A stretch of DNA of 64,000 nt, from assembly GCA_022710935.1 (NCBI GenBank), contig JAKLFY010000011.1, forward strand, positions 1-64,000, in the 5' to 3' direction. Made by a program: the position numbers and the translations under genes. Source of the stretch: Verrucomicrobiota bacterium (GTDB lineage Bacteria; Verrucomicrobiota; Verrucomicrobiia; Limisphaerales; J093). This document shows, piece after piece, positions 1 to 64,000 of this stretch. Within the stretch, counting starts at the first letter, position 1, and the number at the start of each line of letters is the position of its first letter. Under the pieces are notes generated by a model. It was given only the letters and a program-made list of their open reading frames with translations, ran no database searches and was not told the DNA's origin.

Positions 1-429
1 GGATTGCTCCTCAGTCACAGAGGTCAAGGCTATGCTCCTTCGTCGCGCCTCGCCAGCGAGCCAAATCCCCTCCAGCAAAATCGGAATTAATTTTTGCACA
101 GACCCTAAGCTCCCCCAGGGAAGTCTTCCGCACAGCCATTGTTCGATCCGCCGCGGCGAGCATTGCTTCTGGGTGGCGCGGGTGCGCCGGCACCTGCCGT
201 TCTTCCAGTGGTCGAATCCCAGCTTGAAGGATCACCTGGCGCTGTTCACGCATGGTGTGGTCGGCCAGTGGACCATCCCAAAGAAGGCCGGGCGCGACTA
301 CATCGACCAGGTGACATGGGAGGTCCGGGAAGAGCGCGAAGATTCACTCTGGTCATAGGCACCGTGAATCCAGCCCGTGATCATTCCCGTAGCCAGGGCG
401 AAGAAAGCCACCACGCGCAGGAGGCGACA
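1..429. other. No supportable gene
   Basis: Open frames occur on both strands, but none shows a domain, start signal or composition that I recognise. The plus-strand frame ending at about 358 is the best candidate for a gene remnant, because it lies directly 5' of a PIN-domain fragment. I cannot assign it. Confidence 0.4.
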
Positions 430-666
430 ACCGCGGCCGCAAATTTCCTGGACACCCTGGAGCGCAGCGAAGCCCCGCAGCTAAAATGGATCGGACCGGG
501 ACGATTCTCCGTCGGCGCCGCGCTGTTTCGCCGCTCTGCGGACAAGGAGTGGTCGCTCACCGACCGCGTGAGTTTCGCCCTGATGTGGGAGCTGCGCATG
601 CGGGATGCCTTCACGACCGATCACCACCTCCAGCAGGCGGGATTTGTGCCGCTCTTGACACCCTGA
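430..666 (+). pseudogene. C-terminal fragment of a PIN-domain (VapC-like) protein
   Basis: About 78 residues match the C-terminal half of PIN-domain ribonuclease toxins. Seen: a WIGPGRF...F segment, then DKEWSLTD (a metal-binding Asp in the family), SFALM, and TTDHHLQQAGF before the stop. The N-terminal part with the first catalytic Asp is absent, and upstream sequence in this frame looks unrelated. The fragment faces the 5' end of a transposase fragment. An intact toxin needs about 130-140 residues, so I infer a dead remnant. The alternative of a new start inside the fragment is unlikely because the fold would be incomplete. Confidence 0.6.
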
Positions 667-733
667 CCTCCGCCACCGCCGCCCCATCGTGGGCGCGCCG
701 GGCTCCGTCCGAAGGCGACGTCCGTCCCCTGGA

Positions 734-884
734 ACCATGTTATTCCCGCCATCAGGTCCCGTTCCGGGTTTTCCAACAAGAGCTTGCGGTCACGGCCCGC
801 CAGGAAAAGGGCGTGGCCCTGATTGCCCCGGCTCGTCACATGGCAAACCGCGTCCGGATATTCCACTCGCACCTTTTGCGCCAT
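734..884 (-). pseudogene. N-terminal fragment of a REP-associated tyrosine transposase (RAYT)
   Basis: The peptide from the ATG at 884 begins MAQKVRVEYPDAVCHVTSRG and continues to GRDRKLLLE. This is the N-terminus of Y1_Tnp/IS200-like RAYT transposases (usual form: RIEYPGA.YHV..RGN...IF...RDR..FL). Similarity ends after about 50 residues, before the HUH and catalytic Tyr region, so it cannot be active. RAYTs are known to mobilise short palindromic REP elements, and this window holds several such palindromes (22.5 kb, 50.0 kb, 58.3 kb). A link between them is inference. Confidence 0.65.
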
Positions 885-1019
885 GACCAACCGCGACTCC
901 CTGGTCAAAGAACCAACGTCAAGCCCAGTGTTCCTGATTTCCTGGACCCCTGCGACGGTCAAGCCTTGGCGGTGCCCTGGACATGGAGTTCAGTTCGGTT
1001 TAGCATGGGGTGAAAGCCC

Positions 1020-3374
1020 GTGAAGCACTCCGATGCCATAAGGGCCCGACGCGGTCCGAGAGCCATCAGCCGTCTTCGTCGTGTTGTTGGGCTTCGGGGG
1101 TGGATCCGGGCAATGCTGACGGGCATGCTGGTGTTGCCCGTCCTGGCACAGACGCCCGCTGAACTGCGCCTGCACGTCAGCCTCGCGCCTGCCGGTCCCT
1201 CGTTCGACACCCCCATGCTCGCCGGCCAACGACTCCTGCTCGAGTGCAGTGATGATCTCAGGACTTGGACCGAACTGGCTCGGGTGCATGAGCGGCTGCA
1301 GGCTTACGGAGACTGGGCCGGTGGTGGCCCCGGCGCGAGTTTCTACCGGGTGCAGGCCGCGCCGTTGGGAGCATCCGACGATTGGTCAAATCAGGTCAGG
1401 GCCTCGTCCGGCTTTCTTTTCACGCCTGGAACTGGCGGGGGGGTGGGGGCGACCGCCTCGGTGAAGTGGTTGTTGCTGCTGCACGAGCCGGACCGTGTCT
1501 ATTTCCAGGACTCGGTCAAGTATCCCTACCATCTCCAATTCGCCCGGGCGCGGTTGCCCGGTTACGGCGCGATGGGCGCGATCGAGTTCTACGCCCAGTC
1601 ACTCTACGCAAACGACGCCCAGCGGATGGTGGTGGGATCTGTGCTGCGAGCCCCCGATCCGCAGGTCCGCGAGCTGGCCATCGAGGTGACTGGCGCGCAG
1701 GCGTTCCCGGCCAATAGAATCGTCGACTGGATCGACACCGTCCGCCGGCGCCTGGTGCCCGAACTCGGTTGGCGGGTTTTCTACATGCCATCGATGGAGC
1801 AACGCGCGGAGACCGAGGCGAGCCGGGCGCTGTTCGCCGCGCGCGGGATCGAGGTGGCCGCGCTGGAACGTTGGGCCACGGCCAACGCCTGCTACTCGGC
1901 GGGTTGGGCCCTGGGCCGACTGGTCTGGGTTCCCTCGACGGAAATACCTGCTGCCTTGGGCGACGGGCGGTTGGAGCTCAGCGACATTCTTGTGACTGAC
2001 CGCGTGCCGGCCGAGTTGCCGGTGCTCGCGGGCTATGTGTGCCTCGAACCGGCCACGCCCAACTCGCATGTCGCGCTGCTCGCCCGCTCGGTGCTGCTAC
2101 CCTTCGCCTATGCGAACGGCGCCGGGCTCCAGGCCGAGATTGCCAGCCTCCACGACCGCGAGGTGTTGCTGGTGGTCGACGAAACCAACGGTGTCTGCCA
2201 CATCGGTCTCCAGGACACCACCGGGTTGCTGACGCCCGAGCGGCGAGAGGAGATTCTCGCCAGCAAGCGTGGCGGTCCGCTCGACATCACACCCAAGGCG
2301 ACCAGAGGCAGCTTGACCGTGCCGGCCGACGAGTTGACCCCCGCGGACGTTTGCTTCGTGGGCGGCAAGGCGGCGAACTTCGGGTTCCTGCGCCGCAGCC
2401 TGCCTGAGGTCTCGCCGCACCCGGCAATCGCCGTCACGTTCGATCTGTGGGATGCCTACCTTGCGCAACCGTTGGGCAGGGGTCAGACCCTGCGGCAATT
2501 GATCGACAGCCGCCTCGCCCCCCACACCTACCCCCCGAACGTCCTGACCCTGCGGCTCGACCTCGCCGCCGTGCGCGCGACGATCGAGGATGCGGCGGAC
2601 TTCACGGCAGCCCAGCAGGTCGAGATCGTCACCGCGCTGCGGAATGCGGGCCTCGGCGGTGCTCGAATCCGCTTTCGCAGTTCCACCAACCTCGAAGACA
2701 GCGAGACTTTCAGCGGCGCCGGCCTGTACGACAGCTACAGCGGTTGTCTCGAAGACGACCTCGACGACGACCAGGCCGGGCCAAGCCGCTGCGATTCCAC
2801 CGAGTCGCGGGAACGCGGTGTCTTCCGCGCGATGCGGAAGGTGTACGCCAGTTTCTACAACGAGAACGCCTTCCTCGAACGCCTGCGCCACGGCATCCAC
2901 GAGGACGACGCAGGCATGGCGCTCCTCGTCCATTTCTCTGTCCCCGACGAATTCGAGTTGGCCAACGGCGTCGCGACGCTCGCGGTGGACAAGCGAGACG
3001 GGGCGCGCAACGCCGCGGTGCGCATCGTGTCCCAGTTGGGCGCCACGTCGGTGACAAACCCGGACGGCAGCGTCCGTTCCGAGGTGGTGAGCGCATCGTA
3101 CTCCGGCGCGGACACCGCCACCGCTGCGTTGAGACTCGACGAGGCCTCGACCTTAACCCAAGACAGCGCGCCGGTGATGCGCTGGGAGACTGACTACCGC
3201 ACCTTGCTCGCCCAGTTGAACACGGCCGCGCTGGCCTATGAAGCCTATTATCCCGCTCAAACCAGCTGCGAACTCGACTTCGAATACAAGCGCGTGGTGC
3301 CGGGCGAAATCGGTTTGAAACAGATCCGCGCGGTGCCCCATCCCATCCGAACGCCGCCGCCCACCATCCCGTGA
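1020..3374 (+). CDS. Exported glucan-water-dikinase-like (phosphohistidine + PPDK_N ATP-grasp) protein
   Basis: 784 residues from a GTG. The N-terminus is basic with a hydrophobic stretch ending VLPVLAQ (residues about 28-43), so export is likely. Residues about 70-120 form a small beta domain ending ASFYRV. A phosphohistidine-type motif NSHVALLAR lies near residues 342-352, with the His kept. The PPDK_N/ATP-grasp part follows: VGGKAANFGFLRR (about 442) and RFRSSTNLED...FSGAGLYDS (about 551), then KVYASFYNENAFLER. This His-domain-before-ATP-grasp order matches glucan water dikinases, not PEP synthase, and no PEP-binding barrel is present. The partner gene follows at once. A damaged paralogue lies at 60719-62680. 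Known family role: ATP-driven phosphorylation of glucans through a phosphohistidine. Inferred here: carbohydrate phosphotransfer, but the ATP source for an exported enzyme is unclear. Confidence 0.7.
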   Translation: MKHSDAIRARRGPRAISRLRRVVGLRGWIRAMLTGMLVLPVLAQTPAELRLHVSLAPAGPSFDTPMLAGQRLLLECSDDLRTWTELARVHERLQAYGDWAGGGPGASFYRVQAAPLGASDDWSNQVRASSGFLFTPGTGGGVGATASVKWLLLLHEPDRVYFQDSVKYPYHLQFARARLPGYGAMGAIEFYAQSLYANDAQRMVVGSVLRAPDPQVRELAIEVTGAQAFPANRIVDWIDTVRRRLVPELGWRVFYMPSMEQRAETEASRALFAARGIEVAALERWATANACYSAGWALGRLVWVPSTEIPAALGDGRLELSDILVTDRVPAELPVLAGYVCLEPATPNSHVALLARSVLLPFAYANGAGLQAEIASLHDREVLLVVDETNGVCHIGLQDTTGLLTPERREEILASKRGGPLDITPKATRGSLTVPADELTPADVCFVGGKAANFGFLRRSLPEVSPHPAIAVTFDLWDAYLAQPLGRGQTLRQLIDSRLAPHTYPPNVLTLRLDLAAVRATIEDAADFTAAQQVEIVTALRNAGLGGARIRFRSSTNLEDSETFSGAGLYDSYSGCLEDDLDDDQAGPSRCDSTESRERGVFRAMRKVYASFYNENAFLERLRHGIHEDDAGMALLVHFSVPDEFELANGVATLAVDKRDGARNAAVRIVSQLGATSVTNPDGSVRSEVVSASYSGADTATAALRLDEASTLTQDSAPVMRWETDYRTLLAQLNTAALAYEAYYPAQTSCELDFEYKRVVPGEIGLKQIRAVPHPIRTPPPTIP

Positions 3375-3466
3375 GTCACGCACGCCTCCCAGAGTCTTCA
3401 CCCCGGCAAGACCGAAGCCTCCAAGGCACTGGCGGATGCCGGCCAGAAAGGCAAAACCGCGCTCCA

Positions 3467-4681
3467 ATGGATAGAAAAGCACCCATTATGCTCATTTCCA
3501 TGCTGCCCTTGACGAAGCGACGCCAGGCCCTCCCCGTGCTGGTTCTGGTGCTCTCACTCGCTGCCCAGGCGCAAGTGCGGGTCGATTCAATCGCTCTCGG
3601 CCAGGACATGGTGACCCTCAGTTGGCGGGGGGGGCACGGTCCTTACCTGATCGAGACCTCGCCCGACTTGGCCACGTGGTCCGACCTGGGTGAACCCGCC
3701 GCTACCACCACGCGGACGCTGCGGGCGTTTGGGAGCCGGAGTTACTACCGGGTGACAGACCTCGACCCCGCCGGGCAATGCGGCCAACTGTTCGGCCTGA
3801 TCCAGACCGAGCAGGGCGAGTTCGGCGCCCTCCTGGGCCGGCACCGGCTGAAGACTCGTCTCTGGCTGTATCGGACTCAGGGTCCGCCGCACACCTCGCC
3901 TTCCCCCACGCCGGCGAGCTTCTGGCGGAAGTTGTTCGTCCATTACCAGCGCATCGAAGACGGGCGCGTGAGGACCTGGAGTGGTCCGTTGGAGGAACTT
4001 GGCGCGGTCGCCACGCCGACGAGTGAACGGCTTACGATCACATGGGCACGTGGCAGCGGGCCGGACCTGCGGAACTACGTGTTGACGCTCGGTTTTCCTT
4101 ACCCGGTCAACAACCCTCGGACCACGTCGCCGTTTCCCAGCGATGCTCGCTACGCGCTCGAGTGCACCCACGCCAGGCCGCAACCGGAATTGAACTGGTG
4201 GACTCCGGGGCTCTCCACCACGACCTCAGACGAGATCGGCCTGATGCAACTGGACCCGGCCAACGACCCTGCCAACCCCGATCATGCGTGGTGGGTCAGG
4301 CGCCACGTTGTGTCGAAGAACGGCGCTGCGTTGAACCTGCACTACTTTGTGGGGATGCCCCTGTATCGCGGCGAATCGCTGTGGATCCTCAAGACGCTCC
4401 TCCTCGACCGGTGGCTGTCGCCCACCTCGGGCAGCGGTGGCAGCCTGCCCGCATTCAGCACCGACAGCTACTTTGCGCAAACCCTCCTGCCCGGACATCA
4501 CAACTTCTTCGAAACCGTCCTCATCGAGCCCGGCCTCGATCCGGCGATCTCGGAAGCGACCTGCGCCGCGTTGTTCGCGTCGAACATCCGCCAGATCTAC
4601 GCGCTCAAGGACCTGGGCTTCGGCCTGAACCCCGACGACCTCTTCTACATCGGGTACGACAACTTGATCCGAGACCCGTAA
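3467..4681 (+). CDS. Exported partner protein of the dikinase-like gene, unknown function
   Basis: About 404 residues. A signal peptide is clear (TKRR followed by a Val/Leu-rich core ending AAQAQ). I chose the ATG at 3467; 3488 and 3500 are also possible. Residues about 45-100 hold the beta domain common in Verrucomicrobia secreted proteins (LSWRGG...LIETSPDLATWSDLG...YYRV). The rest is unrecognised, with Trp-rich segments and a C-terminal stretch HNFFETVLIEPGLDP...SNIRQIYAL. That stretch aligns without gaps to the gene fragment at 60184-60675, which lies behind the second dikinase-like copy. The conserved pairing suggests the two proteins work together. I see no catalytic motif. Confidence 0.6.
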   Translation: MDRKAPIMLISMLPLTKRRQALPVLVLVLSLAAQAQVRVDSIALGQDMVTLSWRGGHGPYLIETSPDLATWSDLGEPAATTTRTLRAFGSRSYYRVTDLDPAGQCGQLFGLIQTEQGEFGALLGRHRLKTRLWLYRTQGPPHTSPSPTPASFWRKLFVHYQRIEDGRVRTWSGPLEELGAVATPTSERLTITWARGSGPDLRNYVLTLGFPYPVNNPRTTSPFPSDARYALECTHARPQPELNWWTPGLSTTTSDEIGLMQLDPANDPANPDHAWWVRRHVVSKNGAALNLHYFVGMPLYRGESLWILKTLLLDRWLSPTSGSGGSLPAFSTDSYFAQTLLPGHHNFFETVLIEPGLDPAISEATCAALFASNIRQIYALKDLGFGLNPDDLFYIGYDNLIRDP

Positions 4682-4737
4682 AGTGCGGGACGGAAACGAG
4701 TCGAAGGAGTCGGTTGATGTTCGGAATATCATGACGC

Positions 4738-4935
4738 CCACTGGCGCGGACCTGCGCTGCCAGTAGCAGAAGAACCGCGTGAACATCCCGGGGGCGACCT
4801 CCCCGAGTTCCACCACGCCCCCCACGACCTTGCGGGATATCGGCAGTGCGTGTCGTTGCGTGGTCTCGAACGTCTTCGGCACGGCACGAAGCCAGCCTGG
4901 GATTCTGAACCCAAACAGCGAGAGCGCCAGCCCGG
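4738..4935 (+). pseudogene. Orphan duplicated Ig-like domain end
   Basis: This stretch is closely similar at DNA level to the last Ig-like domain of the broken GH95-like gene (about 18307-18505). Both share the run encoding QKNRVNIPGATSP and end in SQPGILNPN. A TGG-to-TAG change gives a stop near 4764, and no start or signal peptide precedes it. It is a detached domain copy, not a gene, and sits just upstream of another Ig-containing gene. Confidence 0.75.
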
Positions 4936-5044
4936 AACTGGCCGGTTTGCCGGTTCGCGTGAACCGGTTTCACCTTGACCGACGCCTTCCGTTCGGCCAT
5001 CCTGCCGCCTCACACACCGCAAATCCCTAATTGTTGGAGAACCA

Positions 5045-7219
5045 ATGAAAACTCCCCTCCTGCTCCTCCTTGGTTTGATGGCCGTGGCGCCGACGCGGGC
5101 TGACTATCTCGACACCGTTCTGGCCGATAATCCGGCCGGCTATTGGCGTCTTGACACCTCCGAGCCGTGGCCTGCGGCCGTGGTGGCCAACAGCGGCTTC
5201 CTCGGCAGCGAGGTCGACGGCCAGGTCGTGGATGATGTTCTCCTGAACACCGACAGCCCGCTGGTCGGCGACGCCAACCCTTCTTTTGACTTCACCTCCG
5301 GGGGCCGTATCGCGATTCCCTTCCACGCCGAGCTGAATCGAACCAACACCTTCTCGTACGAAGTCTGGTATATCCAGACGGGCGGAACCGGCACGAGCCA
5401 CCGGTGCCCGCTCTGGTGGCGCGACGAACCGGTTTGGGGCGACACCCGCGGGTGGGTCCACTACGTTGTGGGAGAAGGCAACTGGTTCCAATCGTCGGAC
5501 GTCTACACGACCTGGGATGGGCTCGGCTCCAACACCTTGTTCGCCCAGGACGTCTGGCAGCACGTCGTGTGCACCTTCGACGGCAAAACGAAGAAGATCT
5601 ACCTGGATGGCGTCCTAATCGCCGTCAGCACCACCGCGAAGCTGGCCATCAAACCCGTCATGCGCCCGGTCACCACCATCAGCAGCGAATCCTATCCCTG
5701 GATCGGCAGTCTGGACGAGGTGGCCATCTACACCAACGCGCTGCCCGTCGAACGGATTCAGGCCCACTACGTCGCGGCGCGAGGCGAGAACCCGCCCGCC
5801 GTGGCCCCCAGCTTCGCGGTCGACACCGCGGGCAAGACCGCTTACGAAGGCGCGGTCGTCACCATCCGCACTATTGTCCTCGGGACGGCGCCGTTTACCT
5901 ATCAGTGGTACAAGGGCTCGACGCCGGTGCCTGGTCAAACCACGGACACCCTGACCTTGTCGCCCGCACTCGAAAGCGACAGCGGCGACTATAAGCTCAC
6001 CGTGAGCAATGCCGGAGGCAGTACGGACAGCCAGGTGGCCACCGTCGTGGTTCAGAAAGCCCCGCCCACCATTGTCGCCGGGCCGCAACCCGCCGTTCGC
6101 CTGGAAGGCGCGCGTGTCACCTTCACCGTCGAGAGCGGCGGTTCCGAACCGCTTGCCTTCCAGTGGAAGAGCAACAACGTCGCGATCGTCGGCGCCATCA
6201 CGGCCAGCCTGACGCTTGACAACGTGCAACCGTCCTTCGCCGCCGACTACAGCGTGTCGATCAGCAACGTCGCCGGAAACACGGATAGCGCTGCTGCCAG
6301 GCTGACCGTCGTCCCCGTCACCGCAGGTTCGCTGGCCGCTACGGTCGTCGCCGCCCACCCTGTCGCCTACTGGCGGGTGGACGAAGCGGCCGGGGCGGGC
6401 ACCGCCCGCGACTACGCAGGCGGTCATGATGGCGCCTACGATGCGGCCGTGACACTCGGCCAACCCAGCGCCATCGTTGGCGATTCCAACCCCAGCGCCA
6501 CCTTCGCCTATGGCGGCGTCATTGTCCCGTTCACCCCGGACCTGAATCCGTACACGACCTTCTCCCTCGAAGCGTGGGTCAAGGCCGACCCGATCGGGTC
6601 CGGCACTGATCGCCCGATCCTCTGGTCCTCGACCACCTACTCAGGCTGGGCCTACGGGTACATCCTGGCGATCAACACCGGCGATGAGTGGTCTTTCACC
6701 ACCGGCCAGAAGACCAGCGGCTTTAACACCATCACCGGCGGCATCGTCCCCGACGACGCCTGGCACCACGTGGTCGGCACGTTCGACGACGTCACCGGCG
6801 ACAAGCGCCTCTTCGTCGATGGGGTCGAAGTCGCCCAGACCACGACCGCCACCGGCACGTTCGCGCCGAATCAGACCACCCCCGACAACGTGCTTGCGCC
6901 CGACCAGGGCCTTGGCTGGGATCCCCGCAACTACACCAGTTTCAACGGCGGACTCGATGAACTGGTTTTCTATGACTACGCCCTGACCCCCGCCCAAGTC
7001 GCCGCGCACTACGCCGTCGGGGGGGGCGGCCCGGCGCCGTCCCTCAGCATCGCGACATCAGGCAACCAAGTCACGGTGAGCTGGAGCAGCGGCACCCTGC
7101 TCGAGAGCGCCGACCCCATCTCCGGAACCTGGACGCCTGTCGCCGGGGCCGCCCCGCCTTCCTACAGCGTGACTCCCACCGCCGCGGCGGCCAGGTACTA
7201 CCGCGCTGTCTACCCGTAG
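5045..7219 (+). CDS. Secreted LamG-Ig-Ig-LamG protein
   Basis: 724 residues with a clear signal peptide (MKTPLLLLLGLMAVAPTRA) and a GGAG ribosome-binding site 7 nt before the ATG. Domains in order: a concanavalin-like/LamG domain (about 20-240, with WQHVVCTFDG and SLDEVAIYTNAL), two Ig-like domains (about 250-335 and 340-425, each with Y.W/F.W...SG/AADY...SN.AG), a second LamG domain (about 430-660, WHHVVGTFDD, GLDELVFYDYAL), and a C-terminal beta domain with LLESADPISGTWTPV...YYRAVYP. No catalytic motif is visible. A carbohydrate-binding or adhesive surface role fits the neighbourhood. It is intact, unlike many neighbours. Confidence 0.85.
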   Translation: MKTPLLLLLGLMAVAPTRADYLDTVLADNPAGYWRLDTSEPWPAAVVANSGFLGSEVDGQVVDDVLLNTDSPLVGDANPSFDFTSGGRIAIPFHAELNRTNTFSYEVWYIQTGGTGTSHRCPLWWRDEPVWGDTRGWVHYVVGEGNWFQSSDVYTTWDGLGSNTLFAQDVWQHVVCTFDGKTKKIYLDGVLIAVSTTAKLAIKPVMRPVTTISSESYPWIGSLDEVAIYTNALPVERIQAHYVAARGENPPAVAPSFAVDTAGKTAYEGAVVTIRTIVLGTAPFTYQWYKGSTPVPGQTTDTLTLSPALESDSGDYKLTVSNAGGSTDSQVATVVVQKAPPTIVAGPQPAVRLEGARVTFTVESGGSEPLAFQWKSNNVAIVGAITASLTLDNVQPSFAADYSVSISNVAGNTDSAAARLTVVPVTAGSLAATVVAAHPVAYWRVDEAAGAGTARDYAGGHDGAYDAAVTLGQPSAIVGDSNPSATFAYGGVIVPFTPDLNPYTTFSLEAWVKADPIGSGTDRPILWSSTTYSGWAYGYILAINTGDEWSFTTGQKTSGFNTITGGIVPDDAWHHVVGTFDDVTGDKRLFVDGVEVAQTTTATGTFAPNQTTPDNVLAPDQGLGWDPRNYTSFNGGLDELVFYDYALTPAQVAAHYAVGGGGPAPSLSIATSGNQVTVSWSSGTLLESADPISGTWTPVAGAAPPSYSVTPTAAAARYYRAVYP

Positions 7220-7317
7220 CCGCGCCGGGCTCAAGGCACAGTAGGTCAACTGCGTCGGCAAAGAGAGACGGATCGGATTGAACAGTCGGGATTGAGCAAA
7301 GGTCCACCCTGTTGCCT

Positions 7318-7665
7318 ATGCGCATTTCGAGAGTGGTGATCCTTGCGGTCATCGCGGCCGCTGCGGGTTGTTCGCGTGCACCGGTCATCACGATCCAGAA
7401 CCAATCTTCCCAGACGCTCAGCAATGTCGTGGTGTCAGGTTCCGGCTTCACCAATCGGATTGAGAGCATTGCGGCCGGCGGAGAGTGCCGCCTCGCGGTT
7501 CGCCCGAGCGGCGATTCCGGTCTCCGGTTGGTGTTCGATGCCGGCACGCAGCACGTGGACTCCGGGAGCCAGGGATACTTCGAGGCCGGGGGCGGCTATC
7601 GCGTTACCGCTACGGTGGACACGAACCTGGGCGTTTCGATTGCGTGGGACTTGCGACGGTTCTGA
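7318..7665 (+). CDS. Small lipoprotein
   Basis: 115 residues from ATG 7318; a TTG two codons earlier is also in frame. The N-terminus RISRVVILAVIAAAAGC is a lipoprotein signal with the lipobox Cys at residue 19. The mature part is beta-rich and shows no known catalytic motif (ITIQNQSSQTLSNVVVSGSG, then G.C.L..RPSGDSGL). Proteins of this kind often sit beside other exported proteins. No partner can be named. Confidence 0.7.
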   Translation: MRISRVVILAVIAAAAGCSRAPVITIQNQSSQTLSNVVVSGSGFTNRIESIAAGGECRLAVRPSGDSGLRLVFDAGTQHVDSGSQGYFEAGGGYRVTATVDTNLGVSIAWDLRRF

Positions 7666-7946
7666 CCCCTTCAACGCAGCACAGAAACTTGATGTGTCTA
7701 CAACAAGTCCCACCGGTTGAGGACTTCAGCCCACATGCGTTGACCTTTTGGTTTTTTCGGCTTGCCCGTGGTCACAGCGCCAATTCATGAAGATGAGAAG
7801 GCTGGAGGGGGGACGGCTCGTCCCCCGCCATCGCGAATGAAGACGGTGTTTCTCGGCGACGGGTCGCCTATCACTCCACGAATTGGTCCTGCCGGTCTCT
7901 ATGGCTGGTGTGGTCCGGCCCATCTCAACTGGCGACCGCCTCGGAA

Positions 7947-8100
7947 GGCCTGGCCGCCTGGTTCAAGGACCCACCAGCGCAATTTCGCTCCCGGCCACTC
8001 CACTGGCTCAAGGCCCCGCTCGATCCGACCGCCCTGCGCGAGCAGATCCAGGCCCTGCGCGATCAGTGCGGCTTCGGCGGCCTTGCGCCAACGGCTTGCC
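7947..8100 (+). pseudogene. N-terminal fragment of a GH106-like glycoside hydrolase
   Basis: About 50 residues read LAAWFKDPPAQFRSRPLHWL, then PLDPTALREQIQALRDQCGFGG. This is the opening segment of large alpha-L-rhamnosidase-like (GH106) hydrolases, where a 'F.dPP...RP..fW.W...l....i..qi..l...GfgG' block follows the signal peptide. Signal peptide and catalytic region are both missing. A C-terminal piece of a similar enzyme lies far away at 44660-44854. The assignment rests on one block. Confidence 0.4.
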
Positions 8101-8138
8101 TGGTGAGCCTGTTCCCGTTTTGATTGCCAAAACCAGAC

Positions 8139-9943
8139 ATGAAACCGATCATGCACTCTCTCCCCAGTTTGGCCTTGAGCACACTCGCCGTCCTCGCGGA
8201 TGCGTCGTCCGACGCGACCGCGGTTCTCGACCAGCAGGCCCAGCTCGAAGCCCAGACCTTCTGGGACAATCGCGACTGGGACTGGTATCGGCAGAACATC
8301 CCGTTTTTCGAGTGCCCGGATGCCGAGATTACGACGACCTACTACTACCGGTGGGAATTGACCACGAAACACCTCACCTACGGTTCGCCAACCAGCGGCT
8401 ATTCGTACACCGAGTTCATCGACCGGCCATTCTGGTCGGGCGCGTACGGGGCGATCAGTTGCCCCGCCGGCCACCAGCTCTACGAAGCGCGCTGGCTGCG
8501 CGATCCGCGTTACGCGCAGGACTACAGCCGCTACTGGTTGCGCACGGCCGGCGCCCAGCCGCGCAATTACAGCACCTGGCTCGCGGACTCCGTCTGGGCC
8601 GTCTACCAGGTGCACCGGGACGAGGCCTTCACGAAGGACCTGCTTGCGGATTGCAGACCCTGCTGTGGGATCCCAAGCGCGAGTTCTTCCTCATCATGTT
8701 CAAGAACGACGAAGCGAACGAGAAGGACTTCCCGGGCAAGCCGATCAAGGCCGGCACGCTGATCTACGAGGACGGTCCGTTCGCCGGGAGTCTCGAGGGC
8801 CGCGAATTGATTGGCTACGTGCCATGGCAATTCAACCTGCCCGATCCAGGCTTCGAGTCCGCCTGGAAATTCCTCATGGACTCGAATTACTTCTTCGCCC
8901 CCTTCGGGCCCAGCTTCGTCGGCCGCAATGACCCGATGTTCGTGCTGAAGACATCCTGCTGCTGGTGGAGCGGCCAGTCCTGGCCCTACGCCACCACGCA
9001 GACGCTCAAGGCGCTGGCGAACCTGCTCCAGAACTACCGCCAGAATGTCATCACCCGCGGCGACTACGTCCGGCTCTTGCGCATCTACGCGCTGACGCAT
9101 CGGAAAGCCGGCAAGCCCTACATTGCCGAGGCGGCGCATCCGGACACGGGCTCGTGGGAAGGCCACGACGGCTACAACCACAGCGAGCACTACTTCCACA
9201 GCGGTTTCAACGACCTCATCATCACCGGCCTCGTCGGCGTGAAACCGTGCGCGGACGACGTGCTCGAAATTGATCCGCTGGCGCCGTCGGATTGGCCGTG
9301 GTTCGCGCTCGATGAACTTCCGTATCGCGGCCACCGCGTCAGTGTGGTGTGGGACAAGGACGGCAGCCGGTATCGCCGGGGCGCGGGGCTGCGCATCCTG
9401 GTGGACGGGAAGCAGGCCGCTTCGTCCGACAATCTCGGCCCGCTTCAGGTCCGGCTGCCCGCGCGCGCGCCGGCGCCGGCCGGCAAGCCGCCCGTGAATT
9501 TTCTCGTCAACAATGACGGCGACTATTTCCCCCGCCTCACCGCTTCGTTCACCAGCGACCGCGCCCCGCTCGAAAAGGCGAACGACGGCAACTACTGGTA
9601 TCATCTGCATCCGCCCAACCGCTGGACCTCCTACGGCTCGACCAACTCGACCGACTGGATGGAGGTGGACTTCGGCGAGCCGAGGGAGATCGGACGCATC
9701 GAGCTCTGCCTCTACGACGACCATGGCGGTGTGCAGCCGCCGGCTGCCTACACCGTGCAGTCGTGGACCGGCTCCGAATGGCGCGACCTCCCTGACCAGG
9801 TCAAGACCCCAGCCAGACCCGCCGGCAGTGCGGTGAACACCATCACCTTCCCCCAACAGACCACCACCAGGTTCCGCGTGGTCTTCACCCACAATGACAC
9901 GGCGCGCAGCGGCGTGACGGAGATCCTGGCCTGGAAAGAGTAG
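8139..9943 (+). pseudogene. MGH1-like glycoside hydrolase with F5/8-type C domain, broken by internal deletion/frameshift
   Basis: The first part (from ATG 8139, signal peptide, then FFECPDAEITTTYYYRWEL and RPFWSGAYGAISCPAGHQ) reads to about 8650 and ends at AFTKDLLAD. The rest reads in another frame from LLWDPKREFFLIMF to 9943, including CCWWSGQSWPYATTQTLKALANLL and a C-terminal discoidin-like domain (about 9500-9940). In the family about 100 residues normally lie between these two blocks, so I infer a deletion inside the alpha/alpha toroid together with the frame change near 8655. The long open frame starting at 7883 uses the second frame and its N-terminus is not protein-like. Substrate unknown. 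Confidence 0.7.
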
Positions 9944-9998
9944 TCCGATGGGAATCAACAGGTGGCGGATCGGGCGAACCTGGATCAAGGTGGCGAGT

Positions 9999-10439
9999 TC
10001 ACCAGCCGGCCTTGGCCCAAGTGCGGGCCCGGCGAAACTCGGTGGGTGACAGCCCGACCGTCTGGTGGAATTGGCGCGTGAAGGCGCCCTGGTCGGAATG
10101 GCCGCAGTCGAGCGCGATCAGCGCAATGGGATCATTCGTCTCCCGCAGCCGCCGCACCGCGGCGTCCATGCGCACCCGGTGGATGAACTGGCCGGCCGTG
10201 ATTTGGAGGACCCTGCGAATACGCTGGTCGAACTGATAGGGCGAAAGGCCCGCCAGCGCCGCCAGGCCGGTGACTCGGAGCGGTTCGTCGAAGTGACTCT
10301 GGACGTGGCGGATGGCCTTGGCGACGCGCGCATTCTTGATGAAGAACACGAGGTCGGTCAGGCAATCGAACAGCGCTTCACCCGTGAAAGGCGCTTCAAG
10401 TTGTGCGAACAATTCCGCCTGCAGGAGGGCCGGGTCCAT
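9999..10439 (-). pseudogene. AraC-family regulator with the PAS domain largely deleted
   Basis: 147 codons from ATG 10439. The C-terminal 100 residues are a full AraC/XylS double helix-turn-helix ([20 protein letters not shown], then [29 protein letters not shown]). The N-terminus [16 protein letters not shown] looks like the start of a PAS sensor domain. It runs straight into [11 protein letters not shown], the linker before the HTH, so the PAS core of about 100 residues seems to be missing in frame. The gene diverges from hydroxyproline-pathway remnants and was probably their regulator. DNA binding could survive, but effector control probably does not. Confidence 0.55.
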
Positions 10440-10469
10440 GCTGAGGATGGGTGTTTGTGCCGAAATGTC

Positions 10470-10584
10470 ATGGTCGGCGCGCTCCTGTGCGAGCCGGTGG
10501 ATGCCTCCTGTGCCGTCGGCGTCATTTTCTTCAACAACGTCGGATGCCTGGGCATGTGCGGCCACGGCACCATCGGCGTGCGCG
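10470..10584 (+). pseudogene. 4-hydroxyproline epimerase (proline racemase family) fragment
   Basis: About 35 residues carry [10 protein letters not shown]...[20 protein letters not shown], the active-site block of proline racemase/4-hydroxyproline-2-epimerase with its catalytic Cys in MCGHGT. Nothing before or after continues the 330-residue protein. It is followed directly, in a different frame, by a D-amino-acid oxidase-like piece. The family interconverts trans-4-hydroxy-L-proline and cis-4-hydroxy-D-proline. This is the first of a run of truncated genes of that pathway. Confidence 0.7.
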
Positions 10585-10930
10585 GAGGCCGAGTTTGATC
10601 CGTGCGGCACGCTTTGGGTGGCGGCCGATGAACACAAAATGACCGAGGTCCGGCGCAGGGAAGACTCCTATCGCGCCCACGGCCTGAAGGTCAAGGTGCT
10701 CGACGCCGCCGCGCTGGCCCGGTCGGAGCCCAACTTGCGGGGCGGCCTGGCAGGCGGCCTGCGTGTGCCGGACGACGCGGTGGTGTATCCGCCGCGCGCC
10801 GCGCGCTTTCTGGTCGAGAGTGCGGTCGCCGCTGGAGCGCCGCTCCGGACGCGTCTCGGGGTGACGGTCGGTTCCATCGGCGGGGACGGCAGCGCGACGC
10901 TTGCGGATGGCACCAGGCTCTCCGCCGGGC
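10575..10930 (+). pseudogene. FAD-dependent amine oxidase (D-hydroxyproline dehydrogenase beta-like) fragment
   Basis: About 115 residues, [17 protein letters not shown] through NLRGGLAGGLRVPDDAVVYP to TLADGTRLSAG, match the middle of DAO-family oxidoreductases such as the D-hydroxyproline dehydrogenase subunit. The N-terminal dinucleotide-binding motif and the C-terminal part are both gone. The frame runs on without a stop into a [2Fe-2S] protein, which makes a false fusion. Confidence 0.65.
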
Positions 10931-11064
10931 GGGGCGAAGCCCGCGGCCCGCTTTGCGGCATGGGCCTCTGCTTCGAGTGCCGCGTGAGCATCAACGGTCA
11001 GCCCCACTGCCGAAGCTGTTTGACGCTGTGCGAACCGGGCATGGAGGTGCGCACCGATGCGTAG
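10931..11064 (+). pseudogene. [2Fe-2S] small subunit (D-hydroxyproline dehydrogenase gamma-like), 3' end
   Basis: The last 43 residues of the open frame read GPLCGMGLCFECRVSINGQPH, then CRSCLTLCEPGMEV. This is the cluster-binding loop and C-terminus of small Fer2_4 subunits of hydroxyproline/opine dehydrogenases (C.MG.CFEC...C..C). The first half of the roughly 90-residue subunit is absent. The stop overlaps the next start (11057), as in intact operons of this type. Confidence 0.65.
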
Positions 11065-11453
11065 CCGGCGCCACACAGTGGACGTGCTGGTCGTCGGCGC
11101 CGGCCCCGCCGGAATCGCCGCCGCCTGCGCCGCCGCCGAAGCGGGCAGGGAGGTGGCTGTGGTGGACAACTCTCCGTGGCTCGGCGGCCAAGTTTGGCGC
11201 AGCGAACACCGTCATCTGCCGCTGCGAGGATGTGCGTCGCGCGGCTCTGGAACCGTGGAGCGACTGGCACGCCGCCAAGCTCCACACCCGCTGCGGCATG
11301 GGCGCATGCCAGGGGCGCACCTGCGGCGCGGCGGCGCGCTTCCTCTACGGCTGGGAGAATTCGTCCGTGCGCCCGCCGATTCTTCCTGTCAGGGTCGGCG
11401 CGCTGGTTTGCGGCGAGACGACGAACAACCACACAACCGCAACGACTGCATGA
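11057..11453 (+). pseudogene. FAD/BFD subunit (D-hydroxyproline dehydrogenase alpha-like), both ends joined by deletion
   Basis: From ATG 11057 the peptide has the FAD-binding start VDVLVVGAGPAGIAAACAAA...GGQVWR. Near 11205 the reading switches frame to ANTVICRCEDVRR...LHTRCGMGACQGRTCG, the C-terminal BFD-like [2Fe-2S] domain, and ends with VRPPILPVRV. The roughly 250-residue centre of this subunit is missing. The tail frame reaches a stop at 11453, overlapping the aldehyde dehydrogenase start. Together with the two preceding fragments this was a three-subunit D-hydroxyproline dehydrogenase. Confidence 0.65.
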
Positions 11454-12967
11454 GCCCGATCACCATGAACCTCGAACTCGAAGCCAAGGCCATCAAGACC
11501 GCCGTGTCGCAACTGAAGTTCCGCACCCAGGCCTTCATCGACGGCCGGTATGTGGACGCCGCGTCCGGCAAGACCTACACCTCGATCAACCCCGCCACCG
11601 GCCAGCCGCTCGCCGAAATCGCCGCGTGCGAAGCCGCCGACGTGGACCGGGCCGTCCAGGCCGCCCGCCGGTCCTTCGCGCAAGAGGTCTGGGCCCGGCG
11701 CTCTCCCGCGGAGCGCAAGCACGTGCTCCTGCGCTTCGCCGATCTCATCGAGCGCAACCTGGGCGAACTGGCGTTGCTGGATTGCCTCGACGCCGGCAAG
11801 CCGATCACGGATTGCCTGACGATCGACCTGCCGGATTCGGTGCATTGCATTCGCTGGCACGCCGAGGCGGTGGACAAGGAATACGAGCGTGTCGCCCCCA
11901 CCGGGCCGGCGAACGTCGCCATGATCGTGCGCGAGCCGCTGGGCGTCATCGGCGCGATCCTGCCGTGGAATTTCCCGTTCCAAATGGGCGCGTGGAAGCT
12001 GGGCCCCATTCTCGCCACCGGCAACAGCGTGGTGGTGAAACCGGCCCGGCAGACCTCGCTGAGCCTGCTGCGCCTGGCGGAAATCGCCGCGGAATCCGGC
12101 CTCCCGGAAGGCGTCCTCAACGTCGTGCCCGGCGGCGGCTCGGTGATCGGCGCGGCGCTGTGCCGACACCCGGGCGTGGACGCGGTGGCATTCACCGGCT
12201 CGACCGAGGTGGGCCGCCAACTGCTCCACTATTCCGCCGAGTCGAACCTCAAGCGGATCGTGCTGGAACTCGGCGGCAAGAACCCGCAAGTCGTGTTCGA
12301 GGACGCCGGCGACATCGACTTCATCGCCCGGCAGGCGCTCAACTGCGTCTTCTGGAACATGGGCGAGAATTGCAGCTCCGGCTCGCGCCTGATCGTCCAC
12401 CGCAAGCTCAAAGCCAGGCTGCTGGCCAGGATGCTCGAGTTCAGCAAGGAATGGATCGTCGGCAGCCCGCTGGACCCGGCCACCAAGATCGGGCCGATGA
12501 TCGAAGAGAGCCATCTGCGCAAGGTGCTCGGCTACATCGAGAGCGGGAGGCAGGAAGGCGCCGATCTGGTTCTGGGCGGCCGGCGCACGCTGCTCAAGAC
12601 CGGCGGCTACTTCGTCGAGCCGACCATCTTCGACCGCGTGAAGCCCGTGATGAAGATCGCCCGCGAGGAGATCTTCGGGCCGATGCTGTCCGTGCTGGCC
12701 TTCCAGACCGAAGCCGAAGCCGTCGCCCTGGCGAACGACACCGAGTATGGTCTCACGGCCTCGATCTACAGCGACAATGTGAGCCGCGCCCACCGCGTGG
12801 CCCGCGCCATCCGGGCGGGCACCGTCTCGGTGAACTGCTTCTCCGAAGGCGACGCCACCACGCCATTCGGCGGCTACAAGCAATCCGGCTTCTTCGGCCG
12901 CGACAAGTCCATCTTCGCCCACCACCAATACTGCGAACTCAAGACCATCTGGATGCAGTTGGCCTAG
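11450..12967 (+). CDS. NAD(P)-dependent aldehyde dehydrogenase
   Basis: 505 residues, full length for the ALDH superfamily. Cofactor and catalytic features are present: PWNFPFQMGAWKLGPILATG, FTGSTEVG, LELGGKNP with the general-base Glu, and MGENCSSGSR with the catalytic Cys. The overall pattern is close to gamma-glutamyl-aminobutyraldehyde dehydrogenase types. Placed between hydroxyproline dehydrogenase remnants and a DapA-like lyase, its likely job is oxidation of 2-oxoglutarate semialdehyde, the last step of trans-4-hydroxyproline catabolism. ATG 11450 is chosen; ATG 11465 is the alternative. It is intact although its upstream neighbours are not, so it may now serve other aldehydes. Confidence 0.85.
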   Translation: MSPITMNLELEAKAIKTAVSQLKFRTQAFIDGRYVDAASGKTYTSINPATGQPLAEIAACEAADVDRAVQAARRSFAQEVWARRSPAERKHVLLRFADLIERNLGELALLDCLDAGKPITDCLTIDLPDSVHCIRWHAEAVDKEYERVAPTGPANVAMIVREPLGVIGAILPWNFPFQMGAWKLGPILATGNSVVVKPARQTSLSLLRLAEIAAESGLPEGVLNVVPGGGSVIGAALCRHPGVDAVAFTGSTEVGRQLLHYSAESNLKRIVLELGGKNPQVVFEDAGDIDFIARQALNCVFWNMGENCSSGSRLIVHRKLKARLLARMLEFSKEWIVGSPLDPATKIGPMIEESHLRKVLGYIESGRQEGADLVLGGRRTLLKTGGYFVEPTIFDRVKPVMKIAREEIFGPMLSVLAFQTEAEAVALANDTEYGLTASIYSDNVSRAHRVARAIRAGTVSVNCFSEGDATTPFGGYKQSGFFGRDKSIFAHHQYCELKTIWMQLA

Positions 12968-12971
12968 CTTC

Positions 12972-13035
12972 CCATGAACCATCTGGTTGAGAGTTGAGTG
13001 TTGAACGTTGAGCGTTGAACGTTTCCGGTTCATGG
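12972..13035. repeat. Short palindromic element with CCATGAACC/GGTTCATGG ends and GTTGAACG repeats
   Basis: The perfect 9-bp inverted ends CCATGAACC (12972-12980) and GGTTCATGG (13027-13035) enclose several degenerate copies of GTTGA(A/G)CG. The same CATGAACC/GGTTCATG ends border the larger inverted repeat at 22512-22607. It lies between the aldehyde dehydrogenase and the DapA-like gene. Confidence 0.7.
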
Positions 13036-13063
13036 TCTCCCTGCGCACTAATTAATCCTTTGA

Positions 13064-14014
13064 ATGTCAACGCTTCCCATGAAACCTCGAACTTCTCCAC
13101 AGCGATCCCGCCGTCTCCAAGGGGTCTTTGCCGCGCTCGTCACGCCGATGAAAGCGAACGAGGACGTCGATGACAGCACGCTGGGAGCATTCGCCGATCA
13201 CCTCATTCGCCAAGGCGTCCACGGGCTCATCCCCCTGGGCAGCACCGGCGAGTACTACGCGCTGTCCGCCGACGAGCGCGAGCGCGTCGTCCGCGTCACG
13301 CTCGAGGCCGCTGGCGGGCGCGTGCCGGTTATGGCCGGCGCCAATGCGGGTTCGACGCGCGATGTCATCGCCTTCTCGCGTCAGGCCGAGCGCCTCGGCT
13401 GCGCGGGCGTCATGCTGGCGGCGCCGTACTATTCGCTGCCGCGCCTCGATGAGTTGTTCTCCCACTTCCGCGCCGTCAACAATGCGGTTGGCGTTCCGAT
13501 CATGCTCTACAATTACCCCGGGCGCACGGGCGTGGACATGCCGCCGGACTTCATCGAGCGGCTGGCGGGGCTGGAGAACCTGCGCTACGTCAAGGAAAGC
13601 ACGGGCGAGATGCCGCGCATCACCGAGCTGCTCCGGCGCTGCGGCGACCGCCTGGGCGTCTTCTGCGGCTGCGACACCATCGCCCTCGAAAGCCTGATGG
13701 TGGGCGCCATCGGCTGGGTGGGCGGCGTGGTCAACGCGCTTCCCGCCTCGCACGCGCGGCTTTTTGAACTCACTGCGGATAAGAAGGACTTCGCCGCCGC
13801 GCGCAAGTTGTTCTTCGAAATGCTCCCCACGCTTGAACTCATGGAGGGTGGCGGCAAGTACACCCAGTGGGTCAAGGCGGCGTGCGGTCTGATGGGCCAC
13901 GATTGCGGCGCGCCGCGCCGGCCGCTCGCTCCGGCCACGCCGTCCGAACGCCGGCGGTTGCGTGAAGCGCTCTCCCACGTGGGCGAAGGCCGGAGGGCCC
14001 ACCTCGAAAAATGA
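13064..14014 (+). CDS. Dihydrodipicolinate synthase family lyase/deaminase
   Basis: 316 residues, normal for DapA/NAL-family class I aldolases. Seen: GVFAALVTPM near the start, PLGSTGEYYAL, the catalytic Tyr in LYNYPGRTG, and the Schiff-base Lys in YVKEST. It follows the aldehyde dehydrogenase, and other hydroxyproline genes lie upstream. By context it is probably the 1-pyrroline-4-hydroxy-2-carboxylate deaminase step, which uses this family. An ordinary keto-acid lyase is the alternative. The N-terminus (about 16 residues before GVFAAL) is a little long; ATG 13079 is another possible start. Confidence 0.8.
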   Translation: MSTLPMKPRTSPQRSRRLQGVFAALVTPMKANEDVDDSTLGAFADHLIRQGVHGLIPLGSTGEYYALSADERERVVRVTLEAAGGRVPVMAGANAGSTRDVIAFSRQAERLGCAGVMLAAPYYSLPRLDELFSHFRAVNNAVGVPIMLYNYPGRTGVDMPPDFIERLAGLENLRYVKESTGEMPRITELLRRCGDRLGVFCGCDTIALESLMVGAIGWVGGVVNALPASHARLFELTADKKDFAAARKLFFEMLPTLELMEGGGKYTQWVKAACGLMGHDCGAPRRPLAPATPSERRRLREALSHVGEGRRAHLEK

Positions 14015-14106
14015 GGTCAGGACGCAGGATTCGCGACCGCTCGGATTCTTCCGCGCCCGGGTCGGCAGCGAGCGAAGGCGTCGGCCCGGTCGACGAGTTT
14101 TGAAAC

Positions 14107-14262
14107 ATGAATGGCCAACCCGGCTTGCCGCACGTCGAGATCTTCACCGGCGGTGGCTGCGACCCGAATCCCGGCCCTGGGGGTTGCGATGCCGTGCTGG
14201 TGCATCGCAAGAGGCGCACCGAGGTCAGCGGCGGCGGCAGATCGAACACCGCCGCCAACTCG
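14107..14262 (+). pseudogene. Ribonuclease HI N-terminal fragment
   Basis: From ATG 14107: LPHVEIFTGGGCDPNPGPGG, then VLVHRKRRTEVSGG. This is the first strand pair of RNase HI (usual FTDGGCDPNPGPGG.GAVL). The first catalytic Asp is replaced by Gly (TGGG for TDGG), and the remaining 100 or so residues are absent. A dead fragment that abuts the convergent isomerase gene. Confidence 0.7.
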
Positions 14263-14278
14263 AGCGCCGGGACATGGC

Positions 14279-15106
14279 TCAGGCCAGTTTCGACAAATGC
14301 TCGAGGCTCTTGGCCGCCTGAGCCGGCGTCCCGCATTCGACCGAGAAGACGATGTCGCGCGGGCACTTCTCGCGCACGATGCGGATGATGCGATCCCAGT
14401 CGAGCACGCCTTCGCCGCAGGCGCAGCCGACCGGCGTGCCGGTGACTTTGCCGCGTTCAGCCTCGGAATGCGCCACCGAGATGTCCTTGGCGTGGAGGTG
14501 CACCAGCCGGCTGGCCACCCGCTCGAGCCAGGCATAGACATCGTGGCCGCAGAGATAAGCGTTGCCCGTGTCGAAGTTGATGCCGATGGCCGGCGATTTC
14601 ACCAGGTTGTAGATGCGGTCGAGGCCGTCAGGATGGCGCGAGTACTGAGCGTGCGGTTCGAGGCCGATCTTCACCCCGCGCCGCTCGGCGACGAGCGCCG
14701 CTTCCTGGAGCGTGTACTTGATGAGCACGAAGTCCTCCTCCTCGGTGGTCCACTTCGCCTTGATGCCTTCGTCGGTGTTGATGACCGGCACGCCGATCTC
14801 GGCGGCGACCCGGATGGCCAGCTTGATGTACTCGCCATGGACGTCCGGACGGCCCAGCGGCCCGTGCGCCTGGAGGCCGGAGATGCCCAGGCCGGCCTTG
14901 TCGCAGGCGTCCCGGATCCGCCAGGGATCGTCGAACATCGAGACCGTGTGGAAGTAGCCGGCCTCGCTCATGAGTTCGCGTCCGAAGTGGATCATCGGCT
15001 CGAAATGCTTGTAGCCCATGTCGGCGGCGGCCTGGACGGCCCATTCAAACGGTTTGTCCGAACTGCGCGAGAACTCCGCATTCAGTCCAACGAGGATTTT
15101 GCCCAT
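14279..15106 (-). CDS. Sugar phosphate isomerase/epimerase (xylose isomerase-like TIM barrel)
   Basis: 275 residues with a good ribosome-binding site (AAAGGAAA upstream of ATG 15106). Features of the AP_endonuc_2 family are in order: GLEPH (metal Glu), NFDTGN, LHAKDI and SVECGT near the C-terminus. The metal ligands look complete. Proteins of this family isomerise or epimerise free or phosphorylated sugars, or act in inositol and keto-sugar breakdown. The exact substrate cannot be read. It is transcribed towards the RNase H fragment and stands alone. Cytoplasmic, since no signal peptide is seen. Confidence 0.8.
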   Translation of the reverse strand: MGKILVGLNAEFSRSSDKPFEWAVQAAADMGYKHFEPMIHFGRELMSEAGYFHTVSMFDDPWRIRDACDKAGLGISGLQAHGPLGRPDVHGEYIKLAIRVAAEIGVPVINTDEGIKAKWTTEEEDFVLIKYTLQEAALVAERRGVKIGLEPHAQYSRHPDGLDRIYNLVKSPAIGINFDTGNAYLCGHDVYAWLERVASRLVHLHAKDISVAHSEAERGKVTGTPVGCACGEGVLDWDRIIRIVREKCPRDIVFSVECGTPAQAAKSLEHLSKLA

Positions 15107-15212
15107 GACGATTTCCTTTCTTGGTTTGAGGTTAACGCAACAGAACGCTTGAGGTCAATGGCGCCTACACCCGGTTCGCGCATCTCTACCGGTCGCCTCC
15201 TGTACAGTTGCG

Positions 15213-15647
15213 TTACGGTTTCACCTTCAGTCCCGCCGCCTTCGCCAGGACGGCTTGACGCGCGTCAAAGGTGAGGAACTCTGTTGCGCCAAGGGTCATC
15301 GCCAAGGCGACGTGCAGAAGGTCGAAACTGCGAACACCCAGGGTTTCCGTGTGGGCGGCGGCAAGGTCCTCCGCCTCCCGGAAGGTGTCGGTCCAGGGAA
15401 TGGTGATGTGGGCCAGAATGGCGTCGGCGAGATCGGCGTCAAGCTCGCGAAACGCCTCCTTGCGCTGCTCAGCGCTGATCTCTCGCCGAAAGACGCGCAG
15501 ACGAATGGCATTGCGCAACTCGTGCCGATGGAGGGGAGTGAAGGGCAGAGCCTCGCGGGCACGCTGCATCCAAGCGAGCGCCTCGCCAGAGTCGGCATGC
15601 GGAGTGTAAATGCGAGCGAGAAAGCTCGTATCGGCATAGGCAGGCAT
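15213..15647 (-). CDS. PIN-domain ribonuclease toxin (VapC-like)
   Basis: 144 residues, normal for the family. The acidic PIN residues are present: ADTSF (residues 5-9), ELRNA, the Asp in SFDLLHVA, and TFDARQ. It lies 91 bp downstream of a Phd-like antitoxin in the same direction, with an 11-bp perfect inverted repeat in the gap. Predicted to cleave RNA when not bound by the antitoxin. It looks intact, unlike the PIN fragment at 430-666. Confidence 0.85.
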   Translation of the reverse strand: MPAYADTSFLARIYTPHADSGEALAWMQRAREALPFTPLHRHELRNAIRLRVFRREISAEQRKEAFRELDADLADAILAHITIPWTDTFREAEDLAAAHTETLGVRSFDLLHVALAMTLGATEFLTFDARQAVLAKAAGLKVKP

Positions 15648-15661
15648 GCGGTGGTGGGCGT

Positions 15662-15707
15662 TAGCCCGGTTATTTCACACCCTTGGCGAGGAACCGTAAC
15701 CGGGCTA
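15662..15707. repeat. Perfect 11-bp inverted repeat between antitoxin and toxin
   Basis: TAGCCCGGTTA (15662-15672) and TAACCGGGCTA (15697-15707) are exact reverse complements with a 24-nt loop. In the transcript this would form a stem between the two reading frames, which could lower toxin expression or protect either half of the mRNA. A REP-type repeat is the alternative. Confidence 0.7.
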
Positions 15708-15738
15708 GTTGGCGGTCAAGGGACGCCCGGCCCGGAGG

Positions 15739-15987
15739 TCAGTAAGACCGGGAGTTACGCTCCTCGACAACGACGTCTCCCTGGACGACCCGGTCCCCGT
15801 AGATCCGTTTCAGTCGGCCAAGGAAATCGGGGCGTTTCCTCGTCTTGGGCTGCTCGGGCGCCGGCGGCGGGGACAGCAAGGCGACGATGGTGCCGCGTTT
15901 GCTGATGCCAACGGACTCACCGGCTTCGACCCAATTCAGGACACTTCCAAAGTCATGCCGCAATTGCCGAACGGTAGCCGTCTTCAT
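15739..15987 (-). CDS. Phd/YefM-type antitoxin
   Basis: 82 residues from ATG 15987. The N-terminus MKTATVRQLRHDFGSVLNWV and VGISKRGTIVALL are the DNA-binding strand-helix unit of Phd/YefM antitoxins. The C-terminus is charged and proline-rich, as expected for the toxin-binding tail. An upstream ATG at 16014 is in frame, but the shorter start puts the probable operator just ahead of the gene. Neutralises the downstream PIN toxin and probably represses its own promoter. Confidence 0.8.
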   Translation of the reverse strand: MKTATVRQLRHDFGSVLNWVEAGESVGISKRGTIVALLSPPPAPEQPKTRKRPDFLGRLKRIYGDRVVQGDVVVEERNSRSY

Positions 15988-16007
15988 GTGTAACAAAGAT
16001 GTTATAC
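15988..16007 (-). promoter_or_regulatory. Probable autoregulatory operator of the toxin-antitoxin pair
   Basis: GTGTAAC-6 nt-GTTATAC is an inverted repeat with one mismatch, placed immediately before the antitoxin ATG. On the coding strand it contains TATAAC, a -10-like hexamer. Phd-type antitoxins bind such palindromes, so this is a good candidate site; the binding is inferred. Confidence 0.5.
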
Positions 16008-16416
16008 TTCCCATGGCGCGTCAACTCCGAATCCAAACCACGGGCATCCCGCAGTGCCAAGAACCAAGAAGCTGAATCTTCCGCGACACCGCTGCGCCCA
16101 GACGCTGATCCCGCTGGCAGCCATGCGTGCTTCTTTGTGTCTCCGCGGTGGAATCCCGACGGTGACCGTCATCGAACCGGGTCACCACGGAGACACGGAG
16201 GACGCGGAGAAGACCTGTTTGAATTGGGCGGCGGACGGTGAATTGCCACCGCTGCGCACAGGCTGCTTGCGTGCGATGAACCGCGCCGACTGCCTGACGG
16301 CATTGCGATTGGAAGACTCCACACTCTGGCTCTCTCCCTCAGAGAGTCCTTGAACCAGTCCGCGAGCGGCATGAAACTCGGTCTGCTGACCACGGAAACT
16401 GAAATTCAAGGACTCT
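16008..16416. repeat. Non-coding stretch with an imperfect inverted repeat
   Basis: No gene is supportable. At about 16135-16210 the run TTGTGTCTCCGCGGTGG is answered by CACCACGGAGACACGGAGG about 45 nt later, giving an imperfect hairpin. I recall similar 'CTCCGCGGTGG/CCACGGAGACACGGAGG' pairs as common intergenic repeats in Verrucomicrobia and Planctomycetes. Confidence 0.5.
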
Positions 16417-18513
16417 GTGCAAAGAAGAACATTCATCAAGGTCGTGGGGCAAGGGTCTGCCGCGGTTTCCCTCGCCCCGGGGATGGCGGGTGCGAGCGCG
16501 GGAGCCAAGGGCCAGCAGCCTTCGCCTTCAGCCGGAGAGCGTGAATCAGTCCCGGAGGAGTCGGATTGGGAGACCGTTTCTGCCCTGCTGGACAACGCCT
16601 CGTCCACCTACAAGGAAACCTGGGATGACGCCACCTGCCGGACCCTGATGAAAGGCGGGTATCTGGGGAACGGGGATTTCGGGGCGCATCTGGGCGGCAC
16701 GATTCATTCCCTGAAGTACTACTTGGGAAGAACGGCTTTCATGCCGGGAACGACGTGGCCGCAGGGCGGTATAATCAGCACATCCTCAATCTGGCGATCC
16801 TGACCCTTGAGGCCGCGTCGGGCGCCGAATCGGGAAACGCCTACCGCGTCACCCAGGACATCAGGAACGCGGAAGTCAGGACGGATTGCACCATGGCGGG
16901 CAGGGCGGTCCAGACCCGGGCCTTTCTCTCACCCTCGAGCAGCACGCTGGTCGTCGAGTTGTCCACCAACAGCGGCGAGGAAGTCCCGCTGCAAGCCACG
17001 CTCTCGGTCATTGGCAATCAACATGTGGCCAGGAGCGCCGGTCATGTTGGGCCGGTGGCGTGGGTCACCAAGGAGCCGAACCCCGAAGGCGCGCCCTTTT
17101 TCGTGAAAGGCGCGGTGGCGGCAAGAGTCTTGGGCGCGGCAGCCACACCGGCCAGCGACAACAACGCGTATTCGCGGCTGGCCTTTGCGCTGCCGGCCAG
17201 CGGCGCGACCGTGACACTCGTCGTGCAGGCGGAACATACGAAGAATGCGGGTTCGCCCCTGGCTTCCGTACAGGCGGCGGTCAGGGAGATGGACGACGCC
17301 GGTATCGCCCGGATTGCCGCGGAGAACAAAGCGTGGTGGAAGGCATTCTGGCTCCGCTCCTACATCCGGTTGGGCGACGACGTGCAGAACTACTGGTACA
17401 ACCATCCTGTACCGCGAAATCATCGCGGCGAGCAGGGGACTTGGGCGCGACGCCGAACGCCGGGCCCATTGGCAGGATATTCTCGATCGGATGAGCGAGT
17501 ATCCGCTCCAGGCATGGGAAAACACCGTCACGTTCAGGCCGGATTCGGTTCATGACGTGATGGAGGCTTTGCATTACCAGGGAGGCGCCCGGAACACCGG
17601 GGTAATGTTCACCACGACGTTCGACAACATCAGTCACGGGACCTTGCCGGCGTATCGGATCGCCACCTGCCGCACGCTCGACAAGGGCAACATGTTTCAT
17701 CCCCAGTGGTGGTGTGGTTGGCAGAATAGCAACGATTTCGGGATGATGTTCGTGATGGCCGTCCGGGCCGGCTACCGCCCCGAGCGCGTGATCCAGGCGA
17801 TCAAGGGATGGAAACCGGAACCGAACGGCATTGTATCCCAGAAAGAGGGCGGCGGCGTCGAAACGGCGGGAGTCGTCGAAGCCATCAACAACATGTTGCT
17901 GCAAAGCCATGGCGGGGTGGTCCGGATCTTCCCCAACTGGGACCGGACCGTCGATGCCCAGTTCAAGCGACTGCGCGCCGTGGGCGCGTTCCTGGTCGAG
18001 GCGACCTATCGCGCGTCGGGGCAGGTGGTGGACTCGGTGCGGATATTCAGCGAGCAGGGCCACCCCTGTGTGCTGCAGAGCCCGTTCGATGGCGCCGGCA
18101 TCCAGGTGACCCGGGCGGATAACCGGCAGCCGGTCACGACGGCTCAAGACGAAGAAGTGTTTACATTCCGCACGACGGCCGGGGTGACCTATGAGATCAC
18201 GCCTGCCGTGGGCGCGCCGCCGCCGTCCGATGCGCCGGTCATCACTGCGCATCCCGCCTCGACGACCGTCGTGTTCCCCGCGGAAGCCACTTTTACCGTG
18301 GCGGCCACTGGCACGGACGTGCGTTACCAGTGGCAGAAGAACCGCGTGAATATCCCTGGGGCGACCTCCCCGAGTTACACCACGCCGCCCACGACCTTGT
18401 GGGACCTCGGCAGTGCGTATCGCTGCGTGGTCTCGAACGCTTTCGGCACGACACGAAGCCAGCCTGGGATTCTGAACCCGAACAACCAGAGCCCGAGCCC
18501 GCGCAAGGTCTGA
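16417..18513 (+). pseudogene. GH95-like alpha/alpha glycoside hydrolase with C-terminal Ig domain, broken twice
   Basis: Starts at GTG 16417 with a Tat signal (RRTFIKVVG). The frame shifts near 16767 (PQGG to YNQHILNLAILTLEA) and again near 17400, where VQNYWYN joins ILYREIIAASRGLG. In the intact relative at 41912-44629 the matching points are separated by about 170 residues that include most of the catalytic barrel. The 3' part continues through NNMLLQSHGGVVRIFPNW, the conserved C-terminal barrel end, to an Ig-like domain (about 18235-18510). That last domain is nearly duplicated at 4738-4935. GH95-type enzymes remove fucose or galactose from glycans; this copy cannot fold as a normal enzyme. 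Confidence 0.75.
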
Positions 18514-18946
18514 TTGAAGCAGGGGGCAAACCATAGTCTTGACCCAGCAGGATGAGCCTGGCGGTTCTGGCCCAATGCCACGCAAGCCGCAAATCGAGTT
18601 TCCCGGGGGGTGATCGACCATCCGCCTTCGCTCCGGCTACGGCGAGGCAAGCGTCATGAGCCGCGGGGATCGGCGGGAGCACATTGTCCGTGATGACGTC
18701 GATCGGCAGGACTCCCTCGAGACGTCAGCCGAGACCTGTCAGAAGGCGTTTTCAGGTGCCTGCCTCTGGCCTGATGGGCAATCGCTCTCATCTGGCGGTG
18801 GAAACGCCGGAGGCAAACTCGGTGGCGGGAATGCGCTGGCTCCTGAGCCCCGTACACCATCCGGCGCAATCACCGGCACGGTGTGATCCCTGTCTCCACC
18901 CGCGCCTGAGGCGGAACTACTACCGCGGGATGTCAGCGGCGCAGTG
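18514..18946. other. Intergenic, nothing recognised
   Basis: Several short open frames on both strands, none with a recognisable domain or start. It separates the broken GH95-like gene from the convergent pRiA4b ORF-3 gene. Confidence 0.5.
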
Positions 18947-20236
18947 TCACTCGCCGGGTTCGGGATACTGTTCCGGTGCTGTGCCCGCCGATTCAAGCAC
19001 CGCTGGCTGCTTCAGCCGGCAAGGACCAGCCTCGACGGCCTCGAGGCGAACCACGAATTGCCAATAATCTCCGTAGTCAAACGTGAAGCGCATCTCACCT
19101 TTGACCGCCAGGTCGGTCTCGGCCACGGCAATCTCCGGCGTGTACGGGCCTTCGTCGGTGTACGGATGGTTATAGACTCGGTTCTTGCCGCGCTGGTCGC
19201 GGTAGCGGAAGTCGTGCAAGTGGTCGTCATCCAAGTTGAACGCTTTGAGGATCGCTCCTGCCAGTCCATCCAGCGAGGTGTCGGGCGGCACGGCGAGCCG
19301 GCGCCAGATGCTACCGCCTCCTCCACGCCATCCGGCGAGGGTGACCTTGAAGAGGTGCGTTCCCGATCTGACCTCGCGATTCGGGCGCGTGTACACAGTG
19401 CGCCACTCGGGGAAGTAGGGCTGGAAGACACGCTGAAGGACCCCGAACGGTGCCTCCGCGCCATTGGCACGCGACGATTCGTCCGGCTCCTCTTCGGGCT
19501 CGTCTTCCGCTTCATCCACTCGCTCAACTTCCTCTTTCCAGAACTCGAGCAACGCCCAGGTGACCGCCGTTCCCCAGGGGGTGAGCCGGGCGCCGCCAAC
19601 GAGCCAGCCGCGCCCCCCCCAATCCCTCCGTTCCTTTGCCAGAACCGGCCGCGGACGGATCTCAATCAGACCCAACTGCTGTTGGACGAACAGAGTCCAC
19701 GGCGGAAGCAGACCCTGAGGGCCAAAAGTGTAGGCGGACTCGTAATGGTCGAAACTACGCCAGCGGTCGCTCAAGTGGCCCAGGAATGCTGCGATCGTTT
19801 CGAAAGGCTCCGCCTCCTCGCGCGTGCGGTGGCCCCCGATCACGGAGGACTGAGCCTCGAAGAGCAGAGCCTCGAGCAAGGCAAAGTACTGCTCCGTGGA
19901 GTTCAGCCCGCGCCACGCATTCCAGGCCGCCGGACACACCATCAAACGATTCCCTTTGACCTGGAGCAGTTCCATCACGCGCAGCAGAATGAAGACCCCG
20001 GCCAGGTTCGGGTAGTCCCGGAGCAGGGCCCGTTTCAACGCCAATTGAATGGGATAGCTTGCCTGCCGGTTCAGTTCCGGGAGTCGTTCGACCGGCAAGC
20101 TGGCGTTCCGGCTCTTGACGGCAATGCCCTCAGGGCCGACGAACTCGATGAGACTCGCGACATCCTTTAGAATGGTGCCGGGCTGAGCTGGTGCAACCTG
20201 CTGCTCGGTCAGGACCCGTTGGCACTGATCGGCCAT
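18947..20236 (-). CDS. Plasmid pRiA4b ORF-3 family protein
   Basis: 429 residues. The ATG at 20236 has an excellent ribosome-binding site (GGAGGAAA about 10 nt upstream), so I prefer it to 20287. The C-terminal 170 residues are the pRiA4b ORF-3 domain: HLFKVTLAGWRGGGGSIWRR, LAVPPDTSLDGLAGAILKAF, DDDHLHDF and FTFDYGDYWQFVVRLE. The N-terminal 230 residues are an uncharacterised helical part with an acidic linker (EAEDEPEEEPDES). This family occurs on plasmids and chromosomes, often as a passenger of mobile elements. Its function is unknown. Confidence 0.8.
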   Translation of the reverse strand: MADQCQRVLTEQQVAPAQPGTILKDVASLIEFVGPEGIAVKSRNASLPVERLPELNRQASYPIQLALKRALLRDYPNLAGVFILLRVMELLQVKGNRLMVCPAAWNAWRGLNSTEQYFALLEALLFEAQSSVIGGHRTREEAEPFETIAAFLGHLSDRWRSFDHYESAYTFGPQGLLPPWTLFVQQQLGLIEIRPRPVLAKERRDWGGRGWLVGGARLTPWGTAVTWALLEFWKEEVERVDEAEDEPEEEPDESSRANGAEAPFGVLQRVFQPYFPEWRTVYTRPNREVRSGTHLFKVTLAGWRGGGGSIWRRLAVPPDTSLDGLAGAILKAFNLDDDHLHDFRYRDQRGKNRVYNHPYTDEGPYTPEIAVAETDLAVKGEMRFTFDYGDYWQFVVRLEAVEAGPCRLKQPAVLESAGTAPEQYPEPGE

Positions 20237-20436
20237 CGCGTTCCATTTCCTCCAGGCTCTGCCGTCGGAGTGGTAGAGTGACAACATGCGCTTTCCCTTT
20301 CATCGAGTCCCTTCGATCGTATTCCCAGGAAGCAGGCAAGGAAATGAGAAAGATCCGGTCACGCAAATGTGGCTCTCAGTGGCTCACGGAGCCGCCGCTC
20401 CGCCACCGGTCGAACACCGCGCGGATTCGGGCCAGT

Positions 20437-20785
20437 TGGATGGCGACGTGCTTCCCCTTCCTCATCGCGGCAATCGCAATGGTGGCGTGGAGATGATCCG
20501 GCGTCATGACCTCGACCGCATCCAGGTCCTTCTCCCCCTCGAGCAACTGACGGAAGTCGGCATACGCGGCACAGCCCTTGAACTGTCCCGAAGGCCGCCG
20601 CTGGGCGTAGCCCGCCTCGACAATGGCCTGGCCATTGTCCCGCAGCCGATGAGGCAGATGTTGAACTTCTCGCTTGGAGCGACATGCCCCGCCCCGCGCA
20701 GCACGTGCCGCGGCACCATGGTGAAGGCGGCCGCCGACGCAGCCGCGCCACTGAGGAATGTGCGTCGGTTCATTTGTGTTTTCAT
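20437..20785 (-). pseudogene. Gfo/Idh/MocA oxidoreductase remnant
   Basis: From ATG 20785: a Tat signal ([15 protein letters not shown]) and [11 protein letters not shown], the start of the Rossmann fold. The frame then changes near 20640 to [16 protein letters not shown]...[16 protein letters not shown]...GKHVAIQ. About 60-70 residues are missing at the switch compared with the family, and everything after the NAD domain is absent. It lies 13 bp behind the intact relative at 20799-22262, so this was a two-gene unit. Confidence 0.75.
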
Positions 20786-20798
20786 GGTTGCAGACGAT

Positions 20799-22262
20799 CT
20801 ACACGTTCCTGGCATCAGGCACCTGGAATCCAGGGCGATTGGCGTCCTTCAGCAGTTCGTTGGCTTCAGTCGCGAATTCACCCGTATGTCGTTCGGTTTG
20901 AGGATCGAAGGCCAGCCACGGGCCCACCATATACTGATTTCCGTCTTCCGGAACGCCGACACCCTTGCTCATGACCTCGTGGAGCTTCATGAAATGCTCG
21001 TAGGCGTCTTTGTTGTCGCCAAACCGGCCGGCCTTGGCATTGAAAGGGACGCCTTTGCCCAGGCGATACGAGTTGTTCATGAGATGGCCCAGGACACAAC
21101 TGTGGTGGGCATCGACAGCATTGCCGTTGGCCATTTGGGGGTCGCCGGCTCGACAGGCTGCGATGAAGCTGCCGAACTGTCCGCCCGGGGTGACCTGCCC
21201 GTTCGGGACCTCGATCTTCTCCCCCTGGTCGCTGCCCTTGGGATAGTACTGTCCGCCGATGATCCTGCCGCCATCCTCGAAGTAGTACTCGTTCTCGACC
21301 TGGCGCCGGTAGCCGTCATAGTTGACGTTGCGAACGTTGAAGAACACGTACTGTCCGTTGGGATACTCCGCTATGCCCAACATCGTGTTCGGGGTTTCCC
21401 CCTGATCGTTCCAGAGAAAGCGTCCGCCGATCGCCATGGCGCGGATCGGGTTGGTCAATCCCTTGTCCAGGGCCCAGTAAGCCATGTCGAGTTGGTGGGT
21501 CCCCTGGTTGTTGAGGTCACCGTTGCCGGTCTCCCAGAACCAGTGCCAGTTGTAGTGAACGTAGTTGGCGTGGTAGGCGTCGATCCTCGCTGGGCCGCGC
21601 CACAGGTTCCAGTCCAGATGAGCCGGGGGAGCGGAGGGGCTCTTGAAGCCGATGGTGTCGCGCGGTTTGCAGCAGTAGCCGTATGAGATCTTCAGCTTGC
21701 CGAACTTGCCGGACCGGATGAGTTCGTGCAGGCCGGCGTTCTTCGCACTGCTGCGGCTTTGCGTGCCGTGCTGGATGACCACGCCGTGCTTCTTCTGCGC
21801 CTCGACCACGACGCGCCCCTCCTGGACATCGTGGCTCATGGGCTTTTCCACATACACGTGCTTGCCGGCCTGGGCCGCCCAGATCGTCATCAGCGAATGC
21901 CAGTGGTTCGGCGCGGCAATCGAAATGGCGTCCAGGCTCTTGTCTTCCAGCGCTTTCCGCACATCCGCCACCCCCTTGCAGGCAAACCTGTCCCCGGTCT
22001 TCTCCTTCACGTACGCCAGCCGCTGTGCCAGCACCTGCTCGTCCGGATCGATCAGGCAGGCGAGTTCCACGTTCTTCTGGCCCAGCCAGGCATTAACGTG
22101 ACCGCCGCCTTGGCCATGCACGCCGGCGACCGCGATGCGCAGACGGTCATTGGCGCCCAAGACCTTCGCGGTGGATCCGGTGCCGCAGACGATGAATGTC
22201 GTTCCGGCGGCCAGTGAATGTCTCAGGAATGTGCGTCGATTGATGTGGTGCATATGCGTCAT
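20799..22262 (-). CDS. Tat-exported Gfo/Idh/MocA family oxidoreductase
   Basis: 487 residues and apparently complete. Tat signal NRRTFLRHSLAAGTTF, Rossmann fold LRIAVAGVHGQGGGHVNAWL, then AAPNHWHSLMTIWAAQAGKH, YVEKPMSHD (the EKP motif) and the beta-sheet domain with WRGPARIDAYHANYVHYNWH and GNGDLNNQGTHQLDMA. This exported subgroup, common in Planctomycetes and Verrucomicrobia, binds NAD(P) before export. It is thought to oxidise or reduce sugars and other polyols, or to cleave glycosides by a redox mechanism. Starts at 22262 or 22253. Confidence 0.85.
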   Translation of the reverse strand: MTHMHHINRRTFLRHSLAAGTTFIVCGTGSTAKVLGANDRLRIAVAGVHGQGGGHVNAWLGQKNVELACLIDPDEQVLAQRLAYVKEKTGDRFACKGVADVRKALEDKSLDAISIAAPNHWHSLMTIWAAQAGKHVYVEKPMSHDVQEGRVVVEAQKKHGVVIQHGTQSRSSAKNAGLHELIRSGKFGKLKISYGYCCKPRDTIGFKSPSAPPAHLDWNLWRGPARIDAYHANYVHYNWHWFWETGNGDLNNQGTHQLDMAYWALDKGLTNPIRAMAIGGRFLWNDQGETPNTMLGIAEYPNGQYVFFNVRNVNYDGYRRQVENEYYFEDGGRIIGGQYYPKGSDQGEKIEVPNGQVTPGGQFGSFIAACRAGDPQMANGNAVDAHHSCVLGHLMNNSYRLGKGVPFNAKAGRFGDNKDAYEHFMKLHEVMSKGVGVPEDGNQYMVGPWLAFDPQTERHTGEFATEANELLKDANRPGFQVPDARNV

Positions 22263-22811
22263 ATGAAAACAGTGGGTTGAGCGTTTGACCGAAAGTGTGT
22301 ATTCGCGAAATTCGTTGTCGAGCCGTCATTTCGCGAGAGCAAACGCATGGGCGCATCTCAGTCCATTTCAATCGTCAGGGGCGGATGCGAGAGGAGCGCG
22401 GAATTCATTCCGCTCAAACACGGCAACGGCACGGTGCTGCGGATTCAAGTCCGCGCTCCCAGGAAGGTTCATGGGGAGAGGGGAGTTGTCCTGCGGGACA
22501 TGCCCAGGGCACATGAACCCGGGAGCGCCGGCATCCCTGCCGGCGTGTCGGTTCTGGACCATTCTTCTCGCCGGCAGGGATGCCGGCGCTCCCAGTGCAG
22601 GTTCATGGAGAGGAGCACGGTGACTTGTTCGCGTGGCTCGAACTGAACCGCGAAATACCCGAAACACGCGAACCCGGCGCCGTAATGGAAAAGCACTCCT
22701 CCTTCCTTATCGCGTGTTTGGCGTGGTTGGCGGGCACCTTTGAGGAACCTGAACCTGGTCACAACCGAATTCCTGACTCGCCCCCGGCAAACGGATCTGG
22801 CATCAAGAGCC
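22263..22811. other. Intergenic with inverted-repeat element
   Basis: No coding sequence is supportable. It holds the palindromic element at 22512-22607 and an extra GGTTCATGG at 22466. Its last 30 bp form the leader shared with the gene at 39732. Confidence 0.6.
22512..22607. repeat. Large inverted repeat, REP/MITE-like
   Basis: The arms GGGAGCGCCGGCATCCCTGC+CGGC (22521-22544) and its exact reverse complement (22570-22593) are 24 bp and perfect, with a 25-nt loop. CATGAACC (22512-22519) and GGTTCATG (22600-22607) extend the symmetry outside the arms. The arm itself is partly palindromic (GCCGGC). It would form a very stable hairpin and has the look of a mobile REP doublet. Confidence 0.85.
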
Positions 22812-25190
22812 ATGCGCAACATCCGGGTCAGACGTCGAGCCAGCGGTCTGCTCTTCGCCATCCTCAGTGCGGGGCGCCTCATGGCGACGGCGATGGCCGC
22901 CCCGGACGCCGACGATTTCTCCTGGGTGCGCGGGGCGAATTTTGTGCCGTCCTATGCCCGGAACGACGTGCAGATTTGGATGGATTACGATCCCGCTGTC
23001 GTGGACCGCGAACTGGGCTACGCGGCGAAGCTCGATCTCAATTGCGTCCGCGTTTTCCTCCAGGTGGCCGTCTATGAACGTGACCCGCGGCGGTTCCTCG
23101 ACAACTTTGAGAGCTTCCTGAGTCTCTGCGCCAAACACCGCCTCCAGATGATGCCGGTGCTGTTCGATTCCTGCTTCGGCGAGTTCCCCGATCTCGAGAC
23201 GTATCGCCACAAAGACTGGATGGCCTGTCCCGGACAGAATCGACTCGGCCCCGAGCATTGGCCCGCAATGCAGAAGTATGTCGCGGACGTGGTTGGCGGC
23301 CACAGGGCGGACCCGCGCATCGTGATGTGGGACGTGATGAACGAGCCGACGTGCACCTCGTTTTACAAGAAGCTCGAAGACAAGGAAGCCATCCACACGT
23401 TTCTGAAGCAGGCGCTGGCCTGGGTTAAAGCGCAGCAACCGAGCCAGCCGCGCACGGTCGGCCTGATGCACAGCCAGGAACTCGAGCTGGTGCAGGACGA
23501 CGTCGAGGTGCTCGGGTTCCACAATTACCGCGGGGACCTGCGCGAAGACATCCGCCGCGTCCAGGAACTGGGGCGAAAGCTGGGCAAGCCGGTCCTCATC
23601 AACGAAGTGGTCATGCGCCCGCGGCAGCCGTTCGACTTCGCCATGCCGATCCTGCGCGAGGAGAAGATCGGCTGGGTGTTCTGGGAACTGATGTTCGGCA
23701 AGACGCAGTTCACGCGCGACGCCAATTCGATCCAGGGCCTGCTCTATCCCGACGGGACCTGCCGCGACGCGCGCGAAGTCGCCGCCGTGATGAATCTCAG
23801 CATCGAGGAAGCGGTCCGGCTCTTCCCGCAACCGCGTCCGGCCCCGCCGCCGCTGCCCGGCGAAGTCATGCCCGCGCCGCGCATGTTGTTCGGCGACGAT
23901 ACCCGGCATGGCCGCCCCTTTGCCAAAGACCCGTGCGTCCTCCGTCTCGGGGATCGTTACCTGATGTATTACTCGATGGCGCCGTCCACCAACAGAGCCG
24001 CGCCCAAAGGCTGGGCCATCGGCATCGCCGAGAGCCGCGACCTGGTGCAGTGGAAGAAGGCCGGCGAGATCCTCCCCGAACAAGCCTGCGAACAGAATGG
24101 CCTGGTGAACGGCAAAGCCCTGCTGCTTGGCGGCAAGGTTCACCTGTTCTACAACACCTACGGCAACGGAAAGAACGATGCCCTCTGCCACGTTGCTTCC
24201 GACGATGGGCTGAAGTTCACGCGCAATCCCGGCAATCCCATCCTGCGTCCCACAGGCGACTGGAACTCCGGGCGCGCGATCGACTGCGACGCCTTCGCGT
24301 TTGCCGGCAAGCTCTGGCTCATCTACGCCACGCGCGATCCCTCGATGCAGACGCAGATGCTCGTCGCTGCGACGGCCGACCTGAAGAGCGACTTTGGCCG
24401 CGATGCGTGGACCCCCGTAGGTGACGGCCCCATTCTCAAGCCGGAATTGCCTTGGGAGACCCGCTGCATCGAAGCCCCCTCTGTGATCCAGCGTGGGAAT
24501 ACGCTCTATCTCTTCTATGGCGGCGGCTACAACAACGACCCGCAGCAAATTGGCTGCGCCACCAGCACCGATGGTCTGCACTGGACGCGGCTGCATCGCG
24601 AACCCCTCATTCCCAACGGCCAACCCGGAGATTGGAACTCGAGCGAGACGGGTCACCCCGGCATCTTCACCGACACCGACGGCCGGACGTACCTCTTTGT
24701 GCAAGGCAACAACGACAAAGGCCGCACCTGGTTCCTTTCCGCCTACGAAATCGACTGGCGCCAAGGCCGCCCCGCCGTCGTATGGGACTCGGGCAAGTTT
24801 CCGATGAAACGTCCCGGCCCGGCGGCGCACAGCGAAGGCGGCATCGCCTTCTCGCCCGGTTGGACCTGCTGGCGCGGCGAAGGTCCACGCGGTGGCGGAC
24901 TGCATTACGCAAACACCGCCGGCGCGACTGCGACGTGGGAGACGACAGGAGGCGATGTGACGCTCATCCACAAAGTCGGCCCCGATTGCGGCCTCGCCCG
25001 GGTGCTGATTGACGGCCAGCCCGCAACTCAGGCCGAATTCGACACCTACGCGCCAATCGTCGAGTGGAATCACCGCCGCGTGCTGGCCACCAACCTTCCG
25101 CCGCGCCGGCACGTGGTCACCGTCGTCACGTTGGGCCAGAAGAACGAGAGGTCTTCCGACCGGTATGTGCAGATTGTGGGATTCGAATGA
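22812..25190 (+). CDS. Exported GH5-like glycoside hydrolase fused to a GH43-like beta-propeller
   Basis: 792 residues from ATG 22812, with a basic N-region and hydrophobic core ending AMAA. Residues about 35-340 form a GH5-type barrel: LNCVRVFLQ, WDVMNEP with the acid/base Glu, GFHNYRGD, VLINEVVM with the nucleophile Glu, and GWVFWELM. From about 370 a five-bladed propeller of the GH43/GH130 kind follows: DPCVLRLGDRYLMYYSM, ESRDLVQWKKAGEI, DAFAFAGKLWLIYA and GHPGIFTDTDGRTYLF. Two catalytic modules in one chain suggest concerted attack on one polysaccharide. The leader before the ATG is nearly identical to that of the gene at 39732. Confidence 0.8.
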   Translation: MRNIRVRRRASGLLFAILSAGRLMATAMAAPDADDFSWVRGANFVPSYARNDVQIWMDYDPAVVDRELGYAAKLDLNCVRVFLQVAVYERDPRRFLDNFESFLSLCAKHRLQMMPVLFDSCFGEFPDLETYRHKDWMACPGQNRLGPEHWPAMQKYVADVVGGHRADPRIVMWDVMNEPTCTSFYKKLEDKEAIHTFLKQALAWVKAQQPSQPRTVGLMHSQELELVQDDVEVLGFHNYRGDLREDIRRVQELGRKLGKPVLINEVVMRPRQPFDFAMPILREEKIGWVFWELMFGKTQFTRDANSIQGLLYPDGTCRDAREVAAVMNLSIEEAVRLFPQPRPAPPPLPGEVMPAPRMLFGDDTRHGRPFAKDPCVLRLGDRYLMYYSMAPSTNRAAPKGWAIGIAESRDLVQWKKAGEILPEQACEQNGLVNGKALLLGGKVHLFYNTYGNGKNDALCHVASDDGLKFTRNPGNPILRPTGDWNSGRAIDCDAFAFAGKLWLIYATRDPSMQTQMLVAATADLKSDFGRDAWTPVGDGPILKPELPWETRCIEAPSVIQRGNTLYLFYGGGYNNDPQQIGCATSTDGLHWTRLHREPLIPNGQPGDWNSSETGHPGIFTDTDGRTYLFVQGNNDKGRTWFLSAYEIDWRQGRPAVVWDSGKFPMKRPGPAAHSEGGIAFSPGWTCWRGEGPRGGGLHYANTAGATATWETTGGDVTLIHKVGPDCGLARVLIDGQPATQAEFDTYAPIVEWNHRRVLATNLPPRRHVVTVVTLGQKNERSSDRYVQIVGFE

Positions 25191-25247
25191 GCGGGTCCGT
25201 CACTCTGCGTTGGTACGCCATGCTGTCTTCCGCTACAGTCCGGCGAC

Positions 25248-28200
25248 ATGAAATCGCCGCCCTTTATACGTTTGATCCCCTTGGTTCACGCCTTGGCCGC
25301 CCCGTGGCTGCTCTGCGGCACTTGGCAAGCGGATGCGGACACCGCGTTCGATGCCCCCGGCAACTTCAATCCCATCGTGCCCGGCTACTTCGCCGACCCG
25401 ACGATCAAGAAGTTCGGCGACACCTTCTACCTTTACGCCACCACTGACGGCAACGGCGGGGGGCGCGGGCCGGCGACGGTCTGGGTTTCCTCGAACTTCG
25501 TGGACTGGGTGCTGGTGCCGATGAACTGGCCCACCACGCCGCACTACTGGGCGCCCGACGTGGTCAAGCGCCCCGATGGCCGCTACTACCTCTTCTACAA
25601 CCAACCCTGCAACACTTTCGCCGGAGCCTCCGACATGCCCATCGGCCCCTGGACGCCGCTCACGCCGGGCGACGGGCTCGTCATCGAGGATCGTTTGGTC
25701 AAGGACGTCATCACGCTCGACACCCAGTTCTTCGAGGACAAGGACGGCACGCTCTACGGTCACTGGGGCACATGGGGCATCTTCCCGAATAGCGGCTGCG
25801 GCTGGGGCGTGTTCAACGCGGACATGAAATCCTTCGCGCGGCTCGGCATGATTCCGAACACGCAGGCCAAGGACTTCTTCGAAGCGCCGTTCATGATCGA
25901 GCGCAACGGCGTTTACTACTTCACCTATTCCTCCGGCTCGTGCCACGACGCCAGCTATCGCGTGCAATACGCCGTCAGCGACAAGCCCGACGGCGAATTC
26001 AAGATGGGGCCCAACAATCCCATCCTCGCCACGAGCGCCGACGGCAAGGTCCACGGTCCCGGGCATCACTCGATTCTCCAGCAGGGCGACGAGTACTTCA
26101 TCGTCTATCACCGGCACGACATTCCGGTGACGCCGAACGGCATGCACCGGCAGATTTGCGCCGACCGCCTGGTCTTCGAGCGCGATGGGGTGATCAAGAA
26201 GATCGAGTCGACGCACCAGGGCATCGGCGCGCTCGGCCCCAAGTCGCCGCGTTTGAACCTCGCGTTGACGAAGAAGGTCACCGCCTCGTCGTGTTACCAG
26301 GACACGCTCCGCCATCACGAATACAGGCCCGAATACGCCGTGGACGACAATAACGCCACGCTCTGGCGGCCGGGGAACAACCGCGCGGGAAACTGGCTGA
26401 CGGTCGATCTCGGTTCCGCCCAGCGCGTGCGCCGCACGACCACGCAGTTCGAATACGGCACCTGGTTCTACCAGTATCTCATCGAGTCCTCGCTTGATGG
26501 CCGGACGTGGAAGACCTTCGCCGATCGCCGGCAAAACACCCGCTGGGGCAGTCCGATGGTCGACGACGGCGACGCCGAGGCGCGCTACCTGCGCCTGACG
26601 GTGACCGGCACCGAGTTGCCGGGCTTGTTCGGCGCGGTATGGAATTTCAAAGCGTACACCGACGCGCCCGCTGATCCGCTGCTCGCCATGGCGGACAAGG
26701 CGTTTGCCGAATTCATCGCCTCCAAACCTCCTAGCAGCCGAGGCAACGAGGCTCAAACCTCATCGGCGCAGAGCCAGAGCCTTCTAACGTCGGCTGCTAC
26801 TCAGCCTCTCATCCACCTCGATGTCGCCGGACTCCAACTCGGCACACCCATTACGGCTTGGACTAATCAGGGCACGCTTGGCGGGGACTTCCGCGGCCGC
26901 GAGACCAAGCCCGTCGTGGACATGGCCGGCGGACGCAAAGCCGTCCGGTTCTCCGGCAAGCAGATGCTCACCGCCTCATTCCGGGCGCCCCGATCGCTCG
27001 CGGGTAACAGCAGTTTCACCGTGGCGGCGTGGGTGAACAATCCGGAGATTGGTGAAAGCGAATGCCTCATCAGTTGGGCTGGACGCGGCGGGCCGGATGC
27101 CACCACGGCGCAATTCGGCTACGGTACGCATCCTGAATTTGGCGCGGTCGGTCACTGGGGATTTGCGGACATGGGCTTTCGCGGCGCGCCAGCCGAAGCC
27201 GGGCAATGGCACCATCTGGCGGTGGTCTTCGACGGCGTCATCGAGCGTGTCTATGTGGACGGGCAACTCAACAACTCCGAGGCCAAGATGCTGCTCATGC
27301 ACGAAGGGCGGCCTGTCTATGTGGGTGCGTCCGAGCCCGGCTCCGAATACTTCGATGGTTCCCTCGCCGCGTTGCGCGTTTACGACGGCGCATTGAGCGA
27401 GTCCGAGGTGAAGAACCTGGCCGCCGATGAACCATCCGCCGACGTGCTCGTTCACGTGGACTCGGCCAAGCTTGACTACGGCCCGCTCCAGTCGTGGGCC
27501 AACAACGGCTCGCTCGGTGGAGCCTTCATCGGCGAGAAAGCGCCGGTCGTGGCGGATGTAAACAGCCGCATTGCGCCACGCTTTGCATCGAGCCAATCGC
27601 TCGAACTCGCAGCCGAAAGTGCCGTGACCCTTGGAGATTTCACCCTGCTCGCCGGGATCATCAATCCTTCACTGGAAGAGCCGGAATCGGCCGTGGAGTT
27701 CATTGATGGCGAGGCCAAACATCACGCGCTCCTGCCGACACCGCCCGCGGGAGGCTGGCACCAACTGGCGTTGGTTTACTCTGGCGGCCGTGGCGCCTTC
27801 TTCATCAATGGCGGTCCGACGCGAACGAGTCTGCCGCCGCCGCCCAAGACGCTGAAGGCCGTCCGACTCGGTGGACAGCCGCCGTTTAGCGGGGCTTTCA
27901 CGCGCGTGCAACTGTTTCGGCGAGCGCTCTCGGCCGAAGAGGTTTCCCAACTGCACGCGCTCTGGAAGCAGGAGTGGCGGACGCCCGCGCCGAATCCCGC
28001 CGCCTTTGCGCAAAAGCCCGCCGCGCTGTGGCCGACGGCGGTGGCCATGACCGCCGAGCGCGGGCGATCGGATCTTGGCAGCGTCGAGTATCTCTTCACC
28101 GAAACCACCCGCCACGCGGGCGCGAGCAGCAGCGGTTGGACTCCCAATGCGTTCTTCCTCGACGACGGACTGCAACCCAACACTCGCTATGCATATACCG

Positions 28201-28925
28201 TGGCCATGCGCGATCCATTGGGCAACGTCACCGTCGCCTCGGCGCCACTCGAAGGGGTCACTGACACTGCGCAATTCCAGGCGCTCGCCGATTCCTTCAA
28301 GACCGATCGCGATTATCTGGCGCAGGGCGCCGAGGGCACAATCTGGGACGGTTCCCTGAGCCAAGACGACGCCAGCATGCCGGAAGTCATCGCGGCGAAG
28401 GACAGCGTGTTGCGGCTGCAATCCAAGGGCACCGTCTGGGACGGCGGCAAGCCGCTCGGCGCCTTTCTCTACAAGCGCGTTCCCGGCGACTTTGTGGCCG
28501 AGGCGACGGTGGCCGATTACGCCGGCCTCAGCACCCGGAAAGTGCCTGGGAACAACGACGGCGGCCTGATGGTGCGGGTGCCGAAGGTGGCGGATGCCGG
28601 TCCAGGCGAGGACCTGGTCCAGCTCAATTTTTTCCCGATCTGGAACCAGGGGAACATGGTGACCAGCCTCGACGGCGGACGCTCGCAAAAGGGCAACATG
28701 CTGGCCTGGGACGCGCATCGCCATCTCCAGATCATCCGCCAGGGAACCCTGTTTCACTTCCGCACCAGCGCGGACGGGGAGGACTGGCAAGACATGCCCG
28801 GCTCGCCCGTAGAGCGCAAGGATCTGGCCGGTCTGCCGCTCCAGGTTGGCCTCTACCACGCCAGTTACGGCGGCGACAGCAGCTTCGTCGCATTCAGCAA
28901 CTTCCGGTTGATCATCCGGAAATGA
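25248..28925 (+). CDS. Multidomain exported GH43 glycoside hydrolase
   Basis: 1225 residues with an N-terminal signal peptide. The GH43 five-bladed propeller (about 35-330) shows the three catalytic acids: FADPTIKK (Asp base), TLDTQFFED (Asp) and FEAPFMIE (Glu acid). Next come an F5/8-type C domain (about 335-470, YAVDDNNATLWRPGNN), a LamG domain (about 520-725, WHHLAVVFDG), a shorter LamG-like domain (about 730-905) and a C-terminal ConA-like domain (about 1005-1225, with DGGLMVRV). The family holds beta-xylosidases, alpha-arabinofuranosidases and galactosidases. It starts 57 bp after the GH5-like gene, in the same direction, so probably one transcript. Confidence 0.85.
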   Translation: MKSPPFIRLIPLVHALAAPWLLCGTWQADADTAFDAPGNFNPIVPGYFADPTIKKFGDTFYLYATTDGNGGGRGPATVWVSSNFVDWVLVPMNWPTTPHYWAPDVVKRPDGRYYLFYNQPCNTFAGASDMPIGPWTPLTPGDGLVIEDRLVKDVITLDTQFFEDKDGTLYGHWGTWGIFPNSGCGWGVFNADMKSFARLGMIPNTQAKDFFEAPFMIERNGVYYFTYSSGSCHDASYRVQYAVSDKPDGEFKMGPNNPILATSADGKVHGPGHHSILQQGDEYFIVYHRHDIPVTPNGMHRQICADRLVFERDGVIKKIESTHQGIGALGPKSPRLNLALTKKVTASSCYQDTLRHHEYRPEYAVDDNNATLWRPGNNRAGNWLTVDLGSAQRVRRTTTQFEYGTWFYQYLIESSLDGRTWKTFADRRQNTRWGSPMVDDGDAEARYLRLTVTGTELPGLFGAVWNFKAYTDAPADPLLAMADKAFAEFIASKPPSSRGNEAQTSSAQSQSLLTSAATQPLIHLDVAGLQLGTPITAWTNQGTLGGDFRGRETKPVVDMAGGRKAVRFSGKQMLTASFRAPRSLAGNSSFTVAAWVNNPEIGESECLISWAGRGGPDATTAQFGYGTHPEFGAVGHWGFADMGFRGAPAEAGQWHHLAVVFDGVIERVYVDGQLNNSEAKMLLMHEGRPVYVGASEPGSEYFDGSLAALRVYDGALSESEVKNLAADEPSADVLVHVDSAKLDYGPLQSWANNGSLGGAFIGEKAPVVADVNSRIAPRFASSQSLELAAESAVTLGDFTLLAGIINPSLEEPESAVEFIDGEAKHHALLPTPPAGGWHQLALVYSGGRGAFFINGGPTRTSLPPPPKTLKAVRLGGQPPFSGAFTRVQLFRRALSAEEVSQLHALWKQEWRTPAPNPAAFAQKPAALWPTAVAMTAERGRSDLGSVEYLFTETTRHAGASSSGWTPNAFFLDDGLQPNTRYAYTVAMRDPLGNVTVASAPLEGVTDTAQFQALADSFKTDRDYLAQGAEGTIWDGSLSQDDASMPEVIAAKDSVLRLQSKGTVWDGGKPLGAFLYKRVPGDFVAEATVADYAGLSTRKVPGNNDGGLMVRVPKVADAGPGEDLVQLNFFPIWNQGNMVTSLDGGRSQKGNMLAWDAHRHLQIIRQGTLFHFRTSADGEDWQDMPGSPVERKDLAGLPLQVGLYHASYGGDSSFVAFSNFRLIIRK

Positions 28926-29154
28926 CGAGGAGATCTCCATGATATCTGACCTCCTTGAGTCGCGTCTTGGCGCCATGCCAGAGTGGCATTGGTGCACGCT
29001 TCGACCGCTCTTGCAGGATCAAATCGTGCAACGCCGTTGCCTGGCTCCAGGTCTCGGCTCCAAGGAAGCTTGGTCGTCCGTCTCGAGCCGGTGTCGCAAA
29101 AGCTGCGACATGACACGCGCGGCTGGAAAGGGCATGATCGCGTCCGACAACCAT
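28926..29154. other. Spacer, nothing firm
   Basis: Open in the frame of the following gene back to 28939, but the peptide has no signal or domain. I treat it as untranslated leader or remnant. Confidence 0.4.
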
Positions 29155-30774
29155 ATGAGACTCACGAACGACCGTGACCGGAATGCTGCTGCGCTGAAGA
29201 GAGCGAAGCGGGGCCTTGCGCTTTCAACCCTGCTGCTGCTCGTCCTCCTCGGGCGCGCAGCGGGTCCGGCCACAGTCTTCGCCGCGGAACCGAAGCGCAC
29301 GGTTCCCACCGATCGTCCGGTCAGTTATGAGGCGTTCGGTGCGGTCGGGGACGGCGTGGCCGACGACCTGCCAGCCATCGTCGAGGCGCATGCGTTTGCC
29401 AATGCCCACGGTCTGGCGGTGCAGGCCAAGCCCGGTGCCACCTACCACCTCGGTCGCCGGGCGCTCACCGCCGTCATCGCCACCGACATCGACTGGGGCA
29501 CGGCGCGGTTCATCATCGACGACACCGAAGTCGAAAACCACCGCGCGTCGCTCTTCGCCGTCCGCTCGCTGCTCGAGCCCGTGACGCTGTCGATCCCGCG
29601 GTTGAGCCGCGACCAGCGGCATCTCGACGAGGTGCCGCCCCGCGACTGCTGGGTGCGCGTGGAGAACAGCCGCCAGCGGCGCTACATCCGCCGCGGCCTC
29701 AACCAGAACCATGGGTCGACCCAGCGCGATTGCTTCGTCCTGCGCCGTGACGGCACCATCGAGGGGGCCATCGACTGGGACTACGACACGATTACGCGCG
29801 TCGAAGCCCGCCCGATCGACGAGCGGCCGCTGGTCCTCAAGGGCGGGGTCTTCACCACCATCGCCAACCGGATGGAGCAGGCCAAGGGTTACAACTACTG
29901 GGCGCGGAACATCGCCATCCACCGCTCGAACACCTCCGTCGTGGGCCTGACCCATTACGTCGTGGGCGAGACGGACACCGGCCATCCCTACGGCGGATTC
30001 CTCGCGGTGAGCAGTTGCGCCAACGTGACGCTGCGCGACTGCTTCGTCACCGGCCACAAGACCTACAGAACCATCGGCGCCGCCGGCAAACCGGTGAGCA
30101 TGGGCACCTACGACCTGAGCGCGAACGAAGTGGTCAACTTCACCATGATCGGTTGCCGTATGGAGAACATCTGCGACGCCACGCGCTGGGGCGTCATCGG
30201 GGCCAACTTCTGCAAGAACATCCTCCTGGAGAACTGCACGCTGTCCCGCATGGACACCCACCAGGGCGTTTCCGGCGCCTACACGATCCGCGGCTGCACG
30301 TTGGGCCTCGCCGGGCTCAACGCCATTGGCCGGGGCACGCTGACGGTCGAAGACTCCACGCTGAACGGCCGCTCGCTGATCACCCTGCGCGGCGACTACG
30401 GCAGCACCTGGGAAGGCAGCATCGTGATCCGCAACAGCCGCTGGATCCCCGCATGCGGCGCACCGGTCCAGCCCTACCTCCTCAGCGCGAGCAACGACGG
30501 GCAGCACGACTTCGGCTATCCCTGCTTCATGCCGCGGGAAATCAGCATCGACAGCCTCACGATCGACGACCGCCAGCACCCCAAGGATTACTCTGGCCCC
30601 TACCTTTTCACCGACCCCGACGGCGCGATGTCGTCCACGGGCGCCCGCCCATTTCCATACCGGCTGACCGAGCGGGTGTCCCTCCGCAACCTGACCACGA
30701 CCAGCGGCCAGAAGCCCCGCCTGTCGCCGGACCCCGCGTTCGCCGCCAGCCTGCAGGTGATCGAGCTGAACTGA
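29155..30774 (+). CDS. Exported pectate-lyase-like right-handed beta-helix protein
   Basis: 539 residues from ATG 29155; ATG 29134 is also in frame. Signal peptide KRGLALSTLLLLVLLG...VFA, then the Pectate_lyase_3 opening SYEAFGAVGDGVADDLPAI and a long parallel beta-helix with repeating short strands (NVTLRDCFV, NFTMIGCRMENI, NILLENCTL, GTLTVEDSTL). Proteins with this start are polysaccharide lyases or GH28-like hydrolases acting on pectin-type or other uronic polymers. I see no certain catalytic triad. It fits the depolymerising cluster around it. Confidence 0.75.
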   Translation: MRLTNDRDRNAAALKRAKRGLALSTLLLLVLLGRAAGPATVFAAEPKRTVPTDRPVSYEAFGAVGDGVADDLPAIVEAHAFANAHGLAVQAKPGATYHLGRRALTAVIATDIDWGTARFIIDDTEVENHRASLFAVRSLLEPVTLSIPRLSRDQRHLDEVPPRDCWVRVENSRQRRYIRRGLNQNHGSTQRDCFVLRRDGTIEGAIDWDYDTITRVEARPIDERPLVLKGGVFTTIANRMEQAKGYNYWARNIAIHRSNTSVVGLTHYVVGETDTGHPYGGFLAVSSCANVTLRDCFVTGHKTYRTIGAAGKPVSMGTYDLSANEVVNFTMIGCRMENICDATRWGVIGANFCKNILLENCTLSRMDTHQGVSGAYTIRGCTLGLAGLNAIGRGTLTVEDSTLNGRSLITLRGDYGSTWEGSIVIRNSRWIPACGAPVQPYLLSASNDGQHDFGYPCFMPREISIDSLTIDDRQHPKDYSGPYLFTDPDGAMSSTGARPFPYRLTERVSLRNLTTTSGQKPRLSPDPAFAASLQVIELN

Positions 30775-30822
30775 GCTGAGACGAAAGGAAAACCACGACG
30801 AAGGGACGGCAGCTCCATCACC

Positions 30823-31825
30823 ATGAAACGCCTGTTGACCCTCATATCGCCCACCTCAAGAACGGGCTGGACCTGGCCCGCGAGACCGGCATGCCGCTCT
30901 TCATCTGGTTGGATGGCGAGTATTGGTGGCAGCACCGCCCGGATCTGTGGAACTGGTGGGATCCCACGAAGCCCGGCTACGACCCGAGGAACAAGGAGAA
31001 TGTCGAATGGTTCTCGTGGAACTCCGACGACGCGCTCAAGATCTCATGGCTCAACTGGGGCCGGCAGATCCGCATGCTCCCGCCGCCAAACCTGATGAGC
31101 CCGCGCTATCGGGCGGCCTGTCATGAGAAGATGCGGCTCCTGGTGCCGATCATCCTGGATTGGTGGAAGGCGCTGCCGGCTGACCAGAGGCACCTGCTGG
31201 CGGGGGTGAAGGTCGGCTGGGAATCTTCCATTGGCGTGAACAACTTCTACTATCCCAATGGCAACGATTTGCTCGACAAACCGGCCGACGAAGACCCCAG
31301 GCACGGCATCAAGGCCACCGAGGTGCCCGCGCGAGGGTTGGTGCAACTCGGCTATGCCGCGGTGAAGACCGCCGGGATTCGCACCGAAGGACAAATCACC
31401 GAGGCGGACCTGGCCGAGGTGGCGCGGCGTCACATGGAGGATCTGGCGCGGCTGGCGTCCGAGTTGGGTGTGCCGCGCGATCGCCTGTACACCCACGGCG
31501 CGGGATGGAAGGAGAAAGAACTGCTTTACGGCGCGGCGGTGAACCCGTTCAGTTGCCCCGGGTGGAGCTTCTATCGCCACGCTGGCGACCCGTCGAAGGA
31601 CGCGGGAGTGCAGGAGGCGCTGGCGCGCAGCGACGCGCCGCACTGGGGGGCCGTCGAGTGGCTTTATCAGGGCCCGCGGACGGTGGACGCCTGGCGCGAC
31701 GCGTTGGAGAAGACGCTGGCTGACCCGCGCTGCCGGCTGATCTGCATCGTCAACTGGTCGAGCATCAAGGATGATGCCGCCGCCCATGAGGCGCTGGCCG
31801 CGCTGAACGCCGCCGATGCGCCAGT
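30823..31825 (+). pseudogene. Glycosidase-like TIM-barrel gene, 5' deleted and fused to a sulfatase
   Basis: The start MKRLLTL (ATG 30823) is the opening of a signal peptide. Near 30843 the frame switches to AHLKNGLDLARETGMPLFIW, after which a barrel-like protein reads on (LDGEYWWQHRPDLWNWWDP, LLAGVKVGWESSIGVNNFYY, LYTHGAGW, WGAVEWLY, LICIVNWSSI). Its end, AALNAADAP, runs in frame into a sulfatase at about 31826 with no stop. So the N-terminal part and the true C-terminus are both lost. The family resembles beta-galactosidase-type TIM barrels of Verrucomicrobia; the substrate is unknown. Confidence 0.6.
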
Positions 31826-32613
31826 GGAGAAGCCCAACATCATCGTCATCCTCGCCGACGACCTTGGCTATGGGGACGTGCAGTGCTACAACCCGCAGTG
31901 TGGCAAGATTCCCACACCCAGTATCGACACGCTTGCGTCCCAGGGAATGCGTTTCACTGACGGGCATTCGTCTTCGGGGGTGTGTTCGCCGTCACGTTAC
32001 GCCCTGCTCACCGGGCGGTATCACTGGCGCACACGCTTGCAGAACGGGATCGTGGGTGTCTTTGCGCGGCTGCAAGGCAGACGCCCGGGAGGGCGGACAT
32101 CGCGTGCCGTTCATCGTGCGCTGGCCCGGCACCGTCAAGCCTGCCAGCGTGTGCCACCAACTTGCTCATCAAGCCGACTTGCTCCGGACCGTCGCCGACA
32201 TCCTGGGGACGAAACTGCCTGACAACGCGGGCGAGGATAGCTTCAGCCTCCTTCCCTTGCTGCGCGGCGAGGACAAGCCGATTCGCGCGAATGCCGTCAG
32301 CGCGTCCAGTGGAGGAACGCCCGCCGTACGGCTGGGGAATTGGAAATACATCCCCGCGCCCGGCTCCGGCGGCTGGGGCACCGGCGGCGACCAAGCACAG
32401 CCCGTGCAACTCTACAACCTCGCGGACGACCTCGGCGAAACCAACAACCTCGCCGCCGCCGAGCCGGGGAAAGTCGCGGAGATGAAGACATTGCTGGAAA
32501 TGCTCATCACCGCCGGCCGCAGTTCGCCCGGTGCAGCACAAACGAACGATGTGAAGGTCGTGCGCTACCCGCGCGCGGCCGGGCGGAATAACACAGCGAA
32601 GACAGCCAAATGA
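31826..32613 (+). pseudogene. Sulfatase, central part deleted
   Basis: N-terminal part: KPNIIVILADDLGYGDVQCY, then SSGVCSPSRYALLTGRYHWR with the formylglycine site CSPSR. Near 32070 the frame changes to DAREGGHRVPFIVRWPG and reads to 32613 through VRLGNWKYIP and LYNLADDLGETNNLA, the C-terminal subdomain. The 250 or so residues in between, with most metal and substrate ligands, are missing, and the signal peptide is replaced by the tail of the preceding gene. Confidence 0.8.
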
Positions 32614-32646
32614 CCCGACGTCCTCGGGATTTCGCTTCAAAGAATG

Positions 32647-33438
32647 ATGAAAATGCTCAGCCCTGTCCTGATTGTTCTTGGTCTGCTCGCCGTGGTTCGC
32701 TCCGCGGTGGCGGGTGATCCCGGAACAACCCGGGGCATCATTGAAATCGGCAAGCCGGAGCGACCGGCAGATGCGGTCACGCTGGTCGGGCCGGACGGCT
32801 CCAACCTCATCCCTGAGGGCAAGGCCCCCACCAAGTGGGTTTTCGCTGACGGGATTCTCACCGCCTCACCGGCTTGGGACAGTGTCCTCACCAAGGAAAG
32901 TTACCGGGACTTCCGCATGCACGTGGAATTCAACGTGAACGAGGTGAAGGACGCCAAGGACCCCGAGGCGGACGGTAACTCCGGCATCTACATCCAGAAT
33001 CGCTACGAGATCCAGATACACAACTCATTCGGCGTGTCGGAGGCGGACTACACAGCCAGCGACTGCGGGAGCATTTACCGTCGGAGGAAGCCGGATCGGC
33101 TCGTCTCCAAGAAGGCGGGAGAGTGGCAGAGCTTTGACATCGTCTTCCGGGCAGCCCGCTTCGACGGTGGTGGGAAAAAGACCGAGAACGCCCGCATCAC
33201 CGTTTATCAGAACGGTGCATTGATCCACGACGACTATTCCATCCCCGGCAAGACCGGGGCCGGGGAGAAGGAGGGGCCGGAGCCGCGGCCTATCAAGCTG
33301 CAGGGACACCACAACCCGGTGCGCTTCCGCAACGTGTGGATCCAGACACTGTCACTCGATTCGCGCGATGGCAAGGAACTGGCTCTCCTGACGCCGAGTG
33401 GGCATTCCACACCTGCTGGCACCTGTTCCGCGCCCTGA
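32647..33438 (+). CDS. DUF1080 (3-keto-disaccharide hydrolase domain) protein, tail altered
   Basis: 263 residues with signal peptide (MLSPVLIVLGLLAVVRSAVA). The concanavalin-like DUF1080 domain is clear: GNSGIYIQNRYEIQIHNSFG, DCGSIYRRRKPD, AGEWQSFDIVFRAARF, and the closing LQGHHNPVRFRNVWIQ. Members hydrolyse 3-keto-glycosides or bind glycans. They often work with Gfo/Idh/MocA enzymes, one of which lies at 20799. The last 15 or so residues (LLTPSGHSTPAGTCSAP) look unnatural and overlap another gene's remnant, so the 3' end was probably cut by a deletion. The domain itself is nearly complete. Confidence 0.75.
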   Translation: MKMLSPVLIVLGLLAVVRSAVAGDPGTTRGIIEIGKPERPADAVTLVGPDGSNLIPEGKAPTKWVFADGILTASPAWDSVLTKESYRDFRMHVEFNVNEVKDAKDPEADGNSGIYIQNRYEIQIHNSFGVSEADYTASDCGSIYRRRKPDRLVSKKAGEWQSFDIVFRAARFDGGGKKTENARITVYQNGALIHDDYSIPGKTGAGEKEGPEPRPIKLQGHHNPVRFRNVWIQTLSLDSRDGKELALLTPSGHSTPAGTCSAP

Positions 33439-33605
33439 TCGAAGGCGCACTCGATGGTTTGATCCGCGAGTTGGGACGCAAGACCGTCAAGAGAGTCCTA
33501 GCCGCGATTGACCAGACTGTCGAAGGGTTTCTCAATGACGCCTTGCAGATCAGCCCCGAGCAAGTAGCCGTTCAATTGAAGGCTGAGAATCTGGGCTATC
33601 TCTGA
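33396..33605 (+). pseudogene. 3' fragment of an unidentified gene
   Basis: About 69 residues, helical (CWHLFRALIEGALDGLIREL, TVKRVLAAIDQTVEGFL, ending LKAENLGYL), open in a frame different from the DUF1080 gene it overlaps. It has no start of its own. It looks like a real C-terminus joined here by deletion. I do not recognise the family. Confidence 0.35.
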
Positions 33606-33644
33606 CCTCTGCGCATCCCAATTTACCGCCAAAATGTCAGTTGT

Positions 33645-34391
33645 TTATTCGTAACTGGTGCGAACCAAGTAACCAGTGTGCGACGGACATTGCCATCCGC
33701 CACGGCCCTTGTGTGGGCGCAACGTGAAATCCGCTTTGCTTCGCTTGAATTCTTTCCCGCAACTCGTGCATTTGACGACGTAAACCACCTTTGGACCACG
33801 GAAGGTTGAGACCGCACGAAACGGTCTTGCAGGCGTTGTCCTCGCCAACTGCGGGACGGAGAGATGGCCTCTGCCCGTAATCTCCACACGGAATGCTGGT
33901 CGAAACGGTTGGTTCGTGACTTTGATGGACTGGATGCGATCCAACCGATACGTCCGTGATTCCCGCGTCTGGATTTTGACAGCGCACAGCAAGACCTTGC
34001 CAGCTTTCGTTCGACGGAAAGCGTATGGCTCAATCCGCCGGACGGAATTGCCGTAGCCCAAGTCCACACAAAGATGGTTGGCGGCTGCGAAGCGAAGCGA
34101 CTCGACTGGCACGCCTTCGCCCCACGTCCAGACTGTTGCGGGCGGCGTCCAAGAATCATCGGTTTCTTCACCCTGCTGTGGCGCAGATGCCAGTTCTTCA
34201 CGCACCAAACGCCCTTCAAGCCAGTCAAACTTCTTCAAGCTCGTGCCGCCCTTGAAAGCCCACGATGTCGAAAGCGCCTCATCCGCGCCGATGCCCCACA
34301 GCACCCAGCCGATGACGTAGTCTTTCTCAACGACGTCTTCGCGCAGTCCCCACTCACGCACGCGCTCCTCGATGTCCAGCCGTGTAATCAT
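33645..34391 (-). pseudogene. AbiEii-type nucleotidyltransferase toxin with the catalytic centre deleted
   Basis: 248 residues in one open frame. The N-terminus RVREWGLREDVVEKDYVIGW and FKGGTSLKK (residues 46-54) are those of AbiEii/AbiGii toxins. In the family a nucleotidyltransferase core with an RFSEDLD motif should follow, and none is present. The frame goes instead to SLRFAAANHLCVDL and IEPYAFRRTKAGKVLL, a WYL-like C-terminal region. A CxxC...CP zinc-type end (CTSCGKEF...WQCP) closes the protein. The start overlaps the stop of the AbiEi-bearing frame (ATGA). Toxicity is presumably lost. Confidence 0.65.
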
Positions 34392-35977
34392 GGTATGTCA
34401 GCAACAAGTGTCACGTTCACGCGCAAGCCCCAGCGTTTAACAATTGCACCGGTTGGTTTTGCGCTCGGATCGAGCAGACTGATTCCAGTGCTCATCTCCT
34501 TGGTGCAAAGTTCGACGAGCTTCGGCGAAGCGATACCTAGCGTTTCGAGCAGATAGCCCAGCCGCTTGAACACTGCGCCGCTGCCTAGCATCACCGCGTG
34601 ACCAGCCAGTTCGTCATCGTTGCGCGACGTGCCCTCGAAATAATTCCGCAGCACGTCCGCAACGTGCCGCATTCCACCGCCCAGCGGCCGATCATCGAGC
34701 AAATCCACGATTGTTCGCGACGGGTCGGAAACTTTGACCTGGCTCTGAGCCCGCCAGACATCGCGCAACCCGACGTGTTCCATGACGAACGGGAACTTTT
34801 GCAGCGTGGTGACGATGATCTTCTTCCCCGTCTTGAGCGCCTCAGCAAGCTGCTGCGAATCCCTGTCAATTTTCTCGACGACGCCGGTCTTGTGCTCGAT
34901 CTGGTAAACGATGTCCTGCAATTGCTGGTCCAGCACGAGCCGGTCGGTGATGATGACGACCGAATCGTAAATCAACTTGCTGTTCGCGTCATGCAAGCTC
35001 GCCAGCCGATGCGCCAGCCAGGCGATGGTGTGGCTCTTGCCGCTGCCCGCCGAATGTTGAATCAGGTAGTTCTTTCCCGGCCCGCAACCCGGCTGTTTCA
35101 CCGATTGGCCAATCCGCCGCACGGCCCGCAACTGGTGGAAGCGCGGGAAGATCAGCGCCTCCTTCGTCTTCGCCTTGCCGTCCAGCTTCACTTCCTTGCG
35201 TTCGAGATGAACGAAGCGCCCGAGCAAATCCAGCAGGCTGTCGCGCGCGAAAATCGTTTCCCACAAATAGGCCGTGCGATGGCCGTTCGGATTCGGCGGA
35301 TTGCCGGCGGCCTTGTTGTGGCCCTGGTTGAACGGCAGGAACACGGTTTGCTTCCCCGCCACTCGCGTCGTCATCCAGACCTCGTCCGTGTCCACCGAAA
35401 AATGCACCAACGCCCGCTTCTTGAACTGGAACAGCAGGTCGTTCGGATCGCGGTCCTGAATGTATTGCTTCCGGCCCTGCTTTCCGGCCGTCTGGCCGGT
35501 CAACTGGTTCTTCAACTCCATCGTGAGCACGGGCAGGCCGTTCACCGCGAGAACGACATCAACCTCGTTGTCGTGGCGTTTGGAATAGCGGAGCTGCCGA
35601 TACACCTGCAACCGGTTGCCCGCGTAAAGCGCCGCCGTCTCCGGGTTCAGCGAACTGACCGGGGCGAAGTGGCAGAGCTGAAACCGGACGCCATAATCCA
35701 CCACGCCGTTGCGCAGGCAATCCAACATCCCGCGCGCGTCCAGCTCCCGCGTCAGTCGGAACAGGAATTTCTTCTCCACCTCCGGCCCGTGAATCTTGCC
35801 CAACTCCTGCCACGCCCGCGACTGCGTATTGCGCAGAAACACCAGCACGTCTGCCGAGTTGAACACCAGTTCGCGGTCAAACTTCCCGTTGTCGCCCCGC
35901 TCGTAACCGCGCTGCAGCAACGCATCTTCGATGACGCTTTCAAACGCCTGCTCGGTATGGATTGGGTCGTTACTCAT
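34388..35977 (-). CDS. In-frame fusion of HsdR N-terminal part with an AbiEi antitoxin C-terminal part
   Basis: 529 residues. Residues 1 to about 402 are a type I restriction subunit: nuclease region (NEVDVVLAVNGLPVLTMELK) and helicase motif I (HSAGSGKSHTIAWLAH), then IIVTTLQKFPFVMEHVG. The DEAH box and the rest of the roughly 1000-residue HsdR are missing. From about residue 403, LRDVWRAQSQVKVSDPSRT, then GGMRHVADVLRNYFEG and FKRLGYLLETLG match the C-terminal half of type IV AbiEi antitoxins. The join is in frame near 34750-34770. No hsdM or hsdS is visible. It is most simply a deletion between neighbouring defence genes. A functional chimera is possible but unlikely, because the helicase is incomplete. 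Confidence 0.75.
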   Translation of the reverse strand: MSNDPIHTEQAFESVIEDALLQRGYERGDNGKFDRELVFNSADVLVFLRNTQSRAWQELGKIHGPEVEKKFLFRLTRELDARGMLDCLRNGVVDYGVRFQLCHFAPVSSLNPETAALYAGNRLQVYRQLRYSKRHDNEVDVVLAVNGLPVLTMELKNQLTGQTAGKQGRKQYIQDRDPNDLLFQFKKRALVHFSVDTDEVWMTTRVAGKQTVFLPFNQGHNKAAGNPPNPNGHRTAYLWETIFARDSLLDLLGRFVHLERKEVKLDGKAKTKEALIFPRFHQLRAVRRIGQSVKQPGCGPGKNYLIQHSAGSGKSHTIAWLAHRLASLHDANSKLIYDSVVIITDRLVLDQQLQDIVYQIEHKTGVVEKIDRDSQQLAEALKTGKKIIVTTLQKFPFVMEHVGLRDVWRAQSQVKVSDPSRTIVDLLDDRPLGGGMRHVADVLRNYFEGTSRNDDELAGHAVMLGSGAVFKRLGYLLETLGIASPKLVELCTKEMSTGISLLDPSAKPTGAIVKRWGLRVNVTLVADIP

Positions 35978-36300
35978 GTTCGTTCGGCGCAGCCGGCGCT
36001 TCCGCCTCTGCCGCTTCCAGCCGCTTCAGGAATTCACCATACGCCACCTGCCGGAGAATCCGGGCCAGTTTTCGACGTTCCTCTGGTTGCAGATCGTCGG
36101 CCAGCGCGTTTCCGTCCCGGCCAAAACACCGCTCCACGAACGCCGTGTCTGCGCCGAACTCGTAATCCCGCCAGGTAACGAACCGCCTGGGCAGTCCGCT
36201 CAATTCCTCGCTCGTTTCCAAGTCCAACAATTGCACGTCCGTCAGTTCACCCATCGCCAGCTCGCGACAGCGAAGGTTCGGACGCCCGTTCCACATCACA
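35970..36300 (-). pseudogene. 3' end of an unidentified gene upstream of hsdR
   Basis: About 110 residues (LRCRELAMGELTDVQLLDLE, PRRFVTWRDYEFG, ERRKLARILRQVAYGEFL) ending in a stop that overlaps the hsdR start. That overlap shows it was in the same operon. Upstream of about 36300 the frame is not protein-like, since it is antisense to a LamG fragment and a GH30 gene. Family not recognised; it probably belonged to the restriction system. Confidence 0.45.
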
Positions 36301-36308
36301 TCTCCGGC

Positions 36309-36500
36309 AACGCGCCATGGACCATGAGCGTGTGGGTCAAGGGCGATGTGGGTCACGCGTCGCCGGACGACTTTGGCCTGGGCATTCTGAGCTGGGGAAA
36401 TCCCAGTCCCAATGCAGGGAGCTTTCTTTACCACCGGCCCGAGGGCGAAACCGTGTTCGGTTTCTACAGCAACGACGACCGCGCGCCCACCGGCGAATCC
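36309..36500 (+). pseudogene. LamG/ConA-like domain fragment
   Basis: The peptide NAPWTMSVWVKGDVG, DDFGLGILSWGNPSPNAGSF is a typical first half of a LamG domain. It has no start, no partner domains and no continuation. It marks the border of the restriction-island remnants with the glycosidase region. Confidence 0.5.
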
Positions 36501-36729
36501 ACAGTCACCCGTTCCATCGTCTGGCTTCCGGAGCCGAAGCAAAGCGGATCGAGCGAGGGCGCCGCGCTGCGGGATTCCCCGTAGCGGTGTCTCGGCGGAG
36601 CCCCGCAAAGCGCGGTGGCGCCCGTCGCGTGAGCCAGCGGGAGCATGAAACGGATAGCAAACTGGCGCGATTTCCAATCCCTGTGAGATGTTGCCTGGCC
36701 GCACGAAACGGCCCATCCTCGCACTCGGT

Positions 36730-37965
36730 ATGACACCCGCGCTGCCCCCGCGCGTCTCGACCACTCTCGTGGCGCTATTGTGGATCGTCTGCGTCCTGCC
36801 GCGGCTCGCGGCGGGGGATCCACCGGGCGATCGCCAGGAGGGCGCGCCCCGTGCGGCCCAGGTAACGGGAGCGCCGGACAACCACACCTTTGTAATGCCC
36901 TGGGGCACGCCTGCGGGGATGCGCGTCGAAGGCGAATGGATCGAGTTCGAGGCCGGCCTGCGTGTCGTGCGTCCAGACTGGTCGGGGTTCAGTCCGGCCG
37001 TGAAGTATCTCCAGCGGCCGAGGTACGCGCGTGGCGGCGACCGGCGCACGGTGACTTCGACCATCGAGAATCTGAACTTCACTTTGAGCGCTCAGGACCG
37101 TGCCGTTGGCGAGGCCGAACTCGAGATCGAGGCCACGGTGCCGGCCGGATCAACGACAGCCGGGATATTCTGGTGCTTCGAGATTCCGGCGCACGAGTTC
37201 GCCGGTGGCTCGGTCGAGGTGCTCCAGGCGGAAGACCGTGTTGGAACAGTCCTTGCGGCGAGCCTCCGGGTGCAGGCTCGGATGACCTCAAAGCCGCCGG
37301 GCGAGCGCGTTTCAATGCGGCTGAAGTTGAGGGCCAGCACCGCCGGGGATGCGGAGCCCGCTCGGTTGACGCTGGATGCGACGCGTCCCGGCCATTCGTT
37401 CGACGGCATTGGGGGCAACTTCCGCCTCCAGTTTCCCAGGACCGATCCGTCCGTCATTCAATACAACCTCGACCATCTACGGGTGGCGTGGGGGCGCGTG
37501 GACATGCCCTGGGCGGATTGGGACCCGGACGAAAGCGCGTTTGCGCTCGAAACGGCGCGGGGGGGGCGGCTGGCCTCGCGGGTTCGAGAGGCAATGGCCA
37601 TGGCGCAGACGTTGTCCCGGCGCGGCCTGCCTGTGATCGTCAGCGCCTGGGACCCGCCGCGCTGGGCCCGCAGCTCGGTTCCGCAGCCGCCCGGCGCGAG
37701 AGGTGTCGCGCTCGACGAGGGGAAGCTGCCGCGCATCTGCCGGTCTCTGGCGGTTCACCTGGTCAACAATGGGGGGCAGCGCCCGGTCGTGCCGCGGGGC
37801 CTGCCGGAAAGGGTGAGCGCCCCGCGACGCCTCGTTACGGACGCCACCAGGGAAATGGAGGAATCCGGGCGTGTGGAAGTGCGCAGTGGCAAGGCTGAAT
37901 TCGTCCTTTCACCGGCCAGCTACACCACGCTCCTGGGCGGCCCCTCGAGTCCTCCGGCGAAATGA
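36730..37965 (+). pseudogene. GH30-like glycoside hydrolase with the catalytic half deleted in frame
   Basis: 411 residues from ATG 36730 (signal peptide with LVALLWIVCVLPRLAAG). A beta-rich N-terminal domain precedes the barrel start SFDGIGGNFRLQFP, HLRVAWGRVDMPW and VIVSAWDPPRWAR. After LAVHLVNN the sequence passes to VRSGKAEFVLSPASYTTLLG, which is the C-terminal beta-strand end of GH30-type enzymes. The Glu acid/base (NEP region) and nucleophile strands lie in the missing part. It is open throughout, so automatic annotation would call it a gene. I judge it inactive. Confidence 0.65.
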
Positions 37966-38004
37966 TCATCCAAACACCTTCGGTTCGAATAAACCATTGA
38001 GAAG

Positions 38005-39663
38005 ATGAACACGCACATTTGGAAACCGCGTTCGACTTGGGGACTGATCGTGGTCGCCCTGCTGGCTGCCGGCATATCAACCGGAGCTCAGGAGCCGCGG
38101 TCGGCGACGCCCAAGGTCGTCACGATTGCTGGGAGGCCGTATCCGGTCCATCCCGCCCCATTGCCTGCCCGAATCGACTTGCCTTCCCCGGGCGTGAGCC
38201 AGGAAGAAGCCGAATACCAGCCGGAACGACGCCCCATGGACCCGCGCTTCCCGCCGGCCAATTCACGCACCGCCGAAACCGAAGCGTTGCCAACACACAG
38301 CCGTCTCGTCCTCACCTCCAGCGGTACCTATCTTACGGACGGTTTTGCGTGGGCCAAACGGACGGCGCTGAGCAAGGTGCCTCCCGATAACGGCGGCTGC
38401 TACCAGGCGGCCTTGCCGGACCGCGGCGGGTACTGCCAGCGAGACTTTGTCCATCAGATCGACGGGGCCGCGCTCCTCGGCCTGCACCGGGAAAACCTCG
38501 CCATGTTGCGGCAGTTCGCGTCGCACCAGACCGAGGCCCGGGGCTGGTTCACGCTTTGGGAGATCAACTACGATGGCTCGCCCATGGCCTGCGACTACCG
38601 CGACGACCGGCATTTCTGGCGGAATACCGCCGGCATGTTCGACCTGATCCATGGCGCGTATCGGCAGTATCTCTGGACGGCCAATCCCGCCTTGGTCGAA
38701 GACCCGATCCTGCATGGCTTCTATTCCCGCACCGTCAACGAATTCGTCGCGGCGCACGATCGCGATGGAAACGGCATTGTCGAAGGCCAGGCTGCGACGG
38801 GGTGGGGCATTGCCTGTACCTACAACGAGATGCCGGGGATTGTGCTGGCCGAGTCCGCCGATAGCCTGGGCACTCAGCGGCGAGCTTTCGAGGCTTACGC
38901 GGGGTTTCTGCGGGCGCGCGGGGACGGCGCCGGCGCCGAGGCCTGGGCCGCAAAGGCCGAGCGCTTGCGGCGCGCCTTCAACGACACCTGGTACGACGTA
39001 GCCGCGGGCCGCTACCGGATCGGCTTCGACCATCCCGGGCGACGGCCGGTGACCGGCTTTGGCTACGAGACGAGCTGGTTCATCCCCTACACCGGCCTGT
39101 GCGAACCCGGCGCTCGCGCGACGGCCTATCTCGATTTCATCCACGACCGTTTTCAGGCGAAGCCCAGTCCGAACATCGAGGCTTGGACCTACCTGCCCGA
39201 CGTCTTCTATTCGTGGAATCAAAAGGAGCGCGGCTGGCGCTACTTCCAGCACGTCCTGGACAGCCGGTCCCGCTATCCTGAAGTGTCGTTTGCCGTGATC
39301 AGTCACATTGCCACCCGCATCCTGGGGATCGAGCCCGATGCGCCCCGCCGCGCGGTCACCACGCTGGGGCGGTTGCCGGCGGAGGTCGCCTGGGCGCAGT
39401 TGGACCACGTGCCGGTGGGTGTCAATGACGTTCTTGTGCGCCACGAGGACGGCAATCGGACGACAACCCTGGCGAACCACGCCGGTCCGGACCTCACGTG
39501 GGAGGCGCTGTTTCCCGGTGAACATGCGGTCCTGCTTGTGGATGACGCGCCGCGGACGCCCACCGCGAAGGCGCAGAATGGAACGCGGGTCAGCGGTGTC
39601 ACGGTCACGGTCAAGACCGGGCAGCGCCGGTTCGTGAAAGTGCCTGAATCCTTGGGTCAATGA
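38005..39663 (+). CDS. Exported six-hairpin (alpha/alpha)6 glycosidase-like protein
   Basis: 552 residues with a signal peptide (TWGLIVVALLAAGISTGAQ). The barrel shows RGGYCQRDFVHQIDGAALLG, GWFTLWEINYDG, DRDGNGIVEGQAATGW, and PSPNIEAWTYLPD toward the end. The overall pattern is that of GH63/MGH1-like six-hairpin glycosidases. A C-terminal beta domain (about 440-550) ends the protein. Asp and Glu candidates for catalysis are in RDF and VEGQ, but I cannot prove them. It is complete and is the first of three same-strand six-hairpin enzymes (38.0-44.6 kb), probably one operon. Confidence 0.7.
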   Translation: MNTHIWKPRSTWGLIVVALLAAGISTGAQEPRSATPKVVTIAGRPYPVHPAPLPARIDLPSPGVSQEEAEYQPERRPMDPRFPPANSRTAETEALPTHSRLVLTSSGTYLTDGFAWAKRTALSKVPPDNGGCYQAALPDRGGYCQRDFVHQIDGAALLGLHRENLAMLRQFASHQTEARGWFTLWEINYDGSPMACDYRDDRHFWRNTAGMFDLIHGAYRQYLWTANPALVEDPILHGFYSRTVNEFVAAHDRDGNGIVEGQAATGWGIACTYNEMPGIVLAESADSLGTQRRAFEAYAGFLRARGDGAGAEAWAAKAERLRRAFNDTWYDVAAGRYRIGFDHPGRRPVTGFGYETSWFIPYTGLCEPGARATAYLDFIHDRFQAKPSPNIEAWTYLPDVFYSWNQKERGWRYFQHVLDSRSRYPEVSFAVISHIATRILGIEPDAPRRAVTTLGRLPAEVAWAQLDHVPVGVNDVLVRHEDGNRTTTLANHAGPDLTWEALFPGEHAVLLVDDAPRTPTAKAQNGTRVSGVTVTVKTGQRRFVKVPESLGQ

Positions 39664-39731
39664 TCTTCGAGAATAGTCCGGGGCACGTGCACGAATGCGT
39701 CCCTCGGCAAACGGATCTGCCACAAAGAGCC

Positions 39732-41915
39732 ATGCGCAACGTCATTCTGTTTCGATCGGCCGGCGGTGGGCTCCTTGCCAGCCTCAGTGCCTGGTGCCTC
39801 GTTGCGGCGCCGACGGCTGCCCGCGGCGCGATTGACCGTCACGCGCTGGTCACGCGGCACAACCTCGAGTGGAAGGATCTGCGCGGACAGGTGCCGCTGG
39901 GCAACGGCGAGTTCTGTTTCAATGCCGATGCCACGGGCTTGCAGACGTTCGGCGGCAGCACCTTGTCGCACTGGGCCTGGCACTCCGCCGCGCTGCCGCC
40001 GGGATGCACGCCCGACGATGTTCCGCCGACGGGAACGGTGGAGACCGGGCGAATTCAAGGCCCAATGCGTCAAGCGGCGGCCCGCGGCGAGCTCGACGGC
40101 TGGATGTTCCGCAATCCGCATCCGATGAATTTGGCCCGTCTGCGGTTTCTGCGCGGGGATGGAACGGTCTTGAAGCCGGAGGACGTCAGTGCGGTTTCGC
40201 GACGATACGATCTGTGGGCCGGCCTGCACACGAGCCGGTTCACGGTGGATGGCCACTCGGTCGTGGTCGAGACCTGTGTGCATCCCACGCTCGACCTGGT
40301 CGCCGTGCGCGCCGAGTCACCTCTGCTGCGACAGGGGCAACTGGTCGTGGCGCTGGATTTCCCGTATCCGAGCGGGAATAGCGGTTCGCCCTGGGTGGGT
40401 GATTGGAATCGGCACGGCGCACACACCAGCGACCTGACCGTGCAGGCACAGGCAGGGCGCGCCGACATTCGCCGCGCTGCGGACGCCGCGACGTATCAGG
40501 TGAGCGTGGGCTGGGGTGAAGGTGGTGTTTTTGGAAAACAGATCGAAGCCAAGGACGGCAAACCGCCAGCCATCCAAACGGCGGCGTGGACACACACTTT
40601 TGAGCTAATGGGCGACCGCTCCGGGCACCTCGAGTTCGTCTGCGCTTTCGGGGACAAGCCACTCGATGCCCTGCCCAGCGTAGCGGAAACGCAGCGCGCC
40701 GCGGCGGAGCGCTGGGAGCAGTTCTGGACCACCGGAGGAGCGATCGACTTGTCGGGAAGCAAGGACCCACGCTGGCACGAACTCGAGCGGCGCATCGTGC
40801 TCTCGCAATACCAGATGGCTGCCCAATCGGCCGGGAGTTGGCCTTCGGCTGAGACCGGCCTGATGGGCGTGGATTTCTGGAGCAGCCAGTTTCACATGGA
40901 AATGGTCTGGTGGCACCTGGCGCACTACGGGTTGTGGGACCGCTGGGCGATGGCGAAACGGGCGCTGGATTGCTACCAGAAGTTCCTGCCGGTGGCCACG
41001 CAACTGGCGAGGCAGTTCGACTATCGGGGCGCCAAGTGGGGCAAACAGGCCGGGCCCGAAGGGCGCACCGCGCCGTGGGCTGGCAGCTTTGTCCTGCATT
41101 GGCAGCAGCCCCATCCGCTCTTCTTCGCCGAACTGGAATACCGATTGCGGCCGAACACGCGCACCCTGGCGAAATGGAGGGAGATCGTCTTCACGACGGC
41201 GGATTACATGGCGGACTTCCCGAGGCGCGACGACCAAGGGGTGTTTCATTTGCAGCCCATCATGCCGCCGAGCGAGCAGGGAATCACACGCGACACCGTG
41301 TTTGATCTCGCCTATTGGCGCTGGGGACTCGACCAGGCACAGCGCTGGCGTGAGCGTCTGGGACTAACCCGCGAGCCGCGCTGGGACGAGGTCCGCCGCT
41401 GCCTCGCCCCACTGCCGGTGGTGGATGGTGTATTCGTCCATTCCGCCGAGTGGCACGACACCTACACGAAGCGCGCCTGGGAACATCCCGATCCCATCGG
41501 CGTCCTGGGCATGTTGCCGCCGATCGAAGGGGTGGACCGCGAGACGGCCCACCGCACCGTGCGCAGGGTCTGGCAGACGTGGGATTGGAGCAAGTGCTGG
41601 GGCTGGGACTTTCCCTGGATGGCGATGGCCGCCGCCCGTGTGGGCGAGCCACAGATCGCCATCGAGGCGCTGCTCAAGGAGGCCGGCAACAAGAACCACT
41701 ACGACCAACGCGGTGTGAACATCGGCGGTCCTTGCCCGTATCTTCCCGGCAACGGCGGGCTGCTCTACGCCGTCGCGATGATGGCGGCCGGGTGGGATCC
41801 GCCTTCGCCTGAAGGCTTCGGCGCGACACGCGCTTCGCCCACGAACCACGCGCCCGGGTTTCCCAGCGACGGAAGCTGGGTGGTGAAATGGGAAGGACTC
41901 AGAAAGGCGCCATGA
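39732..41915 (+). CDS. Exported GH65/GH95-like alpha/alpha glycoside hydrolase
   Basis: 727 residues from ATG 39732. The leader and first codons (AGAGCCATGCGCAAC) match those of the gene at 22812, which supports this start. A signal peptide is present (ASLSAWCLVAAPTAARG). The N-terminal beta-sandwich carries VPLGNGEFCFNADATG. The barrel shows GVDFWSSQFHMEMVWWHLAH, WAGSFVLHWQQPHPLFFAEL, and WDWSKCWGWDFPWMAMAAAR. These features resemble GH65 and protein-glucosylgalactosyl-hydroxylysine glucosidase-like enzymes. Its stop overlaps the next start (ATGA at 41912), so the two are translationally coupled. Confidence 0.75.
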   Translation: MRNVILFRSAGGGLLASLSAWCLVAAPTAARGAIDRHALVTRHNLEWKDLRGQVPLGNGEFCFNADATGLQTFGGSTLSHWAWHSAALPPGCTPDDVPPTGTVETGRIQGPMRQAAARGELDGWMFRNPHPMNLARLRFLRGDGTVLKPEDVSAVSRRYDLWAGLHTSRFTVDGHSVVVETCVHPTLDLVAVRAESPLLRQGQLVVALDFPYPSGNSGSPWVGDWNRHGAHTSDLTVQAQAGRADIRRAADAATYQVSVGWGEGGVFGKQIEAKDGKPPAIQTAAWTHTFELMGDRSGHLEFVCAFGDKPLDALPSVAETQRAAAERWEQFWTTGGAIDLSGSKDPRWHELERRIVLSQYQMAAQSAGSWPSAETGLMGVDFWSSQFHMEMVWWHLAHYGLWDRWAMAKRALDCYQKFLPVATQLARQFDYRGAKWGKQAGPEGRTAPWAGSFVLHWQQPHPLFFAELEYRLRPNTRTLAKWREIVFTTADYMADFPRRDDQGVFHLQPIMPPSEQGITRDTVFDLAYWRWGLDQAQRWRERLGLTREPRWDEVRRCLAPLPVVDGVFVHSAEWHDTYTKRAWEHPDPIGVLGMLPPIEGVDRETAHRTVRRVWQTWDWSKCWGWDFPWMAMAAARVGEPQIAIEALLKEAGNKNHYDQRGVNIGGPCPYLPGNGGLLYAVAMMAAGWDPPSPEGFGATRASPTNHAPGFPSDGSWVVKWEGLRKAP

Positions 41916-44629
41916 TCGTCCCAAACAACCGGCCACCCGCGATGAATTCAGCCCATGCCCTGCCGTTCCTCGTCCTGCTGACGGCGCTCTGCCTCCCGTG
42001 CAGCCACCTGACCTCGGCAGGGGAAGCAGGCTCCCCGGGTCCTCGGAGTTCGCGCCTCGCCGCATACCGGATCGTTGAGCGGAATCAGCACCTCACGGTC
42101 GTAGACGGCGGCGACCTCGACCACGTCTCGCAACATCTCGGCATCTTCACCCAACCGCCCCGCCAGGTGCCCACGCGCGGGATGCCGGACGGCCCTTTGC
42201 TCGGCAACGGCGATGTGGGGGTGACCCTCGCCGGCCCGCCGGAGGCACAGGTGTTCTACCTCGGCAAGAACGATTTCTGGACCCGGCATCCGGGCGACGC
42301 AAAGGTCATCAACGTCGGGCGGGTGGAACTCGGGATTCCGGCTCTGCAAGGCGCCGGCTACCGGCAGGAGCAGGATTTGGCGCGGGCGGAAGTTCGCGGG
42401 ACCTTCATCACGAAAAGCGGTGTGACCGTGCGCACGCGATCGTGGGTGGACGCCCACACGAACCTCCTGCTGACGGAATTGCAGTGCGAAGGCAATGAGC
42501 CCGTAAACGTCTCCGTGCGGGTCGCCTCCGGCGCGAGCAGCGACGTGCCCGGGCACATTGCCGACAATGATCGGCCGGCGACGGTCGGGCGCGAGTTGTA
42601 CGGTGGGGGGCGGTGGTATTTCGATGGCGAATTGGCGGAGGTGGTGGTTACCAACGTGGTCTTGAGCGGCGAGGTTTCTGCCCAACCCGCCAAGCCGGAA
42701 CGCTTCGACGGGAAAGCCACCTGGCGTGAATATATCGTGCCGAGGATGAGCAAGGCCGTCAGCGTCGCCGCATGGATCAAGATCGCCGGCACGAGCAAAG
42801 AGGCGAACTATCTCGTCAGCAAAGGCGAGTGGAATCAGGCCTACAGCCTGGGCTTGTCGAATGGCCGGCTCCGTTGGGCCATCAACGGCACCGTCGTCCA
42901 AACGGAGCAACCGCTTGCACTCGGCCAATGGCTGTATGTCGTCGGCACGTTCGACGGTCAGCGGATGTGCGCTTATGTGGATGGCCAACTCGCGGCCAGC
43001 CGCGGAAGCCGCGTCGTCACGAGCGACCGTTTCAGTCGGAAAGCGGATGGTCTGCCCGGCCAGCCCCGTGAGGTGGCGGTGATGCTGCGCGCCGTTGGGG
43101 CGCACGGTTTGGATTTTGTGCTGGAACCCAGGACGCCCGTCACCCTCGCGACGTCCATCCTGAGCGATTTGGATGCGAAGCATCCGGCGGCAACGGCGAG
43201 GGAGCTGGTGGCCGGTCTGACGCCAGCCGGGACAGCCGGGCTGTCCGCTCGACACCGCGCGTGGTGGACGGATTTCTGGGCGCGCTCCTTCATTGAAATC
43301 CCCGACCCGGAGATCGAGAAGCGCTGGCATGCGGCGCTCTATGTGATGGGCAGTTGCAGCCGACCGGGCAAGGTGGCGCCGGGCCTCTGGGGGAATTGGC
43401 TGACAACCGACCACCCGAATTGGCACGGAGACTTCCACCTCAACTACAACTTCCAGGCGCCCTTCTACATCGTCTATGGCGCGAACCACGCCGATCTTTC
43501 GCTCCCGTTTTACCAGGCGATCTGGGAATCCGTGCCGGATGGCCGGGCCATGGCGCGGCGGCGCGGCTGGCGGGGCGTGCATTTCCCCGTGTGCATTGGG
43601 CCGTGGGGACTGTCTCCGGAGAATCCCGATGGCGACTGGGGCCAGCGCTCGAATGCAGCCTACGCGGCGCTGAATTTCATCTGGTATTGGCAATACACGC
43701 AGGACCTGGCCTGGCTGAAGAACACCGGCTATCCTTATCTGCGCGAAGTGGCCGAGTTTTGGGAACACTATCTCAAGCTCGAGAATGGCCGCTACGTCAT
43801 CTCCAACGACGCTATTCACGAAGGTTCCGGCGACAACATGAATCCGGTCCTTTCGCTCGGCCTCGTCCGTGCGCTGTTCCACGCCATGCTCGCGATGAGC
43901 ACGGAACTGGGGGTGGACGAGGACAAACACGCCACGTGGCGCGACATCCTCGATAAGATCAGCGCCTATCCAACACAAACGCGCGACGGCCAGACCGTCT
44001 TTCGCTACAGCGAGCGCGGCACCGCCTGGTGGAACGACAACACGCTCGGCATCCAGCATATCTTCCCTGCCGGCGCCATCGGTCTCGACAGCGATCCGAA
44101 GCTGCTCGAGCTGTGCCACAACACGATTGACGCCATGAGCCGCTGGCACGACGGGAACGGATTTTCGTCTTGGTACACCGCCTGCGCCCGCGTCGGCTAC
44201 GATCCCCGAACGATCCTCGCGAACCTGCGGAAGGAATGCGACCGCTGCTCGATGCCGAACCTGGTGCTGACCTACGGCGGCGGCGGCATCGAGAATGTCT
44301 CTGGCTTTCTGGCCATCAACGAAATGCTCATGCAAAGCCACGAGGGCGTCATCCGTTTCTTCCCCGTTTGGCCGAAGGAACAAGACGCCCGCTTCGGCAG
44401 CCTGCGCGCGGTGGGCGCCTTCCTCGTCTCTGCGGAACTCACGAACGGCGTGGTCGGTGCGGTGAAGATTCGCAGCGAGAAAGGCCGCGCTTGCACCGTG
44501 CAAAACCCGTGGCCAGGCAAGAACGTCCAACTCGTGCGGAACGGAAAGGCAGCGGAAACCGCCACCGGCGCCCGCTTCACCTGGGGAACGGCGCCCGGCG
44601 AGATCCTCGAGCTCCAGGAGGCGCATTGA
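41912..44629 (+). CDS. Exported GH95-like hydrolase with inserted LamG domain
   Basis: 905 residues. ATG 41912 overlaps the previous stop; ATG 41942 gives a cleaner signal peptide (HALPFLVLLTALCLPC). N-terminal sandwich: RGMPDGPLLGNGDVGVTLAG and YLGKNDFW. A LamG domain (about 220-370, AVSVAAWIKI, LYVVGTFDGQ) is inserted before the barrel. The barrel follows: GNWLTTDHPNWHGDFHLNYN, GPWGLSPENPDGDWGQRSNA, NDAIHEGSGDN, and SGFLAINEMLMQSHEGVIRF. GH95 and relatives release alpha-L-fucose or galactose. It is the intact counterpart of the broken gene at 16417-18513. Confidence 0.8.
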   Translation: MIVPNNRPPAMNSAHALPFLVLLTALCLPCSHLTSAGEAGSPGPRSSRLAAYRIVERNQHLTVVDGGDLDHVSQHLGIFTQPPRQVPTRGMPDGPLLGNGDVGVTLAGPPEAQVFYLGKNDFWTRHPGDAKVINVGRVELGIPALQGAGYRQEQDLARAEVRGTFITKSGVTVRTRSWVDAHTNLLLTELQCEGNEPVNVSVRVASGASSDVPGHIADNDRPATVGRELYGGGRWYFDGELAEVVVTNVVLSGEVSAQPAKPERFDGKATWREYIVPRMSKAVSVAAWIKIAGTSKEANYLVSKGEWNQAYSLGLSNGRLRWAINGTVVQTEQPLALGQWLYVVGTFDGQRMCAYVDGQLAASRGSRVVTSDRFSRKADGLPGQPREVAVMLRAVGAHGLDFVLEPRTPVTLATSILSDLDAKHPAATARELVAGLTPAGTAGLSARHRAWWTDFWARSFIEIPDPEIEKRWHAALYVMGSCSRPGKVAPGLWGNWLTTDHPNWHGDFHLNYNFQAPFYIVYGANHADLSLPFYQAIWESVPDGRAMARRRGWRGVHFPVCIGPWGLSPENPDGDWGQRSNAAYAALNFIWYWQYTQDLAWLKNTGYPYLREVAEFWEHYLKLENGRYVISNDAIHEGSGDNMNPVLSLGLVRALFHAMLAMSTELGVDEDKHATWRDILDKISAYPTQTRDGQTVFRYSERGTAWWNDNTLGIQHIFPAGAIGLDSDPKLLELCHNTIDAMSRWHDGNGFSSWYTACARVGYDPRTILANLRKECDRCSMPNLVLTYGGGGIENVSGFLAINEMLMQSHEGVIRFFPVWPKEQDARFGSLRAVGAFLVSAELTNGVVGAVKIRSEKGRACTVQNPWPGKNVQLVRNGKAAETATGARFTWGTAPGEILELQEAH

Positions 44630-44659
44630 ACGCAGCGCGGCCCAGCCGCAACCGAAGCT

Positions 44660-44854
44660 ATGGAGACCCGGAACAACACGCTGGAGATCGACGTCGTCAA
44701 TCTTTGGCCGAACCGCATGATTGGCGATGCCGGCTTGCCAGAGGAGCAGAGGTTCACACGTTCCAACGTCGCCATGCCTCGTGACGCCAGGCTGCTCGAC
44801 TCGGGTTTGCTTGGACCGGTCTCCCTGCAACAAAGCCGGAAGGAAGCGAAGTGA
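44660..44854 (+). pseudogene. C-terminal fragment of a GH106/GH2-like hydrolase
   Basis: 64 residues from NTLEIDVVNLWPNRMIGD to LLDSGLLGPVSLQ. This is the last beta domain of GH106/GH2-like enzymes (usual N.LEI.V.NLWPNRLIGD....ESGLLGPV.L). Nothing upstream continues the enzyme. The N-terminal fragment at 7947-8100 is of the same broad family, but nothing connects the two. Confidence 0.65.
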
Positions 44855-45060
44855 CTTTGCGCGATGGAGTCCGTTGCCGGATTTGCACGCGCGCCAGCAA
44901 CGACGGTTGGCGCTTGTAACTTGGCGCCAGTCCCAGTATTCACACGGTCATCCATACGTAGCGCTGAGTGGCTCCAGAGAATGAACACGTGACTGGCCTG
45001 TGAGCGTGACAATCTTCGCCAAAGTGCTCGAAGCAAACACATGATAAGACACGACTCGCC

Positions 45061-46677
45061 ATGAAGACTCCTCGCGATTCCAAGTCCCCGCACACCTCAC
45101 CGATCCCCAACCAGGGGCAGCGGTCGCCGTCGGGCGCGGCCTCCTGCGGTTGCCACGCGCAGGCCGAAACGGCAGCGCCCAGCGGTTTCTCACGCCGCCA
45201 TTTCCTGCAGGGCTTGGGGGCCGCCGGCGCGGCCGCCGGGGCTCTGACTCTCACCGTCGCCAGGGTCGAGGGCGCGTCCGAGCGCGTGCCCGCCGACGCG
45301 CCGTTTCCCCGCGGCGCGACGCTGCGAGTCAAGCCGGTGTTGGTGTTTGATGCGCCGACTCGACAGGACCAGACCTCGTGGCGCAGTTACGGCGGGATCC
45401 ACACCCTCGACGCCGCGCGCGAAGAAGCCGGGCGCATCGGGAACGAACTCGCCGCCCTGAAGGCGCAGGCGGAGTTCCCCATCCAGGTGCATCCGGTCGA
45501 GGTGCTCGATTCGCAGGCCAGGCTTCGACAGATGCGGGTTGACGACACGGACGCGTGCATTGTCTACGCTGCGGGTTCCTGCACCGAATGGCCGCTCGAG
45601 GTGCCGATGATCATGTTCCTGCGCCATCGGTCGGGGCCGTTCTACCTTGGTCTCGAGATCGCGAACTGGCGGTTCCTGCGCCAGAGCGGCGATGTTCCGG
45701 CAGTGCCAGGGTTTGACGCCGACGACCTGGTGGTCGACAGCCAGCCTGAATTGCTCTGGCGGCTCCGGGCGCTGTACGGGGTCAAGAACGCCAAAGGCAC
45801 CAAAATGCTCACGATCGGCGGGCTGGCCGCCTACAGTTCCCTGGCGCAGGAGAACGGACCGCGCGTGGCCAAGGAGATGTGGGGATACGAGTTTGTCAAC
45901 GTCACGGACGAGGAGTTCACCGCCCGGCTCAAGGCGGCGCGGGAGAACGACGCGGTGGTCAGGCAGGTCGAGGAGCAGACCGCCGCCCTGTTGAAGCTGC
46001 CCAACATCAAACTCGAGACGGATCGGAAGTCCGTATTCAACTCTTACATGGCCATGCACGTCTGCCGGGAACTGCTCAAGGAGACCGGGGCGAGCAACTT
46101 CGGCTTTGCCCATTGCATGGGCCGCGGCCAGATCACGATGCTGGGCACGCCGGCCTGTTTTGTGTTGAGCCTGGCCAACGACGAAGGCTACACGGCCTAT
46201 TGCCACACCGACCTGTCGCACACGATGCCGGGCGTGTTGCTGCGCTGGATTGCGAGCCGTCCGACCTTCGTCTGCAACTCGCATCACCCGCACGAGGGGA
46301 TTTTCCTGGTGGCCCATTGCCAGGCCCCGCGGCGCATGAACGGCCAGGACTACGAGCCGGCGACGATCATGACGCACTACGAGTCGGACTACGGCGCGGC
46401 CTGCAAGACCGAATACAAGCAGGACCAGGTGGTGACCGTGGTCGTGCCGAACCTGGCGTGCAGCAAATGGCAGGGGTTCCGCGGCAAGGTGATCGGCTCG
46501 CCCTCCTATCCGGCCTGTCGCTCGCAGATGGAGATCCTTGCCGATGGGGATTGGAGACGTCTCCAGCGGGAGATGGAAGGTTTTCACACGCAGGTCGTGT
46601 ACGGCGATTACCTGCGCGAGGTCGGTTACGCCCTCAAGAAGGTCGGGCGCCAGATCGCGTGGGAATGCTTCAGTTGA
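45061..46677 (+). CDS. Tat-exported L-fucose isomerase-fold protein
   Basis: 538 residues. Tat signal SRRHFLQGLGAAGAAAG at about residues 44-60, after a long Cys-containing N-region. The body is like the L-fucose/L-arabinose isomerase superfamily: long Rossmann-like domains (DACIVYAAGSCTEWPLEVPM, MLTIGGLAAYSS) and a C-terminal part with NFGFAHCMGRGQITMLGTPA and AYCHTDLSHTMPGVLL. Classical members are cytoplasmic ketol-isomerases, so export is unusual and the true reaction may differ. It follows the glycosidase run and may process released sugars. It is complete. Confidence 0.7.
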   Translation: MKTPRDSKSPHTSPIPNQGQRSPSGAASCGCHAQAETAAPSGFSRRHFLQGLGAAGAAAGALTLTVARVEGASERVPADAPFPRGATLRVKPVLVFDAPTRQDQTSWRSYGGIHTLDAAREEAGRIGNELAALKAQAEFPIQVHPVEVLDSQARLRQMRVDDTDACIVYAAGSCTEWPLEVPMIMFLRHRSGPFYLGLEIANWRFLRQSGDVPAVPGFDADDLVVDSQPELLWRLRALYGVKNAKGTKMLTIGGLAAYSSLAQENGPRVAKEMWGYEFVNVTDEEFTARLKAARENDAVVRQVEEQTAALLKLPNIKLETDRKSVFNSYMAMHVCRELLKETGASNFGFAHCMGRGQITMLGTPACFVLSLANDEGYTAYCHTDLSHTMPGVLLRWIASRPTFVCNSHHPHEGIFLVAHCQAPRRMNGQDYEPATIMTHYESDYGAACKTEYKQDQVVTVVVPNLACSKWQGFRGKVIGSPSYPACRSQMEILADGDWRRLQREMEGFHTQVVYGDYLREVGYALKKVGRQIAWECFS

Positions 46678-46815
46678 GGCTCTCCCATGCTTAGGAATAC
46701 TGGAAGTCGCTTTGGCACCACGGCCGACTTCTGCCTGAATGACCGGCGGCGCGGTTGAGGTATGGATGTTCTCCCTGCATTGAAGGTGTACGATTAAGCG
46801 CTGGCCAGCGCAGCA

Positions 46816-46845
46816 AGTTTGGCGCAGTCCAGTTTGGCGCAGTCC
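46816..46845. repeat. 15-bp direct tandem repeat
   Basis: AGTTTGGCGCAGTCC occurs twice head to tail, at 46816-46830 and 46831-46845. It lies directly beside the duplicated nucleoside hydrolase end. Confidence 0.8.
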
Positions 46846-46854
46846 AATGCACTG

Positions 46855-47035
46855 CTGCGAGCCGACCCATTGGCGCGTCAGAGCGGGCGGCGGGCGACGC
46901 CGGAGCGGGGTGGTTCGAGCATGAGGTTTTCGATGACCTTGCCGACCTGCGCGGGGGGCATGGCTTCGATCAGGTGACGGTGCTGCTTCTGGGGCGTTGG
47001 AATCCATTCGTTGTAGCCGTGGAACACCCTTGCTG
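46855..47035 (-). pseudogene. Duplicated 3' end of the nucleoside hydrolase gene
   Basis: About 180 bp are strongly similar to 53190-53370, the last 50 codons and 3' flank of the nucleoside hydrolase. The antisense reading gives FHGYNEWIPTPQKQHR, then EAMPPAQVGKVIENLMLEPP. No rest of the gene is present. It lies just before the kinase start, so the open frame running into the kinase from 46755 is spurious. Confidence 0.8.
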
Positions 47036-47081
47036 GGTCTTGAGTTTTCCTGTCCTGCGCCTACCGTCCTGGGAGCATTCT

Positions 47082-49322
47082 GTGGACAGACCGCACATCA
47101 CGCGTCGGCGCGCTCGGATAGGTGGAGGCCTCTTTCTCCTTCTGCTTTCGGCGCTTGCGGCCGAGGGGGCCGGGCCGCCGCGCGTCTTGATTCTTCACTC
47201 CCACGGGCGTGAGTTCGCGCCGTTCAACATTCTCTCATCGACCTTCCGCACGGAACTGGCCCGGCAATCGTCGGAACCCCTCGAGTTCTACGAAGCGTCG
47301 ATGGAAGCAGCGCGCTACGAGGAAACCGCGATGGACCTCCCGTTGGCGGACTATCTGCAGGCCATGTTTGCGCAGCGGCAGCCGGACCTGATCCTGACCA
47401 CCGCCGAGCCGTCTTCGCTCTTCATGGCCCGGCACCGCTCACGGCTCTTTCCCTCCACACCCCTGGTGGGGGTGGTCAACCAACGGATGGTCCCGGCGAT
47501 GGCTGGCACGACCAACGCCACCATCATCCCGATTCACGTCGAGCTTGCGGTGCTTTTAGAGAATATCCTGGAGGTCCTGCCCGCGACGACGAACGTGATC
47601 ATGGTCCTGGGAAAGTCGCCGTTTGAACTCTATTGGACTGAGCAATGCCGGCGCGAGTTCGCGCCCTTTGCCAGCCGCGTGGCCGTCAGCTATGTCAACG
47701 AACTGACGCTTGACCAAATCTGCGCCCGTGTGGCTCGCCTGCCTCCGCGGTCGGCGGTGCTCTACGGCATGCTGGCCATGGATGCGGCGGGCGTGCCCTA
47801 CGAACAGGAGCGCGCGCTCCGAATCCTTCATGCGGCGGCCAACGCACCTCTGTTTGGCGTCCTTGAACATCACCTCGGCAACGGGATCGTCGGCGGCCGT
47901 TTGATTTCGATGGAAGCGCTCGGACGCGAGGCTGCCCGGGTTGGCCTGAGGCTGCTACGTCGCGAGACGCCCGCGGATGTTCGCCCCACCCGACCCAGTC
48001 AGCCCGCCTATGACTGGCGTGAGTTGCGCCGTTGGGACATCAGCGAGGCAGGCCTGCCCGCCGGCCGCGAAGTGCGCTTCCGCGTCCCGACGTTCTGGGA
48101 GGAATACAAGTGGCAACTCATCGCCATCCATGCGTTGTGTCTGTTGGAAGGGTTGCTCATTTTTCTGCTGTGGCGAAATCGGCGCCGGCTCCGAAGGCTC
48201 CAGGGCGCGCTGTGCCAAAGCGAGGAGCGATTGAGCCTGGCCACGACCTCGGCCAAGGTGGGCATCTGGTCCTGGAACGTTGCGAGTGGAGCCATCGAAG
48301 CCACGCCGGAAGCCAAGGACATCTTCGGCTGGGGGGCCAGTGAACGCATGACATTGCCCATGTTCCTCGCCCGGCTGCATCCCGACGACCGGACTGCGGT
48401 GCAACAAGCGCTGGACCGTGCGTTGCAGGACCAGACGATTCACGAGATCCAATGCCGCATCGTCCGACCCGACGGCCAAACGCGCTGGATCGCGGCCCGC
48501 GGACGCGCGCACTCTCGAGACGGCGCGCCGGTCAACATGCTCGGCGTGTTGCTGGACGTGACGGAACGCGAGCAGGCGCAAGCCGAGGCGCAACGACAGC
48601 AGGCGGAGTTGGCCCACACGTCACGTGTCTCCACGATGGGTGAGTTGGCCGCCTCGATTACCCATGAACTCAACCAACCGCTGGGCGCCATCCTGAGCAA
48701 CACCGAAGCCGCGGAGATGTTTCTCGGTCAGAATCCACCCGCGCTGGCTGAACTGCGCGACATCCTCGCGGACATTCGCAAAGACGATGAGCGCGCCAGC
48801 GAAGTCATCTGCCGGATGCGCTCCCTGTTCCGGAAACGCCAAATGGAGCTGAGGCCGATCGACTTGAATTCCGTGGTGCAAGCCGTGGTTCGCATGGTCA
48901 GCGGCGATGCGGCGTTGCGGAAGACAACGATTGCCGCGGCATTGTCACCCCGACTGCCCCCTGTGCAGGGCGACCGCGTCCATCTGCAGCAGGTCCTTCT
49001 GAACCTGATCATGAACGCCATGGAAGCCATGGCCGGACAGGCACCCGAGACGCGGCGCCTCACTGTGCACACCCGCCTCGATGACCAAGGCGCCGTGGAG
49101 GTGGCGGTGAGCGATTGCGGACCCGGCATCGAGCCGAACCAGTTGGGGCGTCTCTTCGAGCCCTTTTCCACCACCAAAGCCAACGGCATGGGCATGGGGT
49201 TGGCCATCTCCCGCCGGATTATCGAGGCGCATCATGGCCGGCTCACGGCTGCGAACCAGGCGGGCGGTGGCGCGCTGTTCCGCTTGATCTTACCGGTGGC
49301 AGAGGAGGAGCGAGAATCGTGA
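47082..49322 (+). CDS. Sensor histidine kinase with ABC_sub_bind-like sensor and PAS domain (FixL-like)
   Basis: 746 residues from GTG 47082, with GGAG 6 nt upstream; the longer open frame 5' of it is antisense to a gene fragment. N-terminal signal anchor GGLFLLLLSALAA, then a periplasmic-binding-protein-like region (about 25-330, RVLILHSHGREF...) and a transmembrane helix (about 350-370, LIAIHALCLLEGLLIFLLW). A PAS domain follows (about 385-505, LATTSAKVGIWSWN). The kinase core has the phospho-acceptor His in SITHELNQPLGAILSN and an ATPase with NLIMNAMEAM, DCGPGIE and GMGMGLAISRRI. It is coupled to the FixJ-like regulator that follows. Senses an unknown extracellular solute. Confidence 0.85.
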   Translation: MDRPHITRRRARIGGGLFLLLLSALAAEGAGPPRVLILHSHGREFAPFNILSSTFRTELARQSSEPLEFYEASMEAARYEETAMDLPLADYLQAMFAQRQPDLILTTAEPSSLFMARHRSRLFPSTPLVGVVNQRMVPAMAGTTNATIIPIHVELAVLLENILEVLPATTNVIMVLGKSPFELYWTEQCRREFAPFASRVAVSYVNELTLDQICARVARLPPRSAVLYGMLAMDAAGVPYEQERALRILHAAANAPLFGVLEHHLGNGIVGGRLISMEALGREAARVGLRLLRRETPADVRPTRPSQPAYDWRELRRWDISEAGLPAGREVRFRVPTFWEEYKWQLIAIHALCLLEGLLIFLLWRNRRRLRRLQGALCQSEERLSLATTSAKVGIWSWNVASGAIEATPEAKDIFGWGASERMTLPMFLARLHPDDRTAVQQALDRALQDQTIHEIQCRIVRPDGQTRWIAARGRAHSRDGAPVNMLGVLLDVTEREQAQAEAQRQQAELAHTSRVSTMGELAASITHELNQPLGAILSNTEAAEMFLGQNPPALAELRDILADIRKDDERASEVICRMRSLFRKRQMELRPIDLNSVVQAVVRMVSGDAALRKTTIAAALSPRLPPVQGDRVHLQQVLLNLIMNAMEAMAGQAPETRRLTVHTRLDDQGAVEVAVSDCGPGIEPNQLGRLFEPFSTTKANGMGMGLAISRRIIEAHHGRLTAANQAGGGALFRLILPVAEEERES

Positions 49323-50023
49323 ATCCCGCCCAACCCACCGTCTTCGTCGTGGACGATGACACCTCGTTCCTGACCGCGATCGCGCGTTTGCTCAAAGCGG
49401 GCGGCTACGCGTTTCAAGGGTTTGCCTCCGCGACGGAGTTCCTCGCACACCCGCCTGGCGACCAACCCGGGTGCATCATCGTGGACCTCCACATGCCCGG
49501 CCCCAGCGGGCTGGACTTGCAGGACGCGCTGGCCGCGGTCGACCATCCGCTGCCGCTGATCTTTCTGACGGGCCACGGCGACATTCCGACTTCGGTTCAT
49601 GCGATCAAGCAAGGCGCGGAGGATTTTCTCACCAAACCGGTCAAAGGGAAGATTCTGTTCGCTGCCATTGAACGCGCGCTGGCCCGCGACGCCCGGCAGC
49701 GCGCGCAACGGACGCGGCGGCGGGAATTGCTCGACCGCTTCGATGCGCTCACGTCGCGTGAACGGGAAGTGCTTGGACACGTCGTGCGCGGCCAGTTGAA
49801 CAAGCAAATCGCTGGAAACCTCGACGTCAGCGAGCGCACCATCAAGGCGCATCGGGCCAGCATCATGGCCAAGCTTCAGGTGCAGTCGGTCGCCGAGTTG
49901 GTGCGACTGACGGAGAAAGCGGGCGTGTTGGAGCAAGGGGCTGGAGGGAGGCAGGCACTTCAGGGTGAGGCGCCGGGGCACGCAGTCCCGGGCAGAGCCC
50001 AAGACGCACTCCCCCCGCGCTGA
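49319..50023 (+). CDS. FixJ-family response regulator (REC + LuxR-type HTH)
   Basis: 234 residues from GTG 49319, which overlaps the kinase stop and follows AGGAGGAG. The receiver keeps VVDDDTSF, the phospho-acceptor Asp in VDLHMPG, the Thr in FLTGHG and Lys in FLTKPVKG. The HTH is LTSREREVLGHVVRGQLNKQ, then SERTIKAHRASIMAKLQVQS. The last 30 or so residues are low-complexity. It is the cognate regulator of the kinase, and its targets may include the downstream receiver and sulfatase genes. A palindromic element lies 14 bp after the stop. Confidence 0.88.
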   Translation: MNPAQPTVFVVDDDTSFLTAIARLLKAGGYAFQGFASATEFLAHPPGDQPGCIIVDLHMPGPSGLDLQDALAAVDHPLPLIFLTGHGDIPTSVHAIKQGAEDFLTKPVKGKILFAAIERALARDARQRAQRTRRRELLDRFDALTSREREVLGHVVRGQLNKQIAGNLDVSERTIKAHRASIMAKLQVQSVAELVRLTEKAGVLEQGAGGRQALQGEAPGHAVPGRAQDALPPR

Positions 50024-50036
50024 GCCCTGACTCCTG

Positions 50037-50102
50037 ACCCGGAAATCTCACCAGTCGGGCGGTCGCGGCATTCCTGACGGTCCGTGGGTGAGATTTCCGG
50101 GT
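50037..50102. repeat. 66-bp inverted-repeat element, copy 1
   Basis: The perfect 16-bp arms ACCCGGAAATCTCACC (50037-50052) and GGTGAGATTTCCGGGT (50087-50102) enclose a 34-nt GC-rich centre. A second copy is at 58335-58400. It lies directly after the fixJ-like gene, so it could also work as a transcript-end hairpin. Confidence 0.85.
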
Positions 50103-50200
50103 CCGAGCCCTTCCCAGCGTACTGCACCAAAGGACAATAGCCGGCTTGCCTCCGCCCGCGCTACGGTCCGCACTCGGATGCCCAAACGGGGCCGCGTGGA

Positions 50201-50581
50201 ATGAGCGAACACGAGATGTATGTGGCGGTTGTGGACGACGATGACAGTTTCTCCCGTGCGATCAGCCGTTTGCTGCGCGCGGCAGGGATGGATTCCGTCG
50301 TTTTCGCTTCCGCCGAGGCCTTTCTCCGTGATCCGACCCACCCCCGCGCGAGTTGCATCATCCTCGACATCCACCTGGGCGGCATGTCCGGACTGGACCT
50401 GTGCCGGCTGCTCTCATCCGAAGGGCACGTCGCACACGTCATCATGGTCACCGCGCACGACGAACCGGAATTTTGCCAGGAAGCCCGGCAGATCGGCTGC
50501 GCGGCGTATTTCCGCAAACCTGTGCCCGGGAAACTGCTCCTGGAAGCCGTTCACAATGTCGTCAACGCCCCGAATCCGTAG
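50201..50581 (+). CDS. Stand-alone response regulator receiver
   Basis: 126 residues, a REC domain only. VAVVDDDDSFSR, phospho-acceptor Asp in IILDIHLGG, MVTAHDE, and Lys in YFRKPVPG are all present. It resembles the receiver of the preceding FixJ-like protein but lacks an output domain. It may act as a phosphate sink or a second target of the kinase. It follows the two-component pair after the 66-bp repeat. Confidence 0.85.
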   Translation: MSEHEMYVAVVDDDDSFSRAISRLLRAAGMDSVVFASAEAFLRDPTHPRASCIILDIHLGGMSGLDLCRLLSSEGHVAHVIMVTAHDEPEFCQEARQIGCAAYFRKPVPGKLLLEAVHNVVNAPNP

Positions 50582-50664
50582 CCCGCATGTTTCATAGACG
50601 TGTGATCACCGCAAAGCCGAAACCTGCAAATTGTGCACTGTTGAGGGCTGGAAAGCCACAGCCA

Positions 50665-52191
50665 ATGAAAACAAAGCCACTTCTCTTCAACGTGGGCCTG
50701 CTGGCCGCCGCCGCGGCGCTCGCTTGCACGAACCCAACCGCGCTCGCCTCCGGTCAAAGGCCGAATATCGTCCACATCGTCGCCGATGATCTGGGCTGGA
50801 AGGACGTGGGGTTCAACGGCGCAACGGACATCACGACGCCACATCTGGACGCGCTTGCGCGGGGTGGCGCGACGTTCACCCAGTTCTATACACAGTCCAT
50901 GTGCACGCCCACGCGTGCTGCGCTGATGACCGGCCGGTACCCGTTCCGCTACGGCCTGCAAACCATCGTCATTCCCGGCCCGGCCAACTACGGGCTCGAC
51001 ACCACCGAATACCTCCTGCCGCAATGCCTCAAGGACGCTGGCTACGCCACCGCGATCATCGGCAAGTGGCACCTCGGTCACGCCGACTTCAAGTATTGGC
51101 CCAAACAACGCGGCTTCGACTACCAGTACGGCGCCATGATCGGCGAACTGGATTATTACACGCACAGCGACGCCGGCGTGCTCGACTGGTTCCGCAACAA
51201 CAAGCCGGTCAAGGAGAGCGGCTACACGACCCAGCTCATCGGCGCCGACGCCGCAGCATTCATCTGCCGGCAGAGCGCGGACAAGCCGTTCTATCTCTAC
51301 CTCACGTTCAACGCGCCGCACACGCCCTATCAGGCGCCCCAGGACTACATCGACCGGTATCGGCACATCGCCGAGCCCACGCGCCGCATCTACGCCGGCA
51401 TGGTCACCTGCCTCGACGACGAGATCGGCAGAGTCGTCGCGGCGCTGGACCAGACAGGGCTGCGCGACAACACGCTGATCCTGTTCCACAGCGACAACGG
51501 CGGCACCCGCAACGCGATGTTCGCCGGCCAGATGACCGATCTGTCCAGGACGGTGCTGCCCTGCGACAACGGCCCCTATCGCGACGGCAAGGGATCGCTC
51601 TATGAAGGTGGCAGCCGTGTGGCCGCCTGTGCCAACTGGCCGGGCAGGATCAAGCCGCAGACCGTGGACGGCATCATCCACGCCGTGGACCTCTATCCCA
51701 CCTTCGCCGCGCTGGCCGGCGCCTCCACGGCCAAGTGCAAGCCGCTCGATGGCGTGAACGTCTGGAGCGTGATGGCCGAGGGCCAAGCCTCCCCGCGCAC
51801 CGAGGTTATCTGCAACGTCGAGCCGTTCCGCGGGGCTGTGCGGCAGGGCGATTGGAAACTCATCTGGCGCTCGTTGATCCCCACGAGCGTTGAGCTCTAC
51901 AACCTCGCCAGTGATCCCTTCGAGCAAAACAACCTCTCCGGCGCGCATCCTGACAAGGTCGCCGCGATGCAGGAGCGCCTGAACGCGCTGGGCCGAGAAG
52001 CCGCCCGGCCGCTCGCGCTGATCTACGTGGCGAGCGTGGGACTGGCGCACGGCAAGCCGGTCATCGCCACCAAAGGCGGACAAACGACCGCTCCGGTTGA
52101 ACCTGACGGGCACTCGATCACCGACGAAGGCGTCGGCGTGCACGACGATTTTCACAGCCAGAAGTCACAACACCCCCACCACCAACGATGA
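50665..52191 (+). CDS. Exported arylsulfatase
   Basis: 508 residues with a signal peptide (LFNVGLLAAAAALACTNPTALA); its Cys could also be a lipobox-like site. Type I sulfatase motifs are complete: PNIVHIVADDLGWKDVGFNG (metal Asp pair), SMCTPTRAALMTGRYP with the formylglycine Cys, GKWHLGH, HSDNGG and LYNLASDPFEQNNL. It hydrolyses sulfate esters of carbohydrates after activation by a formylglycine-generating enzyme, not seen in this window. It overlaps the next gene by ATGA, and regulation by the upstream two-component system is plausible. It is the only intact sulfatase here. Confidence 0.88.
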   Translation: MKTKPLLFNVGLLAAAAALACTNPTALASGQRPNIVHIVADDLGWKDVGFNGATDITTPHLDALARGGATFTQFYTQSMCTPTRAALMTGRYPFRYGLQTIVIPGPANYGLDTTEYLLPQCLKDAGYATAIIGKWHLGHADFKYWPKQRGFDYQYGAMIGELDYYTHSDAGVLDWFRNNKPVKESGYTTQLIGADAAAFICRQSADKPFYLYLTFNAPHTPYQAPQDYIDRYRHIAEPTRRIYAGMVTCLDDEIGRVVAALDQTGLRDNTLILFHSDNGGTRNAMFAGQMTDLSRTVLPCDNGPYRDGKGSLYEGGSRVAACANWPGRIKPQTVDGIIHAVDLYPTFAALAGASTAKCKPLDGVNVWSVMAEGQASPRTEVICNVEPFRGAVRQGDWKLIWRSLIPTSVELYNLASDPFEQNNLSGAHPDKVAAMQERLNALGREAARPLALIYVASVGLAHGKPVIATKGGQTTAPVEPDGHSITDEGVGVHDDFHSQKSQHPHHQR

Positions 52192-52910
52192 AACGTACTT
52201 GCCTCACCGCGTTGCTCCTCACCGCCATCCTCATGCCGCCCGCCGCCCGCGCGGAGGAGGAGGAGAAGCGGAAGTTGACCCTCGACAGCTCGGTCTACCT
52301 GCTCGCCGCAGGCATGTCGGGTGACGTGACGATCAAGGGCATCACAACCGACCTCGATGTTGGCTTCGGCGACATGATGGAAAGTCTGGAGTTGGGCACG
52401 ATGGGCACGGTGCGTGTCGGCTACGGCCGCTGGGCCTTGACAACAGATGTCATCTTCATGGCGCTGGGTGCGTCGAAGGGCGGATTCAGCGGCGACATTG
52501 ACCAGTGGATCGTCGAGCCGTCGCTCAGTTACCGGGTGTGCCGGTACTTCGAGCCGCTCGTCGGCGTGCGCTACAACAGCATTCGCGGCGAGATCCGCGG
52601 GCCGGCGGGGCGCAATGCGACTGGCAGGCAGGACTGGTTCGAGCCGTTCGTCGGTGCGCTCCTGATGCTGCCATTGGGCGAGAAGTTCAGTCTGAACCTG
52701 CGCGGCGATGCCGGCGGTTTTGGCGTGGGCACGGAACTGAGCTGGCAGGCGTTCCCGTACGTGAATTGGGACATCTCCCGGCGGTGCTCGCTCCAGGCCG
52801 GCTACCGCTGGGTGTCCACTGATTACGACACGGGTCGTGGCGCGAACCGCTTCGCCTACGATGTGCTCAGCCAGGGACCGCAGGTCGGCCTGACGTTCAA
52901 GTTCAACTGA
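52188..52910 (+). CDS. Outer-membrane beta-barrel-like protein
   Basis: 240 residues with signal peptide (MKRTCLTALLLTAILMPPAARA). The mature part alternates short amphipathic strands with Gly/aromatic turns (GTVRVGYGRWALTTDVIFMA, YFEPLVGVRYNSIRGEI, LQAGYRWVSTDYDTG) and ends VGLTFKFN, in the style of small 8-stranded barrels. No enzyme motif is seen. It is translationally coupled to the sulfatase, so it may help passage or anchoring of sulfated substrates. That role is inference. Confidence 0.65.
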   Translation: MKRTCLTALLLTAILMPPAARAEEEEKRKLTLDSSVYLLAAGMSGDVTIKGITTDLDVGFGDMMESLELGTMGTVRVGYGRWALTTDVIFMALGASKGGFSGDIDQWIVEPSLSYRVCRYFEPLVGVRYNSIRGEIRGPAGRNATGRQDWFEPFVGALLMLPLGEKFSLNLRGDAGGFGVGTELSWQAFPYVNWDISRRCSLQAGYRWVSTDYDTGRGANRFAYDVLSQGPQVGLTFKFN

Positions 52911-53215
52911 GGCGGCTGCCCATCCCGATTCCACCCACTGACGCCGCTCTCCGCAACGCTTCGCAGAGCGGCTTTGGTTCCCTGCCGGTCGGCGAAGACC
53001 CGACGGAGCAGACCTTTGCCTGGGTGTTGTCGACGCAGATCGACACGGAACTGACCCGGAGCTGCATCACGTGTGTCGCTCTGTGTAGCGCCCCATTTCC
53101 TGCCCTCAGCCCGCAAGGGAGTCCCCTTGCGAAGTTTGACCGCCCTGGGCACTGGTGGGGTTTGAAATACGCGGGTTCAGTCGAACGTGCAGGTGCGAGC
53201 CGACCCATCGGCGCG
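52911..53215. other. Intergenic, nothing recognised
   Basis: No gene is supportable between the beta-barrel gene and the convergent nucleoside hydrolase. Its last 25 bp are part of the segment duplicated at 46855-47035. Confidence 0.5.
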
Positions 53216-54265
53216 TCAGAGCAGGCGGGGGGCGACGCCAGAGCGGGGTGGTTCGAGGATGAGGTCTTCGATGACCTTGCCGACCTGCTCGGGCGGCATG
53301 GCTTCCACCAGGTAGCGATGCTGCTTCTGAGGCGTTGGGATCCATTCGTTGTAGCCGTGGAAGACGCGCGCGTGCATCAGGCAGAAACCCGGCTCCGACA
53401 GAGTCCAGTAATTGCTGGCACCCCGCACGGCGTACAGGACCGCCGTCAGATCCCAGGCCTCGCGGTCCTTGAGTCCGTTGTAGAGCTGGTAGCACATGCG
53501 GACGGGGTTGGCCTCGGGGGTCTCGACCAGGCGCGCCCCCACCTTGATGGCGGCGCCGATGGCGAACCCGCTGAACACGACTGGGGTTGGCCAGTCGTTG
53601 ACGGCGCGCACCGAGGCGACGGTGTCGTACATGAAGTTGTATTCGCCCTGGCCATCGGGAAACCGTCCGCTCGGAAAGATTCCCCCCATGCAGACCCATT
53701 GCTTGACCTTCTGCTTGACCAGGGCCTCGCCGTCCAGCGGACTGCATTCGTCGGGCCGTGAATCGAGCAGGTCCCGGAGGTTGGTGAGGAATCCGACGGT
53801 GACGATGGTGACGCTCTGGTCGGGCTGGGCGGAGAGCAGTTTGCGGCTGAGCAGGGCGGCGTCGGGGGCGGCGCTGCTTCGCTCGAGGTCGCGGGGGAAC
53901 TTTCTTGCGACGGCCTCGGCGTATTGTGAGGGTGTCTCGCGATCGGAGTCCTTGGCGTTGCGGTAGCCGTATTGATGTCCGCGCTGGTAGCCGATCGGCA
54001 GGTCCGGTCGGCCATACCAGGTGTTGATGGCGTCCGCGCAGGGGCCAACCCATTCGTTCTTCGAGGAGATGAGGATCCCAAGAATCTCGGCCTCGCCGCG
54101 GTTGGCGAGGGCGTGGAGTGTTGCCAGCGCACCGGCATCATCCACGTCCTCGGCCAGGTCGACGTCGAGGATGATCTTGACCGGAGGAGCGGCGGAGGCG
54201 GGCATCGGTTGGGTGAGCAGGAGGCAGGGGCCGCACAAGGCGAGGATGAGTGGCAAGGTTTTCAC
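53216..54265 (-). CDS. Exported nucleoside hydrolase family protein
   Basis: 349 residues from GTG 54265, with a signal peptide (LPLILALCGPCLLLTQPMPASA). The N-terminal metal-binding block is IILDVDLAEDVDDAGALATL, a variant of the usual DTDPGxDDxxAL. Also seen: TIVTVGFLTNLRDLL and VFSGFAIGAAI. The family cleaves the N-glycosidic bond of nucleosides, but exported Verrucomicrobia members may act on other ribosides. The 3' end is partially duplicated at 46855-47035. It is transcribed away from the sulfatase group and stands before an isomerase-like gene on the same strand. Confidence 0.78.
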   Translation of the reverse strand: MKTLPLILALCGPCLLLTQPMPASAAPPVKIILDVDLAEDVDDAGALATLHALANRGEAEILGILISSKNEWVGPCADAINTWYGRPDLPIGYQRGHQYGYRNAKDSDRETPSQYAEAVARKFPRDLERSSAAPDAALLSRKLLSAQPDQSVTIVTVGFLTNLRDLLDSRPDECSPLDGEALVKQKVKQWVCMGGIFPSGRFPDGQGEYNFMYDTVASVRAVNDWPTPVVFSGFAIGAAIKVGARLVETPEANPVRMCYQLYNGLKDREAWDLTAVLYAVRGASNYWTLSEPGFCLMHARVFHGYNEWIPTPQKQHRYLVEAMPPEQVGKVIEDLILEPPRSGVAPRLL

Positions 54266-54432
54266 GTTTGAGATGTGTCGGGGGCCGGCGGCGGCAGGTC
54301 ACCAGCGTCCAAAGACCGATGCCCGCCGCCAAGGGCGCCGCGAACGCGTCGGCATGTTGGCAGACAGACTTCCTTCTGGGAAGCGCTGAAATCCGGATCA
54401 GGTTCAGCGGTTCAGCGTGAAGCCTGTGATCG

Positions 54433-55875
54433 CTAGCACACCTTGACCGCCTCCATCTGCAACAGCCGTCCGAGCTTCTCGATCCTGGCGGCAAGGCGGC
54501 CCACGCCGACGGCGCAGTGGTGGGCCGGGCCGTGGACATTCCAGGACTCGACGAACCTGCGGGCGCCGATGGAGAAGCGATACCGGCTGTTGGTGTTGCC
54601 GATCTCGAGGATCGGGCCGGGGACCGATTCGCCCTCGGCCACGAGCAGCTTGAGCCGGCCATCCGCGGTCTGCACCACCGAGAGCAACGTCACCGGGCCA
54701 TGTTTGACCGACATCTCGACGGAGAGGCCGCGGCCGACCTTCCCGTGATAGACCCTGAGCGGGCGAACCTTGGTCTTGCCCTGCGCGATCGTGATGTGGC
54801 CGGGACCGTCATGGCCCATCAGGACCACGTCGTCGCGCCAGTCCATGGCGTAGTATTCCGTAAACGACCCGCCCGCGCCGAAGCTGTCCATGATCTTCAT
54901 CGCCTGCACGTTCTTGATCTCCATCTCGCCGGCCACCGGCACGCCGCGCGCCGTGAGCAAGGACGTGCCGAGGATGATGGAACTGATGGCGTCCTCGTTG
55001 CCCGGGTTGCCGGTGCCCATGTAGTAGTAGGCGAGCGAACCGAGGCGACGTTGCTCGACCAGCCGATCCAGCGCGACCGACGTGCGCGCAGCGCGCTCGA
55101 GTTCGGCCTGCGGGCAGTCGGGCTGCACGTCGAACGCCTCGCCAAAGTGCGCCACCCGGGCGCGGATGTCGGCGTCACTCACCTCGGCCCGCAATGCGGC
55201 GAGTTCATCCACTTCGACGATCTCGACGTGGCCGCCAAAGCCGGCGCATTGCTGGGTGAGGTCGGAGTAGATGTCGAGCATCCCGCAGTAGTAATGGCCC
55301 ATGACGCCCATGCGGTTATGTTCCATCACGTGGGCCACGCGCGCGGCCTCGACCCATTCGGCCACTTCGCCCCAGCACGCCGGGTCGTTTTCGAGCATCC
55401 CGGTGACCTGGTGGAACGGGATGCGGGCGCGGTTGAAGACGTTGGCGATCTCCGGCACGGGACAGGCCGCGCAGAGGGCAAGCCACTCCCCGGTCATCTT
55501 CGTGCGGTCGCCGAGCTGGTTGAACCACGCGTAGTCAATCGCCGCCTCGGGCGAGAGATTGAGGATGATCACCGGCACCTTCGCGCGGCGCACCACCGGG
55601 AGCACGGTGGACGAGAGCGCATAGGTCGTGACGTGAAGGAAGATCAGGTCGACGTCCGCCTGGCGGAATCCGTGGCCGGCAGCGAGGGCCTTTTCGGGGG
55701 TATCGACGAGACCGAGGTTGACGACCTCGACGCCTGGCAGCGCGAGCTTCTGCGCCACGCGCTCGAGGTAGCCTTCCAGCCGCTCCTTCAGTCCGGCAAA
55801 CTGTGGCCAATACGTGTCCAGGCCGATTCCAAAGAGGCCGATGCGAAGAGACAATGCGAGCGGGCGTTGTTCCAT
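54433..55875 (-). CDS. L-arabinose/L-fucose isomerase-like protein
   Basis: 480 residues, no signal peptide. Seen: LRIGLFGIGLDTYWPQF at the start, VDLIFLHVTTYALSSTVLPV, MGHYYCGMLDIYSDLT, AYYYMGTGNPGNEDAISSII, and VAGEMEIKNVQAMKIMDSFG, a Glu-containing loop as in AraA. The C-terminal domain ends with a His pair (PAHHCAVGVG) like the AraA metal ligands. A cytoplasmic ketol-isomerase of a pentose, fucose or related sugar is likely. It is on the same strand as the nucleoside hydrolase. Confidence 0.78.
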   Translation of the reverse strand: MEQRPLALSLRIGLFGIGLDTYWPQFAGLKERLEGYLERVAQKLALPGVEVVNLGLVDTPEKALAAGHGFRQADVDLIFLHVTTYALSSTVLPVVRRAKVPVIILNLSPEAAIDYAWFNQLGDRTKMTGEWLALCAACPVPEIANVFNRARIPFHQVTGMLENDPACWGEVAEWVEAARVAHVMEHNRMGVMGHYYCGMLDIYSDLTQQCAGFGGHVEIVEVDELAALRAEVSDADIRARVAHFGEAFDVQPDCPQAELERAARTSVALDRLVEQRRLGSLAYYYMGTGNPGNEDAISSIILGTSLLTARGVPVAGEMEIKNVQAMKIMDSFGAGGSFTEYYAMDWRDDVVLMGHDGPGHITIAQGKTKVRPLRVYHGKVGRGLSVEMSVKHGPVTLLSVVQTADGRLKLLVAEGESVPGPILEIGNTNSRYRFSIGARRFVESWNVHGPAHHCAVGVGRLAARIEKLGRLLQMEAVKVC

Positions 55876-55924
55876 GTTGTGCCTTGTGGTCTTTCATCCC
55901 ACTGGATGGTGCGCGCATCCGGTA

Positions 55925-56908
55925 TCATTCGTGGATCTCAACGGTATCCCCGTCCTGGAGAACCTCGGTCTTGTGGACCTGCTGCCCCGCGAATCGGGTA
56001 TGGCCCCAGAGCCGGGCGAACTTCATCGTATCGGGCAGGCCGCGGTGGATGTGACGGGCCAACTCGGCGACGGTGGCGCCGGCGGGCAGCGTGAACGGGC
56101 GACCGAGATCGGGCGAATGGCCGGGTTGTTTGGCATAGACCCGGATCATCGCCAGCAGATCCCAAAGGCGCCCAAACCACGCATCGAGTCCCTGACCGGT
56201 CTGCGCGCTGACCGGGATCAACTCGATCGTCGCGGCGTACAACTCGCGCGCCGCCTGGACATCTTCCGCCCGCGCGCCGTCGACCTTGTTGACCACCACA
56301 AGGCCGGAACGCTGGTTGGATTCGTGCGGGTCGATGACGTTCCGTGGCACGCTGCGCAGCACCAGGCCGCGTTCATGGAGTTGAGCCAGGGACGACTCGA
56401 CCTGGTCGGGCACGGAGTCGGCGGCATCGACGACCAGGCAGATGATGTCGGCGTTGCGCAGGGCCCCCAACAAGCCCGTGGGCAGGTGATCGGGCGTATA
56501 CGCAGGCGTGTCGATCAGTTCGATCGGCACACCCTCACGAATCCACATGCCCGGCTGCGGCACCGTGGTGGTGAACGGGTAATCGGCCACGCGCGCCGGG
56601 GCGTGGGTGGTCGCGGCCAGCAGCGCGCTCTTGCCGGTGTTCGGCGGCCCGGCCAGGGCCACCTGGCCCGCGCCGCTCTTGGGGATGTGGAACGGGTCAG
56701 GCCCTTTGGACTGGCTGGCGGCGGTTTGCTGTTCGCGGCGCAGATGGCTCAGGCGGCGTTTGATGTCCGCCTGCATCTTCTCGGTGCCCTTGTGCTTGGG
56801 GATCGTGCTCAGCATCTCGAGGAGGGCCGCGATGCGTTCCGCATCGGTGTGCGCCTCGCGGAAGCGCCGATCGGCGCGCTCGTACTCGGGACTCAGGTTG
56901 GCGGGCAT
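55925..56908 (-). CDS. DRG/Obg-type GTPase with TGS domain
   Basis: 327 residues. An N-terminal helical arm (about 1-75) is followed by the G domain: G1 AGPPNTGKSALLAATT, switch Thr in YPFTTTVPQPGMW, G3 IDTPAYT, and G4 VVNKVDG. A C-terminal TGS domain (about 245-327, FTLPAGATVAELARHIHRGL...DGDTVEIHE) ends the chain. This order is that of developmentally regulated GTPases (DRG) of archaea and eukaryotes rather than bacterial Obg. The presumed role is ribosome or translation-factor binding. Housekeeping-like and intact, next to sugar genes without an obvious link. Confidence 0.85.
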   Translation of the reverse strand: MPANLSPEYERADRRFREAHTDAERIAALLEMLSTIPKHKGTEKMQADIKRRLSHLRREQQTAASQSKGPDPFHIPKSGAGQVALAGPPNTGKSALLAATTHAPARVADYPFTTTVPQPGMWIREGVPIELIDTPAYTPDHLPTGLLGALRNADIICLVVDAADSVPDQVESSLAQLHERGLVLRSVPRNVIDPHESNQRSGLVVVNKVDGARAEDVQAARELYAATIELIPVSAQTGQGLDAWFGRLWDLLAMIRVYAKQPGHSPDLGRPFTLPAGATVAELARHIHRGLPDTMKFARLWGHTRFAGQQVHKTEVLQDGDTVEIHE

Positions 56909-57081
56909 GGAGCAGCGATTTCACGGACTGTCCCAAAGACCTGCCCCTCTGTCGAGACTTGTGCGATGGGCGTCCCGGCGTCTCTGGTATCGGGCCGACT
57001 GGACAACGCGGGTGACTGCCTGTAGGCTGGCGGTCGCAAGGAGGTCAGAACGGACGAAGTGCGGCAACACAGGAGTGGACT

Positions 57082-58275
57082 ATGGCCTTTCGGATACACG
57101 ACAGCGTCGCGCGTGGCGAGATCGACAACCGGATCAAGGGCGTCGTGCGGGGGCGGTTGTGGTTGGAGGGCCGGCCTGAGCCCGTTGTGCTCGAGCTTCG
57201 CGGCAATGCTCATCCCGACCTCGCTGGCTGCCTGCTGACGTTCACCAACCCGCAGCCGCGGCCCCGGCCTTCGCATATCGAGGGGCTCGCCCCGGTCCAA
57301 CGGGGCACGATCGGCGACCTGACGGCATCGCGCAAAGTCCGCGTGTTCGACATCCCGACCGAGGAGGCGCTCGGCATGATCCGCCGCAACGAGAAGCCGC
57401 CCGAGCGCCTGGCGAACGCCCTTTACCTCGAGTGGTTCAGCGAGGCGAACGGACGGGTCGTGATCGAGAGCGCCAACTATGTCCTCGAGATCTCACCGCC
57501 CGAATGGCGTCTTACGCCCCAGGACGAGGCGCGACGCGCGCAGGAAGCCGAGGCCGGCATGGCGGGCTTCATACGGACGCTCGACGAGACCATCCAACGC
57601 CACCAGCTCGGGCAGAAGGACCCCGACCTCGAATGGGACGAGCACGATTACGAGCGGTTCATGCGCGAAGCGGATGCGCGCACGGATAAGTACGGCGAGT
57701 TGCTGGACAAGTACGGCCATTCGGATGAAGCCCAGGAGCGAATCGAACGCGAGATGGGCTGGGACAGAGACGAAACCGAGGCGGAGGACTCCGGCATGTC
57801 CATCGACGAGTTGAATGCCGCGTGCGACGCCGCTGCCAACGAACCTCCGCCCGAACCCGAACCGCATCGGGAAGGAATCGATTGGGTCCGCACCGCGGAC
57901 GGCGGCCTTCGGCACCCCCTGGAGCATCGTTGTTTCGAGTGTGCTGTAACGTACTATCGCTTCGTGCAAGACCTGGGTATGAAGTCCGCCCAAGACAGTG
58001 ACATGGAACAGTTCGTCGCGGAGTTCCAGATCACCGGCGCCAAGTTGGCTGGGGCGCTGAATGGGATTGCGCGCGGGGAGGGTTATCGGGACGGCGCGTT
58101 CACCGTTGCGCTGCTCAAACGGGCGCTGGGGCACCTCCATCAGGCGCAGGCCGGCTTGGAAGCGGTTAACCTCAAGCGCTTGCTGCCCGAGCGGCTCGTC
58201 GCCGCCGCCCGCCAGGACTTGTTCGAGATCCGCGCCGGGATCCTCGCGTTGATGGACGAGTTCCGTGCGCGCTGA
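57082..58275 (+). CDS. Conserved-looking protein of unknown function
   Basis: 397 residues from ATG 57082 with AGGAG 6 nt upstream. The N-terminal 140 residues are beta-rich (GVVRGRLWLEGRPEPVVLEL, YLEWFSEANGRVVIESANYV). The centre is highly acidic and helical (DPDLEWDEHDYERFM to EREMGWDRDETEAEDSG), and the last 120 residues are helical (YYRFVQDLGMK, LLKRALGHLHQAQAGLEAVN). No signal peptide. I do not recognise the family; the composition suggests a cytoplasmic, perhaps nucleic-acid- or partner-binding protein. Followed by copy 2 of the 66-bp repeat. Confidence 0.7.
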   Translation: MAFRIHDSVARGEIDNRIKGVVRGRLWLEGRPEPVVLELRGNAHPDLAGCLLTFTNPQPRPRPSHIEGLAPVQRGTIGDLTASRKVRVFDIPTEEALGMIRRNEKPPERLANALYLEWFSEANGRVVIESANYVLEISPPEWRLTPQDEARRAQEAEAGMAGFIRTLDETIQRHQLGQKDPDLEWDEHDYERFMREADARTDKYGELLDKYGHSDEAQERIEREMGWDRDETEAEDSGMSIDELNAACDAAANEPPPEPEPHREGIDWVRTADGGLRHPLEHRCFECAVTYYRFVQDLGMKSAQDSDMEQFVAEFQITGAKLAGALNGIARGEGYRDGAFTVALLKRALGHLHQAQAGLEAVNLKRLLPERLVAAARQDLFEIRAGILALMDEFRAR

Positions 58276-58334
58276 CGATCGGGGTGACATTCGGTCACCC
58301 CACGCCAAGGTTTCCGCCGCTCACTTTGCCCTTA

Positions 58335-58400
58335 ACCCGGAAATCTCACCAGTGGGGCGGTCGCGGCATTCCTGACAGTCCGGGGGTGAGATTCCCGGGT
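58335..58400. repeat. 66-bp inverted-repeat element, copy 2
   Basis: Same left arm and 34-nt centre as 50037-50102, with four centre differences and one arm mismatch (GGTGAGATTCCCGGGT at 58385-58400). Like copy 1 it lies just behind a gene, 60 bp after the stop. Confidence 0.85.
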
Positions 58401-58752
58401 CTATGAAACCCGCGCCCAGCAAGGAGAATTGGCTCATCGGTTCAACAATGCCGGGACGCGCCCCAGCCGCTTGGGCGACCTGGGCACGCGGACACAGTGT
58501 GGTCGAGATTGGGTCCATCGGTTTGGGGCGCGGGTTTCTGATGAGCCCGCAGTTCAGGTGAAATGTGACGGTGACCGGTCAGATGACATCAGAAGTTGGT
58601 GAGAAATGGGGGCTTAAGGCACGGCGGGCACTGTGTGGCTGCGGGGTATCTGCTGCAGTCAAAAAGCGGGGGCCAAAACCGCCTGTAGGCACCCCAAACC
58701 AGCTTTCATTCTGCGGATCTCGTTCCAGCAAATGAACTTGGTTGGGCGACAG
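58401..58752. other. Intergenic, nothing recognised
   Basis: No gene or clear signal is seen between the 66-bp repeat and the convergent C45-type gene. Confidence 0.5.
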
Positions 58753-60054
58753 TCAACCCCACGGGCGACCGTCCCCGTCGGCGTCGAGCTTCAGCAAGTC
58801 GATGAAGGTGTACGGACGCTGGTAGGCCTCCTGGTTGCCCCGCGCGTACGACACCCAGAGGCGGAGCGCGGTGGCGTCATACACCACGTTCACCACGTTT
58901 CCGCCTTTGATCGGGATTTGGTTGGCCAGTTGCACCAACTTCTCGCCGTTCAGTTTGCCGTGCTCCCGCTTCAGCGTCGGAAACGCTCCGCGGCCTTCGT
59001 CGTTATACACCACGCAGCGCAGAACGTTCGGCGCAAACTCGTCTTTCGGATCGTTATCGCTCCAGATCTGGAGCCGCCGCTCCGGCGGTTCGGGTGCGTG
59101 GGCCAGGAGCTTCACTGCCCGCCGCTCGCTCCGTCCGTCCCCAAACACATAGTGATAGCGCTTCGTCATGGGTCGGGATTGGAAGATCGAGAGCGCGCGG
59201 CTGAGCGAGTCCGCGTCATACAGCATCTCGCGAAAGAGCAATGTGAAGTGCGGCGCATGCACGGCATAGGGCATCTCCTTGCGGGAGGCATCTCCCATCT
59301 CGGAAAGCACAATGCCGGCCAGGTTCATTCCCGTGTGTGCGCCGATCATGCCGGCGAAGCTCGGGACCACGTGCGGGATCCCCTGGTTCGGCACGTAAAT
59401 CACGATGACCGGGACCTCGTGGGCCTTGACATCGAGACTCCAGTCCAGGTTCCGCGTCTGGTAGAGATGGCCGTCTTCGGTGGCGGCGCCCCAGGCTGCG
59501 ATGCTGCTGCACGAATACGGCATCAGCAACGGTACCGCGTGCATCGCCTGCAACAGCCCCAAAGGCAAACCGCACCCGTCCGCCAAACCGGCCAACTCCT
59601 GTTCCACCCGGTCGTCCGCATACGCCGCGGTCCGCGCCCATACCTCCCGAGCCGTTTCCTCCGGGATCTTCAACTCCGCCAGGATGCCTGCGACCGCCGC
59701 CGGCACAAACGCGCGAATCGGCTCCGCCGTCAACTCCCCCAATTGCCGCCCCATTTCATAAGGCGTTCCCCGCACCACCACCACCGGCAATCGGGAGTCT
59801 CCTTCTCCCACCAGCGTCCGATAACCACGAGCCGGCCCGGGCGCCGGGCGGGCGAACACCCCCGGCGCCGCCGAATCCTTGCCCTGACGGATGACCGACT
59901 CTTTCTCGACGGCTGCGGCCTCGCTGGAGACAAGGCCCAAGCCGATGCCCAGCAGAGCGGTCAGAGCCAGCCGGACCAACCGCAACGTCCATTGCCCGGA
60001 GTCAACGTGGAAGAGACTTGTTTTGCACATGAAAGCGGAGGCTAGTCTGCTCAT
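58753..60054 (-). CDS. Exported C45-family (acyl-CoA:6-APA acyltransferase-like) Ntn-hydrolase
   Basis: 433 residues; ATG 60030 is a shorter alternative start. A hydrophobic signal (LRLVRLALTALLGIGLGLV) is followed by about 60 residues of linker. The C45 core: VVVVRGTPYEMGRQLGEL, then YSCSSIAAWGAATEDGHLYQ and TRNLDW, with the putative nucleophile Cys. GIPHVVPSFAGMIGAHTGMN and ISLSEMG-like blocks follow. Family members are autoprocessed N-terminal nucleophile amidases or acyltransferases. The substrate here is unknown. It is complete and not obviously tied to the sugar genes. Confidence 0.75.
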   Translation of the reverse strand: MSRLASAFMCKTSLFHVDSGQWTLRLVRLALTALLGIGLGLVSSEAAAVEKESVIRQGKDSAAPGVFARPAPGPARGYRTLVGEGDSRLPVVVVRGTPYEMGRQLGELTAEPIRAFVPAAVAGILAELKIPEETAREVWARTAAYADDRVEQELAGLADGCGLPLGLLQAMHAVPLLMPYSCSSIAAWGAATEDGHLYQTRNLDWSLDVKAHEVPVIVIYVPNQGIPHVVPSFAGMIGAHTGMNLAGIVLSEMGDASRKEMPYAVHAPHFTLLFREMLYDADSLSRALSIFQSRPMTKRYHYVFGDGRSERRAVKLLAHAPEPPERRLQIWSDNDPKDEFAPNVLRCVVYNDEGRGAFPTLKREHGKLNGEKLVQLANQIPIKGGNVVNVVYDATALRLWVSYARGNQEAYQRPYTFIDLLKLDADGDGRPWG

Positions 60055-60183
60055 GCCGATCCCGGCAAGTTTTCACGGAAATCACTCCAAATCGCGCTCG
60101 ACGTCGTCCATCCCGTGCTTCTCGAGGGAAACCTCAAGCCCCTCCTTGGACGTGATCCTCCACCCCGCACACGACCAACGCTT

Positions 60184-60675
60184 TCAATTCGTCAATGTCC
60201 GAACCGTATTGTCCAGACCCAGCACGGTGACGGTCTGGTCAGACGCGCCGAACTGGTAGGAAGAGTACTGGAGCAACCGGATGTTCTCGGCGATCAGCTC
60301 CGCCTTCACGCTATCCGCCAGGTCCGGCTCCAGCCACGGGTCCAGGATCAGCTCCTCGACGTGCTGATGTCCGGTGCGGCCGTGTACCCAGAGCGTCTGC
60401 GAGGGGTAACTCCGCAGGACCAGCGGCTGGCTCAACAAGCCTTCCACCCGCGACTCGCCCGCGCCGCCCACGTAGGCGTAGTCCGAGCTCGTGGTGTATG
60501 AAAGCGGATTGCACGGGGCCATCTGGAACGTCATCGGCGCCGAGCATGCAATCCAACTCAACGTTGTGGCGATTGAGACCGGACTGGTGGTCAGCGCGCG
60601 CCAGTCCGACGGGGAAGGGTCTGCCCGAAAGCCGAAGAGATTGGTCAGCGGTTCTGGCGCGCGGAACAGCACCAC
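60184..60675 (-). pseudogene. Truncated partner of the second dikinase-like gene
   Basis: Open frame of 163 codons without a credible start; the frame is open back to a stop near 60703. Its last 60 residues (HQHVEELILDPWLEPDLADS, ELIAENIRLL, GLDN) align without gaps to the end of the intact partner at 3467-4681. In a 28-residue block I count 10 identities, including E, P, L, P, A and NIR. Signal peptide and N-terminal domain are missing. Same order and strand relation to the dikinase gene as in the first module. Confidence 0.5.
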
Positions 60676-60718
60676 CGATTCGTTGGTAATCGTCAGGCCA
60701 AGTCATGGCGTAAGCGCC

Positions 60719-62680
60719 TCAGGGCAGCAAGGCCGAGCTTTGCTTGAGCGCGACGTTGGTGAGGCTCAGCCACCGGTAGAACTCCACCGTTTCCGGCGTG
60801 GCGTTGTCATCGGGGTTGGTCACGGAAGCGGCGCCGGGTTGGGTGACGAGGGTGCCCCGCACGCTCCAGCCCATCGGGGTCAGTTGGGCGGTGAGCGTAG
60901 CCACGCCGTTGGCCAGTTCGGTTTCGTCGGGAGTCGAGCCATGCACCAACAGGCCCATGCCGGCGTGCGCTTCGTCCACGCCTAACCGCAGGCGTTCGAG
61001 AAAGGCGTTGTCGTTGTAGAAGCTGGCATAAACCTTCTTGATGGCACGGAACACGCCGCGCCCCTTCGATTCAGTGGCGTCGCAGCGGCAAGGCCCGTAG
61101 TTCTCGCCGTCCAGGTCGTCTGCCAGGCAGCCGCTGAAACTGTCGTAGAGGCCCGCGCCGGTGAAGCTCTCGGTGTCTTCCAGGTTGGTGGAACTGCGGA
61201 AGCGGGTTTTGCGCAGCGGCTCGAATCCCGCCAGATCGCTAAGGATGGCCTGCTGTTGGGCGGGGCTGAATCGCGCCGCGCGGGTGATGAGGTCCCGCAC
61301 CGCTGCCAGACTGGCGCGCACCGCGGTGACGTCGGGCGGATGGCGGAAGCCGCCCAGGCGCGTCTGAATGGCGGCGCGCAAGCTCTGGCCGCCGGGCAGG
61401 GCCTGGTCGAGGAAGTCGTCCCACAAATCGAAGCTGACCGCCAGGGCGTCGGGCGAGAACTCCGGGATGACGCGGCGGAGCAGCCCGAAGTGGGCTGCCT
61501 TGCCGCCGAAGAACCGGAGGTCCGCCGGGGTGAGGCCGGCGCTATCCGCCACGTACGCGCCGTAGCGTTCCTTGCGTGTGAGTTGGAAGCTCGGCGTCTT
61601 GAGGGCGGCCAGTTGGGCGCGCTGCGTCGCATCGAGCGCGCCGTCCACCGCCAGCACCCGGTTGTCGCCCGTGCGCACCGCCACGTCGCGCCCGGCCAAG
61701 GTCCGCACGCGTTGCCGCTCGGCTGGGTCGGCCAGGTAACGGAAGGGGACGCCGTAGTTCTGCGCCAGAATGGCGACGTGCGAACTGAGGGTGGCCGGCG
61801 CCAGCGACAGAAGGCCGGCCACAAAGGGCACCTCTGCCGGCACCCCGTCGGTCAGCAGAATGTCGTCGGGCCGCAGCCGTCCGTCGGCGTAGGCGGCGTC
61901 AATCTCCATCGCCGGCACGAACCAAAGACGCCCCACGGCCCAACCGGTCGCATAGACGGTGGTCTGCTGGCCTGACCAACGGTCGAGCGTCGCCAGTGGA
62001 ATCCCGCGCGCGGCGAAATACGCCTCGTAGCGCCGGGTGTGCTCGGCCTGTTCAAAGGTCGGCAGGTAGAACACGAGCGTTTCCGCCGGAGCAGCCACCG
62101 CGGCCTTCACCCGCTCGAACCAGCCGCTGACTTGCTCGGGCGGATACAAATCCTCGCCTGCGAACTGAACGGCATATTCCCGCCCCCAGGCCGCCCAAAT
62201 TGTGAAGGGCGAAGCCAGCGTGGGTTGCGGGCAAAGGATGGTGCCCAGCACGACCTGCTGGCCATTGGTCCGCAGCGCCACCGCGTTGAACTGCTCCGGT
62301 GTCAGGCCAATGAACGGCGCCAGCCGGCGCGTCGCGAAATCGTAGTGCAAGAGGTGGGCGCGGCTGTCCTGGAAATACACGCGGGGAGGCTCGCCCAGCA
62401 CCAGGGCGAACTTGGCCCAAGCCAGCGGCTGCGACGCCGAACAAGGCGATGCGTTGAACAGCGGGTCGCCCGGGAAGACCAGTTGATTGGCCCAGTCGTT
62501 GGTGCTCGTGCGCGGGGCCACCATGAGCCGGTAAAACCGCGCGCCCTGGCCCGAAGCCGCCGTGTCCACGTACTCGAATGGGGCGTGCAGCAGTGCATTG
62601 GGGTCAGGTCTCTGGGTTCTGGTTTTGCCTGACATGATCGGCAATTTGCAGCCGTTGGCGTCGAGGAGGTATTGGGGCAC
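60719..62680 (-). pseudogene. Second glucan-dikinase-like gene, both ends damaged
   Basis: 653 codons, clearly paralogous to 1020-3374. His motif SSHVAILAQ (about residue 297), FFGGKAAHFGLLRR (about 392), RFRSSTNLED...GAGLYDS (about 497) and KVYASFYNDNAFLERLR are all kept in the same order. The first 16 or so residues (PQYLLDANGCKLPIM) belong to another protein family, so the native start and signal peptide are gone. The C-terminus stops about 55 residues short of the paralogue, and the next WPDDYQRI reads in another frame. The core is intact enough to show conservation of the catalytic His and ATP-grasp motifs, but export is lost. Confidence 0.7.
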
Positions 62681-62840
62681 ACCGGTTTCTTTGCCGGGTC
62701 ACTCGAGATAAAGGCGGGCGACGAACTGGTGACCGCACGATGCGGCGGCGTTGACCTTGGCCTCGATCGGGCCCCAGTGGAAGTTGGCGGGATCGATCAT
62801 GACATTCGAGAGCCTTGTGTAGTCCCATTCGAGCCTGTGG
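62640..62840 (-). pseudogene. N-terminal fragment of a glycosidase-like (DUF4832-type) gene
   Basis: The minus-strand reading gives RLEWDYTRLSNVMIDPANFH, WGPIEAKVNAAASCGHQFVA, RLYLE, a TGA stop, then PGKETGVPQYLLDANG. This is the opening of a barrel family found in Verrucomicrobia (usual '..EW.Y.pLs.vM....fdW.piE...d...srGhQ...RlYleyPGK....P..L.d.Gl'). It contains a stop codon and runs straight into the dikinase-like remnant. Confidence 0.5.
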
Positions 62841-62851
62841 GAGGGGGTGTC

Positions 62852-63481
62852 TCATGCTGGCTGTGCGATGCGGCCGAGGAAGAGGAGGGCGCCAGTGTCG
62901 CTGTCGCGGATCAGAAAGAGGAACGGGCGATCGGCTTTGAAGACGAGTGTGAACGGGATTTGGACCGGTGCGGCGGTTGGGGCCTCGACCATCACGGCAC
63001 TGGCCGCCGCGGCGTCCGTCCCTTTCTCGGTCACTTCGACAAAGGCCCTTCGTTTGGCCAGGATCGATCACTCGAGGCGTGTCGAAAAAGGCACCGTTCG
63101 GGCGGAATGCCGCGTAGCGCACCTGGTCCAATCGAGTGGCGTGCATCATGGGCACCCGGTTCTTGCGTCGCTGGCCGGGGAAAAAATCGCGGGGTTTGGT
63201 CCGCGATTCGAGGAACGGTTCGGCCCACGGACCCTTGAAATGAACGGCATTGACCAGGATCAGGCGTATCCAGCGGGCGATGTCGGGAGGCGGGTCAGGG
63301 ATGATGCTGGAGATGCGATCACGGGTGTGGTGCGCGACCCAGGCGAGGCTGAGTTCGCAGGGGAGATCCGAGGTTTGGCTTGGCTTGACGCGTCGGCCCC
63401 TGGGTTCGAGTCGGTGCGGGGATCGCACCCTCCGGTCAGGACCAAGAGCGTGGCAATGAGGATTCTGGAGGCTATGTTCAT
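62852..63481 (-). pseudogene. Serpin lipoprotein, broken
   Basis: N-terminus from ATG 63481: NIASRILIATLLVLTGGC, a lipoprotein signal with lipobox Cys. In another frame AHHTRDRISSIIPDPPPDI, LILVNAVHFKGPWAEPFLES and NRVPMMHATRLDQVRYAAF are central serpin blocks. In a third region TEKGTDAAAASAVMVEA (reactive-loop hinge) and FLFLIRDSDTGALLFLGRI form the serpin C-terminus, ending at 62852. At least two frame changes or deletions (near 63365 and 63060) separate these blocks, and the first 150 or so residues of the fold are missing. The hinge is of the inhibitory type, so the ancestor was probably an anchored protease inhibitor. Confidence 0.75.
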
Positions 63482-63611
63482 AGAGCTGTCGGAAGCTGGA
63501 ATGTCCATGTTTTGCTTCTTTCCGCGCCAGCGGGGCAACAGGTAAATCGAGGACTTCCTGGTGCGGATCTCTCACCACTGGGAAGATGACAACAGAATCC
63601 GGGCTGCATAC

Positions 63612-64000
63612 TTACTTCTCTTGAGAACTCCGGCTTCGCGGTGGCAAAAAGTGCTGGGAAATGCAGGCTAGTGCGAGGTCAACCACCCGGCTCGGGCGGC
63701 AGGCGCACAGCCCGGAAGAACAACCGGTGTCGGGGCCGGTGATCGGCACGGGCACGAAGAGGTCGGGCATTTCCCAGCGGCTGTCCATCGACCATTCGGT
63801 GGAGACGGTGGTGCTGGCGTCGGGCTCGGCCGGTGGGGCCTCGACATAGCCGACGGCGTCTCGGGCGACACTGAAGAACGAGTAGGTTGTGCCGAGGTCG
63901 CCGGTGAAAAAGGCGTTGGTTGACGTGGTGTCGATCAGCCAGAGGCGGTAATCGATGCGATTGGTCGAGACGAGGATGTCGTAGCTGGCAATGCCGCTGC
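63612..64000 (-). CDS. C-terminal part of a secreted protein with FN3/Ig-like end (partial)
   Basis: Open from the window edge to a TAA at 63612. The readable part SGIASYDILVSTNRIDYRLW, then NAFFTGDLGTTYSFFSVARD and GYVEAPPAEPDASTTV is the 'GSGIASYDI.VS...FTG..G.TY.FFSVA.D..G..E' module found at the end of large secreted proteins. The last 45 or so residues after this look unlike a protein end and may be frameshifted. The N-terminal part lies outside the window. Confidence 0.55.
   Translation of the reverse strand, partial: SGIASYDILVSTNRIDYRLWLIDTTSTNAFFTGDLGTTYSFFSVARDAVGYVEAPPAEPDASTTVSTEWSMDSRWEMPDLFVPVPITGPDTGCSSGLCACRPSRVVDLALACISQHFLPPRSRSSQEK

Follow-up and report, generated by a model that had tools for sequence, protein, structure and literature searches.

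In the window (the whole stretch of 64,000 nt that was analysed) two co-oriented open frames, at 1020-3374 (784 aa) and 3371-4681 (436 aa as listed), had been read from the letters alone as an exported glucan-dikinase-like protein and its dedicated partner. The question raised by this locus is how a dikinase would work outside the cytoplasm and what the second protein would do there. To our knowledge, the known dikinases of the superfamily act where ATP is made, and neither the bacterial periplasm nor the medium outside the cell is expected to contain any; hence, there is no obvious donor for the dikinase reaction. We consider it probable that the two genes form one functional unit, a dikinase that belongs to the PEP-synthase/phosphohistidine superfamily and is exported.

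Domain order of the first gene

The following features were assigned to the first gene:

1020..3374, + strand: phosphohistidine dikinase-like gene, predicted to be exported (ORF, 784 aa; PPDK_N E 2e-14; AF2 model pLDDT 88.4)
1113..1157, + strand: hydrophobic leader, aa 32-46 (...MLTGMLVLPVLAQT), from the sequence
1167..1364, + strand: FN3-like/'LESSxDLxxW' domain, about aa 50-115 (beta strands of the model; same motif as in the FN3-like domain of the partner)
1392..1889, + strand: alpha/beta domain, aa 125-290, candidate acceptor site (secondary structure of the model; conservation)
1890..2219, + strand: swivelling phosphohistidine domain, aa 291-400 (PEP-utilizers Pfam; swivel-domain alignment; invariant His)
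2067-2069, + strand: codon of the catalytic His350
2304..3350, + strand: C-terminal ATP-grasp domain, aa 429-777 (ligands K450, R553, S572, E755, Q768, R770)
2739..2819, + strand: Asp-rich loop inserted in the ATP-grasp domain, with C576 and C591 (conservation; insertion relative to PEP synthase)

The order of the dikinase is leader, FN3-like domain, alpha/beta domain, mobile-His domain (with His350 in the motif NSHVALLAR) and C-terminal PPDK_N ATP-grasp, after which the chain stops; a PEP/pyruvate-binding domain was absent from its Pfam results. Both Pfam and the structure model bear out the sequence-only reading, in which a His domain preceded a C-terminal ATP-grasp, as in GWD, without a PEP-binding domain. 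PEP synthase and PPDK share the ATP-grasp ligands and the His domain with the window dikinase, which has, however, the reverse order and lacks the PEP/pyruvate-binding domain.

Compared by domain order and Pfam, GWD and PWD are similar to the window dikinase: the phosphohistidine domain precedes a C-terminal ATP-grasp of the PPDK_N type, and there is no PEP-binding domain. They differ in having a CBM45 or CBM20 module and in using plastid starch as their substrate, whereas the window protein is predicted to be exported and has a beta domain attached. Pfam scans found neither CBM45 or CBM20 nor any other CBM in the window dikinase or in 24 relatives. The GWD1_pHisD family (PF22973) was matched weakly in 7 of 24 relatives (best E 0.0044), with no match over the cut-off in the dikinase's own genome. 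The GAGLYDS-type motif after RSS..ED is presumably found in GWD too, and we considered it as a lead only. The catalytic His is essential in GWD (PMC12892837, PMC11986951), an enzyme that lacks a high-resolution structure (PMC12892837); given the order shared with the plant enzyme, the exported dikinases could serve as its structural stand-ins.

Conserved catalytic residues

PPDK_N was matched at aa 447-678 of the dikinase, above the Pfam cut-off (E 2e-14), and in all the 24 relatives scanned, while the mobile His domain (PEP-utilizers) was matched in 18 of the 24. The model of the ATP-grasp domain gave Z 28.4 (2.8 A, 292 residues) against rifampin phosphotransferase (RPH; 5hv1, with AMPPNP) and Z 27.9 against PEP synthase, in agreement with the PPDK_N-type assignment made beforehand; hhalign aligned the whole domain to PEP synthase with prob 98.6 and E 1.3e-15. 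In the hhalign comparison K450, R553, E755, Q768 and R770 face the corresponding positions of PEP synthase. In an alignment of the swivel domains, His350 was matched with the swivel His of both PEP synthase and RPH. In RPH, K22, R117, T136 and E297 are in contact with nucleotide or Mg, and the phosphate carrier is His825 (PMC4844700).

We considered as aligned relatives 66 sequences with 27-66% identity to the window dikinase. K450, R553, S572, E755, Q768, R770 and His350, i.e. all seven counterparts of catalytic residues of PEP synthase or RPH, are invariant in 66 of 66 rows, so that the conservation claimed for the His of NSHVALLAR holds throughout; only 38 of the 784 columns are invariant in the family alignment. 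K149 and H171, in the alpha/beta domain at aa 125-290, are invariant as well. By fold, ligands and mobile His, the dikinase is a member of the PPDK_N/phosphohistidine dikinase superfamily.

An exported pseudo-enzyme, in which the ATP-grasp/His scaffold would bind glycans or other ligands without any phosphotransfer, would agree with the general knowledge that ATP is missing at an extracytoplasmic location, and also with the FN3-like modules and the dockerin-like tails, both characteristic of binding or scaffold proteins. A binder, however, would not need a nucleotide site together with a swivel His, and here six ATP-grasp residues and His350 have stayed invariant in relatives so diverged that few other columns did. 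Because of this invariance a dead glycan-binding fold is unlikely, and the earlier suggestion that the ATP-grasp was reused as a glycan binder is not supported.

RPH, HpeHI, CreHI and phenylphosphate synthase resemble the window dikinase in the swivelling His, and RPH also in ATP-grasp fold (Z 28.4) and nucleotide ligands; the small-molecule acceptors of these enzymes were counted as a further likeness. In RPH the order is ATP-grasp, RIF-binding domain and swivel His last (PMC4844700), whereas His350 comes before the ATP-grasp in the window dikinase.

Export and the phosphate donor

Hydrophobic leaders are present on both window proteins and on the partner proteins of split loci (7/7), and in 52 of 56 dikinase relatives no other segment is as hydrophobic as the leader, against 8.4 expected. 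Myxococcota relatives have lipobox-type leaders and Planctomycetota relatives have dockerin-like tails. C576 and C591, the only two conserved cysteines of the family, are both kept in 64 of 66 relatives and lie in the Asp-rich loop, which is an insertion relative to PEP synthase (hhalign). Leaders, lipobox-type leaders, dockerin-like tails and the Cys pair together support, as sequence features, the prediction that the dikinase is exported, and this part of the earlier reading was retained. RPH and the two-component dikinases are, instead, cytoplasmic.

We also considered that the product could work in the cytoplasm as a precursor, the leader being inefficient or mis-called. ATP is present there, and the start codons in the window (GTG) are uncertain; but the recurrence of leaders in relatives and in every partner, with the other export features, leaves this explanation hardly credible. 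Export without ATP would also be accounted for by an extracellular transphosphorylase, in which His350 takes phosphate from a phosphoester or polyphosphate and the ATP site is regulatory or runs in reverse. The His component of the related HpeHI can by itself shift phosphate between phenolic substrates (PMC12167813), but the strict conservation of every ATP ligand would be left unexplained, and we regard such an activity as improbable.

If the conserved exported family with its full catalytic set is real, as we favour, Verrucomicrobiota, Planctomycetota and Myxococcota would carry out energy-dependent phosphorylation beyond the cytoplasm, which would raise the question of extracytoplasmic ATP. 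The arrangement had been called new. It is not unique to this genome, since at least 553 related stretches were confirmed among at least 578 pattern matches; in open-access papers we came across no account of an exported family member and, in the literature searched, no measured activity of any member.

The second gene, its fused relatives and the acceptor

The second frame is open from 3371, and its likely start is the ATG at 3467 or 3488. Its features are:

3467..4681, + strand: second gene, predicted to be exported, encoding the dikinase beta domain as a separate protein (homology to the C-termini of fused paralogues; split-locus orthologues)
3560..3781, + strand: FN3-like domain, aa 64-137 (Z 7.6 to titin FnIII, 72 residues, 2.9 A)
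3788..4678, + strand: beta domain, aa 140-436 (AF2 model; conservation)

The second protein corresponds by homology to the last ~270-300 aa of fused paralogues. Among intact relatives with a contig long enough to include the C-terminus, nearly all have the beta domain fused to the dikinase at that end. The split form is a single clade in the tree (support 99), with the second gene directly downstream of the dikinase in 7 of 7 testable cases, and in 188 genomes of the class the beta domain was found only alongside the dikinase, one weak match aside. The description as a dedicated partner was therefore right as regards adjacency, but the protein is not an unrelated one. One clade has split off the beta domain and given it its own leader. 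A sequencing error was rejected as the origin of the split because it recurs in seven loci, each time with a leader and an FN3-like module on the second protein. None of the outcomes named beforehand as contrary to the exported pair (PEP-synthase order with loss of ligands, no signal peptide, no conserved linkage) was found.

HpeHI/PpsAB are likewise split over two polypeptides (PMC12167813). The HpeHI split separates the ATP-grasp from the swivel and acceptor domains, whereas that in the window separates it from an unrelated beta domain.

The AF2 pLDDT is mostly above 90 across the beta domain, in which the motifs HRLK (158-161) and QT..PGHH (370-377) are conserved. Foldseek and structure comparison gave no confident PDB match for its fold, and no sequence match was found, which does not show that the fold is new. 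The Foldseek matches to BFA1, kievitone hydratase and 25-phosphosteroid lyase are weak (E 0.008-0.03, prob 0.10-0.51) and stand among beta-propellers; CghA gave Z 6.1 over 103 residues. The same matches were considered for a tandem-calycin (AttH/CrtC-like) fold, with its two calycin-like beta barrels. With the two motif clusters as a suggested active site, they would agree with a pair in which the dikinase phosphorylates an alcohol and the beta domain eliminates the phosphate, i.e. an exported ATP-dependent dehydratase. However, the Foldseek matches are below significance, and we consider this very unlikely. The 25-hydroxysteroid kinase/lyase was rejected as a direct model: the published description of the kinase is that of a 40-kDa member of the phosphotransferase family, not PPDK-type (PMC8449060), and the parallel with the dikinase pair is therefore weak.

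On the best reading the beta domain would handle the acceptor or the product in an extracytoplasmic dikinase. The ATP-grasp domain (aa 429-777) would bind Mg-ATP, the swivel domain would accept the beta-phosphate on His350, with release of AMP and Pi, and would then deliver it to an acceptor hydroxyl held elsewhere in the assembly, by the domain at aa 125-290 or by the all-beta domain of the second gene. In this lineage the chain was split, the beta domain gaining its own leader and FN3-like module; with separate leaders, the halves would have to meet after export. The most plausible acceptor is a glycan or another extracellular alcohol. Only tentatively do we extend this to a widespread family of extracytoplasmic dikinases: they would use ATP, or a different donor, in the periplasm or on the cell surface to phosphorylate such acceptors, their beta domain would serve the acceptor specifically, and some lineages would run a two-protein exported machine. 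The split clade is a natural two-part system, in which the beta domain can be left out or supplied again.

Near the pair there are a LamG/Ig protein (5045-7219) and an MGH1-like glycosidase (7883-9943), and the sequence-only reading had accordingly placed it in a polysaccharide-degradation context. An all-against-all comparison of the neighbouring ORFs of 80 loci and the window gave no conserved neighbour beyond common families, apart from a GH5-like gene that follows the dikinase in four Planctomycetota, and none that would name the acceptor; a conserved glycan neighbourhood was rejected as general context. The CotH secreted kinases are likewise exported, and genomes that carry the dikinase have them in abundance (28 matches in the dikinase's own genome; 50 of 58 relatives carry CotH), but they belong to another Pfam family, and no special linkage to dikinase loci was found. 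CotH genes are within 10 kb in 6 loci, and we rejected this as a signal because CotH density alone predicts about four (rough estimate).

The dikinase family is patchy: of the phylum's 288 genomes, 4 contained it at a cut-off of E 1e-40. Its cultivated carriers include Sorangium cellulosum and Polyangium. One more copy lies in the window:

60193..62680, - strand: decayed fourth paralogue, of the fused type

Its frame has a stop after about 650 aa, about 230 aa are missing, and a C-terminal remnant is in another frame.

Domain order and catalytic residues of the first protein

The gene pair consists of two co-oriented open frames, and the first protein was modelled with AlphaFold2 from 66 sequences (pLDDT 88.4), which gave the domains listed after the frames.

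1020-3374: dikinase open frame, 784 aa
3371-4681: partner open frame, 436 aa as listed; likely start ATG at 3467 or 3488
aa 1-46 of the first protein: disordered leader
about aa 50-115: FN3-like beta domain
aa 125-290: alpha/beta domain
aa 291-400: swivel-type domain
aa 429-777: ATP-grasp

PPDK_N (Pfam) matched aa 447-678 with E 2e-14. The His of the NSHVALLAR motif is present as the sequence-only reading had proposed (aa 350, codon 2067-2069), and, again in agreement with it, no PEP/pyruvate-binding domain was found in the first protein. The modelled ATP-grasp superposed on AMPPNP-bound rifampin phosphotransferase (RPH) with Z 28.4 (2.8 A, 292 residues) and on PEP synthase with Z 27.9; profile alignment with the PEP synthase of a relative from the same order extended over the full domain (probability 98.6, E 1.3e-15) and put K450, R553, E755, Q768 and R770 on PEP-synthase positions. 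In RPH, K22, R117, T136 and E297 touch the nucleotide or Mg, and the phosphate is carried by His825 (PMC4844700). Their counterparts in the dikinase are K450, R553, S572, E755 and His350, respectively, S572 being the probable equivalent of T136 from its equal spacing to the Arg. The swivel His350 was aligned with the swivel His of both PEP synthase and RPH, and a PEP-utilizers domain was matched in 18 of 24 members. The six ligands and His350, which had been singled out for checking, are all present and invariant in the 66 sequences (38 of the 784 alignment columns are invariant). We conclude from alignment and model that the catalytic set is intact, the activity itself being a prediction.

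By the features that were tested, the dikinase belongs to the PPDK_N/phosphohistidine superfamily. Identity with PEP synthase was rejected because the PEP domain is absent, and identity with RPH because the domain order differs. The His domain lies ahead of the ATP-grasp as in glucan water dikinases, the order that had been claimed for it, but we did not class the protein among these because no CBM45/CBM20 was found, the GWD-type His domain matches the family weakly and the window dikinase appears to be exported.

The second protein and its fused relatives

The second protein gave no Pfam or NCBIfam match; its homologous hits are the C-terminal regions of fused paralogues from its own genome and of fused relatives. 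As locus set we considered the best 80 of at least 553 related stretches confirmed in GTDB genomes; these 80 belong to Verrucomicrobiota, Planctomycetota, Myxococcota, Binatota and one Pseudomonadota MAG, and nearly all their intact loci with a contig reaching the C-terminus encode a fused protein, whose length is mostly about 1,000-1,250 aa. The split form was found in seven cases (the window, loci L037, L038, L039 and L104, and genomes G025 and G385), in all of which the partner is directly downstream of the dikinase, on the same strand and with its own leader. The linkage of the two genes is kept elsewhere, and the idea of a dedicated partner is changed by the homology to the fused C-terminus: the partner is a domain. 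The seven split-type rows of the tree formed one clade (support 99); they include L041, a locus cut at the contig edge so that its partner is not visible, while G385 was found after the tree, by 65% identity. The phylum class of G385 is a different one, which suggests a spread of the split form by transfer.

In the model of the second protein (pLDDT 83.5), aa 64-137 form an FN3-like domain (Z 7.6 over 72 residues) and aa 140-436 an all-beta domain, mostly well predicted. Foldseek matches of the beta domain were not significant (best E 3.4e-3) and were a mix of beta-propellers with BFA1, kievitone hydratase and 25-phosphosteroid lyase, the last three of which we take to be tandem-calycin proteins. 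CghA superposed on the second-protein model with Z 6.1 over 103 residues, and a PDB sequence search with this protein gave no match. Conservation of the HRLK and QT..PGHH clusters suggests that the beta domain may hold a functional site. Its profile, searched against 188 genomes of the class, retrieved only dikinase loci, bar one weak match (E 1.1e-4).

Probable export and possible phosphate transfer

The first protein is most likely an exported dikinase; no description of an exported member of the superfamily was found in the open-access literature. The proposed signal peptide is supported by the relatives: in 52 of 56, no 13-residue segment of the protein is more hydrophobic than one within the leader, whereas leader length would predict 8.4 such cases. 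The proteins of Sorangium and of further Myxococcota start with lipobox-type leaders (e.g. LLAACG, FAACHG, STACPG), after which come Gly/Ser- or Gly/Glu-rich linkers, and several of those from Planctomycetota have dockerin- or EF-hand-like repeats at the C-terminal end; the Dockerin_1 match of locus L074 (E 0.00033) is just below Pfam's cut-off. The ATP-grasp contains an inserted loop, GCLADDLDGDxxGPSxCD, that PEP synthase lacks; it carries the family's only two conserved cysteine columns (both Cys in 64 of 66), and we infer in it a putative disulphide and a putative Ca2+ site.

In RPH and in PEP synthase, charging of the His by the corresponding residue set is an established step. In the dikinase, the ATP-grasp would charge His350 with phosphate, the swivel domain would then move, and the phosphate would pass to an acceptor bound either to the alpha/beta domain (aa 125-290) or to the beta domain, the steps beyond charging being a proposal. 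Outside the cytoplasm, to our knowledge, one would not expect ATP. The Km of RPH for ATP is near 8 uM (PMC4844700), so that scavenged extracellular ATP is a conceivable donor; it is also conceivable that the dikinase acts by transphosphorylation, as does HpeH, the His component of the two-component dikinase HpeHI, alone (PMC12167813).

Distribution and neighbourhood

The family is frequent in the window's order (19 of 58 relatives), but few genomes of the phylum as a whole have it (4 of 288 at E 1e-40). Four copies are present in the window's own genome, one of them decayed:

60193-62680, minus strand: decayed fourth paralogue, fused type; frame stopped after about 650 aa, with a deletion of about 230 aa

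The C-terminal remnant of this copy sits in another frame, and a partial serpin-like match (62607-63578, minus strand; Pfam E 2e-15) adjoins the decayed paralogue.

Comparison of neighbours found no widely shared family around dikinase loci. In the window, 7883-9943 encodes an MGH1-like glycosidase with an F5/8C domain and 5045-7219 a LamG/Ig protein; their linkage to the dikinase is not conserved elsewhere, and the proposed polysaccharide-gene context is not supported. A GH5-like exported gene is directly 3' of the fused dikinase in four Planctomycetota loci (L078, L086, L092, L113), and in L092 its start is also overlapped by a CotH gene. The window's genome (7.5 Mb) has 28 CotH secreted-kinase matches, and most relatives of the order also have many.

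A second exported dikinase-like subfamily (loci L035, L036, L025 and L150, the last being G263:C168) has proteins of about 650-880 aa without the beta domain and without the cysteine loop. Its motifs are an SHV/SHI-type His motif and RSS..ED...GAGLYDS, and EF-hand segments are present in some members, among them an EF-hand-type segment in L035.
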